Shown piece by piece: positions 1 to 49,235 of a stretch of DNA of 49,235 bases. Numbering within the stretch: the stretch's first letter is position 1; every line of letters starts with the position of its first letter. The DNA comes from an endosymbiont of Escarpia spicata (GTDB lineage: Bacteria; Pseudomonadota; Gammaproteobacteria; Chromatiales; Chromatiaceae): assembly GCA_003349915.1 (NCBI GenBank), contig QFXE01000015.1, forward strand, positions 56,355 to 105,589, given 5' to 3'. The position numbers and the translations under genes were made by a program. A model generated the notes under the pieces. It was not told the DNA's origin and made no database searches. It saw nothing but the letters and a program-made list of their open reading frames with translations.

Positions 1-6
1 GTTTTC

Positions 7-199
7 AACTCTGAAACTTGAATACGGGTTAATTCCTAACCCAAGTTTCGGAGTTTGTGATGATGTTGGCATGGGATATGGCAAACGTAGGGTGCGCTGT
101 GCGCACCAGAACAAGCAATCATGGTGCGCACAGCGCACCCTACCTGATGAATTATACGTCCCCCTTCATCTTTTCAGGATGGCTTGAACTCCGAAGCTT
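7..199. repeat. Short degenerate repeat, three copies
   Basis: A motif close to AACTCYGAARCTTGA occurs at 7-21 and 185-199 in direct orientation. It also occurs inverted at 46-60 (CAAGTTTCGGAGTT). The copies at 7-20 and 46-59 are inverted relative to each other with one mismatch and could form a stem. No function is evident. Confidence 0.35.
87..143. repeat. GTAG-headed inverted repeat (REP-like hairpin)
   Basis: Two perfectly complementary 22-nt arms (87-108 and 122-143) are separated by 13 nt. Each arm begins, on its own strand, with GTAGG followed by a GTGCGC-rich stem. The GTAG head followed by a hairpin is the known signature of REP elements mobilised by RAYT transposases. It resembles the hairpins near 6608, 9185, 11283, 11342 and 41684. 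It lies downstream of the deaminase gene, in a 244-nt stretch where I see no gene. Confidence 0.75.
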
Positions 200-244
200 G
201 AGTGCCTGACAGTCGCCAGAAAATAAGGGAATCATCGACATAGA

Positions 245-1564
245 TCAAGCTTCAGCGATTTTCTGCTGCCATTGATTGGCGCGTGAAATGACGCTGGCCT
301 CGTCGATGGTCGTAAGCGCTCCATCACGCAGCAGTTCGCGGCCGGCAACCCAGACATGATTGACCTGTTCGCGGCTTGCCGCATAAACCAGCTGGGAGAT
401 GGGATGGTACACCGGCTGAGTGTTGAGCCGTTGCAGGTCCACCGCCACCAGATCCGCCGACTTGCCAGCCTCCAGTGAGCCAGTCACATCACCCAGGCCC
501 AGTGCCCGGGCGCCATTGATGGTAGCCATGGAGAGTGCGCTTGCGGCTGGTACGGCACTGGCATCCTCCGCCACGCCCTTTGCCAGCAGTGCAGCGGTAT
601 GCATCTCGCTGAACATGTCGAGGTCGTTGTTGCTGGCAGCCCCGTCGGTACCCAAGGCGACATTCACCCCGGCTTTCATCAGACGGCTGACCGGGCAGAA
701 GCCGCTGGCCAGTTTGAGGTTTGATTCGGGGCAGTGGACGACGTGGCCGCCTCCGTCAGCAAAGGTCTCGATCTCACCCGCTTCCAGATGGGTCATATGC
801 ACGGCCATCAACGAAGGGGTGAGCAGTCCCAGCTCTTGCAGGCGCTGCATCGGGCGGTTTCCGTGATTCTGCAGCCCCTGCACAATCTCGTCGTTTGTTT
901 CGTGCAGATGGATATGTACCGGAATCTCCAGCTCGTCTGCCAGTACCCGGATGCGCTCCAGGGGTTCATCGGAGACGGAGTAGGGTGCATGAGGGGCGAA
1001 GGCGGTATGGATCAGGTTATTGCCACGAAACTGGTCATGTACCTCCAGACCTTTATGCAGGTAGTCATCGGCATCCGTGGCCCAGGCCGAAGGAAAATCG
1101 ATGGCGATGAGCCCCACAACGGCCCGTATTCCCGCCGCATCGGCAGCGCGCCCTGCGACGTCCGGGAAAAAGTACATGTCATTGAAGCAGGTGGTGCCGC
1201 CGCGCAGCATCTCCGCTATTGCGAGCTGGGTGCCGTCGTGGACAAACTCTTCACTTATCCAGCGCCCCTCGGCAGGCCAGATATGCTCGTTGAGCCAGGT
1301 CATCAGGGGCAGGTCGTCGGCCAGACCCCGCAGGAGTGACATGGAAGCATGAGTATGGGCGTTGATCAGGCCGGGGATAAGCGCGTGCCCGGTCAATTCA
1401 AGCTCATTGGCGGCCAAATATTTTTCCCGCGCCTCCAAGGTCGGCAGAATGTCGAGAATGCGCCCCCCCTCGATGGCGAGTGAATGATTTTCCAGTACCA
1501 GGTTTTCCGGCACGACAGGGATGATCCACTGTGCGTGGATCAGGGTATCGACAGTAGAGGGCAT
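245..1564 (-). CDS. mtaD: 5-methylthioadenosine/S-adenosylhomocysteine deaminase (TRZ/ATZ family)
   Basis: This 439-residue cytosolic amidohydrolase probably deaminates 5'-methylthioadenosine and/or S-adenosylhomocysteine to the inosine forms. The metal-site motif NAHTHAS (His70, His72) sits in the N-terminal third. It is followed by the family-typical segment GLADDLPLMTWL, then HLHETNDE, VHCPESNLKLASG and GTDGAASNNDLDM, which supply the remaining metal and substrate ligands of the MtaD/TrzN-type group. Length is normal for the family. It diverges from mtnA across only 67 nt, so the two probably share a control region, and both act on methylthioadenosine-derived metabolites. A chlorohydrolase or guanine-deaminase-like specificity cannot be excluded from sequence alone, but the mtnA neighbour favours methylthioadenosine. 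Confidence 0.88.
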   Translation of the reverse strand: MPSTVDTLIHAQWIIPVVPENLVLENHSLAIEGGRILDILPTLEAREKYLAANELELTGHALIPGLINAHTHASMSLLRGLADDLPLMTWLNEHIWPAEGRWISEEFVHDGTQLAIAEMLRGGTTCFNDMYFFPDVAGRAADAAGIRAVVGLIAIDFPSAWATDADDYLHKGLEVHDQFRGNNLIHTAFAPHAPYSVSDEPLERIRVLADELEIPVHIHLHETNDEIVQGLQNHGNRPMQRLQELGLLTPSLMAVHMTHLEAGEIETFADGGGHVVHCPESNLKLASGFCPVSRLMKAGVNVALGTDGAASNNDLDMFSEMHTAALLAKGVAEDASAVPAASALSMATINGARALGLGDVTGSLEAGKSADLVAVDLQRLNTQPVYHPISQLVYAASREQVNHVWVAGRELLRDGALTTIDEASVISRANQWQQKIAEA

Positions 1565-1631
1565 AGGGTAATCTTGCCTTTTTTATTGAATTTGCCTAAA
1601 TAGCGCCAAATTTGCCACGGGAACCCTAAAG

Positions 1632-2696
1632 ATGGAAGCACCAGATAGAAAGATTGAGCCCACACCCGATACTGCGATTGTCTGGCGTGAAGACCGGCTC
1701 TGGTTATTGGATCAGCGTTATCTGCCCGCAGCAGCCGACTATCTGGAGCTGAGCAGTGCTGCCGCAACGGCAGATGCCATTCGGAATATGGTGGTTCGTG
1801 GTGCACCGGCAATCGGCGTCACAGCGGCTTACGGCGTGGTGCTGGCGGGCAGGGATGCATTTGCGTCTGCGGCATCGGAGTGGAAGCAACGGATAGGCCC
1901 GGGACTGGAGAAACTGCGCCAGTCACGGCCTACCGCCGTGAATCTCTTTTGGGCGCTCGATCGGATGCAGTCGTTGATAGACGATCTGCCTGAGGCAGAG
2001 AACCCTGAAGCCGCCCTGCTGGCGGAAGCCGTGGTCATCCATGAAGAGGATGTGGCGGCAAACCGGGGCATGGGGGCGTTGGGTGCCTCGTTGATCGATG
2101 GACCCACCGGGGTCATTACCCACTGTAATGCCGGGGCGCTCGCCACCGGTGGATACGGTACCGCCCTTGGGGTGATCCGCAGCGCCCATGCTGCCGGGTT
2201 GATCGATCAGGTGTTCGCGGATGAGACGCGGCCCTGGCTGCAGGGATCCCGTCTCACTGCCTGGGAGCTGCTGCAGGACGGCATCCCCGTGACCCTGCTG
2301 GCTGATGGCGCGGCGGCGAGTCGTATGTCTCAAGGCGGTATCGGATGGATTATCGTCGGTTCCGACCGCATTGCCGCAAACGGGGATGTGGCAAACAAGA
2401 TCGGCACCTATGGTCTCGCCGTTGCGGCGAAGTTCCATGGGGTGAAGGTCATGGTGGCGGCGCCGACCTCCACCATCGATATGCAGGCGGCTTCCGGAGA
2501 GGATATCCCCATTGAAGTCAGGGATGGGGATGAGCTCCTCTCCTGCGGGGATAAGCGCATCGGCGCTGAAGGGGCAGGGGTCTGGAACCCGGTTTTTGAT
2601 GTGACCCCCGCCGGGCTGGTCGACGCTATTGTCACCGAGAAGGGCGTTGTTCACTCGCCGAACGCAAAAAAGATGCGTGAATTGATGGAAAAGTAG
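1632..2696 (+). CDS. mtnA: S-methyl-5-thioribose-1-phosphate isomerase
   Basis: This 354-residue cytosolic enzyme of methionine salvage converts 5-methylthioribose-1-phosphate to 5-methylthioribulose-1-phosphate. It belongs to the eIF2B-alpha/MtnA fold. The family signature [18 protein letters not shown] is present near residues 51-68. [18 protein letters not shown] contains the catalytic cysteine Cys165, and [19 protein letters not shown] contains the catalytic aspartate Asp245. Both are five positions beyond the Bacillus residues Cys160 and Asp240. The length is typical. No other methionine-salvage gene (mtnB, mtnC, mtnD) follows, so the rest of the pathway must be elsewhere or absent. It is divergent from the methylthioadenosine deaminase and is followed by gyrA, a conserved adjacency in gammaproteobacteria. 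Confidence 0.95.
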
Positions 2697-2760
2697 GCTG
2701 AGACGGCCTGAAAATCGATTTCAGACGTTTTTTATACAGCAGCGGGGGCGGTAGCTATGG

Positions 2761-2766
2761 TATAAT
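2761..2766 (+). promoter_or_regulatory. Possible -10 box of the gyrA promoter
   Basis: A consensus TATAAT lies 95 nt upstream of the gyrA start, in the only intergenic gap between mtnA and gyrA. The matching -35 is poor: no TTGACA-like hexamer sits at 16-18 nt. The start site is therefore tentative. Confidence 0.4.
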
Positions 2767-2860
2767 TCGCTTTTTATAACGCCCCTTAGACGTCTGTCCA
2801 GGTATTGATTGCCTTGGGACAAACGCCTAAATTCGTGCCCGCGAAAGATAGCAGACGTCC

Positions 2861-5440
2861 ATGAGCGAATTCGCCAAAGAAATCCTGCCGGTCAACCTGG
2901 AAGACGAGATGCGTCAGTCCTATCTCGATTACGCCATGAGCGTAATCGTGGGGCGCGCACTGCCGGATGTCCGCGACGGCCTCAAGCCGGTCCACCGCCG
3001 TGTTCTCTTCGCGATGAACGAACTCGGCAACGACTGGAACAAGCCCTATAAGAAATCGGCGCGTATCGTCGGCGACGTCATCGGTAAATATCATCCCCAT
3101 GGCGATACTGCGGTCTATGACACCATGGTGCGAATGGCTCAGCCCTTCTCCATGCGCTACCTGCTGGTGGATGGTCAGGGTAACTTCGGCTCGGTGGACG
3201 GGGATTCACCTGCGGCCATGCGATACACCGAAGTTCGTATGTCGAAGATCGCCCACACCATGCTGGACGATCTGGACAAGGATACGGTCGATTTCGTTGC
3301 CAACTATGACGAAACGGAACATGAACCCAGTGTTCTGCCGGCCAGGGTTCCCAACCTGCTGGTCAATGGCTCTGCCGGTATTGCCGTGGGCATGGCCACC
3401 AATGTGCCGCCTCACAATCTGACCGAGGTGATCGACGCCTGTGTGGCGCTGATCGACAACGACCAGATCACCATCGATGAACTGATGCAGCATGTGCCCG
3501 GTCCTGATTTCCCGACGGCGGGCATTATCAACGGCGCCCTGGGCATTCACGAGGCCTATCATACAGGCCGTGGCCGCATCTATATGCGGGCGCGCACCGA
3601 GATCGAGACCGATCCGTCCAACAATCGGCAATCGATTATCGTCCATGAATTACCCTACCAGGTGAACAAGGCGCGCATGCTGGAGCGCATCGCCGAGCTG
3701 GTGAAAGAGAAGAAGATCGAAGGCATTACCGAGCTGCGCGACGAGTCCGACAAGGATGGCATGCGCGTGGTCATCACTCTGCGCCGTGGCGAGGTGGCGG
3801 AGGTGGTGCTGAATAATCTCTTCCAGCACACCGCAATGCAGAGTGTATTCGGCATCAACATGGTTGCCTTGGTGGATGGCCGGCCCCGCCTGCTGAATCT
3901 CAAGCAACTGCTCGAATTCTTCATTCGTCACCGCCGTGAGGTGGTGACCCGCAGAACCCTGTTTCAGCTGCGTAAGGCGCGCGACCGTGCGCATGTGCTC
4001 GAAGGACTGGCGGTTGCACTCGCCAACATCGACGAAGTCATTGAACTGATCAAAAAGGCATCCAGTCCTGCCGAGGCCAAAAAAGCGTTGTTGGCGCGAC
4101 ACTGGAAATCCGGGGCGTTGGAGTCGATGCTCGAACGGACCGGTGCCGGGAGCACCAGGCCGGAAGGATTGGCGTCGGAATTTGGTCTGACCGACGAGGG
4201 TTATCGTCTTACTGAGGTACAGGCCCAGGCGATCCTCGACCTGCGGCTGCATCGTCTGACCGGCCTTGAGCAGGACAAGATCATCAAGGAGTACGAGGAG
4301 CTGCTGGAGAAGATTGCCGATCTGCTCGACATCCTCGGTAATCCGAACCGCCTGATGCAGGTGATCCGTGATGAGCTGTTGGCCATCCGCGAGCAGTATG
4401 GCGACGAACGGCGCACCGAGATCCTGCAGAATCGGCTGGATCTGACCCTGGAAGACCTGATCACCGAAGAGGATGTGGTGGTGACTCTCTCCCACGGCGG
4501 TTATGCCAAGGCCCAGCCCATCACCACCTATCAGGCCCAGCGCAGGGGCGGCAAGGGTAAGATGGCGACAGCGACCAAGGATGAGGATTTTATCGATAAG
4601 CTGTTCGTTGCCAGCACCCACGACACGATTCTCTGCTTCTCCAATCGCGGCAAGATCTATTGGCTGAAGGTCTATGAATTGCCCCAGGCGGGCCGTAACG
4701 CGCGCGGTAAACCGATGGTTAATCTGCTGCCGCTGGAAGGGGATGAGCGCATCAATGCCATTCTGCCGGTGCGTGAATATACCGATGACCGTTATGTCTT
4801 CATGGCGACCAGTTCCGGTACGGTGAAAAAGACGCCGCTGGAGGCTTTCTCCCGGCCTCGGGCCAATGGCATTATTGCCGTGGATCTGCGCGATGGGGAC
4901 AAACTGATCGGTGTCGATATCACCGACGGTGACCAGGATGTGATGCTCTTCAGCAGTTCCGGCAAAGCGGTGCGCTTCAAGGAATCCAATGTACGAGCCA
5001 TGGGGCGTACTGCTTGTGGTGTGCGCGGCATCAAGCTTGAAGGGGGGCACGAGGTGGTCTCCCTGATTGTCGCGGAACAGGGCGACGTCATGACCGTGAC
5101 TGAAAACGGCTTCGGCAAGCGCACAGCGGTAGAGAAGTACCCGGTGCATGGTCGCGGCGGCATGGGGGTTATTTCCATTCAGACTTCGGAGCGGAATGGC
5201 CCTGTGGTTGGCGCAGTGCAGGTTGATGATGATGATGAGGTGATGATGATCACCGACGGTGGGACGCTGGTGCGTAACCGTGTCGTCGATGTCTCCCGGA
5301 TGAGCCGTAACACCCAGGGTGTCATAATGATCCGCCTGAGCAAGAAAGAAAAACTGATCGGCATCGAGCGCGTCGAAAGTCTCGACGAGGCTGAGGGCGC
5401 GGAGGATGCAGAGGCGTCCGCTGAGGACGAGAACGAATAG
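2861..5440 (+). CDS. gyrA: DNA gyrase subunit A
   Basis: This 859-residue subunit breaks and rejoins DNA in the A2B2 gyrase that introduces negative supercoils. The N-terminal winged-helix/tower region carries the active-site tyrosine Tyr122 in MRYTEVRM, the same number as in E. coli. The quinolone-determining segment reads [10 protein letters not shown]: Thr83 replaces the E. coli Ser83, as in some wild-type pseudomonads, and Asp87 is conserved. The GyrA box QRRGGKG is at 560-566, again matching E. coli numbering and distinguishing it from ParC. Six beta-pinwheel blades follow, and the C-terminus is a short acidic tail rich in Asp/Glu/Ala. Length is normal. The ATG has only a weak Shine-Dalgarno. 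Confidence 0.98.
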
Positions 5441-5460
5441 GGATTCAGATCATGCCTGCT

Positions 5461-5488
5461 TTGACAGGCGCGATGTCAATATTATTAA
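5461..5488 (+). promoter_or_regulatory. Sigma-70-like promoter upstream of serC
   Basis: TTGACA (5461-5466), a 16-nt spacer and TATTAA (5483-5488) form a good housekeeping promoter 30 nt before the serC start. It suggests that the serC-serA-pheA block can be transcribed independently of gyrA. Confidence 0.55.
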
Positions 5489-5517
5489 CTTAAATATCAG
5501 TAGATTGAGAGGCAAAG

Positions 5518-6597
5518 ATGTCACGTGTCTTTAACTTTAGCGCCGGTCCTGCGGCACTGCCGGAAACCGTTCTCCAGCAGGCGCAGGAGGAACTTCTTGA
5601 CTGGCATGATGCAGGTATGTCGGTCATGGAGATGAGTCACCGGGGCAAGGAATTCATGTCCATCGCGGAAACGGCAGAGGCCGATCTGCGGGAGTTGCTG
5701 GCAGTGCCGGACAACTACAAGGTGCTCTTTCTGCAGGGTGGTGCCTCCAGCCAGTTCGGCATGGTGCCGATGAATCTGACCCGGGATAACAACAAGGTCG
5801 ATTACATCAACACCGGCTCCTGGTCGAAGAAGGCGATCGCCGAGGCGAAACGCTACTGTGACGTCAATCTGGCCGCGGATCTCACCGGTGGTTTCACTCG
5901 TGCCTCGGCGCAGTCCGAGCTGAATCTCCGCAGCGATGCTGCATACGTCCACTACACACCCAACGAGACCATCGAGGGCGTGGAATTTCCCTATATCCCG
6001 GATACAGGTGATGTGCCGCTGGTGGGTGATTTCTCCTCCACCATTATTTCCCGCCCGTTGGATGTGTCGAAATACGGCATTATCTATGCCGGTGCGCAGA
6101 AGAATATCGGCCCTGCCGGTCTGACTCTGGCCATTGTCCGCGAGGATCTGATCGGGGAACCTATTGATGGTACGCCGGTGATGTTCCAGTATGGGACTCA
6201 CGCCAAAACGGGTTCCATGTACAACACCCCGCCGACCTATGGCTGGTACCTGTCCGGACTGGTCTTCAAGTGGCTCAAAGCCAAGGGTGGACTTGAGGCA
6301 ATGGCCGAGATCAACGCACGCAAGGCCGCGGCCTTGTATGCCGCTATCGACGGTTCTGACTTCTATGCCAACCCGGTGGAGATCGCGAGCCGCTCCTGGA
6401 TGAATGTACCGTTCACTCTGGCAAACGCTGAATTGGACGGAAAGTTTCTGGAAGGGGCTGCTGCTGTGGGTCTCAAGACCCTCAAAGGACATCGTTCTGT
6501 AGGCGGCATGCGTGCCAGTATCTACAACGCCATGCCGGAAGAGGGAGTAAAGGCCCTGATCGATTATATGGCTGAGTTTGAGCGAGTTAACGGATAA
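5518..6597 (+). CDS. serC: Phosphoserine aminotransferase
   Basis: This 359-residue PLP enzyme carries out the second step of serine synthesis (3-phosphohydroxypyruvate plus glutamate to phosphoserine). In many bacteria it also serves pyridoxal phosphate synthesis. It opens with the family motif [12 protein letters not shown]. The PLP-binding lysine is Lys195 in [10 protein letters not shown], and the C-terminal [17 protein letters not shown] binds substrate phosphate. The length matches the family exactly. A GAGAGG ribosome-binding site precedes the ATG. The next gene is a phosphoglycerate dehydrogenase, so two of the three serine-pathway enzymes sit together; serB is not in the window. Confidence 0.97.
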
Positions 6598-6607
6598 ATA
6601 GCGCAAA

Positions 6608-6674
6608 GTAGGAGCGGCGCCTCGCCGCGATTTACCCATTTTATGGAATAATCGCGGCGAGGCGCCGCTCCCAC
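6608..6674. repeat. GTAG-headed REP hairpin between serC and serA
   Basis: Two 24-nt arms (6608-6631 and 6651-6674) match at 23 of 24 positions and each begins GTRGGAGCGGCGCC on its own strand. The 19-nt loop includes part of TTTTATGGAATAAT, which is repeated directly at 6688-6701. This is a REP-type hairpin inside an apparent operon, where it could stabilise or terminate the upstream mRNA. Confidence 0.75.
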
Positions 6675-6762
6675 AATCTAAGCTAAATTTTATGGAATAA
6701 TGCTCTTTGCGTTTTCCACGTCTCAGCGGCCTCCGCATTGATAGCACCAAGGTTGAAGTAAC

Positions 6763-7944
6763 ATGCACAAGATACTGACATTAAACAATATTTCTGTGGC
6801 TGGGCTGGATCGTCTTCCGCGCGAAAAATATGAAGTGGCCTCCGAGATCACTCACCCCGATGGGATCCTGCTTCGCTCCTACAAGATGCACGATATGGAG
6901 ATTCCGGAGACAGTGAAAGCAATTGGCCGCGCTGGCGCCGGTGTGAATAACATCCCGGTCGATAAGATGACGGGGAAGGGTATCGCCGTCTTCAATGCGC
7001 CGGGTGCCAATGCCAATGCGGTGAAGGAACTGGTGATTGCCGGTACGCTTATCGCCGCACGTAATCTTGGCCAGGCCTGGCAGTTCGCCGCCGGTCTTGG
7101 TGGCGAAGATGCCGCCATCACAAAGGATGTGGAGGCGGGCAAAAAGAATTTTGTCGGCTTTGAGCTGCCTGGACGCACCATGGGTGTCATCGGTCTGGGT
7201 GCCATCGGCGTTAAGGTGGCCAACGCCTGCCGTGCGCTGGGCATGAACGTCATTGGCTACGATCCGACGATCACCGTGCAGAGCGCCTGGAAACTGGCGG
7301 CCGATGTGGAACAGGCGTTGAGCGTGGACGACCTGCTGTCCAAAGCGGATTTTGTCACTTTTCATGTGCCGCTGAATGACGCCACTGCCAACATGATCAA
7401 TGAGGATCGTCTCAAGCTGATGAAGCAGGGATCGGTACTGCTTAACTTCGCCCGCAACGGCATCATCAATGACGAGGCTGCCGTAGCGGCGCTGGATAGC
7501 GGACAGCTCTATGCTTATGTCTGCGATTTTCCCAGCAATCTGCTAAAGGGTCATCCTCGGGTGATTACGCTGCCGCACCTGGGTGCATCCACCAAAGAGG
7601 CAGAGGACAACTGTGCCATCATGGTGGCCGACGAAGTCAGTGACTATCTTGAGAATGGGAATGTCACCAATTCGGTGAATTTTCCCGAGATCAACCTGCC
7701 GCGCAACGGTGATGGTGGATACCGGATTGCCGTGGTCAACAGCAATGTGCCAAATATGGTGGGTCAGATCTCCACTGATCTGGGCAATGCCGGGCTGAAT
7801 ATCATCGATATGCTCAACAAGTCTCGCGGTGACATCGCCTTTACGCTTCTGGATGTGGATAGTGAGCCCCAACAAGCCACACTGGATGAGCTGGCTGCCA
7901 TTGACGGAGTACTCTCCGTGCGCTGCCTGGGCTGCAAAAAGTAA
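6763..7944 (+). CDS. serA: D-3-phosphoglycerate dehydrogenase (short, ACT-domain type)
   Basis: This 393-residue NAD-dependent D-2-hydroxyacid dehydrogenase presumably oxidises 3-phosphoglycerate, the committed step to serine. The Rossmann motif GVIGLGAIGVKVANA lies near residue 145. The catalytic arginine is in NFARNGIIND and the catalytic histidine in LPHLGAST. A C-terminal ACT domain occupies roughly residues 315-390, consistent with serine feedback control. The stretch where the catalytic glutamate is expected reads DFPSNLLKG, with Asn rather than Glu by my alignment; other short SerA proteins have DFPNEE here. It lies directly after serC and before pheA. A different 2-hydroxyacid substrate is possible, but the serC neighbour makes serine synthesis the best call. 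Confidence 0.88.
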   Translation: MHKILTLNNISVAGLDRLPREKYEVASEITHPDGILLRSYKMHDMEIPETVKAIGRAGAGVNNIPVDKMTGKGIAVFNAPGANANAVKELVIAGTLIAARNLGQAWQFAAGLGGEDAAITKDVEAGKKNFVGFELPGRTMGVIGLGAIGVKVANACRALGMNVIGYDPTITVQSAWKLAADVEQALSVDDLLSKADFVTFHVPLNDATANMINEDRLKLMKQGSVLLNFARNGIINDEAAVAALDSGQLYAYVCDFPSNLLKGHPRVITLPHLGASTKEAEDNCAIMVADEVSDYLENGNVTNSVNFPEINLPRNGDGGYRIAVVNSNVPNMVGQISTDLGNAGLNIIDMLNKSRGDIAFTLLDVDSEPQQATLDELAAIDGVLSVRCLGCKK

Positions 7945-7975
7945 GGCGGGGGGCGACTGAGGCCGGACTGCGCAC

Positions 7976-9061
7976 ATGAGTGACAACGATAAGCTGGAGG
8001 CAATCCGCGAGCGTATCGACTCCCTGGATCAGCAGATTCAGCAACTGATAAATGCCCGTGCGGCAGCGGCCCAGGAGGTTGCCGATATCAAGCTGGCAGC
8101 AGATCCCGATGCGCAATTCTACCGCCCGGAACGCGAGGCGGAGGTGCTGCGCCGGGTCAAGGCCCGCAATACCGGCCCGTTGGATGGTGAAGAGGTGGCG
8201 CGTCTGTTTCGCGAGATCATGTCCGCCTGCCTGGCGCTGGAGCAACCTCTCAAGATTGCATTTCTTGGTCCGGAAGGTACCTTTACCCAGGCAGCAGCCC
8301 TCAAACACTTTGGCCATTCGGTCAAAACAACATCCCTGGGTTCTATCCCCGACGTGTTTCGAGAGGTGGAATCCGGTATCTGCCAATATGGCGTGGTGCC
8401 GGTAGAGAACTCCACAGAGGGGGTGATCAGCCATACACTGGATACCTTTCTCTCTTCTCCATTGATGATTTGTGGGGAGGTCTCCCTGCGTATCAATCAC
8501 AATCTGTTGAGTCATGAGGCTGGTTTGGATGCGATCAAGGCTGTCTATTCGCATCAGCAATCCCTGGCCCAATGCCGCAGCTGGCTTGATCATCATCTGC
8601 CGCGCGCTGAACGCGTTGCTGTGGGTAGTAACGCAGAAGCGGCCAAGATGGCATCGGATGCATCGGGTTGTGCGGCTGTCGCCGGTGAGACCGCTGCGGA
8701 AGTCTATGCGCTGCCGGTGCTGGCGAGCAACATTGAGGACGAGCCGGGTAATACCACACGTTTCCTGGTCATTGGCAACAAAGATGCGGCAGCGAGCGGT
8801 GAAGATAAAACCAGTCTGCTTTTTTCCATTCGTAACGTAGCCGGTGGCCTGCACACGATCCTCTCTCCTTTTGCCGAACACGGCATCAGCATGACGCGCA
8901 TCGAATCACGGCCGTCGAGACGTGGCAGATGGGACTACGTCTTTTTTGTCGATATAAATGGCCATCGTAATGATCAATCGATAGCAGAGGCGCTGGCCGA
9001 GCTGGAAAAGAAAGCGAGTCTGTTCAAAGTGCTGGGCTCCTATCCAAGGGCTGTTTTGTAA
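7976..9061 (+). CDS. pheA: Bifunctional chorismate mutase / prephenate dehydratase (P-protein)
   Basis: This 361-residue fusion converts chorismate to prephenate and on to phenylpyruvate for phenylalanine synthesis. Residues 1-90 form an AroQ-type all-helical chorismate mutase (starting IRERIDSLDQQIQQLIN). Residues about 95-275 form the prephenate dehydratase domain: FLGPEGTFTQAA, VPVENSTEGVISHTLD, and the active-site NTTRFLVIG. A regulatory ACT domain follows, with the phenylalanine-binding ESRPSRRGRWDYVFF. All three parts are complete and in the usual order. It is 31 nt after serA, probably in the same transcript. Confidence 0.97.
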   Translation: MSDNDKLEAIRERIDSLDQQIQQLINARAAAAQEVADIKLAADPDAQFYRPEREAEVLRRVKARNTGPLDGEEVARLFREIMSACLALEQPLKIAFLGPEGTFTQAAALKHFGHSVKTTSLGSIPDVFREVESGICQYGVVPVENSTEGVISHTLDTFLSSPLMICGEVSLRINHNLLSHEAGLDAIKAVYSHQQSLAQCRSWLDHHLPRAERVAVGSNAEAAKMASDASGCAAVAGETAAEVYALPVLASNIEDEPGNTTRFLVIGNKDAAASGEDKTSLLFSIRNVAGGLHTILSPFAEHGISMTRIESRPSRRGRWDYVFFVDINGHRNDQSIAEALAELEKKASLFKVLGSYPRAVL

Positions 9062-9075
9062 ATGGAATGGGGTTG

Positions 9076-9091
9076 GAGTCAAATTTGACTC
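9076..9091. repeat. Perfect 16-bp palindrome GAGTCAAATTTGACTC
   Basis: This is an exact palindrome just after the pheA stop, embedded in a partly symmetric GGGGTTGGAGTC...GACTCTGAC context. Repeats of the form GGGTCAGAGTCAAATTTGAC are common at the ends of RAYT/IS200-like elements in proteobacteria (recalled, not searched), so this may be a decayed copy. A related AGGGTCAGAGC lies at 22483-22493 beside the RAYT fragment. Confidence 0.5.
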
Positions 9092-9129
9092 TGACGCAAA
9101 GCACAAAGCGCCAATAATCAACCGCTTGG

Positions 9130-9168
9130 GTAGGTTGGGTTAGGCTGTCTTTTCGGCCGTAACCCAAC
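9130..9168 (+). repeat. GTAG-headed hairpin
   Basis: GTAGGTTGGGTTAGGC pairs with GCCGTAACCCAAC across a 10-nt loop, with one bulged G. The GTAG head marks it as REP-like. It lies in the 239-nt gap between pheA and hisC together with a second hairpin. Confidence 0.65.
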
Positions 9169-9184
9169 AATGTGCGCCAATATT

Positions 9185-9214
9185 GTCGTGTTACGCTACG
9201 CTAACACGACCTAC
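9185..9214 (-). repeat. GTAG-headed REP hairpin, minus strand
   Basis: Read on the minus strand, a GTAG head (9211-9214) is followed by a 9-bp stem GTCGTGTTA/TAACACGAC (the stem's first G is the head's last base). The 8-nt loop GCGTAGCG is shared with the elements at 11342 and 41684. The shared loop with a different compensating stem points to a REP family under structural constraint. Confidence 0.7.
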
Positions 9215-9300
9215 TGTTTATTAAGGGGTATTTGGCAATTATTGATAATATGAACATTGTTGCCTTTAGTCAGTGTCATTTGACTCCGAATTATTAGTCC

Positions 9301-10401
9301 ATGAACCGATTCATTGAAAATGTTACTCCCGGTATCGCTGAACTGACGCCCTATGTTCCAGGGAAACCTATCTCCGAACTGGAGCGGGAGTTGGGAATCA
9401 GTCACTCGGTAAAGCTTGCTTCCAATGAAAACCCGCTGGGTGCCAGTCCTAAAGTGGCGGAGGCGATCGGGCGGTCGGTAGCGGAATTGGCCCGTTATCC
9501 CGATGGAGGGGGACATGACCTGCGGTTTGCATTGGGGGTAAAGCATGACGTGGATCCGGCACGCATCACCCTCGGCAACGGCTCCAACGATGTACTGGAT
9601 ATGATCGCCCGGGTCTTTTTGGCGCCAGGAAGCGAGTCTCTCTTTTCCCAGTATGCCTTCGCTGTCTATCCCATCAGCAGTCAGGCTGCAGGAGCGAAAC
9701 TTGTGGTCGCACCTGCCGATGATTACGGCCACGACCTGGATGCGATGCGGCTACGCATCACCGGCGCTACCCGCGTCATCTGGATTGCAAACCCCAACAA
9801 CCCCACCGGTACCTGGCTCGAAGCTGATGAACTCAAGGCGTTTCTCGCTGCTGTTCCGGAGAATGTCATTGTTGTGGTGGATGAGGCCTACAGCGAGTAT
9901 GTGACTCAGGAAGCCTATCCGGATGTTTCCCGGTGGCTTGAGGATTTTCCCAATCTGGTGGTCACCCGCACCTTCTCAAAGGCCTATGGGCTGGCCGCTC
10001 TGAGGGTCGGTTACGGCATCAGTCATCCCGATGTGGCGGAACTGCTCAACCGGGTGCGCCAACCTTTCAATGTGAACAGTTTTGCTCAGGCAGGTGCATT
10101 GGCGGCGCTGGAGGATCAGGCATTTATCCAATCATCGGTGGAGGCCAATCTGGCAGGTTTGACACAATTGATCGAGGGCTTTGAAGCCCTGGGTCTCGGT
10201 TATATCCCCTCGGTGGGTAATTTCATCACGGTTGAATTGGATTGTTCCGGCGTGGAGATCGATCAGGCTCTGTTGCGGGAGGGTTGTATCGCACGGCCGG
10301 TGGCTAACTACGGGATGCCGAACCATCTGCGGGTCACCGTGGGGTTGCCGGAAGAGAACCGGCGTTTTCTGGACGCTCTGAAAAAGGTGCTGGGACGATG
10401 A
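9301..10401 (+). CDS. hisC: Histidinol-phosphate / aromatic aminotransferase
   Basis: This 366-residue fold-type I PLP aminotransferase belongs to the HisC family. SNENPLGASP binds substrate near the N-terminus, IWIANPNNPTGTWL binds cofactor, VVDEAYSEY carries the conserved Asp-Tyr pair, and TFSKAYGLAALRVGYG carries the PLP lysine Lys227. It sits between pheA and tyrA and overlaps tyrA by 4 nt. It may therefore serve mainly as the aromatic (phenylpyruvate/4-hydroxyphenylpyruvate) aminotransferase, with histidinol-phosphate activity as well. This context is common in gammaproteobacteria, where a second hisC sits in the his operon. Length is normal. Confidence 0.93.
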   Translation: MNRFIENVTPGIAELTPYVPGKPISELERELGISHSVKLASNENPLGASPKVAEAIGRSVAELARYPDGGGHDLRFALGVKHDVDPARITLGNGSNDVLDMIARVFLAPGSESLFSQYAFAVYPISSQAAGAKLVVAPADDYGHDLDAMRLRITGATRVIWIANPNNPTGTWLEADELKAFLAAVPENVIVVVDEAYSEYVTQEAYPDVSRWLEDFPNLVVTRTFSKAYGLAALRVGYGISHPDVAELLNRVRQPFNVNSFAQAGALAALEDQAFIQSSVEANLAGLTQLIEGFEALGLGYIPSVGNFITVELDCSGVEIDQALLREGCIARPVANYGMPNHLRVTVGLPEENRRFLDALKKVLGR

Positions 10402-11264
10402 TCAGAAAACTTGCCATCATCGGGGTCGGTTTGATTGGCGGATCCATGGCCCGCGCCCTGCGTGAAGAGGGTGTGGTACAGGAGATCGTCGGTTGCGGGC
10501 GTAGCAAGCCCAACCTGGAGCGGGCGGTTGAACTGGGTGTTATCGACCACTATACCCACGATATTGGTGAAGCTGTCAGGGGGGCGGATTTGATTGTTCT
10601 GGCAGTGCCGCTGGGTGCAATGGAAGCGACTTTTCGCGCCATGCAGGACCATCTTGCAGACGATGCGGTGATCACCGATGTGGGCAGCGTAAAAGGCAGT
10701 GTTGTCGAGGACGCAGTCAAGGTCTTTGGTGAAGCCCCGGCATTCCTGGTGCCGGGTCACCCTATTGCCGGTACTGAGCGGAGTGGGGTTGAGGCGTCGT
10801 TTCCGGAGTTGTTTCGTAACCGCCGGGTTATCCTGACGCCGCTGGACAACACTGATCCGCAAGCGCTGCAGAAGGTCGAGCAGGCCTGGCGGCATTGTGG
10901 TGCCGATCTTAGCTACATGGCTGTGGCGCATCACGATGAGGTGCTGGCGGCGACCAGTCATCTTCCCCATATGCTGGCCTACAGTCTTGTGGATAGTCTG
11001 GCGCGCATGAAAGAGAACGACGAGATCTTTCGCTATGCAGCGGGTGGTTTTCGGGACTTTACCCGTATCGCCTCCAGCAACCCGGTCATGTGGCGGGATA
11101 TCTGCCTGGCAAACCGTGAGGCGCTGGGCGGTATGTTGAAACGTTTTGCCGATGAGTTGCATGGCATGGCGGACGCGCTGGAAAAAGACGACGCAGAGGG
11201 TCTGCTTGAAATCTTTGAACGTGCCAAGGCGGCACGGGATCGTTATATCGACGGGGTGGAGTAG
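10398..11264 (+). CDS. tyrA: Prephenate dehydrogenase
   Basis: This 288-residue cytosolic NAD-dependent enzyme oxidatively decarboxylates prephenate to 4-hydroxyphenylpyruvate for tyrosine. The N-terminal Rossmann motif is IIGVGLIGGSMARAL. DVGSVKG and PGHPIAGTERSG carry conserved active-site residues including the catalytic His. The helical C-terminal dimerisation domain contains SHLPHMLAYSL and FRDFTRIASSNPVMWRDI. There is no fused chorismate mutase and no ACT domain, unlike the E. coli TyrA. The ATG overlaps the hisC stop as ATGA, so translation is probably coupled. Confidence 0.96.
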   Translation: MIRKLAIIGVGLIGGSMARALREEGVVQEIVGCGRSKPNLERAVELGVIDHYTHDIGEAVRGADLIVLAVPLGAMEATFRAMQDHLADDAVITDVGSVKGSVVEDAVKVFGEAPAFLVPGHPIAGTERSGVEASFPELFRNRRVILTPLDNTDPQALQKVEQAWRHCGADLSYMAVAHHDEVLAATSHLPHMLAYSLVDSLARMKENDEIFRYAAGGFRDFTRIASSNPVMWRDICLANREALGGMLKRFADELHGMADALEKDDAEGLLEIFERAKAARDRYIDGVE

Positions 11265-11282
11265 TAGGGTCACCAACCAGCT

Positions 11283-11312
11283 GTAGGCCCGATCAAGCAC
11301 AGCGGATCGGGC
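11283..11312 (+). repeat. GTAG-headed REP hairpin, possible terminator of tyrA
   Basis: GTAGG is followed by stem CCCGATC/GATCGGG around the loop AAGCACAGCG, then GCGTTTTC. The loop is one substitution from the AAGCGCAGCG loop at 41684. The stem followed by a short T-run suggests it may also terminate tyrA transcription. Confidence 0.7.
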
Positions 11313-11341
11313 GTTTTCAAATGGCAGAATAGATGAGGTTT

Positions 11342-11370
11342 CCGGTTCCGCTACGCTTGAACCGGCCTAC
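11342..11370 (-). repeat. GTAG-headed REP hairpin, minus strand
   Basis: On the minus strand the element begins GTAGGCCGGTTCAAGCG and closes with AGCGGAACCGG. It matches the plus-strand element at 41684-41712 at all but one of 29 positions (the T/C in the loop). Together with 11283-11312 it forms a head-to-head pair between tyrA and aroA. Confidence 0.8.
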
Positions 11371-11430
11371 TTATACCAACCATCGGACTTTAACATCCTC
11401 CAACTGTTCAAATATATTGAGAGAAAGTAG

Positions 11431-12756
11431 TTGAGCACATCATCAAACATCAAATTTCACGTTAAACCCGGCGGTAGTCTCACAGGCAGTTTGCGGGTGC
11501 CGGGTGATAAATCGATCTCCCACCGCTCTATTATGCTCGGTTCTCTGGCCGAGGGTGTGACTGAAGTGACTGGTTTTCTCGAAGGAGAGGACAGTCTGGC
11601 AACCCTCAACGCCTTTCGCCGGATGGGAGTTGAAATAGCCGGGCCGGACGCAGGCAAGGTAGTGATCCACGGTGTTGGAAAACACGGACTCAAGGCGCCG
11701 GATGCCCCCCTTGATCTCGGTAACTCCGGGACCTCGATGCGCCTGCTCTCCGGTCTGCTGGCAGGGCAGGGCTTTGAAGTGACTCTCAGTGGCGACAGCT
11801 CTCTCTCCGGGCGGCCGATGAAACGGGTCACCGAACCTCTGGCGCAGATTGGGGCAAAGATCGATACCGCCGAAGGGGGAACAGCCCCTTTGGTCATACA
11901 TGCCAATCGCTCGATGCAGGGCATGGACTACAAACTACCGATGGCCAGTGCCCAGGTAAAATCCTGTGTGTTACTGGCGGGACTCTATGCGACAGGGGAG
12001 ACCTGTGTTACCGAACCGGCGCCGACCCGTGACCATACCGAACGTATGCTGGAGGGATTCGGTTACGCGATCAGGCGTGAAGGGGCGCAGGTCTGCCTGA
12101 CTGGCGGAGGAAAGTTGTCCGCCTGCAATATCGATGTCCCGTCAGACATCTCTTCCGCCACCTTCTTTATGGTTGGTGCCACTATCGCCGAAGGCTCGGA
12201 TGTCACCCTGGAGCATGTCGGTATCAACCCAACCCGGGATGGCGTCATCAATATCCTGCGGCTGATGGGGGCGCAGATCGAGGTCTTCAATGAGCGAACC
12301 GTGGGTGGCGAGCCAGTGGCGGATATCCGGGTGCGTTCCAGTCGGCTCAAAGGAATCCCGATTCCTGAAGATCAGGTGCCCCTGGCCATTGACGAATTCC
12401 CGGCAATCTTTGTCGCCGCAGCCTGTGCCGAAGGGGAGACCATCCTGACGGGCGCCGAAGAGCTGCGGGTCAAAGAGAGTGACCGCATACAGGTGATGGC
12501 CGATGGGCTGAATACGTTGGGCATCGATGCCAAGGCGACGTCTGACGGCATTGTCATACAGGGTGGGACAATCCAGGGTGGCAGGGTCGACAGCCATGGC
12601 GATCACCGGATTGCCATGTCCTTTGCCATGGCGGCGCTGCGTGCCACAGGAGATATCCACATCGACGACTGCGCCAATGTGAATACCTCGTTTCCCGGCT
12701 TTACCGGTCTGGCCGGCGGGGCTGGGCTGCGGATCAGCAGTTCGGAGGATGCTTGA
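11431..12756 (+). CDS. aroA: 3-phosphoshikimate 1-carboxyvinyltransferase (EPSP synthase)
   Basis: This 441-residue enzyme transfers enolpyruvate from PEP to shikimate-3-phosphate, the sixth shikimate step. Motifs include [18 protein letters not shown] near the N-terminus (substrate phosphate contacts), [18 protein letters not shown] (the PEP/glyphosate loop) and the C-terminal [11 protein letters not shown]. The loop keeps Gly-Thr-Ser rather than a resistance substitution I recognise. The start is a TTG preceded by GAGAGAAAG; no ATG lies near enough to keep the N-terminal strand, so TTG is the likely initiator. Its stop overlaps the annotated region of cmk, forming an aroA-cmk unit. Confidence 0.96.
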
Positions 12757-12758
12757 GC

Positions 12759-13427
12759 ATGGTTCGGGTGATTACTATCGATGGGCCCTCTGGTTCGGGC
12801 AAGGGCACCATTACCCAACAGGTGGCAGAGGCTACCGGCTGGCGCATTCTGGACAGCGGTGCAATCTACCGTGTGCTGGGGCTTATGGCTGATCGTGCTG
12901 GAATCAGTGTCGATCATGTCGGTAAACTTAGCAAAATGGCGGAAATGATGCCGCTCTCCTTCGATGGAGAGCGGGTTTTGCTGGATGGCGAGGATGTTAC
13001 TGATGCGATTCGCACCGAGACCGCGGGATATGCGGCCTCCAAGGTGGCTGCTGTACCGCAGGTGCGCACTGCGCTGCTACAGTGGCAACGCAACTACGCA
13101 CAAGCGCCCGGTCTGGTGGCTGATGGGAGGGATATGGGAACGGTCGTCTTCCCTGCAGCGGAGGTCAAAATTTTCCTCACCGCGAGTGCCGAAGAACGTG
13201 CCCGCCGTCGCTATAAACAGTTGAAAGACAAGGGATTGAGTGTTAATCTCGCCCGTCTCACTACGGAGATCCAGGAGCGTGATGAACGCGACAGGAATCG
13301 TAGCGTGGCTCCACTCGCAGCGTCGGAGACGGCGTTGGAACTGGATTCCACTGAGATGACCATTGATGAGGTCGTCGAGAAGGTAATGGAAAAGGTGCGT
13401 TTCACCTTTTCCGATCTCAACGTCTGA
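12759..13427 (+). CDS. cmk: Cytidylate kinase
   Basis: This 222-residue nucleoside monophosphate kinase phosphorylates CMP and dCMP. The P-loop is GPSGSGKGT at the extreme N-terminus. [11 protein letters not shown] and [11 protein letters not shown] are the NMP-binding and catalytic signatures, and [13 protein letters not shown] is the lid region. I chose the ATG at 12759 because GGAGG (12744-12748) is 10 nt upstream. The in-frame TTG at 12753 is only 4 nt from that Shine-Dalgarno and would overlap the aroA stop. It is coupled to aroA and followed by rpsA, the conserved aroA-cmk-rpsA-ihfB order. Confidence 0.95.
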
Positions 13428-13460
13428 CCCTCAATGGTGCCGGCAGTGGCCGGATAAGCG

Positions 13461-13484
13461 GCTGGATCGACCAGCTATTTTTTT
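13461..13484 (+). terminator. Possible intrinsic terminator after cmk
   Basis: The stem GCTGG/CCAGC with a 5-nt ATCGA loop is followed by TATTTTTTT. The stem is short, but the T-run is good. It would separate the aromatic/cmk transcript from rpsA, which has a 125-nt leader. Confidence 0.5.
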
Positions 13485-13552
13485 AACCATTAACCTGGCA
13501 GGTTTTTACAACTGCCTGTGCAACCGTTCAGCGTTGCAGGAAATCCAAACCC

Positions 13553-15229
13553 ATGACCGAAAGTTTTGCAGAATTATTTGAGGAGAGCCTCTCCAATACC
13601 CAGCTTCGTCCCGGTGCCATCGTTATCGGCACGGTGCTGGACATCACCTCCGAATCCGTCATCGTCAATGCCGGACTCAAGTCCGAAGGCGTGATCCCGC
13701 GTTCCCAGTTCCTCAATTTGGATGGCGAGATCGAAGTCAACATCGGCGATCAGGTTGAAGTCGCTCTGGATGCCGTGGAAGACGGCTTCGGCGCGACCAG
13801 GCTCTCCCGCGAAAAGGCCAAGCGCAACCAGGCCTGGAAAGTGCTGGAAACGGCATTTGAAGCAGAGGAGACCATTCACGGCCGTATCAACGGCAAGGTC
13901 AAGGGTGGATTTACCGTCGAGCTCGGCGATATCCGTGCATTCCTGCCCGGTTCGCTGGTGGACGTGCGTCCGGTACGCGACACCGCATATCTCGAAGGCA
14001 AGGATCTCGAATTCAAGGTGATCAAGCTGGATCAGCGCCGCAACAACGTAGTGGTTTCCCGCCGCGCCGTGGTGGAGCAGGAGTACAGCGAAGAGCGCGA
14101 GAAGCTGCTGGAGACTCTGGAAGAGGGTCAGCAGATCAAGGGTATCGTCAAGAACCTTACCGACTACGGTGCCTTCGTGGATCTGGGTGGTATCGATGGC
14201 CTGCTGCACATTACCGACATGGCCTGGAAGCGCGTCAAGCATCCTTCCGACGTGGTTGAGATCGGTGATGAGATTGATGTCAAAGTTCTCAAGTTCGACC
14301 GCGAGCGCAATCGCGTCTCCCTGGGTCTGAAGCAGATGGGCGACGATCCGTGGGTCAATCTGGCTCGCCGTTACCCGGAAAACACCCGCATGTTCGGCAA
14401 GATCACCAACATTGCCGATTACGGTTGTTTCGTGGAGATCGAAGAGGGTGTCGAAGGTCTGGTTCACGTTTCCGAAATGGATTGGACCAACAAGAACATC
14501 CACCCCTCCAAGGTTGTCAGCCTGGGTGACGAAGTTGAAGTCATGGTGCTGGATATCGACGAAGAGCGTCGTCGCGTCTCCCTCGGCATCAAGCAGTGCA
14601 AATCCAATCCCTGGGATGAGTTTGCCACTACCCACAACAAGAACGACCATGTCTCCGGTAACATCAAGTCGATCACCGATTTCGGTATCTTCATCGGCCT
14701 GGACGGTGGCATCGATGGTCTGGTTCATCTCTCCGATATCTCCTGGGATGATGTCGGCGAAGAGGCAGTGCGTGACTTCAAGAAGGGTGATGAGGTTGAA
14801 ACCGTTGTTCTTTCCGTCGATCCTGAGCGTGAGCGCATCTCCCTCGGCATCAAACAACTTGCGAAAGACCCCTTCTCCGCTTTCGTTGCAGCCAATACCA
14901 AGGGCAGCCTTGTGAACGGTGTGGTTGCCGAAGTTGATCCACGAGGCGCTGTCATCACTCTGGCTGATGGCGTTGAAGGCTACTTGCGTGCCTCTGAACT
15001 CTCCCGCGACCGCGTCGAAGATGCGCGCAGCATGTTAAAAGAGGGCGACAAGATTGAGGCGAAGTTCCTTGGTGTCGATCGCAAAAACCGTACACTCTCT
15101 CTCTCTATCAAGGCGAAGGATGCGGATGAAGAGACTGCAGCTATCAAGGGTTATGCCCGTGATGCGGCAACCAGCGCACCGACCCTCGGTGATTTGCTGA
15201 AAGAGCAGATGGACAACCAGGGCGACTGA
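13553..15229 (+). CDS. rpsA: 30S ribosomal protein S1
   Basis: This 558-residue RNA-binding ribosomal protein recruits and unfolds mRNA on the 30S subunit. Six S1/OB-fold repeats can be read, with typical phrases such as [46 protein letters not shown] and [12 protein letters not shown]. The spacer phrase [12 protein letters not shown] and variants end each central repeat. The length equals that of E. coli S1. The start follows AGGAA at about 11 nt, a weak site, as expected for rpsA, whose own leader is usually autoregulated by S1 binding. Confidence 0.98.
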
Positions 15230-15258
15230 TTTTCGATAAATCAGTAGTCTGACAATGC

Positions 15259-15281
15259 GGGGGCCGGGATTGCCGGCCCCC
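15259..15281 (+). terminator. GC-rich hairpin between rpsA and ihfB
   Basis: GGGGGCCGG (15259-15267) pairs perfectly with CCGGCCCCC (15273-15281) around a 5-nt loop. There is no T-run after it, so it may slow rather than end transcription and let ihfB be partly co-transcribed. Confidence 0.5.
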
Positions 15282-15306
15282 AATAATCACTGGGAAGCTG
15301 ATAAGA

Positions 15307-15600
15307 ATGACAAAATCCGAGTTGATCGAGATAATCTCTAAAGCGCAGAGCCACCTTGCCTATCGGGATGTGGAGCTTGCGGTAAAGTGCATGATCGAGC
15401 AGATGAGCCAATCACTCTCATCTGGTGAACGCATCGAGATCAGGGGTTTTGGCAGTTTTTCACTTCATTACCGGCCGCCGCGTATGGGACGCAATCCAAA
15501 GACCGGCAGAACAGTCGCGCTTTCAGGAAAGTATGTTCCCCATTTCAAACCGGGAAAGGAGCTGCGCGAGCGCGTGAACAGCGCTATTGAGCAAGAGTAG
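15307..15600 (+). CDS. ihfB: Integration host factor subunit beta
   Basis: This 97-residue nucleoid protein pairs with IhfA to bend DNA sharply at specific sites. It shows the HU/IHF fold: an N-terminal helical dimer part, then the beta-arm with [14 protein letters not shown], whose proline intercalates DNA. The ending is [14 protein letters not shown]. The GRNPKTG form and the position immediately after rpsA identify it as the beta subunit rather than HU or IhfA. A GGGAAGCTG site precedes the ATG. Confidence 0.96.
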
Positions 15601-15672
15601 CTGTCTGGCCCACTAGTCAGCCGCTTTTCCTGTTGCTGCTCTTTATAGCAGTAACCCTTTCTGGACTCCCCG

Positions 15673-17208
15673 TCAGACTTTGAGTGGCCCACAGGGGATA
15701 TAGCCGCTCGCTTTGTCATCGCTTTTCAACTCTGCCCGCAGTCGTTCGACAATTGTTCGCAGTACGGTGACACGGGCATATTTTTTGTCGTTTCCCGGGA
15801 TCAGATGCCAAGGCGCAAATTCTGTGCTTGTGCGGATCACCATCTCGTTGACCGCCAGTTTGTACTCCTCCCACTTCTCCCGGTTTCTCCAGTCTTCATC
15901 GGTTATTTTGTGCTGTTTGTATGGCGTGGCCTTGCGGGCCTCAAAACGGGCGAGTTGTTCGTCAGCGCTGATATGCAGCCAGAATTTCATGACGATGATG
16001 CCGTTTTCCGACATCTGCTGTTCGAACTGATTGATCTCTGAATAGGCGCGCTGCCACTCGGGATCGCTGGCAAACCCTTCGACCCGTTCCACCAGCACAC
16101 GGCCATACCAGGAACGGTCGAAGATGGTCATACGTCCAGCCCGGGGCAGGTGACGCCAGAAACGCCATAGATAGTGGTGTGCCTTCTCCTCATCGGTGGG
16201 TGCAGCAATGGGAATGGTTCGATAGAGACGGGCATCAACTGCGCTGGTAAGACGCCGGATGGCGCCACCCTTACCCCCGGCATCGACGCCCTCGAAGACC
16301 AATACACAGGAACGTTTTTTCTGGTAGGCCTTCCAGGTCAGTTCGTTGGCTTCGGCTTGCAGTTTTTTGAGCTCGGATTTGTAGAGGTCTCTTTTCTTCG
16401 TTTTTGAGAGATCGACTTGATCGAGCAGGGTAATCTGCGCCGATGCCTGATTCGGCAGTGTGGGGGCATGAGACGTGGCCGGGATGCAAAGAGGTTGAGG
16501 CGTCTCCAGGCGGGATTTCATCGCCTCCAACAGTGTCCGGCCAACAGTGAGATCACGGTAACGCTTGTCCGTGGCTTCGATCATATACCAGGGGGTGGCA
16601 CCCGTGTCCGTGTGCCGGATGACACGTTCCGCCACCTTTTCAAAATGGCGGTACTGTTGGCTGAAACGGGCTTTTTTGGGCAGCATCTTCCAGCGGCTCT
16701 TGTCATCTCTGGAAAGGCTTTTCAGCCGTTGCTTCTGTACCGTTTCCGGCAGGTGAAACCAGAACTTCAGTATTAATGTGCCATCTTCCGTGAGCATGCG
16801 TTCAAAGTCGGCAATACGGTTCAGTTCGGCATCCAGTTGCGCGTCGTCACACCGGTCGCGGAATCTGTGTTCGATGGGCGCCAGATACCAGCCGCCAAAG
16901 AGGATGCTGATATCCCCTTTTGGTGCCAGGGTGCGCCAAAAACGCCAATAGCGGGGGCGCGCCTGCTCCTCATCGGTCTGGTCCCAGAAGGCGAAGGTCT
17001 GCACATTACGGGGGTCTAGCCACTCATTGAGGCGATTGACCACCCCACCTTTACCCGCTCCCTCAACCCCCGCAACGATAATTACAACGGAAGTATTGGT
17101 CTTCCGGATCTCCCGTTGTACGCGAAGCAGTTCGGTGCGCAGATCGGGTTCTTCCGCCTTGTAGTCTTCTTTAGTGACTTTTCGACCGACTTTAGTGGCT
17201 TCGAACAT
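15673..17208 (-). CDS. pap: Polyphosphate:AMP phosphotransferase (two-domain PPK2)
   Basis: This 511-residue soluble enzyme is built of two PPK2 domains and probably phosphorylates AMP to ADP with polyphosphate. The N-terminal domain (about 1-235) has the P-loop-like GVEGAGKGG at 47-55. The C-terminal domain (about 265-490) has GVDAGGKGG at 307-315 and the lid motif FDRSWYGRVLVERVEG at 363-378. The equivalent lid site in the first domain reads LFGGWYLAPIEH and lacks the DRSWY residues. This asymmetry fits the known class II enzymes, where only the C-terminal half is active. The ATG follows an AGGAG site. It is convergent with ihfB and divergent from lexA. Confidence 0.92.
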   Translation of the reverse strand: MFEATKVGRKVTKEDYKAEEPDLRTELLRVQREIRKTNTSVVIIVAGVEGAGKGGVVNRLNEWLDPRNVQTFAFWDQTDEEQARPRYWRFWRTLAPKGDISILFGGWYLAPIEHRFRDRCDDAQLDAELNRIADFERMLTEDGTLILKFWFHLPETVQKQRLKSLSRDDKSRWKMLPKKARFSQQYRHFEKVAERVIRHTDTGATPWYMIEATDKRYRDLTVGRTLLEAMKSRLETPQPLCIPATSHAPTLPNQASAQITLLDQVDLSKTKKRDLYKSELKKLQAEANELTWKAYQKKRSCVLVFEGVDAGGKGGAIRRLTSAVDARLYRTIPIAAPTDEEKAHHYLWRFWRHLPRAGRMTIFDRSWYGRVLVERVEGFASDPEWQRAYSEINQFEQQMSENGIIVMKFWLHISADEQLARFEARKATPYKQHKITDEDWRNREKWEEYKLAVNEMVIRTSTEFAPWHLIPGNDKKYARVTVLRTIVERLRAELKSDDKASGYIPCGPLKV

Positions 17209-17364
17209 GGCGATTTCTCCTGGGCTCAGTCTGCGAACTCTGTGTTCCGTTTTTGATGTTTCTGGACGAACACTAGGTTAGTTGCTTACGGGATGAATCG
17301 CTATCAGCAATTGCGGGAAACAGCAGTGTGGTTGCTCATGGTCAACTGGAAACGCCATCATCTG

Positions 17365-17393
17365 TTTACAGTTCTCTAAATGTTCTCTATTAT
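17365..17393 (+). promoter_or_regulatory. Sigma-70-like promoter of the lexA-polymerase operon
   Basis: TTTACA (17365-17370) and TATTAT (17388-17393) are separated by exactly 17 nt. The spacer contains one complete GTTC-N7-GTTC site, so a bound repressor would cover both promoter elements. Confidence 0.7.
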
Positions 17394-17419
17394 TTTATGA
17401 TAGAGAACATTTAGAGAAC
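17371..17419. promoter_or_regulatory. Double LexA operator, GTTC-N7-GTTC type, in inverted orientation
   Basis: A perfect 20-bp inverted repeat (17371-17390 and 17400-17419) is separated by 9 nt. Each arm itself contains a direct repeat GTTC-N7-GTTC: 17371-17385 on plus, and 17405-17419 reading GAAC-N7-GAAC on plus. This is the SOS-box consensus known from Alphaproteobacteria, not the CTGT-N8-ACAG box of most Gammaproteobacteria. The right site overlaps the ribosome-binding region 5 nt before the lexA ATG. Confidence 0.75.
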
Positions 17420-17423
17420 AATT

Positions 17424-18029
17424 ATGTTGAGCAAAAGTTACCTGAAGGCCCTGAGTTTTATTCGTGAATTTATCGTCCACGAAGGTTATGCCCCAACTTT
17501 GAGCGAGATTGCACTGGGGATTGGTATCCGCTCCAAAGGCGTGGTGCATCGTTATGTGCAGGCATTGGCCCAAGAGGGTGTCATCGAACTGCATGCCGGG
17601 CGCAAGCGGGGCATTACCTTGCCGGAGCCGAATAAAGAGCGGGATATGACGCTGCCACTGGCCGGACGTATTGCAGCGGGGCGGCCGATCGAGGCGATGG
17701 AGGATCAGGTACGGGTGGATCTGGCCGCCTTTTTTATCGGCCCTGGGCGTTTTGCGCTGCAGGTCTGTGGTGATTCGATGGAGGAGGCCGGTATCCTCGA
17801 TGGCGATATGGTGGTGGTTGCGCAACAGGAGCACGCTGCCGATGGGGACATCGTGGTGGCACTGATTGACAATGAAGAGGCGACGCTGAAATACCTGCGG
17901 CGGAATCCGCATGGTGATATCAGTCTGATTCCCGCCAACAGCGCGATGGCGCCCATGGTTTATGCCGCAGAACGGGTGCGTATCCAGGGTGTGGTGGTGG
18001 GGCAGCTGCGTACCTATGGTAAGCGTTGA
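17424..18029 (+). CDS. lexA: LexA-family SOS repressor
   Basis: This 201-residue repressor has a winged-helix DNA-binding domain at residues 1-65 (GYAPTLSEIALGIGI then SKGVVHRYVQAL as recognition helix) and an S24 self-cleaving domain. The scissile Ala85-Gly86 is in RIAAGRP. The serine is Ser118 in CGDSMEEAGI and the lysine is Lys156 in EEATLKYL, almost the same numbers as E. coli LexA. It is therefore a complete repressor rather than a UmuD fragment. It starts 5 nt after a double operator, so autoregulation is expected. The next gene, a Y-family polymerase, overlaps its stop by 1 nt. It may be the cell's main LexA or a second LexA dedicated to this operon; the sequence cannot decide. Confidence 0.92.
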   Translation: MLSKSYLKALSFIREFIVHEGYAPTLSEIALGIGIRSKGVVHRYVQALAQEGVIELHAGRKRGITLPEPNKERDMTLPLAGRIAAGRPIEAMEDQVRVDLAAFFIGPGRFALQVCGDSMEEAGILDGDMVVVAQQEHAADGDIVVALIDNEEATLKYLRRNPHGDISLIPANSAMAPMVYAAERVRIQGVVVGQLRTYGKR

Positions 18030-19267
18030 TGACAGCCTTGAAGGATAGGCGCTGGCGGCGTGTCATCATTTTGATGGATATGGATGCCTTCTTTGCTTCG
18101 GTGGAGCAACGGGACCACCCAGAGTGGCGGGGACAGGCGATCGGCATCACCAATGGCCAGCGCGGCACCTGCATCATCACCTGCTCCTACGAGGCGCGTG
18201 CCCTGGGGATAAAAACGGGCATGCGGGTCAGGGAGGCGCTACAGATCTGCCCGGATTTTATCCAGGTACCTGCCTCCCCTGAACGGTACGCCGCAGTTTC
18301 CACCCGCATCATGCATGTCCTGCGGACGATCACGCCGGATCTGGAGATCTTCTCCGTGGATGAGGCATTCCTCGATGTCACGCATTGTCAGCGGCTTTAT
18401 GGATCGCCGGAGCGGATAGGGCGTCTGGTAAAAACGCGGGTGGAGACGGCTTCTGGCGTGCGCTGCTCAGTGGGCGTGAGCGGGGATAAGACAACGGCGA
18501 AATGGGCAGCCAAGCAGGGCAAGCCGGATGGATTTGTGCTGATTCCGCCATGGGAGGCTAGATATCGCCTGCGGGAAGTGCCGGTCACGGAACTCTGTGG
18601 TATTGCAGATGGAGTCGGCCGTTATCTGGCGGAGCGAGGTGTCTTTCGTTGCGGTGATATGGCGCGGCTGCCGATCGGTGAACTTGGCCGGCGTTTCGGC
18701 AATCAGGGAAGGCGCATCTGGTATATGTGCCAGGGGGAAGATCCGGAACGGGTGGAGACCCGGGTGGCGCCGCCAAAGTCCATCGGTCACGGCAAGGTGA
18801 TGCCACCGGATACACGGGATCTGGAGACAATCCAGATATTTTTGCTGCATATGAGCGAGAAGGTGGCAGCCCGGTTACGCAGGCACGAACTGCAGGCCAG
18901 CCGCTTCTTTGTGGGACTCCGGGCGGGATGGGGGTGGATTGGCGCCAAGCGGGCTACCCCCCTGCCGACGAGTGACGGGAGGCGGATCATGGCGTTGTGC
19001 CGCGAAACCTTGCGTGAGCAGTGGCAGGGAGAGGGCGTCTCTCAGGTTCAGGTCACGGCGTTGGATCCTCGACCGGTTTGCGAACAGCTGGAGCTTTTTG
19101 GCATGGATGAGCAGGTGGAGTCAGACGCGTTGCATCAGGTGGTGGATCAAACCAACGAACGCTATGGCGAGTTTGCCATTGCACCCGCCCGCCTGCTCAA
19201 ACGATCTGATATGCCGAATGTCATCGCACCCTCCTGGAAACCCTTCGGGCACCGTCAGAGCATTTGA
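18029..19267 (+). CDS. Y-family DNA polymerase (DinB/ImpB/UmuC family)
   Basis: This 412-residue translesion polymerase has palm motifs MDMDAFFASVEQ (first metal Asp and steric-gate Phe) and SVDEAFLDV (catalytic Asp-Glu). Between them is SYEARALGIKTGM, the finger motif. Thumb and little-finger regions follow to about residue 350. A C-terminal tail has QLELFGMDEQ, resembling a beta-clamp binding peptide. I start at ATG 18029, which overlaps the lexA stop as TGATG; an in-frame TTG at 18026 is possible. Coupling to lexA implies damage-induced expression. It is closest to DinB (Pol IV) by motif, but the name is left open. Confidence 0.92.
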   Translation: MTALKDRRWRRVIILMDMDAFFASVEQRDHPEWRGQAIGITNGQRGTCIITCSYEARALGIKTGMRVREALQICPDFIQVPASPERYAAVSTRIMHVLRTITPDLEIFSVDEAFLDVTHCQRLYGSPERIGRLVKTRVETASGVRCSVGVSGDKTTAKWAAKQGKPDGFVLIPPWEARYRLREVPVTELCGIADGVGRYLAERGVFRCGDMARLPIGELGRRFGNQGRRIWYMCQGEDPERVETRVAPPKSIGHGKVMPPDTRDLETIQIFLLHMSEKVAARLRRHELQASRFFVGLRAGWGWIGAKRATPLPTSDGRRIMALCRETLREQWQGEGVSQVQVTALDPRPVCEQLELFGMDEQVESDALHQVVDQTNERYGEFAIAPARLLKRSDMPNVIAPSWKPFGHRQSI

Positions 19268-19274
19268 TGCGGGG

Positions 19275-19457
19275 CTATCTCACCATCATGATCAGCAGGA
19301 CCACAAACCCCACTATCGCTGCCAACGGCAGCACTACGGCCTGCCAATCGCCTTTCTCCGCCTTTGGGCCGTTTTGGCTCCAGTGTTTGTAGGCTGGCCA
19401 CATGAAAAACAGCATCATCACAACGCCTGCTGCGGCAAGTATCTTCATCCAATCCAT
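19275..19457 (-). CDS. Small two-helix membrane protein, unknown function
   Basis: A 60-residue protein with two hydrophobic segments: about residues 5-22 (ILAAAGVVMMLFFMWP) and about 42-58 (VLPLAAIVGFVVLLIM). A short charged loop contains YKHWSQNGPKAEKGDW. It lies just downstream of the yccA terminator and convergent with the polymerase gene, so it would need its own promoter; an AT-rich TTATATAA patch precedes it. The Shine-Dalgarno is weak. The clean helix-loop-helix layout and sensible codon use support a real gene, but I do not recognise its family. Confidence 0.6.
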   Translation of the reverse strand: MDWMKILAAAGVVMMLFFMWPAYKHWSQNGPKAEKGDWQAVVLPLAAIVGFVVLLIMMVR

Positions 19458-19480
19458 AATCTTTTTGCCCTTATATAAAG

Positions 19481-19503
19481 AAAAACCCCGGCACAGGCCG
19501 GGG
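19481..19503 (-). terminator. Intrinsic terminator of the yccA-like gene
   Basis: Read on the minus strand, GCCTGTGCCGGGG forms a 7-bp GC stem (CCCCGGC/GCCGGGG, loop of 4) followed by five T residues. It lies 28 nt after the stop of the Bax-inhibitor-like gene. Confidence 0.8.
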
Positions 19504-19530
19504 CTTTAAGATACAACATCAAGCGGCTAC

Positions 19531-20202
19531 TCAATCGTCACCGGAAAGCGCCCCTAACAGATGCAACAGGCTGATGAAGATATTGAAGATGGCGAGATAG
19601 AGACCATAAGTGGCCATGATGTAATTGGTTTCGCCGCCACTGATAATGCGACTGGTGTCGAACAGGATAAAGCCGCTCATCAGCAGGATGATGCCTGCGG
19701 AGATCGCCAGTGAAAGCGCGGGCAGATCCATGAAGAGATTAGCGAGTACCGCGAGCAGGACAACCATCATGCCGGCAAACAGGAATCCGCCCATAAAACT
19801 GAAATCACGCTTGGACGTCAGTGCGTAACCGGACAGGCCGAGAAAGATGATGCCGGTGCCACCAAAAGCGGTGCCGATGATCTCGGGACCTTTCGGCAGG
19901 GCAAGGTAGATGGAGAGTATAGAACCCAGTCCAAAACCCATCAGGCCGGTGATCAGAAAGATGACCCCAATGCCTTTGGAAGAGTTGGCGGTGCGGGGCA
20001 GAACAAATATGCCGAGCACCATGGCGCCAATCACCGAGATCATATAGGCCATAGGCGGCATCGTCATTGCCATGGAGACCGCAGCCATGATCGCGCTGAA
20101 GACCAGCGTCGCGGACAGCAGCATATAGGTGTTCTTGAGCACCTTATTGGTAGCCAGTACCGATTCCTGGGAACGGGCGGTGCTAAGATCAAATTGGTTC
20201 AT
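19531..20202 (-). CDS. yccA: Bax inhibitor-1 / YccA family membrane protein
   Basis: This 223-residue inner-membrane protein has seven hydrophobic segments, the hallmark of the BI-1/TMBIM family. In E. coli, YccA interacts with and modulates the FtsH protease. Features include the family phrase TNKVLKNTYMLLSATLVFSA, the central SKGIGVIFL and the C-terminal SLAISAGIILLMSGFILFDT followed by YGLYLAIFNIFISLL. I start at MNQFDL (20202), which has an AGGAGG site 10 nt upstream. A longer reading to 20256 adds 18 residues without such a site. A terminator follows at 19481-19503. Confidence 0.92.
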   Translation of the reverse strand: MNQFDLSTARSQESVLATNKVLKNTYMLLSATLVFSAIMAAVSMAMTMPPMAYMISVIGAMVLGIFVLPRTANSSKGIGVIFLITGLMGFGLGSILSIYLALPKGPEIIGTAFGGTGIIFLGLSGYALTSKRDFSFMGGFLFAGMMVVLLAVLANLFMDLPALSLAISAGIILLMSGFILFDTSRIISGGETNYIMATYGLYLAIFNIFISLLHLLGALSGDD

Positions 20203-20374
20203 GTCGGCTTTGCCTCCTGGGTAAATGCCTGAAATCGAACGTTTAATATATGACAAAGTACATCCATATTAGTTCAGGGAAGGATACCTATATCATTTGA
20301 AAGATCAATAGATGAAATATAGGCGAACTCGGGCTTTTTCAAGGAGGAATCTGGTGGTATCCTAGCGCCGCACT

Positions 20375-20465
20375 GGAGAGGTGGCAGAGCGGTTGAATGC
20401 ACCGGTCTTGAAAACCGGCGTGGGTTTGTAGCCCACCCAGGGTTCGAATCCCTGCCTCTCCGCCA
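20375..20465 (+). tRNA. tRNA-Ser (anticodon UGA)
   Basis: A 91-nt class II tRNA. The acceptor stem is GGAGAGG/CCTCTCC with discriminator G and an encoded CCA at 20463-20465. The anticodon stem is CCGGT/ACCGG with loop CTTGAAA, giving anticodon TGA at 20409-20411. A long variable arm (GTGGG...CCCAC) and the T-arm GGTTCGAATCC follow. It reads serine UCA codons. An integrase remnant begins about 230 nt downstream, but no second copy of the tRNA 3' end is visible in the window. Confidence 0.97.
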
Positions 20466-20472
20466 TAAAATC

Positions 20473-20507
20473 AAAGGCTTACATCATTATTGATGTAGGC
20501 CTTTTTT
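20473..20507 (+). terminator. Intrinsic terminator of tRNA-Ser
   Basis: AAGGCTTACATCA pairs with TGATGTAGGCCTT (one G-T pair) around TTAT and is followed by more T residues, directly after the tRNA. Confidence 0.85.
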
Positions 20508-20693
20508 GATGGTTTTTTGCTCCATGGGACACTTCCTAAGAATCAGCTGCTATTAATGACAGCACTCCACAAGCAAACGAACCCCCAAAGTGCGTCAACA
20601 CTAAGGAAGCTCTGGCCACTCCCCCAACCTGTTCTAGGAGGTTCGGTGTGGCTACCAAGAATCTTAGCACTTCCTCCGGATGGAGCATGTGAA

Positions 20694-21031
20694 ATGGCCA
20701 GCATTGAAAAACCTCCTACCGTGTAAAAGCGCGCCTGCAGGGGCGGAATGTAACTGAGACCTTCAAGCATCGGACCGATGCCAAAGCCTGGGCCACTTAG
20801 ACTGAGGCCGTGATCAGTGAACAGCGGCTTGTAGGTACTCAGGCGAAAAGGCATACAGTTGAAGCTCTGATCGGCCGTTACAAGCTGGCTGATCTCTCGC
20901 CGGCCCTGATTACTGAATGTCGGGACAAGATGAAACAAAAAAGAGCGCCAGGGACGGTCAATCGATACCTGACCTCGTTTTCCAGCGCGATCAATGTGGC
21001 TAGACTATCCCGGACACACAATCTCAATTAA
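20694..21031 (+). pseudogene. Tyrosine-recombinase (phage integrase) N-terminal remnant
   Basis: The reading MASIEK from the ATG at 20694 passes by a frameshift near 20712 into SYRVKARLQGRNVTETFK and RTDAKAWAT, then hits a TAG at 20798-20800. It continues in the same frame as TEAVISEQR, KRHTVEALIGRYK and GTVNRYLTSFSSAINVA. That is the AP2-like arm-binding start and SAM-like core-binding domain of a tyrosine integrase. The similarity ends at about 21001, and the catalytic domain (R...HxxR...Y) is missing. The gene is therefore dead by a frameshift, a stop and truncation, apparently where IS3 sequence begins. The position between tRNA-Ser and a dusA fragment suggests an old island or prophage. 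Confidence 0.8.
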
Positions 21032-21060
21032 TCTTGAGACCAACCAGAGAGTGTGTACCG

Positions 21061-21230
21061 ATGAGCAACCAGAAGAAACAGAGTCCCTATACAGCAGAGT
21101 TCAGAGAGTCAGCGATTAAGTTAGCGACCAACCTATAACCAAGACAGCAGAGGAATTGGGTGTCAATAAGAATACGCTGCATACCTGGATCAGCAAATAC
21201 CACTACCCACAGAAGCAGCGGTTGCCGTGA
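21061..21230 (+). pseudogene. IS3-family transposase OrfA remnant
   Basis: From ATG 21061 the reading MSNQKKQSPYTAEFRESAIK is the start of an IS3-family OrfA (transposase_8, helix-turn-helix). A frameshift near 21130 moves the homology to the next frame, which reads ITKTAEELGVNKNTLHTWIS and then stops at 21228-21230. No OrfB follows here. The C-terminal end of an IS3 OrfB lies 1.7 kb away at 22924-23052, beyond mdh. Confidence 0.8.
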
Positions 21231-21373
21231 ATGATGGCGCCGGTTGTTATCATCTCCGTATAGAGCAGTGTGTGTCTGGAAATGAGGCGCAGGAGGTGCC
21301 GGCAATAGCGGTTGGTCCAATCGAGCACCGGGGCGATGTTGAGTTTGCAGTCTAGTCGAGGTAGCTGTGACAA
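21218..21373 (-). pseudogene. dusA: 5' fragment of dusA (tRNA-dihydrouridine synthase A)
   Basis: On the minus strand, from a TTG at 21373, the frame reads [17 protein letters not shown], then [12 protein letters not shown] and [11 protein letters not shown]. This is the unmistakable N-terminus of DusA, with the FMN-binding APVLDWT and the YTEM strand. Similarity stops near 21218, where it meets IS3 OrfA sequence, and no remaining part is seen in the window. dusA is a known attachment site for a family of integrases, and an integrase remnant lies about 200 nt away, so this is probably a disrupted integration site. Confidence 0.75.
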
Positions 21374-21447
21374 ACGCTAATCCAAGTGATTCTCATTTGT
21401 CACCGCCCCCTTTAAGGCAAGTTTACACTGCCCCCTCGGTTCATGGT

Positions 21448-22383
21448 CTACAAGCCGGTCTCCTCCACGGTTTTGCTCACCGCCGCTACCGTGGCATCCA
21501 GCATCTCCCTTTCTTCCGAGGAGAGTTCGAATTCTAGGATACGTTCCACACCAGTGCCGCCAATGACCGCGGGCACGCCCAGGAACAGGCCGTTCACGCC
21601 GTATTCCCCCTCGCACAAGGCAGCGGAGGGAATCACCCGTTGTTTATCCTTAAGATAGGCTTCGGCCATCTCGATGACGGCGGAGGCGGTACTGAAATAG
21701 GCGCTGCCGGTCTCATATAGCTTGACCAATTCGGTGCCGGCATCCTGAGTACGTTTCACAATGGCCTGAATCTGCTCGGCCGAGAGTAGATCAGTGATGG
21801 GCACTCCTCCCACCGTTGCAGTGCGAACCAGAGGTACCATGCTGGGTCCGTGACCACCCATCACCAGGCAGGAGACATCCTGCACCGAGAGCTCGGTCTC
21901 CATGGCAATGAAGGTACGAAAGCGCGCACCATCCAGAGCTCCCGCCATGCCCACGACTTGAGCCTTGGGCAGGCCCGAGAGCTTATAGAATGCATAGACC
22001 ATGGCATCCAGTGGGTTGGTGGTAATGATCACCAAGGCATTCGGGGCATGCTGCTTCACCTGGTCCGCCACGTTGCGGATGATATTCAGATTGATATTCA
22101 GCAGATCGTCGCGGCTCATCCCCGGCTTGCGCGGCATACCGGCCGTGACCAGGACCACATCGGAACCCTCCATGGCGGAGAAATCGCTGTTGCCCGATAG
22201 CGCCACATCAACCCCGTCATTTGGCCGCATCTGCATGATATCCAGGGCCTTGCCCTTGATAAAATTCTCCTTGTCGGGAATATCCAGAATCACCAGATCA
22301 CCCAGCTCCTTCTGGGCCACCAGCAAGGCCAGGATACCGCCGATTTGACCACCACCGACCACAGCTATTTTTTTTCTTTTCAT
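21448..22383 (-). CDS. mdh: Malate dehydrogenase (LDH-like, NAD-dependent)
   Basis: This 311-residue cytosolic TCA-cycle enzyme interconverts malate and oxaloacetate. Features are the N-terminal Rossmann VVGGGQIGGILALLVAQ, the mobile loop with substrate arginines GMPRKPGMSRDDLL, TTNPLDAMVYAFYKLSG, and the catalytic histidine in MGGHGPSMVPL. The arginine in place of the LDH glutamine (GMPRKPG) supports malate as substrate. The more usual HGDxM is HGPSM here; the histidine itself is kept. The gene is intact although both flanks are decayed mobile elements. Oxaloacetate links it to the oxaloacetate decarboxylase at 38-41 kb. Confidence 0.94.
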   Translation of the reverse strand: MKRKKIAVVGGGQIGGILALLVAQKELGDLVILDIPDKENFIKGKALDIMQMRPNDGVDVALSGNSDFSAMEGSDVVLVTAGMPRKPGMSRDDLLNINLNIIRNVADQVKQHAPNALVIITTNPLDAMVYAFYKLSGLPKAQVVGMAGALDGARFRTFIAMETELSVQDVSCLVMGGHGPSMVPLVRTATVGGVPITDLLSAEQIQAIVKRTQDAGTELVKLYETGSAYFSTASAVIEMAEAYLKDKQRVIPSAALCEGEYGVNGLFLGVPAVIGGTGVERILEFELSSEEREMLDATVAAVSKTVEETGL

Positions 22384-22505
22384 CTAGCTTCTCCTCCGCA
22401 ATTAAGTAATCTGAATCGTTGAGCTCCTGGCCCTCCGTGGCGTTCAGTGACTGACAATAGCAAACATCAGCAAAAGATATTTAGGGTCAGAGCTATATGT
22501 ACATG

Positions 22506-22745
22506 TTATTTATTATTGATTTGCTTGGGTTTAGGTTCTCTCTTCAGGGGAACGACGCGGTGCCCTGCCAAGCGTTTCACCTCCGGCTTGAACCCGCCGT
22601 TCCCAAGTGCCATCCCCTGATTAGAGGCTTGGCGAATTTGCATAAATTTCGTTGTATCGAATTGTCGTACAAACAACTCGCGGTAAGATGCTGTCCTTTC
22701 AATCACCGTGCTGCCAAGTTGAGTGTATAGGAAGCATAAATGCAC
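22506..22745 (-). pseudogene. RAYT (REP-associated tyrosine transposase) C-terminal fragment
   Basis: The minus-strand reading FLYTQLGSTVIERTASYREL then FMQIRQASNQGMALGNGGFK and VKRLAGHRVVPLKR matches the C-terminal part of RAYT/IS200-like Y1 transposases, where phrases like ERQxxYRxLF, ALGNERF and GRRVxPxKRGRP are usual. The catalytic HUH and Tyr part is missing, so it is a dead fragment. The motif AGGGTCAGAGC lies just beyond its 3' end. Genomes with RAYTs carry GTAG-headed REP hairpins, which this window has. Confidence 0.68.
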
Positions 22746-22923
22746 TTTTTCCCAAAGTCGAGGGGGTGTTAATTTGCTTCTAAATTTGAACCAGCGTTTG
22801 TATTGAATAATGACCCATGTTGGTTTGGAAAAACCATAGAACTTCCTGAAGTTATTTATTCAGCCTGGGACAATTATTAAATGCAACTTTTACTCAAACT
22901 GGATCAATTGGGTATGGAAATCA

Positions 22924-23052
22924 ACAGCCCTGCAGGACATGCTGGAATATATTTCCATGTTTTATAATAGGAAGCGACTGCACTCATATCTGGGCTACAT
23001 AAGCCCCAATGACTTTGAGCAGCAACTGATGGAACTGAAAAAAGCGGCTTAA
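22924..23052 (+). pseudogene. IS3-family transposase OrfB C-terminal fragment
   Basis: The frame reads ALQDMLEYISMFYNRKRLHS and then YLGYISPNDFEQQL, ending at TAA 23050-23052. This is the conserved C-terminal end of the IS3/IS2-type integrase-core transposase. The DDE residues are upstream and missing. The 22746-22923 stretch shows nothing I recognise. Confidence 0.85.
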
Positions 23053-23167
23053 CTGGTTTGTAGCAAAATCCTTGGCCACGTCAACCCGCTTCACGGACTC
23101 ACGGAATGAGTCACCGCCTCAGTGATAATGACAGCATCCTAAGTGTTCCCTGTCGCAGGAGGTTGCC

Positions 23168-24163
23168 ATGTCCACCATTACTGAATGTCTTTCCCAGGTC
23201 AGATTGGGTGAACCACAGGTCCACCATAATCTCGTCCTTTTTCCGTTGATCGCTGAAAAGAGTGCCGAACCCCACTATCTCTTGCTGGATGAAGCCTTGG
23301 CGCGGGGATGCGCCCGTGTGACCGAAGTATCCGAGTCAGGCTCTGTTCCGGAACTCAGGTTTGTCAACGAATGCGATCGTCCGGTGTTACTCCTCGACGG
23401 TGAAGAGCTGGTGGGGACAAAGCAGAATCGCATACTCAACCTCACCGTTATGGCGCCTGCCCACAAGAGCATCATCATTCCTGTCTCCTGCGTGGAGGCG
23501 GGTCGGTGGCAGGCCGAATCCGCCGACTTTGCCAGCGCCAAGCGCGCGCACTATGCTGCAGGAAGAGCGAGCAAGGCGGCCCATGTAAGTGCATCCCTGC
23601 GCAATTCCGGCACCCGGCGTAGCGATCAGTCGGCAGTCTGGCAGGATATATCGGAAAAGTCTGAGCGAATGCAGGCCCACTCCGGGAGTGAAGCCGCTGC
23701 CGCAATGTACCAGCAGCATCGCGCCAGCCTGGATGATTTTCTCCAGGCTTTTCAGCCGGTTGAGGAGCAGGCCGGAGCGATGTTCGCAGTGAATGGCAGG
23801 ATTGTGGGACTGGATCTGTTCGACAGCCCCGCAACCCTTTCAAACCTGCTGGACAAGCTTGTGGAAAGCTACGCGCTGGATGCTATCGACACGATGCAGG
23901 CAGGGTCAGAGGGAGCGGCAACTGATGACCCGCAAGTGATGTTGGATGACACCGCCAGGGCGGCAGTGGAATGCTTTCCTGCCGTGGGTGAAGGTGAGGA
24001 TCTGCGCCTCCACGGCGAACGGCTCACCGGGGGTGCGCTGGTGAAGGATAACCGCGTGATCCATCTCTGCGCATTCAGGTTGCAGGTCAGGGGCAGTGCT
24101 GCTGACCATGGAGGAAGCCGGTTTGCGAGGGCATCGCAACGTCGCAGCCGATGGAGACACTAA
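23168..24163 (+). CDS. ARPP-1 / DUF6569-like domain protein, function unknown
   Basis: A 331-residue soluble protein with no signal peptide or membrane segment. Recognisable family phrases are PVLLLDGEELVGTKQNR, IIIPVSCVEAGRWQ and MFAVNGRIVGLDLFDSP, as in the ARG/rhodanese/phosphatase-associated (ARPP-1) domain. The C-terminus turns basic (RFARASQRRSRWRH), which I believe is also seen in relatives, so it is probably not frameshifted. The ATG follows CAGGAGG. It stands alone between the mobile scar and the HD/methyltransferase/helicase cluster, with a strong inverted repeat after its stop. Biochemical role unknown. Confidence 0.75.
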   Translation: MSTITECLSQVRLGEPQVHHNLVLFPLIAEKSAEPHYLLLDEALARGCARVTEVSESGSVPELRFVNECDRPVLLLDGEELVGTKQNRILNLTVMAPAHKSIIIPVSCVEAGRWQAESADFASAKRAHYAAGRASKAAHVSASLRNSGTRRSDQSAVWQDISEKSERMQAHSGSEAAAAMYQQHRASLDDFLQAFQPVEEQAGAMFAVNGRIVGLDLFDSPATLSNLLDKLVESYALDAIDTMQAGSEGAATDDPQVMLDDTARAAVECFPAVGEGEDLRLHGERLTGGALVKDNRVIHLCAFRLQVRGSAADHGGSRFARASQRRSRWRH

Positions 24164-24172
24164 GGCAGTGAT

Positions 24173-24208
24173 CCGTCGGCCATTATTTTTTGTGATAATG
24201 GCCGACGG
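24173..24208 (+). terminator. Perfect 14-bp inverted repeat after the ARPP-1 gene
   Basis: CCGTCGGCCATTAT (24173-24186) pairs perfectly with ATAATGGCCGACGG (24195-24208) around an 8-nt T-rich loop, 10 nt after the stop. No T-run follows, so it may be an mRNA-stabilising hairpin or a bidirectional terminator. Confidence 0.55.
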
Positions 24209-24321
24209 AAGGCCTGGAAAGTCCATGCAAAACCAGAAATCACGGATAATGAGTCTACCGTAAGCGCTTGCGATAGACTCGGACGGAGGAGAGGCGTTTT
24301 TCCTAGGGAAACACACCACAA

Positions 24322-24780
24322 ATGGGCATAGACACAAAACTCATCCACAGAATTAGAGTCGACTACCAACTTGATTGGCAGGGTATCCACGGTGTATCTC
24401 ACTGGAGCCGGGTCAGACAGAATGGTTTGCGATTGGCTGAAGAAAATGAAGCGGATACCAGCGTCATTGAACTGTTCAGTGTCATCCACGATAGTTGCAG
24501 AGTGAATGACACAAACGACCCTGAACATGGGCCAAGGGCCGCCAGGTATGCTGAGATCTTGCGGACTGAAGGGATAATCCGGCTGACTGATGGCCAGATG
24601 AAGCAGTTAACGGCAGCCTGTGAAGGACACACCCACTCTCATACTCACGCAGATATGACCATTGCAACCTGCTGGGATGCAGACAGACTCGATCTGGGAC
24701 GAGTCGGTATAAGACCCGATCCACAGCGGATGGCGACGCAGGCGGGTGCCCTGCTGGCAAAAACCGCCGAGTATCTGTGA
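24322..24780 (+). CDS. HD-domain phosphohydrolase-like protein
   Basis: A 152-residue soluble protein. The metal-site pattern of the HD superfamily is visible: His27 in HGVSHWSRV, His56-Asp57 in FSVIHDSCR, and Asp119/Asp121 in CWDADRLDLGRVG. A His-rich segment HTHSHTHAD (residues 103-111) may add metal ligands. Such proteins are usually phosphohydrolases on nucleotides, but the substrate here is unknown. The stop is immediately followed by the methyltransferase gene and then the PLD-helicase, so the three probably form one operon. Confidence 0.85.
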   Translation: MGIDTKLIHRIRVDYQLDWQGIHGVSHWSRVRQNGLRLAEENEADTSVIELFSVIHDSCRVNDTNDPEHGPRAARYAEILRTEGIIRLTDGQMKQLTAACEGHTHSHTHADMTIATCWDADRLDLGRVGIRPDPQRMATQAGALLAKTAEYL

Positions 24781-24789
24781 GTGCAGAGC

Positions 24790-25371
24790 ATGGACTACTA
24801 TAATAATAATGCCGAGGCCTTTGTTGAATCGACCCTCCAGGTTGACATGCAACCGCTTTATCAGCGTTTTCTTCCGCTGTTGCCAGTGTATGCTCATATT
24901 TTGGATGCTGGCTGCGGTTCTGGCCGCGATGCTAGGCATTTCATCAAAAATGGTTATCAGGTCACTGCTTTCGACGCCTCCACCGAGATTGCTGCCTTGG
25001 CTGAAAAAGAGATCGGACAATCAGTCCACGTGCAACGTCTGCAAGATATTCATTATCAAAACCAGTTCGATGGCATCTGGGCCTGTGCCTCGCTGCTGCA
25101 TGTTCCCGCCAAAGAGTTACCAGATGTTTTTCATCGACTGGCAGATGCGTTGAAGCCCAATGGTGTGATCTATTGCTCATTCAAATATGGTCGGGGCGAA
25201 TACGAAAAACAGGGTCGTCGATTCACCGATCTGGATGAGGCAGGGCTGCAGTCATTGGTAGGTGAGACCGAAACTCTGACAATAAAGGAAATGTGGGTTA
25301 CGGTTGACCTCAGGCCAGGGCGAGATCATGAGCGATGGCTGAATGGAATTCTGGTAAGTTGTCGTGATTGA
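24790..25371 (+). CDS. Class I SAM-dependent methyltransferase
   Basis: A 193-residue Rossmann methyltransferase. Motif I is ILDAGCGSGRDARHF (about 37-51), followed by the acidic strand VTAFDAS and the post-motif IWACASLLHVP. It resembles TehB/UbiE-like small-molecule methyltransferases. There is no DNA-methylase NPPY or DPPY motif, so DNA is an unlikely substrate. I start at ATG 24790; a GTG at 24781, directly abutting the HD gene stop, is an alternative. It lies between the HD gene and the PLD-helicase; the substrate is unknown. Confidence 0.85.
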   Translation: MDYYNNNAEAFVESTLQVDMQPLYQRFLPLLPVYAHILDAGCGSGRDARHFIKNGYQVTAFDASTEIAALAEKEIGQSVHVQRLQDIHYQNQFDGIWACASLLHVPAKELPDVFHRLADALKPNGVIYCSFKYGRGEYEKQGRRFTDLDEAGLQSLVGETETLTIKEMWVTVDLRPGRDHERWLNGILVSCRD

Positions 25372-25416
25372 GAGTGATATTGATCTGACTATATTCCAGG
25401 CTGGCTTCCAGAATAG

Positions 25417-28302
25417 ATGAAAGAATCAAACCAATCATTAGTCACCGGTGGTCAATCAGACCCGTTCCTCCCCCAGTTGCTCGATGCCATTAACCAGGCT
25501 ACTGAGATCGATATCACCGTGGCTTTTATTCGCCAGAGTGGTCTGGATCTTATCTTTGATGCGTTGAGAGATGCGATGGATCGCCGTGCGGTGATTCGGG
25601 TGTTGACCTCCGACTACCTGGATGTGACCGAGCCACAGGCGCTGCGGCGGCTGATGCTGCTGGCGCAGCGTGGGGCGGATGTTCGGTTGTTCTCTACGGC
25701 TGGCGATCCCAGCTTTCACATCAAGTCTTATATCTTTTTGCGTCGTGACGGTGATGATCTTTTCGACGGTTGTGCCTTCGTCGGTTCCAGCAATGTCTCC
25801 AACATGGCACTGACCCGTGGTCTGGAGTGGAATCTGAGGGTGGATTACCCGGCGGATTCGGCCAAGTTTCTGGAGATCTTCGACAAATTTGAGGCGCTGT
25901 TTTCTGATTCGCGGCTATTTTCATTAACCCACGCTTGGATCGATGACTATGCGGCACGGCGCAAGGTGTCGTTGCGGGTGGTCAGCGGTGAGCCGGAAGA
26001 GGAGCCACTGCCCGCCACTTCAACCGAGATTCAGGCAGAGGCGCTGCTGGCATTACAGTCCACTCGGATTGCTGGTTATCGGCGCGGGTTGGTAGTGTTG
26101 GCCACGGGTCTGGGTAAGACTTGGCTGGCGGCCTTTGATGTGCAACAGATCAAAGCCAGGCGAGTGCTGTTCGTCGCCCATCGGGAAGAGATTCTGATGC
26201 AGGCGGAAGATACATTCGCTCGTATTCAGCCCGAAGCAAGCATTGGTTACTATAAGGGTAATGTCAGGGATAGTGAGGCAGATTTTATCTTCGCATCAGT
26301 CCAGACCCTGGGGCGGGATGAACATCTGCAACAGTTTTTGCCCAACTGTTTCGATTACATCGTGGTGGATGAATTTCATCATGCAAACTCTCCCACCTAT
26401 CGTCGCCTGATCAACTATTTCCAGCCGGGTTTCATGCTCGGTCTCACCGCAACACCAGAGCGTACGGATCAAGCGGACATACTTTCGTTGTGCGACGATA
26501 ACCTGGTATTTGAGAGGAATTTCGTCGAGGGTATCAATGCGGATCTGCTGTGCCCGTTTCACTACCACGGCATTCATGACAGGACCGTGGAATATACCGA
26601 GATCCCTTGGCGTAATGGACGTTTTGATCCCCATGAGCTGAGTAACCAGCTGGCCACCCGTGCCCGAGCCAGACACGCGCTTTCTGTGTGGCGGGAACTG
26701 CGCCAGAGCCGGACGCTGGCGTTCTGTGTCTCTCGTTCTCACGCCGAGTCTATGGCGGACTATTTCAAAAATGAGGGAATTCGCGCAGCGGCTGTACATG
26801 CCGAATCAGAACTGCCACGCCACGCGGCATTGAATCAGCTGGAGAGCGGCAAGCTGGAGGTGATCTTCTCGGTTGATCTCTTCAATGAGGGAACCGATCT
26901 CCCAGTCATTGATACGGTGATGATGCTCAGACCGACGGAGTCAAAAATCCTGTTTCTGCAGCAGTTGGGACGTGGTTTGCGACTGCATCCCGGTAAGGAA
27001 CATCTGCGAGTGCTGGACTTCATCGGTAACCACAAGGCATTTCTGAACAAGCCGGAGTCCCTGTTCGGGGTGACTTCCCTGCGTGAATTCATCAGACGGC
27101 AACTGCAGGATGATCTTCCACTGCCCAAGGGCTGTTTTGCCAACTATGATCTGGGTGTGATCGACTTTTTGAACGAAGTGATCAAAACCCTGCCCAAGGG
27201 GATTATTGAGATCTACGAGCAATTGAAGTCGGTGGAGCAGCGGCGACCAAGTGCGGTTGAGATGTATCGTGCTGGTGTGGATTTTAAACATATCAGGAGC
27301 AATAAGAAGTTTGGTTCCTGGTTTGACATGGTTGCAGATCGTGGAGGGCTGGACGAAGCACAGCAAAAGGTGTTGCAGCGCCATCGTCACTACTTCCTTG
27401 AAGTCAAAAAGGCAGCCATGAACAAGTCGTACAAGATGGTGCTGCTGGAGGCGCTGCTGGAACTTGAAGGCTTCATCCACCCGCAGACCATCCAGGATTT
27501 GGCGATCCGCTCTGGTGAGATTCTGTTGCGTCGGCGGCCATTGATGGTAAAGGATCTGCCCAACCGGTTTCAGAATCTGGCCGAAGTACTTACCACTCGC
27601 CTCGGTCCGTGGATCACTTACTGGAACTCAAATCCGGTACACGCCTTTACAGGCGGTAATAATAACCAGAGCCAACCATTCTTCGAGTTGGATGGAGAGC
27701 GATTAAAACCCAATTTTGAATTGGCGACCGAAGATCGAAATATTTTTCGTGCCATGGTGCAGGAGTTGGTGGACTACAAACTGGCCTGCTACATGGACCG
27801 GACGTCGGGGGATATGAATTCCCGTGCGCTCACTGAATCAAATTCCCCTGCTGAGATCGATACGGGTTGGGACGAGATTCCTTTTTTCCCCAACCTCAAG
27901 ATCGCCTGTGGACATTTCAAGGATGCAGACGGTGAAGATGAAGCCAGGATAAAAATAGCACCTCAACACCGTACAGATCCCGCTCGCCATTTCGTTGCGC
28001 GCGCCACAGGCAATTCCATGGATGGCGGCAGAAATCCAATCCGCGATGGTGACTATCTCCTACTGGAACTGGTCGATACAGAACATGCGGGTTCGATCAG
28101 CAACCAGATCATGGCGGTGGAACGGCAGGATGTGAGCGGTGATGATCAATATGTTCTGCGGGTGGTGCGCAAGCAAGGTGATGGTGGCTATTATCTCCAG
28201 GCCAACAATCCAGACTATGCTGATTTCGGTGCCACAGAGGGGATGCGCCCCTTTGCCCGCTTGTGCAAGGTGGTTGCTTCGGAAGAAGTTGTGAAGGTGT
28301 GA
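25417..28302 (+). CDS. PLD-nuclease / SF2 helicase fusion with C-terminal S24-like domain
   Basis: A 961-residue cytosolic protein. Residues about 1-170 form a phospholipase-D-type nuclease domain with one HxK site (HIKSYIF, His101-Lys103) and GSSNVS at 123-128. Residues about 205-560 form a helicase of the ResIII/SF2 type: Walker A ATGLGKTWLA (229-238), DEFHH (318-322), LTATPER (343-349) and the motif VI-like QQLGRGLRLHPG. The C-terminal ~100 residues resemble the S24/LexA peptidase fold: GNSMDGG with Ser867, DGDYLLLE, and VLRVVRKQ followed by QANNPDY. The position of the catalytic lysine aligns with Arg915, so self-cleavage is doubtful. It is the third gene of a putative HD-methyltransferase-helicase operon. 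DNA repair or anti-phage defence are both plausible; neither is shown. Confidence 0.85.
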   Translation: MKESNQSLVTGGQSDPFLPQLLDAINQATEIDITVAFIRQSGLDLIFDALRDAMDRRAVIRVLTSDYLDVTEPQALRRLMLLAQRGADVRLFSTAGDPSFHIKSYIFLRRDGDDLFDGCAFVGSSNVSNMALTRGLEWNLRVDYPADSAKFLEIFDKFEALFSDSRLFSLTHAWIDDYAARRKVSLRVVSGEPEEEPLPATSTEIQAEALLALQSTRIAGYRRGLVVLATGLGKTWLAAFDVQQIKARRVLFVAHREEILMQAEDTFARIQPEASIGYYKGNVRDSEADFIFASVQTLGRDEHLQQFLPNCFDYIVVDEFHHANSPTYRRLINYFQPGFMLGLTATPERTDQADILSLCDDNLVFERNFVEGINADLLCPFHYHGIHDRTVEYTEIPWRNGRFDPHELSNQLATRARARHALSVWRELRQSRTLAFCVSRSHAESMADYFKNEGIRAAAVHAESELPRHAALNQLESGKLEVIFSVDLFNEGTDLPVIDTVMMLRPTESKILFLQQLGRGLRLHPGKEHLRVLDFIGNHKAFLNKPESLFGVTSLREFIRRQLQDDLPLPKGCFANYDLGVIDFLNEVIKTLPKGIIEIYEQLKSVEQRRPSAVEMYRAGVDFKHIRSNKKFGSWFDMVADRGGLDEAQQKVLQRHRHYFLEVKKAAMNKSYKMVLLEALLELEGFIHPQTIQDLAIRSGEILLRRRPLMVKDLPNRFQNLAEVLTTRLGPWITYWNSNPVHAFTGGNNNQSQPFFELDGERLKPNFELATEDRNIFRAMVQELVDYKLACYMDRTSGDMNSRALTESNSPAEIDTGWDEIPFFPNLKIACGHFKDADGEDEARIKIAPQHRTDPARHFVARATGNSMDGGRNPIRDGDYLLLELVDTEHAGSISNQIMAVERQDVSGDDQYVLRVVRKQGDGGYYLQANNPDYADFGATEGMRPFARLCKVVASEEVVKV

Positions 28303-28396
28303 TCCACAAATGCTCACATTAGACTTTCTTGTCAAAAGATTCATAATTTAAAGTACAGTTCTCTGAGACCCTCCATATTTATCGCATGGCGCAGTT

Positions 28397-30043
28397 ATGA
28401 GGAACCGACCCTTTAGGCAACTTGTCTCACGGGATCTTATATGGGTGTGCCTGGTACTGCTGGGCCTCCTCCTGCTCGCGGTGCCATTTCTCACAAGCGG
28501 TCCAGACGTTTGGCTGGAAATCGATTGGATTGACGGCAGGAAGCTTTTTTCCATTGACGATTCGTATCGTTTTTTCGCCGCCAAGAATGCCTTCCGTGTG
28601 CCTACGATTTTCCTCTGGAATTATGTTATGCCGCTGGCACTGTTGTTTGATGCGATAGTTGCCGCGCTGTCTTTCGACAATCTGCTAGTCATGCGATTGG
28701 GTCACGCCATCGTAGGAATACTGACTCTCGTAGTGATCGCCCGTGCCAGCCTTCGATCCGGGTGCCACCCCATTCTGGCTGCTGCGTCGGTTCTGATTGT
28801 AGGACTGATGCCACTCTACGTGATCATTTCTTCCAGTTTCTACGCGGAGGGTCTCTTTGGCTTGTTGCTGGCCGTGGCTTTCTTGCTCCTCATTGAGGAG
28901 AGAAACACTTTGCTTGCCATCATCGTGGGGTTGTTGCCATTGGTCCGGCCAGAGGGAGGAATATACTGCCTTTTATTCCTTGTCTACTTCGGGTTTCGTC
29001 GAGATGCCAAACAGGGTGCACTTGTTGCTTTGCCCAGTTTGATTTACCTGGTTGTTTTTCTTCTGCATTCGGGAGACGGGATCTCCTTTCTCGGGTGGCG
29101 ACTCGAATTGAGAAACATACTGTCACCGACACTGGGCCAACAATCCGGTTCGGGGATTTCACTGGATCGACTGTTAAATCCACTCTGGTGTGGTCTGGCT
29201 CTAGGTTCGTTGTTGATACGCAGATACAGGAAGTGGTGGCCGATTCTCCTCGGACCCTGGGTTCTGATTGGGATACAGGCATTGGCTATCACTCGAGGAA
29301 TGCAGGATTTTGAGCTCAGATACCTGTTCTCTGTCATCCCCGTATTCGGGATTGCCTGGGCATTTCCGATCCACTACTTGTCTCAGGCGGAATCCAAGTT
29401 GCGTTTCCACCGGAGTCTGATCACGTTCCTTACGGTCGCGATTTTCCTTACCACCCTGGCAGGGCACATGTTGCAGTCTGAATGGTTACGCCAACTTTAC
29501 GATCAGCTGGGGTCCTCTGAGCATAATTTGGTAAAAGGGCAGGAGATAGAACGAGATTCGGGCCAGGGTCTCAAACGGTTCAACCCAAAGCCATTGCGTG
29601 CCTTCGCTGGTAGAGTCGACGCCTACGTGGATGCTCATAAAGACGTTCAAACCCTCTTTGTTGCTAATCCAACCCCCCTCTATTTCCTCGACTTTTTGGA
29701 AAATGGGCCGCACATCGAGACCGTGTTGATTCCGCATAACGCAAATATAATGGCCAATTCCGATGGTTATTTCTTTGGATTCAGCCTGACGACGTTGTCG
29801 TATCGCTATTTTAAGTTCGTTCCACCAAATCTTGCCCAGCCGGCCTCTGCGATGCTGATCCTCAATGATTCCGGCTATAGCCCCTTCACTCATTTGACCT
29901 TCAGCGAAAAAACCAGCCCCGACATCTCTTTAACACACAGTAAGAAGGGCATTGCAGCAAATATACAATCCGGATCCATGCAGGCTTTTGCAGTAACATA
30001 CTCGTCCCGGGACTCTGTTCAGTGGTTGTTTCCCAACCGGTAA
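28397..30043 (+). CDS. Multi-spanning membrane protein, GT-C glycosyltransferase-like
   Basis: A 548-residue inner-membrane protein. An N-terminal signal-anchor (LIWVCLVLLGLLLLAVPFL) is followed by a periplasmic loop containing SIDDSYRFFAAKNA, whose Asp-Asp resembles the first-loop acidic pair of GT-C enzymes (ArnT/PMT-like). About ten further hydrophobic segments run to residue 365. A soluble C-terminal domain of about 180 residues follows. GT-C enzymes transfer sugars from polyprenyl-phosphate donors, and the convergent GT2 gene could make such a donor. The family is inferred from layout; sequence similarity by eye is weak, so the function is tentative. Confidence 0.65.
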   Translation: MRNRPFRQLVSRDLIWVCLVLLGLLLLAVPFLTSGPDVWLEIDWIDGRKLFSIDDSYRFFAAKNAFRVPTIFLWNYVMPLALLFDAIVAALSFDNLLVMRLGHAIVGILTLVVIARASLRSGCHPILAAASVLIVGLMPLYVIISSSFYAEGLFGLLLAVAFLLLIEERNTLLAIIVGLLPLVRPEGGIYCLLFLVYFGFRRDAKQGALVALPSLIYLVVFLLHSGDGISFLGWRLELRNILSPTLGQQSGSGISLDRLLNPLWCGLALGSLLIRRYRKWWPILLGPWVLIGIQALAITRGMQDFELRYLFSVIPVFGIAWAFPIHYLSQAESKLRFHRSLITFLTVAIFLTTLAGHMLQSEWLRQLYDQLGSSEHNLVKGQEIERDSGQGLKRFNPKPLRAFAGRVDAYVDAHKDVQTLFVANPTPLYFLDFLENGPHIETVLIPHNANIMANSDGYFFGFSLTTLSYRYFKFVPPNLAQPASAMLILNDSGYSPFTHLTFSEKTSPDISLTHSKKGIAANIQSGSMQAFAVTYSSRDSVQWLFPNR

Positions 30044-30195
30044 AAGTGTCTTAGAGTTTGCGCAAACAAGATAGTCGGCCACATACTCGGCGCTTACGCC
30101 AGCTCTCGCCACCTTGTGGAGTGGAATCCGCGTCACTAACGCCTACTCATGCGGTTGCATCAGTATGCCGGGGTCATGCCAGGTGAAACCGGGGC

Positions 30196-31185
30196 TTATT
30201 CCAGGGTTTTACGAATCCTGCAGTGGTTGTCTGCATCCGCGGAACGATAGAATAACGCCCCCAATTGTACGATGGCAGCTGCGCCTGCCAGGACTGTCCA
30301 GGCCAACACGGCAGCGGCTTTTTCACCCGCACCAGAAAAAGTGCCAGGTGCTTCCACCATGGAACCGGGGGCGTGTAAGTTAATCCCTGTTGTCAGCCTC
30401 GTGAATAATCGGTAAAAGCTGCGTCTTATGGAAAAACTTCGCAGAAAACCTGCGCTGAAACAAAGCAAGCGCCATGCAGTGTATTCCGAGCGCCCGTGCT
30501 CTCTCTCGCTGTGCCCCACCTCTATCTGGGCAATGCAAGAAGCCATCAGGGCAGCTTCTGCTTTTGGTAGCGCCGGCGGCGGATTCTGAGCGAAAATCTC
30601 CATGGCCAGCACCGACGTTACCGCGTTCAAACCGCAACCCCAGTCCCGCAAATTGACGCCTAATGCATGACCGACCAGTCGATTCACCAGCCAGGACGGC
30701 CCCCTTCTGGTGAACAGGGAATCCTGCCGGTTGAGGCGGACACCACAGGCAAAATCGGCGCCATTGCGTATCGCTGCGACCAGGCTTGGAATATCCTCCG
30801 GATGATTTTGCAGATCGGCATCAATGGTGATAATGATGTCTCCATTGGCTTTACTTATGGCTGCCAGGATAGCTGCACTTTGTCCATAGTTTTTGACTAG
30901 ATCCAGAACCTTCACCCGTCCTTCTCCGTCGCGCAAACCAGTCAGAACTTCGTAACTGTTGTCCGTACTTCCGTCATTGGCGTAGATGATCTCGTATTCC
31001 AATCCTGCGGTACGAAGGGTCGAAACCAGGCGTTCATGCAATTGGGGCAGCGAAGCGGCGTTGTTATAAACGGGTACAGTAATAGATAAGGTCGGGTTGT
31101 CCGGCACACCCATGGGACGTCTGCTCAAACCCAGGTCCGATTCCTTATGAGAGATGCAGGTGGTAGGTGTACTCAGCTCGTACAT
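30196..31185 (-). CDS. Family 2 glycosyltransferase (polyprenyl-phosphate type)
   Basis: A 329-residue protein with a GT-A domain: LSITVPVYNNAASLPQL, the UDP-binding YANDGSTDNS and the metal-binding DADLQNHPEDIP. One or two C-terminal hydrophobic segments (AAAVLAWTVLAGAAAIVQLG) suggest membrane attachment, like ArnC or dolichyl-phosphate mannosyltransferase. It probably loads a sugar onto undecaprenyl phosphate. The first ATG (31185) overlaps the end of the upstream GNAT gene by 41 nt. A second ATG at 31113 removes the overlap and starts just before the catalytic domain; neither has a strong ribosome-binding site. Confidence 0.85.
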   Translation of the reverse strand: MYELSTPTTCISHKESDLGLSRRPMGVPDNPTLSITVPVYNNAASLPQLHERLVSTLRTAGLEYEIIYANDGSTDNSYEVLTGLRDGEGRVKVLDLVKNYGQSAAILAAISKANGDIIITIDADLQNHPEDIPSLVAAIRNGADFACGVRLNRQDSLFTRRGPSWLVNRLVGHALGVNLRDWGCGLNAVTSVLAMEIFAQNPPPALPKAEAALMASCIAQIEVGHSEREHGRSEYTAWRLLCFSAGFLRSFSIRRSFYRLFTRLTTGINLHAPGSMVEAPGTFSGAGEKAAAVLAWTVLAGAAAIVQLGALFYRSADADNHCRIRKTLE

Positions 31186-32140
31186 ACTCGAGTTTCAAGT
31201 CCTGGTAGATGCGATGTACAGGGTAGTTGTCTATCTGGGTGTCAAATTCCGCGCACTGCCAGGACATGTCCTTTGTGTGTGTCAGTGCATATTGCAACAA
31301 TCCATAGTAGTCACCACCCCTGGAGCCGCCAAGCCCAGAACCATAGCATCCGATCCCGAAGCTCCGATATAGTCTCCTATCGTAGCGAAAGGCGAGATAC
31401 CCAACCACCCGTCCGTTCAATTCTGAAACCCAAATCTTATCGGCATCTCCGTCCAGGTATTTCTCCGCCCAACGCACATAGCGGTCCACTGCGTGTTCAC
31501 GAAGAATTGGGTCGGCGGAGTATCGCCCCGGGTAGTGCGCGTACAGTTGGGATGTGAGTTTCAAGATCCGATCCCGGTCAAGCGGCTCGTATTCACGGTA
31601 TCTGCGTGGCTTTCTGGAACGGGTGACCATCGGTTGTTCCGGCGGTTCACCGGAAGTCGGGTGAGAAAGATAGGTAAGAATGGAATCCGCCATGAAGAAT
31701 CCAATCTGGGTAAGCATCCGCTGTGTGCCCAAGTCAGAGGCATCGACGCGCACCGAAAGATGGTCAAATCCAGTCTTCATGAGAAGGCGCCGGAGTCCTC
31801 CAGCAGTCAGATCTCCACAGAGATGGGTGATACGTCCAATTCGGCGCTTGTACAAGTCGCTGTCCCAGGGAAGATCGACGATACGAACCAACCCGGTCGG
31901 CATCAAACCATCCCGACACCATAACAGGAGTGCCGTGGGTTCCGGCTCAAGGATGGCATCGGTAAGCGTTTTCGTGGCTTGAATCTTGGAGATAACCGGA
32001 TAATTCCGATACCGATTATACGGATAGGAGCGGGCCCAATTTTCTACGAATGTCAGTTCTCTGTTTTTCAGGGAAACGAGGCTCGTGGGATTTCTGTCGC
32101 CCGCAGCGGTAGATTTCTTGCTCTCATCTGGATATTTCAT
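31145..32140 (-). CDS. GNAT-family acetyltransferase (WecD/RffC-like)
   Basis: A 331-residue soluble protein whose last 140 residues show a GNAT fold: KIWVSELNGRVVGYLAF, then the acetyl-CoA-loop-like region rich in glycine (CYGSGLGGSRGGDYYGLL), and AEFDTQIDNYPVHRIYQDL with the typical alpha4-beta region. The N-terminal half (residues 30-170) looks like a second, degenerate acyltransferase-like module with TGLVRIVDLPWDSDLY, as in TDP-fucosamine acetyltransferase. It overlaps the GT2 gene and lies 84 nt after the TPR gene, so it likely modifies an amino sugar in surface glycan synthesis. The substrate is inferred from context only. Confidence 0.75.
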   Translation of the reverse strand: MKYPDESKKSTAAGDRNPTSLVSLKNRELTFVENWARSYPYNRYRNYPVISKIQATKTLTDAILEPEPTALLLWCRDGLMPTGLVRIVDLPWDSDLYKRRIGRITHLCGDLTAGGLRRLLMKTGFDHLSVRVDASDLGTQRMLTQIGFFMADSILTYLSHPTSGEPPEQPMVTRSRKPRRYREYEPLDRDRILKLTSQLYAHYPGRYSADPILREHAVDRYVRWAEKYLDGDADKIWVSELNGRVVGYLAFRYDRRLYRSFGIGCYGSGLGGSRGGDYYGLLQYALTHTKDMSWQCAEFDTQIDNYPVHRIYQDLKLEYVRAEYTYHLHLS

Positions 32141-32224
32141 CTGCCTGTCTTAACAGAAGATTTTTTCTGAGCCCTATAGCCAGCGCATAATCCGTGATGC
32201 CGAATGCGGATCATCAAGAGATGC

Positions 32225-35200
32225 CTACCCTTGGCTCGCGATTGTCGCGAGTACTCTTTTGACTTCCTGAGTCCAGGGTGCGAGTGCCTGATGGTTGAGT
32301 GCCTCTTCAAGCTCGCGCTTTGCCAGTTTAATGGCGCCTGTTTTGAAGTAGCCAAGACCCAAATGGTAGCGATACAGAGACGATTTTGGATCTCGATCCA
32401 CTGCTCGCTCCAGATAGCGAACAGCCTTTTCGGGGTTCCCAGTCTGTAAATGCACCCAACCAACTGTATCGAGGACGTTTGCTTCTTGGGGAGCCAGTTC
32501 CAATGCTCGGTTCGCACGGGAGAGTGCGTTCTGGTATTCACCCAGACCCAGGTAGAGTAGTGCCACATTGTTAAGCAGAGGTATGGAATCGATATTTACG
32601 GCAAGACCTTCTTCATATACCGCTGCACCTTTCTGAACATGTCCTGATCGCTGATAAATCTGGGCAAGTGCCAAGTAATAACGAATAACAGTCGGTTCGA
32701 TATCAATTGCCGACCTCAATAGCTTCGCCGCCGTTTCTACATCACCCTTTACCAGCTTAATTTTTGCGAGCTGGTAGAAAGCAGGGGCTAAGCGACTTCC
32801 TTCGCGGGTAGCACTTTCCAGGGCTGTCTCAGCCTTGTTCGTATCCTGCCGACGAGCCCAACTCATTCCGAGAACCGCGTAGGCACGAAACTCAATATCG
32901 CCACCGGGATCGGCGCCGTTCCCGAGCCGATCCAAGACATCGTCAGCCAGCTCAATCGCGCGCCTTGTATCGCCTTTTTTAAGGTAGATGCGCGCCATCT
33001 GTGTATGAAACAGCAGCTTTCGCGGGGTTTTTGCTGCGCCTCTTTTATAGGTCTCTATCGCAGCGTCGAAGTCACCCAGAAACTCATAGGCCTCGGCGAG
33101 GGCATGGTATCGTGCCGGATCATCTGGTTTGGATTGCAGCGCCTCCACCAAAGATTCTGTTTGTATCGCCAACCGCAGTTCGGCTCTCTGTTTCTCCACT
33201 GCCTCAGCGGATACGCCTGATTCCAAGGCGCTGTCGATATATTCCTCGGCCTTTACTTGGTCGCCGTCCGCAATGTAGCTTTTCGCCAACAAAAAGGCTG
33301 TATCGGGATCTGCCGGGCTCAAGCTGCTCTGAATCACTTCCCTCGCCAGACTGGTACTTCCGAGTTCTATCAACTCAGTGGCATATAATTTCTTAAGTAC
33401 AGGGTCAGCGAGTCCAAACTGCGCCTGGTGGCGCTGCAGGTAATGCACAGCCTTTTCATGCCATCCGTTCACTCTTGCCAGCTTCGCGGCCAGAGCGAGC
33501 GATTTGCGACTATCGCCAGCTTTCTGTAATCCGGTGTCGAGGGACTCGATCGCATCTGCCGCTCTGCCCAGGGATGCAAAGACCTGACTCTGCAACAGGA
33601 ACCCATCGAACAGGCTGGGGTATTTGGTAATTATGATCCGGGCATACTCGAGCGCTGCTATGTGCTCGCGTTCGCGGATCTTCAGTAAGACCAACTCCCG
33701 TAGCAAGAGCTGCGCCGGGGGGGCGTCGCCCTTTGGGTCGCGGAGTACACGCTCAGCCGCATCGTAGTTTGCGGTTGCCTGATAGACTCTGCCGAGGCGG
33801 AGTCGGGTCTGCGCATGCAGAGGATCCTGAGCCAGGATGTTTTTCAGCTCCGCCTCCGCTTTGCTGTATTGCCCTTTTCTGAAGTATACCCCTGACAGGT
33901 TTAGACGGGCCGGTATTGCACCCGGGTCTCTTTCGAGGACGTCCAGCAGCGCCTTTTCCGCCTCTTCAAGATCGCCTGCACTCAGCTTGGCTTGGGCCAG
34001 AAGGTTGAGCAATAACGCCTGCAGCTTGGGGTGAAGGTCCATCCCGAGCCGGGCTTGTCGGGCAGCGCCCTCGAATCTGCCCTGTTTGAGCAGATTCGCA
34101 ATCAACAGGATACGTGCATCCAGTGCGTTTGGAGTCGTCTTGAGCGATTGCCGCAGAGCGATCTCCGATTGCTCCAGATCACCGCCAATATAACGATAAA
34201 GCCCCTCGAGCGCGGATTGCGCATCAGAATTCAACTCCGCGCTCTCCAACGACTTCATCAACTCGTTGACCCCATCTTCCCTTCGGTCCTGGAGTAGATA
34301 GGCCCTTCCCAGAAGGTAATGCAGTTCGGAAGATTTTTTAATGGACAGCGCCTTTTCCAGATACTCCGATGCCGCCTTTGGTTGCTCCGTCCGCAATGAA
34401 ATAATCCCCAGCAACTTGAGCGCCTCGAAGAAGTTGGGGTTCAGTGCTATGGCCTCCTTCAGCCGGTGCACGGATTCCTTTGTTCGCTGTTCCTTTATTA
34501 GTACGTAACCGAGGGTGTATAGCACCTGGGGCGAGTTGGAAACATCCAATGCCTTTTCCAGAAGGTCAATCGCGGCGTGGTAGTCTGGCTGCTCCCGTCG
34601 GATCAGCGCCAGTGCCTCGAAGTAATACCCCAAGCCCTTGCTAGGAGAACCTGCAGGAATTTCCCTCGCCACGCGGGCGACGGCAGGGTAATCACGCCGC
34701 TCCATGTGGATCTGGAGCAGTGCTCTGAGGGCCGTTTCCTGCTCAGGATCGATCCTGAGAACCTGCTTAAAGTAATCCACTGCCCGGGGTAAGTCATCGG
34801 TACGGCGAAATAGCAGTCCCAGCCCCAGCAGCACTTTGGTATTGGTCGCATCACGCGCCAGGAGCGCCTGGAAGATTCTTTCCGCTTCTTTCGAGTCCCC
34901 CTTATCAAGCAGGATGTTGGCCAACAACAATCGCAATTGGTCAGCACGCGCCGCTGGGACCAGTTGAATGGCCCGGGTGACGCTCCGCCGGGCTGAGCGC
35001 CAATCCCCAAGCCCCGCCTGCGCGTATCCCAGGATTGCCAGCATTTCACCGTCATCCGGCTTGTTCCGGAGATGGGTCTGGGCCAGTTTGAGCACTTCCC
35101 GGAAATGCCGGGTCTCCAAAAGCTGACGAATTTTCGTACTGCCGGAAAACTGCACGAAACCCGGTGGCGAGATGTAGATTGCGTGGGCTGTATTCCAGAA

Positions 35201-35263
35201 GATCGCCAATTGTAAACATATGCCGACAACAACCGCGAGACCGAAACTCTTCTTTAATGTCAT
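32225..35263 (-). CDS. Large periplasmic TPR-repeat protein (PrsT-like)
   Basis: A protein of about 1012 residues. The chosen ATG at 35263 gives a signal peptide (MTLKKSFGLAVVVGICLQL) ending at AHA, a signal-peptidase I site. There is no lipobox cysteine. The rest is almost entirely tetratricopeptide repeats, some 20 or more units, with phrases such as ALLGLGLLFRRTDDLPRAVD-like A-helices and DPxxxxAL turns. Size and content match the TPR proteins found with PEP-CTERM/exosortase clusters (PrsT), and a PEP-CTERM protein is encoded next door. Upstream in-frame starts at 35284 (ATG) and 35329 (GTG) would bury the signal sequence. It probably scaffolds assembly of an exopolysaccharide or surface layer. 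Confidence 0.82.
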   Translation of the reverse strand: MTLKKSFGLAVVVGICLQLAIFWNTAHAIYISPPGFVQFSGSTKIRQLLETRHFREVLKLAQTHLRNKPDDGEMLAILGYAQAGLGDWRSARRSVTRAIQLVPAARADQLRLLLANILLDKGDSKEAERIFQALLARDATNTKVLLGLGLLFRRTDDLPRAVDYFKQVLRIDPEQETALRALLQIHMERRDYPAVARVAREIPAGSPSKGLGYYFEALALIRREQPDYHAAIDLLEKALDVSNSPQVLYTLGYVLIKEQRTKESVHRLKEAIALNPNFFEALKLLGIISLRTEQPKAASEYLEKALSIKKSSELHYLLGRAYLLQDRREDGVNELMKSLESAELNSDAQSALEGLYRYIGGDLEQSEIALRQSLKTTPNALDARILLIANLLKQGRFEGAARQARLGMDLHPKLQALLLNLLAQAKLSAGDLEEAEKALLDVLERDPGAIPARLNLSGVYFRKGQYSKAEAELKNILAQDPLHAQTRLRLGRVYQATANYDAAERVLRDPKGDAPPAQLLLRELVLLKIREREHIAALEYARIIITKYPSLFDGFLLQSQVFASLGRAADAIESLDTGLQKAGDSRKSLALAAKLARVNGWHEKAVHYLQRHQAQFGLADPVLKKLYATELIELGSTSLAREVIQSSLSPADPDTAFLLAKSYIADGDQVKAEEYIDSALESGVSAEAVEKQRAELRLAIQTESLVEALQSKPDDPARYHALAEAYEFLGDFDAAIETYKRGAAKTPRKLLFHTQMARIYLKKGDTRRAIELADDVLDRLGNGADPGGDIEFRAYAVLGMSWARRQDTNKAETALESATREGSRLAPAFYQLAKIKLVKGDVETAAKLLRSAIDIEPTVIRYYLALAQIYQRSGHVQKGAAVYEEGLAVNIDSIPLLNNVALLYLGLGEYQNALSRANRALELAPQEANVLDTVGWVHLQTGNPEKAVRYLERAVDRDPKSSLYRYHLGLGYFKTGAIKLAKRELEEALNHQALAPWTQEVKRVLATIASQG

Positions 35264-35499
35264 TTTATTTATCTCATGACCCATCACGGCTTTTTGTATC
35301 GGCGCAGGTGGCTGTGCAGACACCATCACTCAGAGCAGGTTGTTCAAAACGTCATCATACACGTTTCAAAGTCCACCACTTATTTGGCAGACAAAATTGA
35401 CGGTACAGCAAGGATGCGCATCCAGGCGCCATAATGAACAGGAAGGACTTTTTCAGGTGTTTCGATCGCTATATAAACTTGTATTTTGAAAATCGAGAA

Positions 35500-35533
35500 G
35501 CAGGAAGGAGGCCCCAATCGGCCTCCTTCCTGC
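35500..35533 (-). terminator. Terminator hairpin after the PEP-CTERM gene
   Basis: GCAGGAAGGAGGC (35500-35512) pairs with GCCTCCTTCCTGC (35521-35533) around a short loop, 18 nt after the stop of the PEP-CTERM gene on the minus strand. It is a strong stem with only a modest T-rich tail (TTCTCGATTTTC). Confidence 0.75.
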
Positions 35534-35551
35534 TGTGAGGGGAAAGACAGT

Positions 35552-36967
35552 CTATGCGTTGTATCTGGCGGGCATTGTACGTCTGCGCCGTGATACGGCT
35601 ACACCGAGTAGACCGGTGCCCAGCAATATCAGCGTGCCCGGTTCAGGTGTCCGGATGGTAAAATCGGCTGCCATGACCTGGTCAAATGGCAGTGCCCAAG
35701 ACCGATCAAACACCGCAATGTCGGGCCCGGGCGTCGTCAGATGCTGTTCGAACAAGGGTCCTAAGGTGATATTAATGTCACCGACACCCAAAGTATTCAC
35801 TATGCCAGGCAGATCCAGTCCCAGATGGGCAGAGAGGATCTCCAGATCGAACGTGGGGTCGATCCGCAGGGAAGTGGTATTGGTGAAGGTGTTGTCGAGG
35901 AAAAAAGTAGGCGTGACTGTGGTTTCCTTTGCCACTGGTGTGTCGAACAGGACGCTGTCCCCCACTGCAACAGTCTTGGACTGCCCGTCACTGAGATCCA
36001 GCTGTACCATCAACGTCGGATCGAAGGTAAAACTCTGGACAACCTGGACGTTGGCGCCAACCAGGACGTCGAGCAGCTCGTAGCCGGCCGATGCGCCGAA
36101 AATCCCAATCTCTGCGCCCAATGGCGGCAGGCCAAGCAGGGTTGTTGCGATCAGGTCAAGGTCTACATCCACGTCAAGGAGGGGGTCGGAACCTATGCCG
36201 GAGGAGACGAGGTCTCCACTGGCGTTGGTCCCCGCGGTCGAGGTGTCGAGGTCCGGAATCTGAGCCGTGGTGGTGATTGGTCCAACATCAAACGTGACGG
36301 CGGTGGTATTCGAGTCGATATCCACCAGATTGATCGTCTCGTCAATATCAATAGTCGGAAAATCCAGGGCGCCGCAGAATGCGACGCAAACTTCGAATCC
36401 CCCCTCCGCGTGTACGTCGAAGACGAAATCGAGGGTCAACGAGGCCTCGGGGAAGTTCGTGCTCATGGCGGTGGCACCCTCGGCGAGCGAGGGGGAAAGA
36501 AGGAGCGGCGCCCCCGCGCTCAGATCCTGCGGGTCAGGCCACTCGAACGTGGTGCCCACCGGGTACGCCACGTTGACCGAGCCGGAGTCGGCGGCGAGGG
36601 CGAGATCAAAACCGATCTGGCCATCCGTGCTGCCGGAAATCTCAGCGCCGTAGTCCCCTAGATCGGCTGCGGGAATCGTCACCGCAGGTGTACAGATGCC
36701 CCACGCGCAAATTTCCGGAATCAGGGTGATTGACGGTGTCGTGACTTCAGCGATACCCCCAATCGAGCCGGATTCGTTCCATTGCGGACCAATGAAATGG
36801 TTTATATCCAGGATTCCCGCCGCACCCGGCGCCCACATGCTCTGGTCTGTTGTCTCAAACGCTACGTCACTTCCGTACATTGCCGCTTGAACCGGGGCCT
36901 GCCAGAAAGCAATCAGGCAACCGCCCCATAGTGCAACCAGAATCCTCCACACTCTTTGCATACCCAT
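35552..36967 (-). CDS. PEP-CTERM sorting-domain exported protein
   Basis: A 471-residue exported protein. A Sec signal peptide at residues about 1-28 ends at VQAA. The C-terminus has the full exosortase sorting signal: PEPGTLILLGTGLLGVA (Pro-Glu-Pro, then a hydrophobic helix), followed by an Arg cluster SRRRR and a short tail. The mature part is Asp/Thr/Gly-rich, predicted beta-rich, with few lysines, typical of PEP-CTERM proteins. AAGGA precedes the ATG. It lies upstream of the TPR gene in the same direction, with a terminator between. No exosortase (EpsH) is in this window. The role of the mature domain is unknown. Confidence 0.9.
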   Translation of the reverse strand: MGMQRVWRILVALWGGCLIAFWQAPVQAAMYGSDVAFETTDQSMWAPGAAGILDINHFIGPQWNESGSIGGIAEVTTPSITLIPEICAWGICTPAVTIPAADLGDYGAEISGSTDGQIGFDLALAADSGSVNVAYPVGTTFEWPDPQDLSAGAPLLLSPSLAEGATAMSTNFPEASLTLDFVFDVHAEGGFEVCVAFCGALDFPTIDIDETINLVDIDSNTTAVTFDVGPITTTAQIPDLDTSTAGTNASGDLVSSGIGSDPLLDVDVDLDLIATTLLGLPPLGAEIGIFGASAGYELLDVLVGANVQVVQSFTFDPTLMVQLDLSDGQSKTVAVGDSVLFDTPVAKETTVTPTFFLDNTFTNTTSLRIDPTFDLEILSAHLGLDLPGIVNTLGVGDINITLGPLFEQHLTTPGPDIAVFDRSWALPFDQVMAADFTIRTPEPGTLILLGTGLLGVAVSRRRRTMPARYNA

Positions 36968-37472
36968 TTTGATATCCTTTTTGTGTTCGTCCAGTCATGA
37001 AGCGCGATCGAGTTCTAAATCACTGCAAATTTATTGTTCCTGTCGTCGTAAGAGTTGCGGTGGTAATAAGGCCAAGGCTTTTGGTGTCCAATAAATAAAA
37101 ACCGGCACAAATAACATGTAAAGTCAAGCATGTTTTGTGCCTTAAAAGGTATATCTTTGTTTTTGCGGCGAAATGCTCATATCAGAAGCGATCATATAGT
37201 TAAGAAATGTAAAATAATTCGACACATTGTTATGAATATAAATCCTATTATAAGGGTATACTCCTAGAAATTATGCTCTTCGCGCCGCTCTTTTTTCATT
37301 CCAGAGCTCCACTGCGGGTTATTAACTTGCTGTAATAAAAGAAAATATCAAGGATCTGTGGTCCGGGAAGAAGGCAGGATTCGCAGTCCAGGGCAGGACG
37401 ATTGCAACTGTAAAGTTTTTCGACAGTTTAAGGGCCGGTATTAAACCAAAGGGATTAGTCTACGGGTCGGGG
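36968..37472. other. Gene-free AT-rich interval
   Basis: 505 nt between the PEP-CTERM gene (leftward) and the maf stop. It is richer in A+T than the surroundings, and I see no open frame that looks coding and no convincing repeat or RNA. It probably contains the PEP-CTERM promoter; an AAGGA site lies at its left edge. Confidence 0.5.
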
Positions 37473-38072
37473 TCAGGCGTTTTCCAGGACATCCCAGCCC
37501 TCGTTGGCCAGCATATCCACCAGGCGGATCAGCGGTAGTCCGATCAACGAATTGGGATCGTTGCCCTCCATCTTCTCAAACAGCGTGATACCCAAGCCTT
37601 CCGATTTGAATGAGCCTGCGCAGTTATAGGGCTGTTCGCGCTGAAGATAGTGCTCGATGGCCTGCTGTTCCAGCTGACGGAAATAGACGTGAAAGGGTTC
37701 GCAGCAAATCTGAGTGTTACCGGTACGGCTGTTAAGCAAGCAGAGGCCGGTGGAGAATGTGACGCGCTTTCCGGCGGCCTTTGAGAGTTGCTCGACGGCA
37801 CGTTCGTGGCTGCCGGGTTTACCGAGAATGTCTCCGTCAATAGTTGCCACCTGGTCGGAGCCGATAATGAGGGCGTCTGGCCAAGATTCTCTTACCGCCT
37901 CGGCTTTGAGTCTGGCAAGGCGGGTGACCAGCGCCTCCGGGGTCTCTTCTGGAACAGGTGTCTCGTCGATCTCTGGAGAGGCTGTTTCAAAGGCGATGCC
38001 AAGGCGGTTGAGAAGCTCGCGTCTGAAAGGGGAGGTGGAGCCAAGGACGAGGGTTCGCATTACTGTGGCCAT
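37473..38072 (-). CDS. yceF: Maf-family nucleotide pyrophosphatase (YceF type)
   Basis: A 199-residue cytosolic enzyme that hydrolyses non-canonical nucleotides, in the YceF subgroup probably 7-methyl-GTP. LVLGSTSPFRRELLNRLG is the N-terminal phosphate-binding Maf signature. DETPVPEETPEALVTRLA and IIGSDQVATIDGDILGKPG follow, with the catalytic Asp in GSDQV. The last part has NCAGSFKSEGLG and FEKMEGNDPNSLIGLPL. I start at ATG 38072 (MATVMRT), since the longer frame to 38153 adds 27 residues unlike the family. yceF usually adjoins yceD-rpmF; here the oad genes lie between. Confidence 0.93.
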   Translation of the reverse strand: MATVMRTLVLGSTSPFRRELLNRLGIAFETASPEIDETPVPEETPEALVTRLARLKAEAVRESWPDALIIGSDQVATIDGDILGKPGSHERAVEQLSKAAGKRVTFSTGLCLLNSRTGNTQICCEPFHVYFRQLEQQAIEHYLQREQPYNCAGSFKSEGLGITLFEKMEGNDPNSLIGLPLIRLVDMLANEGWDVLENA

Positions 38073-38363
38073 ATCAACTTCTATCAATTTAAGTGTGTCT
38101 GGAGGTTGGACGCGCGGATAATAGCAAAAACCACAGCGAATAAGCGCATTCAAGCTGACTCTGTTGTATATTGGGTAGAAATTATGCTGTTTATTATTCT
38201 ATTGGTATTTTCAATACAAAGCATGAATAATCTTAATAGATGGCATGTTTTCCTTTAATTAACAATAAGTAGCTCTTCTTTCTTAATGTGGATCGTGCTT
38301 GACTCATGTCCACCAAGTGACGTAAAAAGGACGCTGCGTGCTATTGGGAGACAAGATTTGCCT

Positions 38364-38621
38364 ATGCCAATATCGGATTTACTGCTGGCTGGTTCCAAGC
38401 TTATGGCGCTGGGAATGGGGATTGTGTTCTCTTTTCTGGTTGTTCTGGTATTTGTCATGCTGGCCATGTCCCGTTTTGCCATGGCGCTGCAGAAGCCGGA
38501 ATTGGAGGAGCAGCCGGATGGGGGGCTGCCTGTCTTACAGCAGGGTCACCCATCAGCAAGAGGGGATCTGGTTGCCGTCATAACAGCGGCCGTCACCCGT
38601 TACCGCGCGACACACAATTGA
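38364..38621 (+). CDS. oadG: Oxaloacetate decarboxylase gamma subunit
   Basis: An 85-residue single-span membrane protein. The start at ATG 38364 gives MPISDLLLAGSKLMALGMG, followed by the transmembrane segment GIVFSFLVVLVFVMLAM and a cytoplasmic tail. This is the standard gamma-subunit layout. GGGAG lies 13 nt upstream. The frame extends back to 38286, but those residues do not match the family. The gamma subunit assembles the alpha and beta subunits of the sodium-pumping decarboxylase, and its gene precedes oadA and oadB here as in other bacteria. The His-rich metal-binding end seen in some homologues is not obvious. Confidence 0.85.
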   Translation: MPISDLLLAGSKLMALGMGIVFSFLVVLVFVMLAMSRFAMALQKPELEEQPDGGLPVLQQGHPSARGDLVAVITAAVTRYRATHN

Positions 38622-38692
38622 TTATCCAGTAAAATCCGACTCCTATATAATTATTTTGACCTGATCTGTTAACAGATGGCGGCAGACTTCCC

Positions 38693-40477
38693 ATGACTGA
38701 AAAAAAACCTCTAGGTATCACTGAGCTTGTTTTGCGTGACGCCCATCAGTCGCTGTTTGCGACGCGTATGCGCATCGAGGATATGTTGCCGATCGCCGAG
38801 AAGCTTGATCGGGTGGGATTCTGGTCCCTTGAGACTTGGGGCGGTGCAACCTTCGATGCCTGCATTCGCTTTCTGGGCGAAGATCCCTGGGAGCGGCTGC
38901 GCCGGTTGAAAAAGGCCATGCCGAAAACTCCTCAGCAGATGTTGCTGCGTGGTCAGAATATACTCGGTTATCGGCATTACGCGGACGATGTCGTCGAATC
39001 TTTTGTCGATCGTGCGGCGGAAAATGGTATCGACGTATTCCGCATCTTCGATGCGATGAATGATTTGCGGAACCTGGAAACCGCGGTCAAAGCCACCTTG
39101 AAGACAGGCAAACATGCGCAGGGCACCATGTCCTATACGGTGAGTCCTGCGCACGACATGGACTATTGGTTGACGATGGGTCGTCAACTCGAAGAGATGG
39201 GCTGCGATTCCATCTGCATCAAGGATATGGCGGGCCTGCTCAGGCCCTATGTGGCCGAAGAGCTGGTTACCCGCCTGAAATCCTCCTGTTCGATTCCCAT
39301 TGCCTTGCATAGTCATGCCACTACCGGCATGAGCACTGCGACTGCGGTCAAGGTTGCGGAAGCGGGTATCGACATGTTGGACACGTCGATCTCTTCCATG
39401 TGTATGACCTATGGCCATTCAGCGACTGAGTCGGTGGTGGCAATTATGGATAACACGGCGCGCGATACCGGTCTCAATCTGCACCTGTTGGAAGAGATCG
39501 CAGCCTATTTTCGCGAAGTGCGAAAAAAGTATGCGAAGTTTGAGGGTTCCTTGAAAGGGGTTGATTCAAGAATTCTGGTGGCACAGGTGCCTGGTGGCAT
39601 GCTGACCAATATGGAGAATCAACTGCGTGAGCAGGGTGCCTGTGACCGTTTCGACGAGGTACTGGAAGAGATACCCAAGGTGCGCAAGGATCTTGGGTAT
39701 ATTCCATTGGTGACGCCTACTTCGCAGATCGTCGGTACCCAAGCCGTTATCAATGTGCTGCTGGGTGAACGCTATAAGAATATCGCTAAAGAGACGGCGG
39801 GTGTGTTGAAGGGTGAATATGGTGCAACTCCGGCACCGGTCGATAAGCTGCTTCAGGACAAAGTACTGGATGGTGGGGAGGCGATTACCTGTCGTCCGGC
39901 TGACTTGATCGAGCCGGAGATGGACAAGTTGGCGAATGAATTTGATCTCCTTGCCAAAGAGAAGGGACTGCGGGTTGCGGATGCGGTAGTCGACGATGTG
40001 TTGATCTATGCGCTCTTTCCCCAGGTTGGGCTTAAGTTTCTTGAGAATCGGGATAATCCGGATGCATTTGAACTGGTGCCCGGACAGGAACCGGAAGTGC
40101 CGGTCGCTGCAGCGCCAGTTTCGAACGATGAGCCTGGTTTCTACCAGGTTGAAGTCAATGGTGTGGCCTACGACGTGAAGGTAACTGCCGGTGGCGAGGT
40201 GAGTGGCATTCAGCCTGCCCCTGCCCCTGCCGCTAGCGCGGCACCGGTGCCGGCAGCTGCCGGTGGCGGGTTGGTCTCCTCTCCATTGGCGGGGAATATA
40301 TTTAAGATAAATGTTGTGAAGGGCCAGTCGGTTGCCGCTGGTGAAGTGGTGATGATCCTTGAAGCCATGAAGATGGAGACCGAGGTGCGGACGACGATTG
40401 CCGGTGTGGTCGCGGATATCCTGGTCAAAGAGGGTGATACCGTCCAGGTCGATGATGCACTATTGAGTCTCGCCTGA
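38693..40477 (+). CDS. oadA: Oxaloacetate decarboxylase alpha subunit (biotin carboxyltransferase)
   Basis: A 594-residue subunit that moves CO2 from oxaloacetate to its own biotin. The N-terminal carboxyltransferase TIM barrel (about 1-300) starts [17 protein letters not shown], with the metal-binding Asp, and contains [14 protein letters not shown]. The conserved central domain (about 300-470) follows. An Ala/Pro-rich hinge ([19 protein letters not shown]) leads to the biotinyl domain. The biotin-accepting lysine is Lys560 in LEAMKMET, 34 residues from the end, as expected. The complex decarboxylates oxaloacetate to pyruvate and pumps Na+. Its stop overlaps the oadB start. Confidence 0.96.
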
Positions 40478-41613
40478 TGGAGATCGGACTGGAACCCTTA
40501 TGGTTGTCCACCGGCCTGGCTAACTTCACTTGGGGGCAGGTGCTGATGATGCTCATCGGCGGCCTTCTGATCTATCTTGCCATCGTCAGGAAGTTTGAGC
40601 CGCTGCTGCTGCTGCCTATCGGTTTTGGGGCTATCCTGAGCAATATCCCGGTGGCTGGTATTGGGGGTGACACCGGGCTGCTCGGTTACATCTATCATGT
40701 CGGTATAGAGACCGGCGTATTTCCCCTGTTGATCTTCATGGGTGTTGGAGCGCTGACCGATTTCGGTGCGCTGATCGCCATGCCCTGGACATTGTTGTTG
40801 GGGGCTGCCGCCCAGTTCGGTATCTTCGTAACCCTGATGGGTGCGCTGGCGCTGAATATGGTGCCGGGTTTTAATTTTACCCTGGAGGATGCCTCAGCCA
40901 TCGCCATCATCGGTGGCGCCGACGGGCCGACGGCGATCTTCCTTGCATCCCGCCTTGCGCCGGATCTGCTCGGGGCGATTGCTGTGGCTGCCTACTCCTA
41001 TATGGCGCTGGTACCCATTATTCAGCCGCCGATCATGTGTTGGCTGACCAACGAGGAGGAGCGGGGTGTCGTCATGCAGCAGTTGCGCCACGTCAGCAAG
41101 CTGGAGAAGGTACTCTTCCCCTTTGCGGTATTGCTGCTCTGCATCCTCTTTCTACCTTCTGCTGCGCCGCTGATCGGTATGCTGACGTTTGGCAATCTGT
41201 TGCGGGAGAGCGGTGTGGTGGAGCGCCTGAGTCACGCAGCGCAAAATGAGATCATCAACATCGTCACGATCTTTCTGGGTCTGGCGGTGGGTTCCAAGCT
41301 CTCTGCAGATAAATTTCTTACCGTTGAGACTCTGGGTATCCTTGGTCTGGGCGCCTTTGCCTTCTGTATCGGCACGACGGCCGGCGTTTTAATGGGCAAG
41401 GTGATGCACCGTGTTACCGGCGGCAAGGTCAACCCCCTGATTGGTGCTGCCGGTGTCTCCGCCGTGCCTATGGCAGCCAGGGTGGTGAACAAGGTCGGAT
41501 TGGAAACCAATCACCACAATTTCCTCCTGATGCATGCCATGGGTCCGAACGTCGCTGGAGTCATAGGTTCTGCCGTAGCTGCTGGTGTGTTGCTGGCAAT
41601 CGTGGGTGGCTGA
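40477..41613 (+). CDS. oadB: Oxaloacetate decarboxylase beta subunit (Na+ pump)
   Basis: A 378-residue integral membrane protein with about nine transmembrane segments. It decarboxylates carboxybiotin on the alpha subunit and expels Na+. The functional core contains [15 protein letters not shown] with the key Asp149, followed by [15 protein letters not shown]. The C-terminal half has [20 protein letters not shown] and [20 protein letters not shown]. The ATG overlaps the oadA stop by one base (TGATG), so translation is coupled. Length is slightly below the Klebsiella form, because the start lies close to the first helix. The methylmalonyl-CoA/glutaconyl-CoA beta subunits are homologous, but the neighbours support oxaloacetate. 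Confidence 0.95.
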
Positions 41614-41624
41614 CGCCCTGTGTC

Positions 41625-41712
41625 CCTCGCTGCGAGTCGCGGCTCCTATTGGCATTGTGTCCTTTGCATCTTCAGAAATCAGGGTAGGCCGGTTCAAGCG
41701 CAGCGGAACCGG
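41625..41712. repeat. REP elements after oadB (one complete, one degenerate)
   Basis: The complete element at 41684-41712 reads GTAGGCCGGTTCAAGCGC then AGCGGAACCGG, nearly identical to the minus-strand copy at 11342-11370. Just upstream (41625-41648) the minus strand reads ATAGGAGCCGCGACTCGCAG, a degenerate member resembling the 6608 type. They fill the gap between oadB and yceD. Confidence 0.75.
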
Positions 41713-41800
41713 CAATCCCGCCTACACCACATTTCCTAACTTAGTGAACCGGCTGGTCATTTTGACACGCCGGCCCTTTCCATAATATCATTGTCCGCTT

Positions 41801-42331
41801 ATGTCGCAGCACTTGCCCGATCAGTTTGATCCTTGGCGCTTTGCTGATCTGGGCAATCAAATCAGCGGTCGATTTCCGTTGGCGGATTTGCCGAGATTAC
41901 GGGCTTGCCTGATGGATACCGAAGGCGAAGTCGCCTTTGACTTGGTGTTTCAGCGTGATGAGCGCCGACGCGCCTGTGTGCGGGGTGATTTGCGGGCTTC
42001 ATTGAAACTGGAGTGTCAGCGCTGTCTCGGTCCGATGGTATTGCCGGTGGATGCGGAGATCTCTCTGGCGTTTGTCGAAGGCCAGGATGAGGCTGAAGCG
42101 TTGCCGGAGCAGTTGGACCCTCATCTTGTGGAAGATGGGCGGGTGAAACTCAGGGACTTGGTGGAAGACGACCTGTTACTGGTGTTGCCCCAAGTTGCCA
42201 GGCATTCGGAAGGGGACTGCACAATGCTGTCTGCGGATGAGCCTTCCCTTGATCCGGAATCGGAAAGCGGGATGGCAGAGCGGGAGAACCCGTTTGCAAT
42301 GCTTGCAGAATTGAAGCGCGACCACGATTAA
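41801..42331 (+). CDS. yceD: YceD / DUF177 family protein (23S rRNA accumulation)
   Basis: A 176-residue protein of the DUF177 family, named in E. coli as a factor for 23S rRNA accumulation. The conserved region is CVRGDLRASLKLECQRCLG, with the Cys-x2-Cys pair, followed by the acidic segment VEDGRVKLRDLVEDDLLLVL. The C-terminus is acidic and ends near AMLAELKRD, the family ending. It directly precedes rpmF, the universal neighbour of this gene. No membrane segment. No clear Shine-Dalgarno before the ATG. Confidence 0.93.
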   Translation: MSQHLPDQFDPWRFADLGNQISGRFPLADLPRLRACLMDTEGEVAFDLVFQRDERRRACVRGDLRASLKLECQRCLGPMVLPVDAEISLAFVEGQDEAEALPEQLDPHLVEDGRVKLRDLVEDDLLLVLPQVARHSEGDCTMLSADEPSLDPESESGMAERENPFAMLAELKRDHD

Positions 42332-42359
42332 TTGTTAGACTGAACTTAGGAGCTCAGCC

Positions 42360-42539
42360 ATGGCTGTTCAAAAGAGCAAAAAAACCCCTTCCAGGCGTGG
42401 CATGCGTCGTTCTCACGATGCCCTGTCTGCGGAGACTCTCTCCATCGATTCCACCTCCGGTGAAACCCACCTGCGCCATCATATGAGTGCCGATGGTTTT
42501 TACCGTGGCCGTAAAGTGATCGATACCAAAGGCGAATAA
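42360..42539 (+). CDS. rpmF: 50S ribosomal protein L32
   Basis: A 59-residue ribosomal protein starting [19 protein letters not shown], the unmistakable L32 N-terminus, with the internal [17 protein letters not shown]. As in other gammaproteobacteria it lacks the zinc-binding cysteines. AGGAG lies 8 nt before the ATG. It sits between yceD and plsX, the conserved order, and is followed by an intrinsic terminator before plsX. Confidence 0.97.
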
Positions 42540-42567
42540 GGCACCTCAGTGGTCTGTTCCCTCGGAA

Positions 42568-42626
42568 TCTGTCGGATTTAGACTGTGCCCCCGGAAACGC
42601 AGTAGATCAATTCCAAATCCGACAGA
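42568..42626. repeat. 12-bp inverted repeat between rpmF and plsX
   Basis: TCTGTCGGATTT (42568-42579) and AAATCCGACAGA (42615-42626) are perfectly complementary across 35 nt. It may be a decayed mobile or REP-like element, or a weak RNA structure. It is separate from the terminator that follows. Confidence 0.5.
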
Positions 42627-42646
42627 CTCCTGGTTAAACCTGGAGT

Positions 42647-42679
42647 CCCGGCAGATCCTCTGATCTGGCCGGGTTCTTT
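42647..42679 (+). terminator. Intrinsic terminator / attenuator before plsX
   Basis: CCCGGCAGATC (42647-42657) pairs with GATCTGGCCGGG (42662-42673, one bulged G) around CTCT and is followed by TTCTTTA. It would end or reduce rpmF transcription before plsX, letting ribosomal-protein and lipid genes be expressed at different levels. Confidence 0.75.
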
Positions 42680-42702
42680 ATTATCTGGGCTTATCAAATC
42701 TG

Positions 42703-43722
42703 ATGACTAAAGCTGTCACAATCTCTCTGGACGCGATGGGTGGCGACGGCGGCATTGATGTCGTTATCCCTGCCGCTCTGGACTACCTGAAACATGATAA
42801 AGAGACCTCCCTTATCCTGGTAGGGCAGGAGGCGCTGCTCAAGGAGAGGGTCGGCAGCCATGGATTTGGTGATCGTCTGAAGATTCATCACGCTTCCCAG
42901 GAAGTCGCGATGGATGAGCTACCATCCAAGGCGCTGCGGGGGAAAAAGGACTCCTCCATGCGCGTTGCCATAAATTTGGTAAAGGAGGGCGTTGCCGATG
43001 CCTGTGTCAGTGCCGGTAATACCGGTGCGTTGATGGCGACTTCCCGTTTTGTACTGAAGATGCTGCCGAATGTAGATCGTCCTGCGATCATTTCGGCGCT
43101 GCCTTGTATCGAAGGCCAGACCTACATGCTCGATCTGGGTGCGAATGTAGATTGTACTGCCGAGCATCTGTTTCAGTTTGCGGTGATGGGCAGCGAGTTG
43201 GTCTCGGCGGTGGCGGATATTCCCAATCCCCGTATCGGCCTGCTCAACATCGGACAAGAAGAGATCAAGGGTAATGAGCAGGTAAAGAGTGCCCATGAAC
43301 TGCTGGCGGCAAGTTCGCTGAATTATGTCGGTTATGTGGAAGGGGATGATGTCTACAAAGGCGGTGCGGATGTTGTCGTCTCCGACGGTTTTGTCGGCAA
43401 TGTTGCGCTCAAGAGCAGTGAAGGCGTGGCCAAGATGATCAGCCACTTCATGAAGGAGGGCTTCAGCAAGAACTGGCTGACCAAGCTTGCCGGATTGATT
43501 GCCATGCCGGTGCTCCGGTCGCTTCGCCGCCGTATCGACCCACGCCGTTATAATGGTGCCAGTCTGCTGGGCTTGCGGGGCATTGTCATCAAAAGCCATG
43601 GCGGCGCGGATGAGCTGGCGTTTGCCAATGCGATCAGTAGAGCGCGCAAAGAGGCGCTTACCGATGTTCCATCCCGCATCAAGGCCCAGGTCGAAGCGCA
43701 TTTGAGAAGGGAAAGCGAGTGA
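42703..43722 (+). CDS. plsX: Phosphate acyltransferase PlsX
   Basis: A 339-residue peripheral enzyme that converts acyl-ACP to acyl-phosphate for phospholipid synthesis by PlsY. The N-terminus [20 protein letters not shown] is the family signature. [18 protein letters not shown] and [20 protein letters not shown] follow, then [21 protein letters not shown]-like residues near 225-245. Length is normal. Its last codons overlap the GTG start of fabH by 4 nt (GTGA), so translation is coupled. It follows rpmF across a terminator and heads the fatty-acid gene block. Confidence 0.97.
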
Positions 43723-44687
43723 TCTACTCCCGTATAGCCGGTACTGGCAGTTATCTTCCTGAAAAGGCCCTGACGAATCAGGATCTGGAAAAGATAGTGG
43801 ATACCACTGATCAGTGGATCGTGGATCGAACCGGTATCAAGAAGCGCCATATCGCCGCTGACGATGAGTACACCTGTGATCTGGCTGAAAAGGCCGCCCG
43901 GAATGCCATGGAGATGGCTGGGGTCGAGCCTAAAGATATCGATCTGATCGTGGTGGCCACCACCACGCCGGATCAGATTTTCCCCAGCACCGCCTGCCTG
44001 TTGCAGGCCCGGCTCGGTATCCACGGGCCTGCGGCTTTCGACGTTCAGGCCGTTTGTACCGGGTTTGTCTACGCGGTCGGTGTGGCGGATAAATTCATCA
44101 AAACCGGCAGTGCCAAACGCGCCCTGGTAATCGGTGCCGAGACTCTCTCCCGAATTGTCGATTGGAACGATCGCAATACCTGTGTTCTGTTCGGTGACGG
44201 CGCGGGTGCGGTTGTGCTTGAGGCGAGTGAAAAACCGGGCATCATCTCCACACATCTGCATGCCGACGGCGCCTTCGAAGGGCTTTTGCGTGTACCCAGC
44301 GGTGTCTCCCGCAACTATGGAGCGCTGCAAGAGGGTGGCGCCTATATGGAGATGCGGGGCAACGAGGTCTTCAAGATGGCGGTTACCACACTGGGCCGCA
44401 TCGTCGATGAAACCCTCAAGGCCAACGATATGGATAGATCGGATGTGGACTGGCTGATCCCGCATCAGGCAAATATCCGCATTATCAACGCTACTGCCAA
44501 GAAGCTGCGTACCTCCATGGATCGTGTGGTCGTTACCGTGCACGAACATGGCAATACATCGGCGGCTTCGGTGCCATTGGCGCTGGATACCGCAGTTCGG
44601 GATGGACGCATCAAGCGTGGCGAAACGCTTTTGATGGAAGCCTTTGGTGGTGGGTTCACCTGGGGCTCCGTCCTCGCTAAATTCTGA
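43719..44687 (+). CDS. fabH: Beta-ketoacyl-ACP synthase III
   Basis: A 322-residue condensing enzyme that starts fatty-acid synthesis from acetyl-CoA (or a short acyl-CoA) and malonyl-ACP. The Cys-His-Asn triad is Cys113 in [10 protein letters not shown], His249 in PHQANIRI and Asn279 in EHGNTSAAS, the classic FabH spacing. [11 protein letters not shown] and FGGGFTWGS are also conserved. The start codon is GTG, overlapping the plsX stop as GTGA, with AAGGG just upstream. It lies in the plsX-fabH-fabD-fabG unit. Confidence 0.97.
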
Positions 44688-44715
44688 TCCATAGATTTTT
44701 CTGATTATCTAAATT

Positions 44716-45666
44716 ATGAGTGACACTGCATTTAGTATTGTATTTCCCGGTCAGGGTTCCCAGTCTGTGGGTATGTTGAAAGCATTGGCCGACGATTTTT
44801 CTTTGGTGGGCGATACTTTTACTGAAGCCTCGGACGCCTTGGGCTTTGATCTCTGGAAGCTTGTGCTGGAAGGCCCGAAAGAGACGTTGAACCAGACTCA
44901 GAATACTCAGCCTGCGATGCTGGCGGCCGGTGTCGCCGTCTGGCGCGTCTGGCGCGTCTGGCAGGCCCAGGGAGGCACGGCTCCGTCAGTCATGGCCGGT
45001 CACAGCCTGGGTGAATACTCTGCATTGGTCTGCGCCGGTGCGCTGGGTTTTTCCGATGCGGTCTCACTGGTGGCCAAGCGCGGCATGTTCATGCAGGAGG
45101 CGGTGCCGGAAGGTACTGGTGCCATGGCTGCGATCCTGGGACTTGATGATGACAAGGTGCGGGACGTCTGTGCCGCCGCCGCAGAGTCACAAGTGGTGGA
45201 GGCCGTTAACTTCAACTCTCCGGGGCAGGTGGTGATCGCTGGTAGCAAGGCTGCGGTGGATCGCGCCTGTGGACTTGCGAAAGAGGCGGGCGCCAAGCGT
45301 GCGTTGCCCCTTCCGGTCAGTGTGCCCTCCCACTGCGCATTGATGAAGCCTGCAGCCGAAAGACTTGCTGAACAGCTGCAGGATATTGCGATTGAGATGC
45401 CCTCGATCCCCGTATTACACAATGTCGACGTGGCGGTAGCGGCTGATACCGGGGCCATCAGAGCCCGGCTTGCGGAACAGCTCCATAATCCGGTGCGCTG
45501 GGTGGAGACGATCCAGAGCATATCGGAGAGAGGCATCGACAAGATCGTCGAGGCTGGACCGGGTAAGGTACTGACTGGCTTGAACAAACGCATCGACCGC
45601 AAGCTGACCGGGTTTGCCGTCCTCGATAGCGATACCCTGAATGCTGCTCTGGAGGCGCTGAAATGA
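44716..45666 (+). CDS. fabD: Malonyl-CoA:ACP transacylase
   Basis: A 316-residue transferase that loads malonyl groups from CoA onto ACP. The N-terminus has FPGQGSQSVGM, the active-site serine is Ser97 in GHSLGEYSAL, and the catalytic histidine is His206 in SVPSHCALM (E. coli: Ser92 and His201). The ending FAVLDSDTLNAALEAL is family-like. Its stop overlaps the fabG start by 4 nt (ATGA). There is a small tandem repeat at 44939-44958, where codons for WRVWRV are duplicated. Confidence 0.97.
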   Translation: MSDTAFSIVFPGQGSQSVGMLKALADDFSLVGDTFTEASDALGFDLWKLVLEGPKETLNQTQNTQPAMLAAGVAVWRVWRVWQAQGGTAPSVMAGHSLGEYSALVCAGALGFSDAVSLVAKRGMFMQEAVPEGTGAMAAILGLDDDKVRDVCAAAAESQVVEAVNFNSPGQVVIAGSKAAVDRACGLAKEAGAKRALPLPVSVPSHCALMKPAAERLAEQLQDIAIEMPSIPVLHNVDVAVAADTGAIRARLAEQLHNPVRWVETIQSISERGIDKIVEAGPGKVLTGLNKRIDRKLTGFAVLDSDTLNAALEALK

Positions 45667-46406
45667 TGCTGGAAAATGAAATTGCACTGGTAACCGGCGC
45701 CAGCCGGGGCATTGGTGCGGCTATCGCAGATACGCTGGCAAAGGCGGGCGTTACCATTATCGGTACAGCTACCTCACAGGGTGGCGCGGATGCCATCTCA
45801 GCGCGTTTTGCAGAAGCGGATTTCAAAGGGCAGGGGATGGTGCTGAATGTGACCGACCAGGCATCGGTCGATGGGGTGGTCAAGGCGATCAATGATCAGT
45901 TCGGCGTACCCACTATTCTGGTCAATAATGCCGGTATTACCCGTGATAATCTGTTGATGCGCATGAAGGAAGAGGAGTGGGAGAGCATTATCGATACCAA
46001 TCTGACCTCTATCTTCCGCCTCAGCAAGGCGTTGCTGCGCGGCATGATGAAGGCGCGTAAAGGCCGGGTTATCAATATCTCTTCCGTTGTCGGAGCCATG
46101 GGTAATCCCGGGCAGACGAACTACGCAGCGGCCAAGGCCGGAATCTTCGGTTTTACCCGTTCCATGGCGCGGGAGGTGGGATCCCGGAATATTACGGTCA
46201 ATGCGATTGCTCCCGGGTTTATCGAAACCGACATGACTAATGAATTGCCGGAAGAGCAGCGCAAGATGCTCATCAATGGTATCCCACTGCAGAAACTTGG
46301 ACAGCCGGAGGATATTGCCAATGCGGTGCTGTTCCTTGCTTCGGAGAGCGGCGGCTATATTACCGGCGAGACGATTCACGTCAATGGCGGCATGTATATG
46401 GGGTAA
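45663..46406 (+). CDS. fabG: 3-oxoacyl-ACP reductase
   Basis: A 247-residue NADPH-dependent short-chain dehydrogenase that reduces 3-ketoacyl-ACP during elongation. TGASRGIGAAIADTL binds the cofactor, NNAGITRDNLLMRM is the FabG-specific loop, and the catalytic set is Ser141, Tyr154 and Lys158 (INISSVVGAMGNPGQ, then NYAAAKAG). The C-terminus IHVNGGMYMG is typical of FabG. Translation is coupled to fabD. A 230-nt gap with a likely promoter separates it from acpP. Confidence 0.97.
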   Translation: MMLENEIALVTGASRGIGAAIADTLAKAGVTIIGTATSQGGADAISARFAEADFKGQGMVLNVTDQASVDGVVKAINDQFGVPTILVNNAGITRDNLLMRMKEEEWESIIDTNLTSIFRLSKALLRGMMKARKGRVINISSVVGAMGNPGQTNYAAAKAGIFGFTRSMAREVGSRNITVNAIAPGFIETDMTNELPEEQRKMLINGIPLQKLGQPEDIANAVLFLASESGGYITGETIHVNGGMYMG

Positions 46407-46514
46407 CTATTCAGTTACAAGCCCATATTACCAGTACTGAGTAGAGACTTTCTTTTTGTCAAAAGCAATGCTTTCTCGAGAAAAGTTACTTATGCTTTTG
46501 ATAAATAATAGAAA

Positions 46515-46541
46515 TTACCAATATTTCTTGTGTGATATACT
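46515..46541 (+). promoter_or_regulatory. Possible acpP promoter
   Basis: TATACT at 46536-46541 has a weak -35-like TTACCA at 46515-46520 (15-nt spacer), about 96 nt before the acpP start. An imperfect inverted repeat (TGTCAAAAGCA / TGCTTTTGATA) lies just upstream. A separate promoter would explain the high expression usual for ACP. Confidence 0.4.
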
Positions 46542-46636
46542 ACGGCGGCTTACGCTTTTCTCATGCAAGGTTTATTAATACAATATCGCATCCGCTGCAT
46601 TCGTGGCCGAAGCTTAATCCAGAGGAAATTAAGAAC

Positions 46637-46870
46637 ATGACTGATGTTGTAGAAAGAGTTCGTAAAATTGTCGTGGAACAACTGGGTGTCAAAGAGGACG
46701 AAGTGACTACCGAAGCTTCTTTCGTCGATGATCTCGGTGCCGACTCTCTCGACACTGTTGAACTGGTGATGGCACTCGAAGAGGAATTCGAAACCGAAAT
46801 TCCTGATGAGGAGGCTGAAAAGATCACCACTGTTCAGTTGGCTGTTGACTACATCAACTCGCACGGCTGA
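46637..46870 (+). CDS. acpP: Acyl carrier protein
   Basis: A 77-residue acidic four-helix carrier of acyl groups. The phosphopantetheine serine is in [18 protein letters not shown], the invariant DSL motif. The start at ATG 46637 follows AGAGGAAA and gives the usual [18 protein letters not shown]. The frame continues upstream to 46532, but those 35 residues do not belong. The isoelectric character (many Glu and Asp) is as expected. It is located between fabG and fabF and followed by a terminator. Confidence 0.98.
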
Positions 46871-46893
46871 TAGCTATCGGCTAATTGTTCGGG

Positions 46894-46935
46894 CCGCGCT
46901 GTTCCCAGTCACTGGGACGCGGTCTTTTGCTTTTT
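46894..46935 (+). terminator. Intrinsic terminator after acpP
   Basis: CCGCG...CGCGG encloses TCCCAGT/ACTGGGA and is followed by TCTTTTGCTTTTT, 24 nt after the acpP stop. It should give a short, abundant acpP mRNA with reduced readthrough into fabF. Confidence 0.75.
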
Positions 46936-46966
46936 GCAAGCCTAACCAGATCAGGGGTAGTCTTAC

Positions 46967-48208
46967 ATGACTGCAAGAAGGGTTGTCGTTACCGGGCTCG
47001 GAATGGTCGCGCCTGTTGGATTGGACGTGCCGTCATCATGGGAGAGTATCCTGACCGGCAAGAGTGGTATCCAACCGATCACTCATTTCGATATCGAGCC
47101 CTTCACTACCCGTTTCGGCGGACCGATCTACGGGTTCGAGATGACTGACTATGTCCCGAAAAAAGACGCCAAGAAGATGGACAAGTTCATCCACTACGGT
47201 GTTGCTGCGGGATGTCAGGCAATCGAGGATTCCGGGTTGGAAGTGACTGATGAGAATGCCGATCGAATCGGTGTGCTGATCGGTTCCGGTATTGGCGGTA
47301 TCACGGGCATCGAAAATAGCTACCAAGCCTATAAAGATGGCGGTCCCCGCAAGATATCGCCATTTTTTGTCCCGGCCAATATTATCAATATGGTCTCCGG
47401 GAACCTCTCGATCAAATATGGATTGAAAGGACCCAACTATTCGATCGTCTCTGCTTGCAGCAGTGGCTCTCACAGTATCGGCGAGGCGGCGATGATGATT
47501 CGTCATGGCCGCACCGACGTTATGGTCGCTGGTGGGGCGGAGATGGCGACGTCACCGGTCGGTCTCGGTGGATTTGCCGCCGCCAGAGCGCTGTCGCGCC
47601 GCAATGACGATCCGCAGGGTGCCAGCCGTCCATGGGATCGTGATCGTGATGGTTTCGTGCTCAGCGACGGGGCCGGTGTGATGGTCCTCGAAGAGTACGA
47701 ACATGCCAAGGCCCGTGGGGCGAAGATCTATGCCGAGCTGGTCGGCGTGGGCATGAACTCCGATGCGTTCCATATGACTTCGCCCTCGAAGGACGGTTCC
47801 GGTGCTGCCGGCTGTATGAAGCTGGCGCTGAAAGATGCTGGCATCAATCTGGAAGAGGTGGATTACATCAACGCCCATGGCACCTCCACCCCGGCAGGTG
47901 ATGTGGCCGAGACCAAAGCGGTCAAACTGGCCTTTGGGGATCACGCCTACAAGCTCTGCGTCAGCTCGACGAAATCGATGACCGGCCACATGCTGGGTGC
48001 CGCAGGTGGTGCCGAAGCGGTCTTTACCGTTCTCGCGCTGCACGATCAGGTGGCCCCGCCCACGATCAACCTGGAGAATCAGGATCCTGAGTGTGATCTG
48101 GATTTTGTGCCCAATGCTGCGCGTGAGATGAAGCTGGATGTGGTTATCTCCAACTCTTTCGGTTTTGGTGGTACCAACGGTACGCTCGCGTTCCGCAAGA
48201 TTGACTGA
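46967..48208 (+). CDS. fabF: Beta-ketoacyl-ACP synthase II
   Basis: A 413-residue elongating condensing enzyme. The nucleophile lies in [16 protein letters not shown], and two histidines are in [11 protein letters not shown] and [15 protein letters not shown], the Cys-His-His set of FabF/FabB. The N-terminus [18 protein letters not shown] and the C-terminus [16 protein letters not shown] are standard. In the cell it mainly extends palmitoleoyl to cis-vaccenoyl ACP and general chains. It follows acpP across a terminator, and pabC is next. Confidence 0.98.
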
Positions 48209-48224
48209 TTCGATACATCTGTAC

Positions 48225-48254
48225 TACGCAGTTCCCCGTCCGGGGGGCTGCGTA
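48225..48254 (+). terminator. Hairpin between fabF and pabC
   Basis: TACGCAG (48225-48231) pairs with CTGCGTA (48248-48254), enclosing CCCC/GGGG around GTCC. The stem is strong, but there is only CATCTCCTTT after it, so termination would be partial. Confidence 0.5.
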
Positions 48255-48289
48255 CATCTCCTTTCCGGCCCATTTTCGGGCAGAAGCCT

Positions 48290-49108
48290 TTGTTGATCGA
48301 CGGACAACCCGCAGACCGGATTCCGGTATCAGATCGTGGCCTGCAGTATGGTGATGGGCTGTTTGAAACCATTGCTGTGACGGATGGAGAGCCTCGTCTC
48401 TGGGAAGCGCACATGGAACGCCTTACCCAAGGTGAGGTTCGTCTTGGTTTTCCCCTTCAGGATAAGTCGCTACTGTTGGCAGAGGCGCGGGAGTTGATCT
48501 CCGACACTAAGCGTGGTGTGTTGAAGTTGCTTCTGACCCGTGGCAGCGGTGGCCGCGGTTACCGCGCCCCTCATGATGCAACCCCCCGCCGCATACTGAC
48601 GCTGCACCCCTGGCCCGACTATCCGGACGCTTGGTTTACGGCGGGCATCAGGCTGCGTGTCTGTGAAACACGAATTGGACGAAGTCGCGTCCTGGCAGGA
48701 CTCAAACACCTCAATCGTCTGGAGCAGGTATTGGCCCGGAATGAGTGGGATGACCCGGAGATTGCGGAGGGTCTGATGCTTGATGAGAACGACTTGGTAG
48801 TCGAGGGCACTCAATCGAATCTTTTTATGTTGTCTGAAGGGTGTCTGTCGACACCGGATCTCACCGATTGTGGGGTTGCCGGCGTGATGCGGCGGTTGGT
48901 GCTTGAGCTGGCTAATCAGCTGGGAATCGAAACTGTAACCAAAAAACTGACGCTTCAGGAGTTCAAGACGGGGGACGCCCTGTTCATCACCAATTCGATT
49001 ATGGGGATCTGCCCTGTCTCTGAACTGGAAGAGAGGCGCTTCTCAGTGGAATCGATTCCTGAGAGGCTGGTTTTGAGCGTTCAAAAACAGGCATTCGGCA
49101 AGGTTTGA
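48290..49108 (+). CDS. pabC: Aminodeoxychorismate lyase
   Basis: A 272-residue fold-type IV PLP enzyme that releases pyruvate from 4-amino-4-deoxychorismate to give p-aminobenzoate for folate. The N-terminus reads LLIDGQPADRIPVSDRGLQY and then GDGLFETI. The PLP lysine is Lys139 in AGLKHLNRLEQVLAR. VEGTQSNLFML and the C-terminal FITNSIMGICPV bind the cofactor and substrate. The start is a TTG with only a weak upstream site, and no ATG is available in frame. The fabF-pabC adjacency is conserved in gammaproteobacteria, where mltG and tmk follow. Branched-chain aminotransferase is the alternative family, but context and length favour PabC. Confidence 0.93.
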   Translation: MLIDGQPADRIPVSDRGLQYGDGLFETIAVTDGEPRLWEAHMERLTQGEVRLGFPLQDKSLLLAEARELISDTKRGVLKLLLTRGSGGRGYRAPHDATPRRILTLHPWPDYPDAWFTAGIRLRVCETRIGRSRVLAGLKHLNRLEQVLARNEWDDPEIAEGLMLDENDLVVEGTQSNLFMLSEGCLSTPDLTDCGVAGVMRRLVLELANQLGIETVTKKLTLQEFKTGDALFITNSIMGICPVSELEERRFSVESIPERLVLSVQKQAFGKV

Positions 49109-49200
49109 GTCCCGCCTCTTCCGTTTCTGATTACCCCTGTGAGTCAAGCAACGCTAAAAGCGCAAATGCGTTGTTTACGGACTGAAATACTGTTTGATCA

Positions 49201-49235
49201 TGCACGGAGCGGGAGTCTCTCCCGGACTCCGTGCA
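49201..49235. repeat. Strong palindromic hairpin at the window end
   Basis: TGCACGGAG and CTCCGTGCA pair, with an inner CGGGAG/CTCCCG and a 3-nt loop, spanning exactly the last 35 nt. It could terminate pabC transcription or be a repeat. The region 49109-49200 shows no gene. Confidence 0.65.

Follow-up and report, generated by a model that had tools for sequence, protein, structure and literature searches.

Organization of the locus

The window, by which we mean the whole stretch of 49,235 nucleotides analyzed here from an endosymbiont of Escarpia spicata, carries three closely spaced genes that raise the question of which of them belong together as one system. The preliminary description of this DNA had proposed three co-oriented ORFs, and all three were confirmed on the + strand: an HD ORF (HD, positions 24322-24780, 152 amino acids), a methyltransferase ORF (MT, 24781-25371, 196 amino acids from a GTG or 193 from the ATG at 24790), and a nuclease-motor ORF (HEL, 25417-28302, 961 amino acids). 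The gap between HD and MT is 0 or 9 nt depending on the MT start, and that between MT and HEL is 45 nt. The ATG at 24790 is the MT start in the ORFs of two of the three congeners.

Upstream of these genes, an ARPP-1 domain protein (23168-24163, + strand; PF20208, 7.9e-106) is encoded between a mobile-element remnant and HD, and its gene travels with HD, MT, and HEL, with the same order in loci L019-L021. The resulting block (23081-28303, with blastn edges at 23081 and 28302-28305) is intact where the flanking DNA differs, namely on both sides of L019 and on the left side of L021. A perfect 15-bp inverted repeat lies between ARPP-1 and HD (24172-24209). A transposase tail at ~22.9-23.05 kb was spotted by eye in the DNA and came from no search. 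Comparison with the three congeners yielded dN/dS values of 0.19-0.21 for HD, 0.21-0.63 for MT (with few synonymous changes), and 0.15-0.17 for HEL, and because of these values all three genes look maintained. A promoter-like match at 25368-25395 runs from the 3' end of MT into the space before HEL; such matches occurred at chance level (5 found versus 4.4 expected), and a terminator scan was near chance level.

Distribution of HD

HD contains the H...HD...D metal motif of the HD superfamily, and residues H23, H27, H56-D57, and D121 are invariant among five aligned sequences (the window, one congener, and three others). The protein has no Pfam match and only weak similarity to HD-phosphohydrolases. 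Among 80 related loci, HD adjoins the MT-nuclease pair in only two, both from tubeworm symbionts, so the earlier proposal of a trio acting as a functional unit did not hold up. Nor is the trio kept across distant species: HD was found in five of 229 genomes of the class, and in the other four neither MT nor HEL is present in the examined flanks. Within the window's genus, HD stands beside the pair in four of the six genomes searched (window included). On this distribution, HD-MT-HEL was rejected as a conserved system. HD is probably an accessory or passenger, seen in an MT-HEL setting in the window's genus only, and both HD and ARPP-1 appear to be lineage-specific passengers or accessories.

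Linkage of the methyltransferase to the nuclease

In 47 of the 80 loci, MT and the nuclease form a fusion (three of these being split into two ORFs), and in another 30, MT lies directly upstream (28 of the window's MT type and 2 of another type). Altogether 77 loci, of which 75 have the window's MT type, uphold the earlier claim of a co-inherited methyltransferase, in a set that is biased because its members were chosen for their resemblance to a window-like query. The three HEL loci lacking MT are L029, L059, and L085. Scattering of homologues, which the preliminary description had named as evidence against its grouping, was found for HD but not for MT plus the nuclease. As judged from these sequences, the conserved unit is MT plus the nuclease and not the trio. 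A literature search found no description of this pair.

In a sample of 349 genomes of the phylum, SauUSI-like genes are present in 17 genomes. Among the genes encoding an S24 domain, MT is fused or adjacent in five of five cases (window included; one of them, G296, has a weaker-matching MT at 68 bits), versus none of 13 for those without S24 (Fisher 1.2e-4, with no correction for kinship). One of these 13 loci, L192, carries at its far end a fragment that resembles MT at 35 bits. The S24 module itself occurs in seven of the 349 genomes, and in the six besides the window, the main S24 copy is in a nuclease gene adjoining an MT. This rule of the phylum sample is broken by one viral contig. A strict rule was rejected in view of L209, in which the window's MT type lies beside a PLD-SF2 protein without S24, and also of L029, L059, and L085. 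The S24-MT link is therefore not strict, because L209 and other nucleases lacking S24 pair with MT. The broader MT family was likewise rejected as the same system, since the examined flanks of 22 more distant MT loci (L122-L143, ~130 bits or less) contain HEL in no case; another 10 distant MT places yielded no locus and are not among the 22.

Domains and motifs of HEL

The nuclease-motor with an S24-like tail claimed from the sequence was corroborated by Pfam matches to PLDc_2 (7.6e-11), ResIII (4.9e-37), Helicase_C (8.2e-12), and Peptidase_S24 (3.2e-9), which place a PLD nuclease, an SF2 motor, a coupler, and a UmuD-like S24 domain in that order, all encoded on the + strand. The PLD-family nuclease domain (amino acids 1-190; 25417-25986) carries an H101-x-K103 motif, and the SF2 translocase/helicase core (amino acids 200-560; 26014-27096; ResIII plus Helicase_C) carries Walker A GxGKT and DEFHH motifs. 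In an alignment of 81 rows, H101 and K103 are present in 80 of the 80 rows with letters there, as are the SF2 motifs. The motor also shows similarity to RadD and UvrB.

The coupler region (amino acids 561-805; 27097-27831) was placed by comparison with SauUSI (PMC7913695). Together with the linker leading to S24, the coupler is the stretch of HEL that diverges most between congeners: relative to L020, which occupies the same site, identity is 65-78% at 27500-28000 and 92-98% just outside the gene. In this respect the stretch resembles a specificity segment. The divergence looks imported rather than positively selected, because dN/dS within the genus is low.

The UmuD/LexA-like S24 domain (amino acids 819-961; 27871-28299) also matches UmuD by profile (0.0022). 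Its structure model has a mean pLDDT of 86.2, and the best fold match is the lambda repressor C-domain including the cleavage-site region (4.4e-6). Like the C-terminal domains of UmuD, LexA, and lambda repressor, the tail combines this fold with a Cys-Gly pair at the place of the scissile Ala/Cys-Gly of the cleavage-site strand (Cys831-Gly832, 27907-27912, aligned with that of UmuD) and a serine at the nucleophile position (Ser867, 28015-28017), each in 79 of 79 rows. Unlike them, it sits on a nuclease-motor and lacks the catalytic lysine general base of S24 peptidases, having Arg915 (28159-28161) at that position, again in 79 of 79 rows. When aligned by MAFFT with the window's own LexA-like protein, Cys831-Gly832 falls on an Ala-Gly and Arg915 on the catalytic lysine position; hmmalign to the tail profile gave a poor alignment.

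Comparison with SauUSI

The closest solved structure to HEL is SauUSI (7clg; 1.5e-90 over residues 8-554), and PADLOC assigned HEL to mREase_IV (7e-103). SauUSI is a type IV restriction enzyme of Staphylococcus aureus (PDB 7CLG; PMC7913695) that has a PLD nuclease, an SF2 motor, and a helical coupler in the same order as HEL, with the nuclease being a dimer. HEL differs by having a UmuD-like domain and lacking the m5C-reading SRA head; the C-terminal SRA (DUF3427) target-recognition domain is absent from the window protein by Pfam. It differs further in being accompanied by a dedicated MT encoded alongside, and frequently fused to the nuclease in relatives, whereas SauUSI has none, and this linkage speaks against HEL being a stray SauUSI copy. 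A C-terminal extension follows S24 in 52 of 80 relatives, and a profile of 23 extension-bearing relatives matches SauUSI 803-918, the SRA head (1.4e-10). In these long forms, the UmuD-like domain directly precedes the SRA reading head. The idea that S24 simply takes the place of the SRA head was therefore rejected as a general rule, although the window protein does not extend past S24.

The methyltransferase and its varied nuclease partners

MT is a class I SAM methyltransferase (Pfam Methyltransf_25, 7.9e-16) whose nearest solved relative is RPA2492 (PDB 3e23; 5.9e-34), a structure labeled uncharacterized. Its 55 solved relatives are either methyltransferases for small molecules or proteins, or unassigned, and none is named a DNA methyltransferase. 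A slightly widened pattern for motif IV of amino-methyltransferases, [DNS]PP[YFWHL], matched none of 106 MT sequences, which argues against a classical amino-type DNA methyltransferase. The MT proteins are small and mostly acidic, with a median pI of 5.4 and a pI above 7 in nine of 106. Single-chain restriction-modification enzymes (type IIG/ISP), which PMC7913695 compares with SauUSI, resemble the 47 fused relatives in joining a methyltransferase and a nuclease-motor in one chain; MT differs from theirs in lacking motif IV, in belonging to another branch, and in the order MT-nuclease-motor.

Apart from the window, MT-anchored samples gave 14 strong MT places, of which ten have a nuclease beside MT or fused to it; these nucleases are of four kinds. 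The other four places have no recognized nuclease. Partners of the family also include HNH and other SF2-linked nucleases. Those without a recognized S24 domain are found in L018, L144, L146, L150, L156-L158, L160, L161, and L163, and further in L205, L207, and L209. At one site in two Pseudoalteromonas megaplasmids (L013 and L156), the nuclease differs, while MT is 82.5% identical and the neighboring DNA is conserved to the left and to the right. The MT tree contains 10 changes of partner class. Nucleases are most likely exchangeable around MT, as parts of what would be a restriction-modification-like module.

A restriction-modification-like reading and its alternatives

We propose, giving it about an even chance, that MT and HEL constitute a two-gene restriction-modification-like defense module in which MT is the dedicated modification partner. 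HEL would work in a SauUSI-like manner, with the SF2 motor moving along DNA and the PLD nuclease cutting it. MT would most likely set a self/non-self state, and HEL would act on what lacks that state. Host DNA would carry the mark or, less likely, the nuclease itself or a small signaling molecule would. Because the window protein lacks the SRA head, its coupler and UmuD-like domain are the only remaining candidates for recognition or control, and the S24 domain may serve in either. Counted against this reading are the missing motif IV, the acidic pI, and the lack of a DNA methyltransferase among the solved relatives, and also the three HEL loci without MT, the four MT places without a recognized nuclease, and L209.

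Much of the same evidence bears on a tentative alternative, which we consider less likely, that MT gates the nuclease by methylating it (for example near S24) or by methylating a small molecule sensed by S24, so that HEL stays off until infection. The kinds of enzyme found among the solved MT relatives, the lack of the amino-methyltransferase motif, the acidic pI, and the way S24 goes with MT in the SauUSI-like genes sampled across the phylum all favor such gating. However, S24 cannot be the sole MT target, because MT also pairs with nucleases that have no recognized S24. We consider it improbable that HEL is a modification-dependent, type IV-like enzyme of the SauUSI kind, with MT incidental and the window copy a shortened variant. 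The mREase_IV and SauUSI matches, the frequent extension, and its SRA-head homology are in keeping with this, but the window protein lacks that head, and an MT accompanies the nuclease in nearly all loci, commonly as a fusion, whereas SauUSI has none. Equally improbable is a DNA-damage module with a secondary role in defense, in which the UmuD-like domain would dock on RecA filaments and send the motor-nuclease to damage. Lambda repressor and UmuD, matched here by fold and profile, have both been solved on RecA filaments (8gmu, 8gmt), and the RadD- and UvrB-like similarity of the motor agrees with this idea; the patchy distribution of the SauUSI-like set, plasmid carriage, and nuclease exchange nevertheless fit defense better than core repair.

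An extension of the restriction-modification-like reading, which we think rather unlikely, is a whole class in which a small, non-canonical MT is the constant self-marker, PLD-SF2, HNH, and Vsr-like-SF2 nucleases are interchangeable, and a UmuD-derived domain couples the nuclease to RecA/SOS with restriction alleviation built in. In the long forms, cleavage at Cys-Gly would remove the SRA head, because the UmuD-like domain precedes it, and this loss would relieve restriction upon damage to the DNA of the host cell itself.

If the restriction-modification-like reading is true, a protein annotated only as a "class I SAM-dependent methyltransferase" would supply the modification in a modular defense family whose members occur on chromosomes, on plasmids, and in viral contigs, and it would set self from non-self through a fold branch that, to our knowledge, is not known for DNA marking. 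The relatives of MT beside or fused to different nucleases suggest a little-described kind of bacterial self/non-self defense, and different nucleases around a near-identical MT offer a natural experiment on what MT recognizes. With its invariant Ser and Arg, the UmuD-like domain allows a direct connection from restriction to the SOS response to be tested; such connections are usually approached via ClpXP-type restriction alleviation.

Defense-type neighbors

The defense role anticipated in the preliminary description is probable given the mREase_IV assignment, SauUSI as the closest structure, and defense-type neighbors in some relatives. At a 1e-15 threshold, PADLOC matched 52 families in nearest-neighbor ORFs (99 of 139 such ORFs scanned, from 65 of the 80 loci) versus 8 in ORFs more than 5 kb away (96 of 106 scanned, from 62 loci); these are counts of families rather than proteins, one protein can match several, and housekeeping genes are included. 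The sample is not random, because the rows were picked by hand, with ORFs over 900 amino acids, most short ORFs, and some whole loci left out. ABC-three-component genes adjoin some relatives, and cas1f/cas3 are among the neighbors of others. Elsewhere, an MT with an altered end lies beside hamAB.

MT is the constant partner of a SauUSI-like nuclease

The three ORFs proposed in the preliminary description were borne out, namely an HD-superfamily hydrolase gene (HD, 24322–24780, + strand), a class I SAM methyltransferase gene (MT, 24781–25371, +), and a gene for a 961-residue nuclease-helicase (HEL, 25417–28302, +). Pfam recognizes PLDc_2, ResIII, Helicase_C, and Peptidase_S24 domains in HEL, its top PADLOC model is mREase_IV (7e-103), and the nearest solved protein is 7clg (1.5e-90, residues 8–554), which is the Staphylococcus aureus type IV restriction enzyme SauUSI (PMC7913695). 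That report describes a PLD nuclease (1–191) through which the protein dimerizes, an SF2 motor (221–617), a coupler (618–805), and an SRA head (806–953). HEL retains the PLD, SF2 motor, and coupler but, unlike SauUSI, ends in an S24-like domain. Among the best 80 of 461 HEL relatives, 52 carry approximately 140 extra residues past S24 (scored when >80 residues), and a profile of this extension (23 sequences) matches the SauUSI SRA head at 803–918 (1.4e-10); the window protein sorts with relatives that lack it. DUF3427/SRA recognition by SauUSI relatives is already published (PMC3874153, PMC7159879), and MutT genes are noted alongside SauUSI homologs (PMC7641849).

In these 80 loci, picked by likeness to the window from the 461, MT is fused to the nuclease N terminus in 47 (three fusions, L034, L066, and L093, are each split over two ORFs) and lies immediately upstream in 28. 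A different-looking adjacent methyltransferase substitutes in two (L101, L102), and MT is missing in three (L029, L059, L085). Because the loci were chosen by likeness, we added samples that were not picked in this way. A HEL query of 349 genomes of the phylum recovered 18 SauUSI-like genes in 17 genomes. MT is adjacent or fused in all five S24-bearing cases, window counted, one of which (genome G296) has a weaker MT type (68 bits). None of the 13 S24-free genes has an MT, except that the far end of L192 contains an MT-like fragment of 35 bits; for L184 and L194, no PLD domain is seen within the gene's own ORF. MT is likewise missing from five more S24-free SauUSI-like loci (L009, L014, L023, L026, L027). 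The viral contig L209 is a counter-example, with the MT type beside a PLD-SF2 protein that has no S24. Clearly different or much diverged methyltransferases, scoring 59–68 bits against the MT profile, occupy the MT slot at L101 (7378–7998), L102 (7366–7986), and L182 (4365–4967).

Different nucleases are exchanged around MT

Two samples of 299 and 369 genomes yielded 14 strong MT matches (>170 bits) outside the window, and 10 of these stand with a nuclease. The partners are PLD-SF2 proteins, either fused (two) or adjacent (three, one being a shortened ORF after a 142-aa ORF), HNH proteins of 337–359 aa (three, the HNH match of L150 being weak), an HNH-S24 protein, and a protein in which another nuclease precedes SF2 and S24. 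Pfam gave no nuclease name to the N-terminal part of this last class, which by sequence search resembles the Vsr-like part of L018, a HEL-query match where the gene beside MT encodes an SF2 protein whose N terminus is Vsr-like (MTES_1575/DUF559). The remaining four places have none of these nuclease kinds, and in one of them the MT has an altered end and Hachiman genes come after it. A nuclease is also fused to or beside MT in 9 of 13 plasmid or phage-record loci (three from the HEL search and 10 chosen among 43 MT-matching records) and in four of seven strong viral-contig loci.

A quick tree with many weak branches, built from 106 MTs of 115 loci tried, requires a minimum of 10 changes of partner class, and its well-supported branches alone force fewer. 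The clearest nuclease change is seen between two Pseudoalteromonas megaplasmids (L013, 7236–11355; L156, 4843–7214), on which the upstream DNA is alignable and the MTs are 82.5% identical, whereas the gene after MT encodes PLD-SF2-S24 on the former and HNH on the latter. Alignment returns right after the nuclease in pieces of 64–167 bases, and then the genes diverge again. The S24 domains of L013 and of the L145 HNH protein share 61% identity, and the HNH part of this L145 protein shares 55% with the HNH of L156, which has no S24; the S24 module, too, has therefore passed from one nuclease to another or has been lost.

Several neighboring genes were also recorded. At L178 (4643–8670), an MT with a changed C-terminal end is followed directly by Hachiman hamA and hamB. 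On an Acinetobacter lwoffii plasmid (L160, 4986–10558), cas1f/cas3 lie directly downstream of the MT-HNH pair. An HNH protein of approximately 240–280 aa (PADLOC PDLC04132) is the nearest gene downstream of HEL in six loci (L047, L050, L054, L063, L074, L091), on the same strand in four and the opposite strand in two.

The S24 domain retains a UmuD-like cleavage site

For a profile of 41 tails, UmuD (8gmt) is the sole match at 0.01 (0.0022), and a UmuD Cys-Gly, at which UmuD is cleaved, falls on the invariant Cys831-Gly832 of HEL. An AlphaFold model of the domain (mean pLDDT 86.2) matches the lambda repressor C-domain, including the cleavage-site region (4.4e-6); the predicted structure also matches LexA and RecA-bound lambda repressor and, less strongly, UmuD. 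Cys831, Gly832, Ser867, and Arg915 are present in all 79 domain-bearing rows (81 rows including the window, two gapped at the domain). Lys is the general base in S24 peptidases such as UmuD, and when HEL is aligned by MAFFT to the LexA-like protein encoded in the window, Arg915 coincides with the LexA Lys. The usual Ser-Lys dyad is therefore incomplete while the cleavage site and nucleophile are retained, so the domain is predicted to act either as a binding module locked in the cleavable conformation or as a self-cleaving peptidase that is slow or atypical. At window 17424–19267, the LexA-like protein retains the S24 Ser as well as the S24 Lys, and its gene overlaps that of a Y-family polymerase immediately downstream, an SOS-mutagenesis-type pair.

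A module search found S24 in seven of 349 genomes of the phylum sample, and in the six other than the window genome the main copy lies inside a nuclease gene adjoining MT. At L148 (6499–9420), the S24 of an MT-linked nuclease seems split, its second half (genome G488, C1:3105748–3105948) lying in a 78-aa ORF that is 38 kb from the main copy.

A proposed mechanism and the target of MT

The architecture, motifs, linkage, and exchange of HEL and MT are directly observed. HEL, like SauUSI, would use ATP to move along DNA and would cut it with the PLD nuclease; MT would establish self versus non-self, and S24 may take part in recognition or control. DNA was chosen as the probable MT target on one shared feature, that MT pairs with DNA-cutting enzymes of varied kinds. 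We keep at half the weight the alternative that MT modifies a protein or small molecule, because motif IV is absent (0 of 106 sequences), the pI across the same 106 is mostly acidic, and the kinds of solved relatives count against DNA. Within the accessible text of a literature that included PMC7913695, PMC3874153, PMC7159879, PMC12839542, PMC10853773, and PMC7641849, and in which subscription journals were thinly covered, we found no paper that links the MT family to a PLD-SF2 or an HNH nuclease and none that describes S24 as part of an enzyme of the restriction type.

The locus in tubeworm symbionts

The window lies on contig C8 of a genome totaling 4.06 Mb. HEL is 83–88% identical to loci in endosymbionts of Escarpia laminata, Lamellibrachia barhami, and L. 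anaximandri, and the window is assigned to their genus on this basis; with the window counted, HEL occurs in five and the HD-MT-HEL set in four of six searched genomes of the symbiont genus. Against three congeners, dN/dS is 0.19–0.21 for HD, 0.21–0.63 for MT (with few synonymous changes), and 0.15–0.17 for HEL, and by these values all three genes look maintained. Synonymous divergence from congeners is far higher in HEL (dS 0.41–0.50; S24 part 0.54–1.93) than in HD and MT (0.05–0.13) or in the upstream gene ARPP-1 (23168–24163, +; 0.16–0.25). Relative to L020, at the same site, identity is 65–78% at 27500–28000 (coupler end, linker, and S24 start), 82–92% across most of the remaining gene, and 92–98% immediately outside it. 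Imported alleles at 27500–28000 would agree with an exchanged segment, as in recognition domains. In the L. barhami symbiont (L016, 8333–11191; L029), HEL alone is left, without MT, HD, or ARPP-1 alongside, and approximately 31 of its N-terminal residues are swapped for others; given nearby N runs, this odd HEL is possibly an assembly fault.

The grouping of HD with MT and HEL, suggested as a trio, did not extend to distant species: HD is by the pair in two of the best 80 of 461 loci, both from tubeworm symbionts. HD occurs in five of 229 genomes of the class, and neither MT nor HEL was found near it in the examined flanks of the four non-window genomes. An alignment of five HD sequences (the window, one congener, and three others) shows an intact metal motif in each. 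The order ARPP-1, HD, MT, HEL is conserved in the symbiont loci L019–L021. The block alignable with L019 is 23081–28302, the L019 contig stopping 214 bases beyond; that with L021 also starts at 23081, and the right flank returns past a 4.7-kb insert; with L020, both flanks are conserved. ARPP-1 (PF20208, 7.9e-106) travels with HD-MT-HEL in the symbiont genus, and ARPP is described from predicted counter-viral neighborhoods (PMC9503650). Between ARPP-1 and HD lies a perfect 15-bp inverted repeat with an 8-nt loop and no T run (window 24172–24209).
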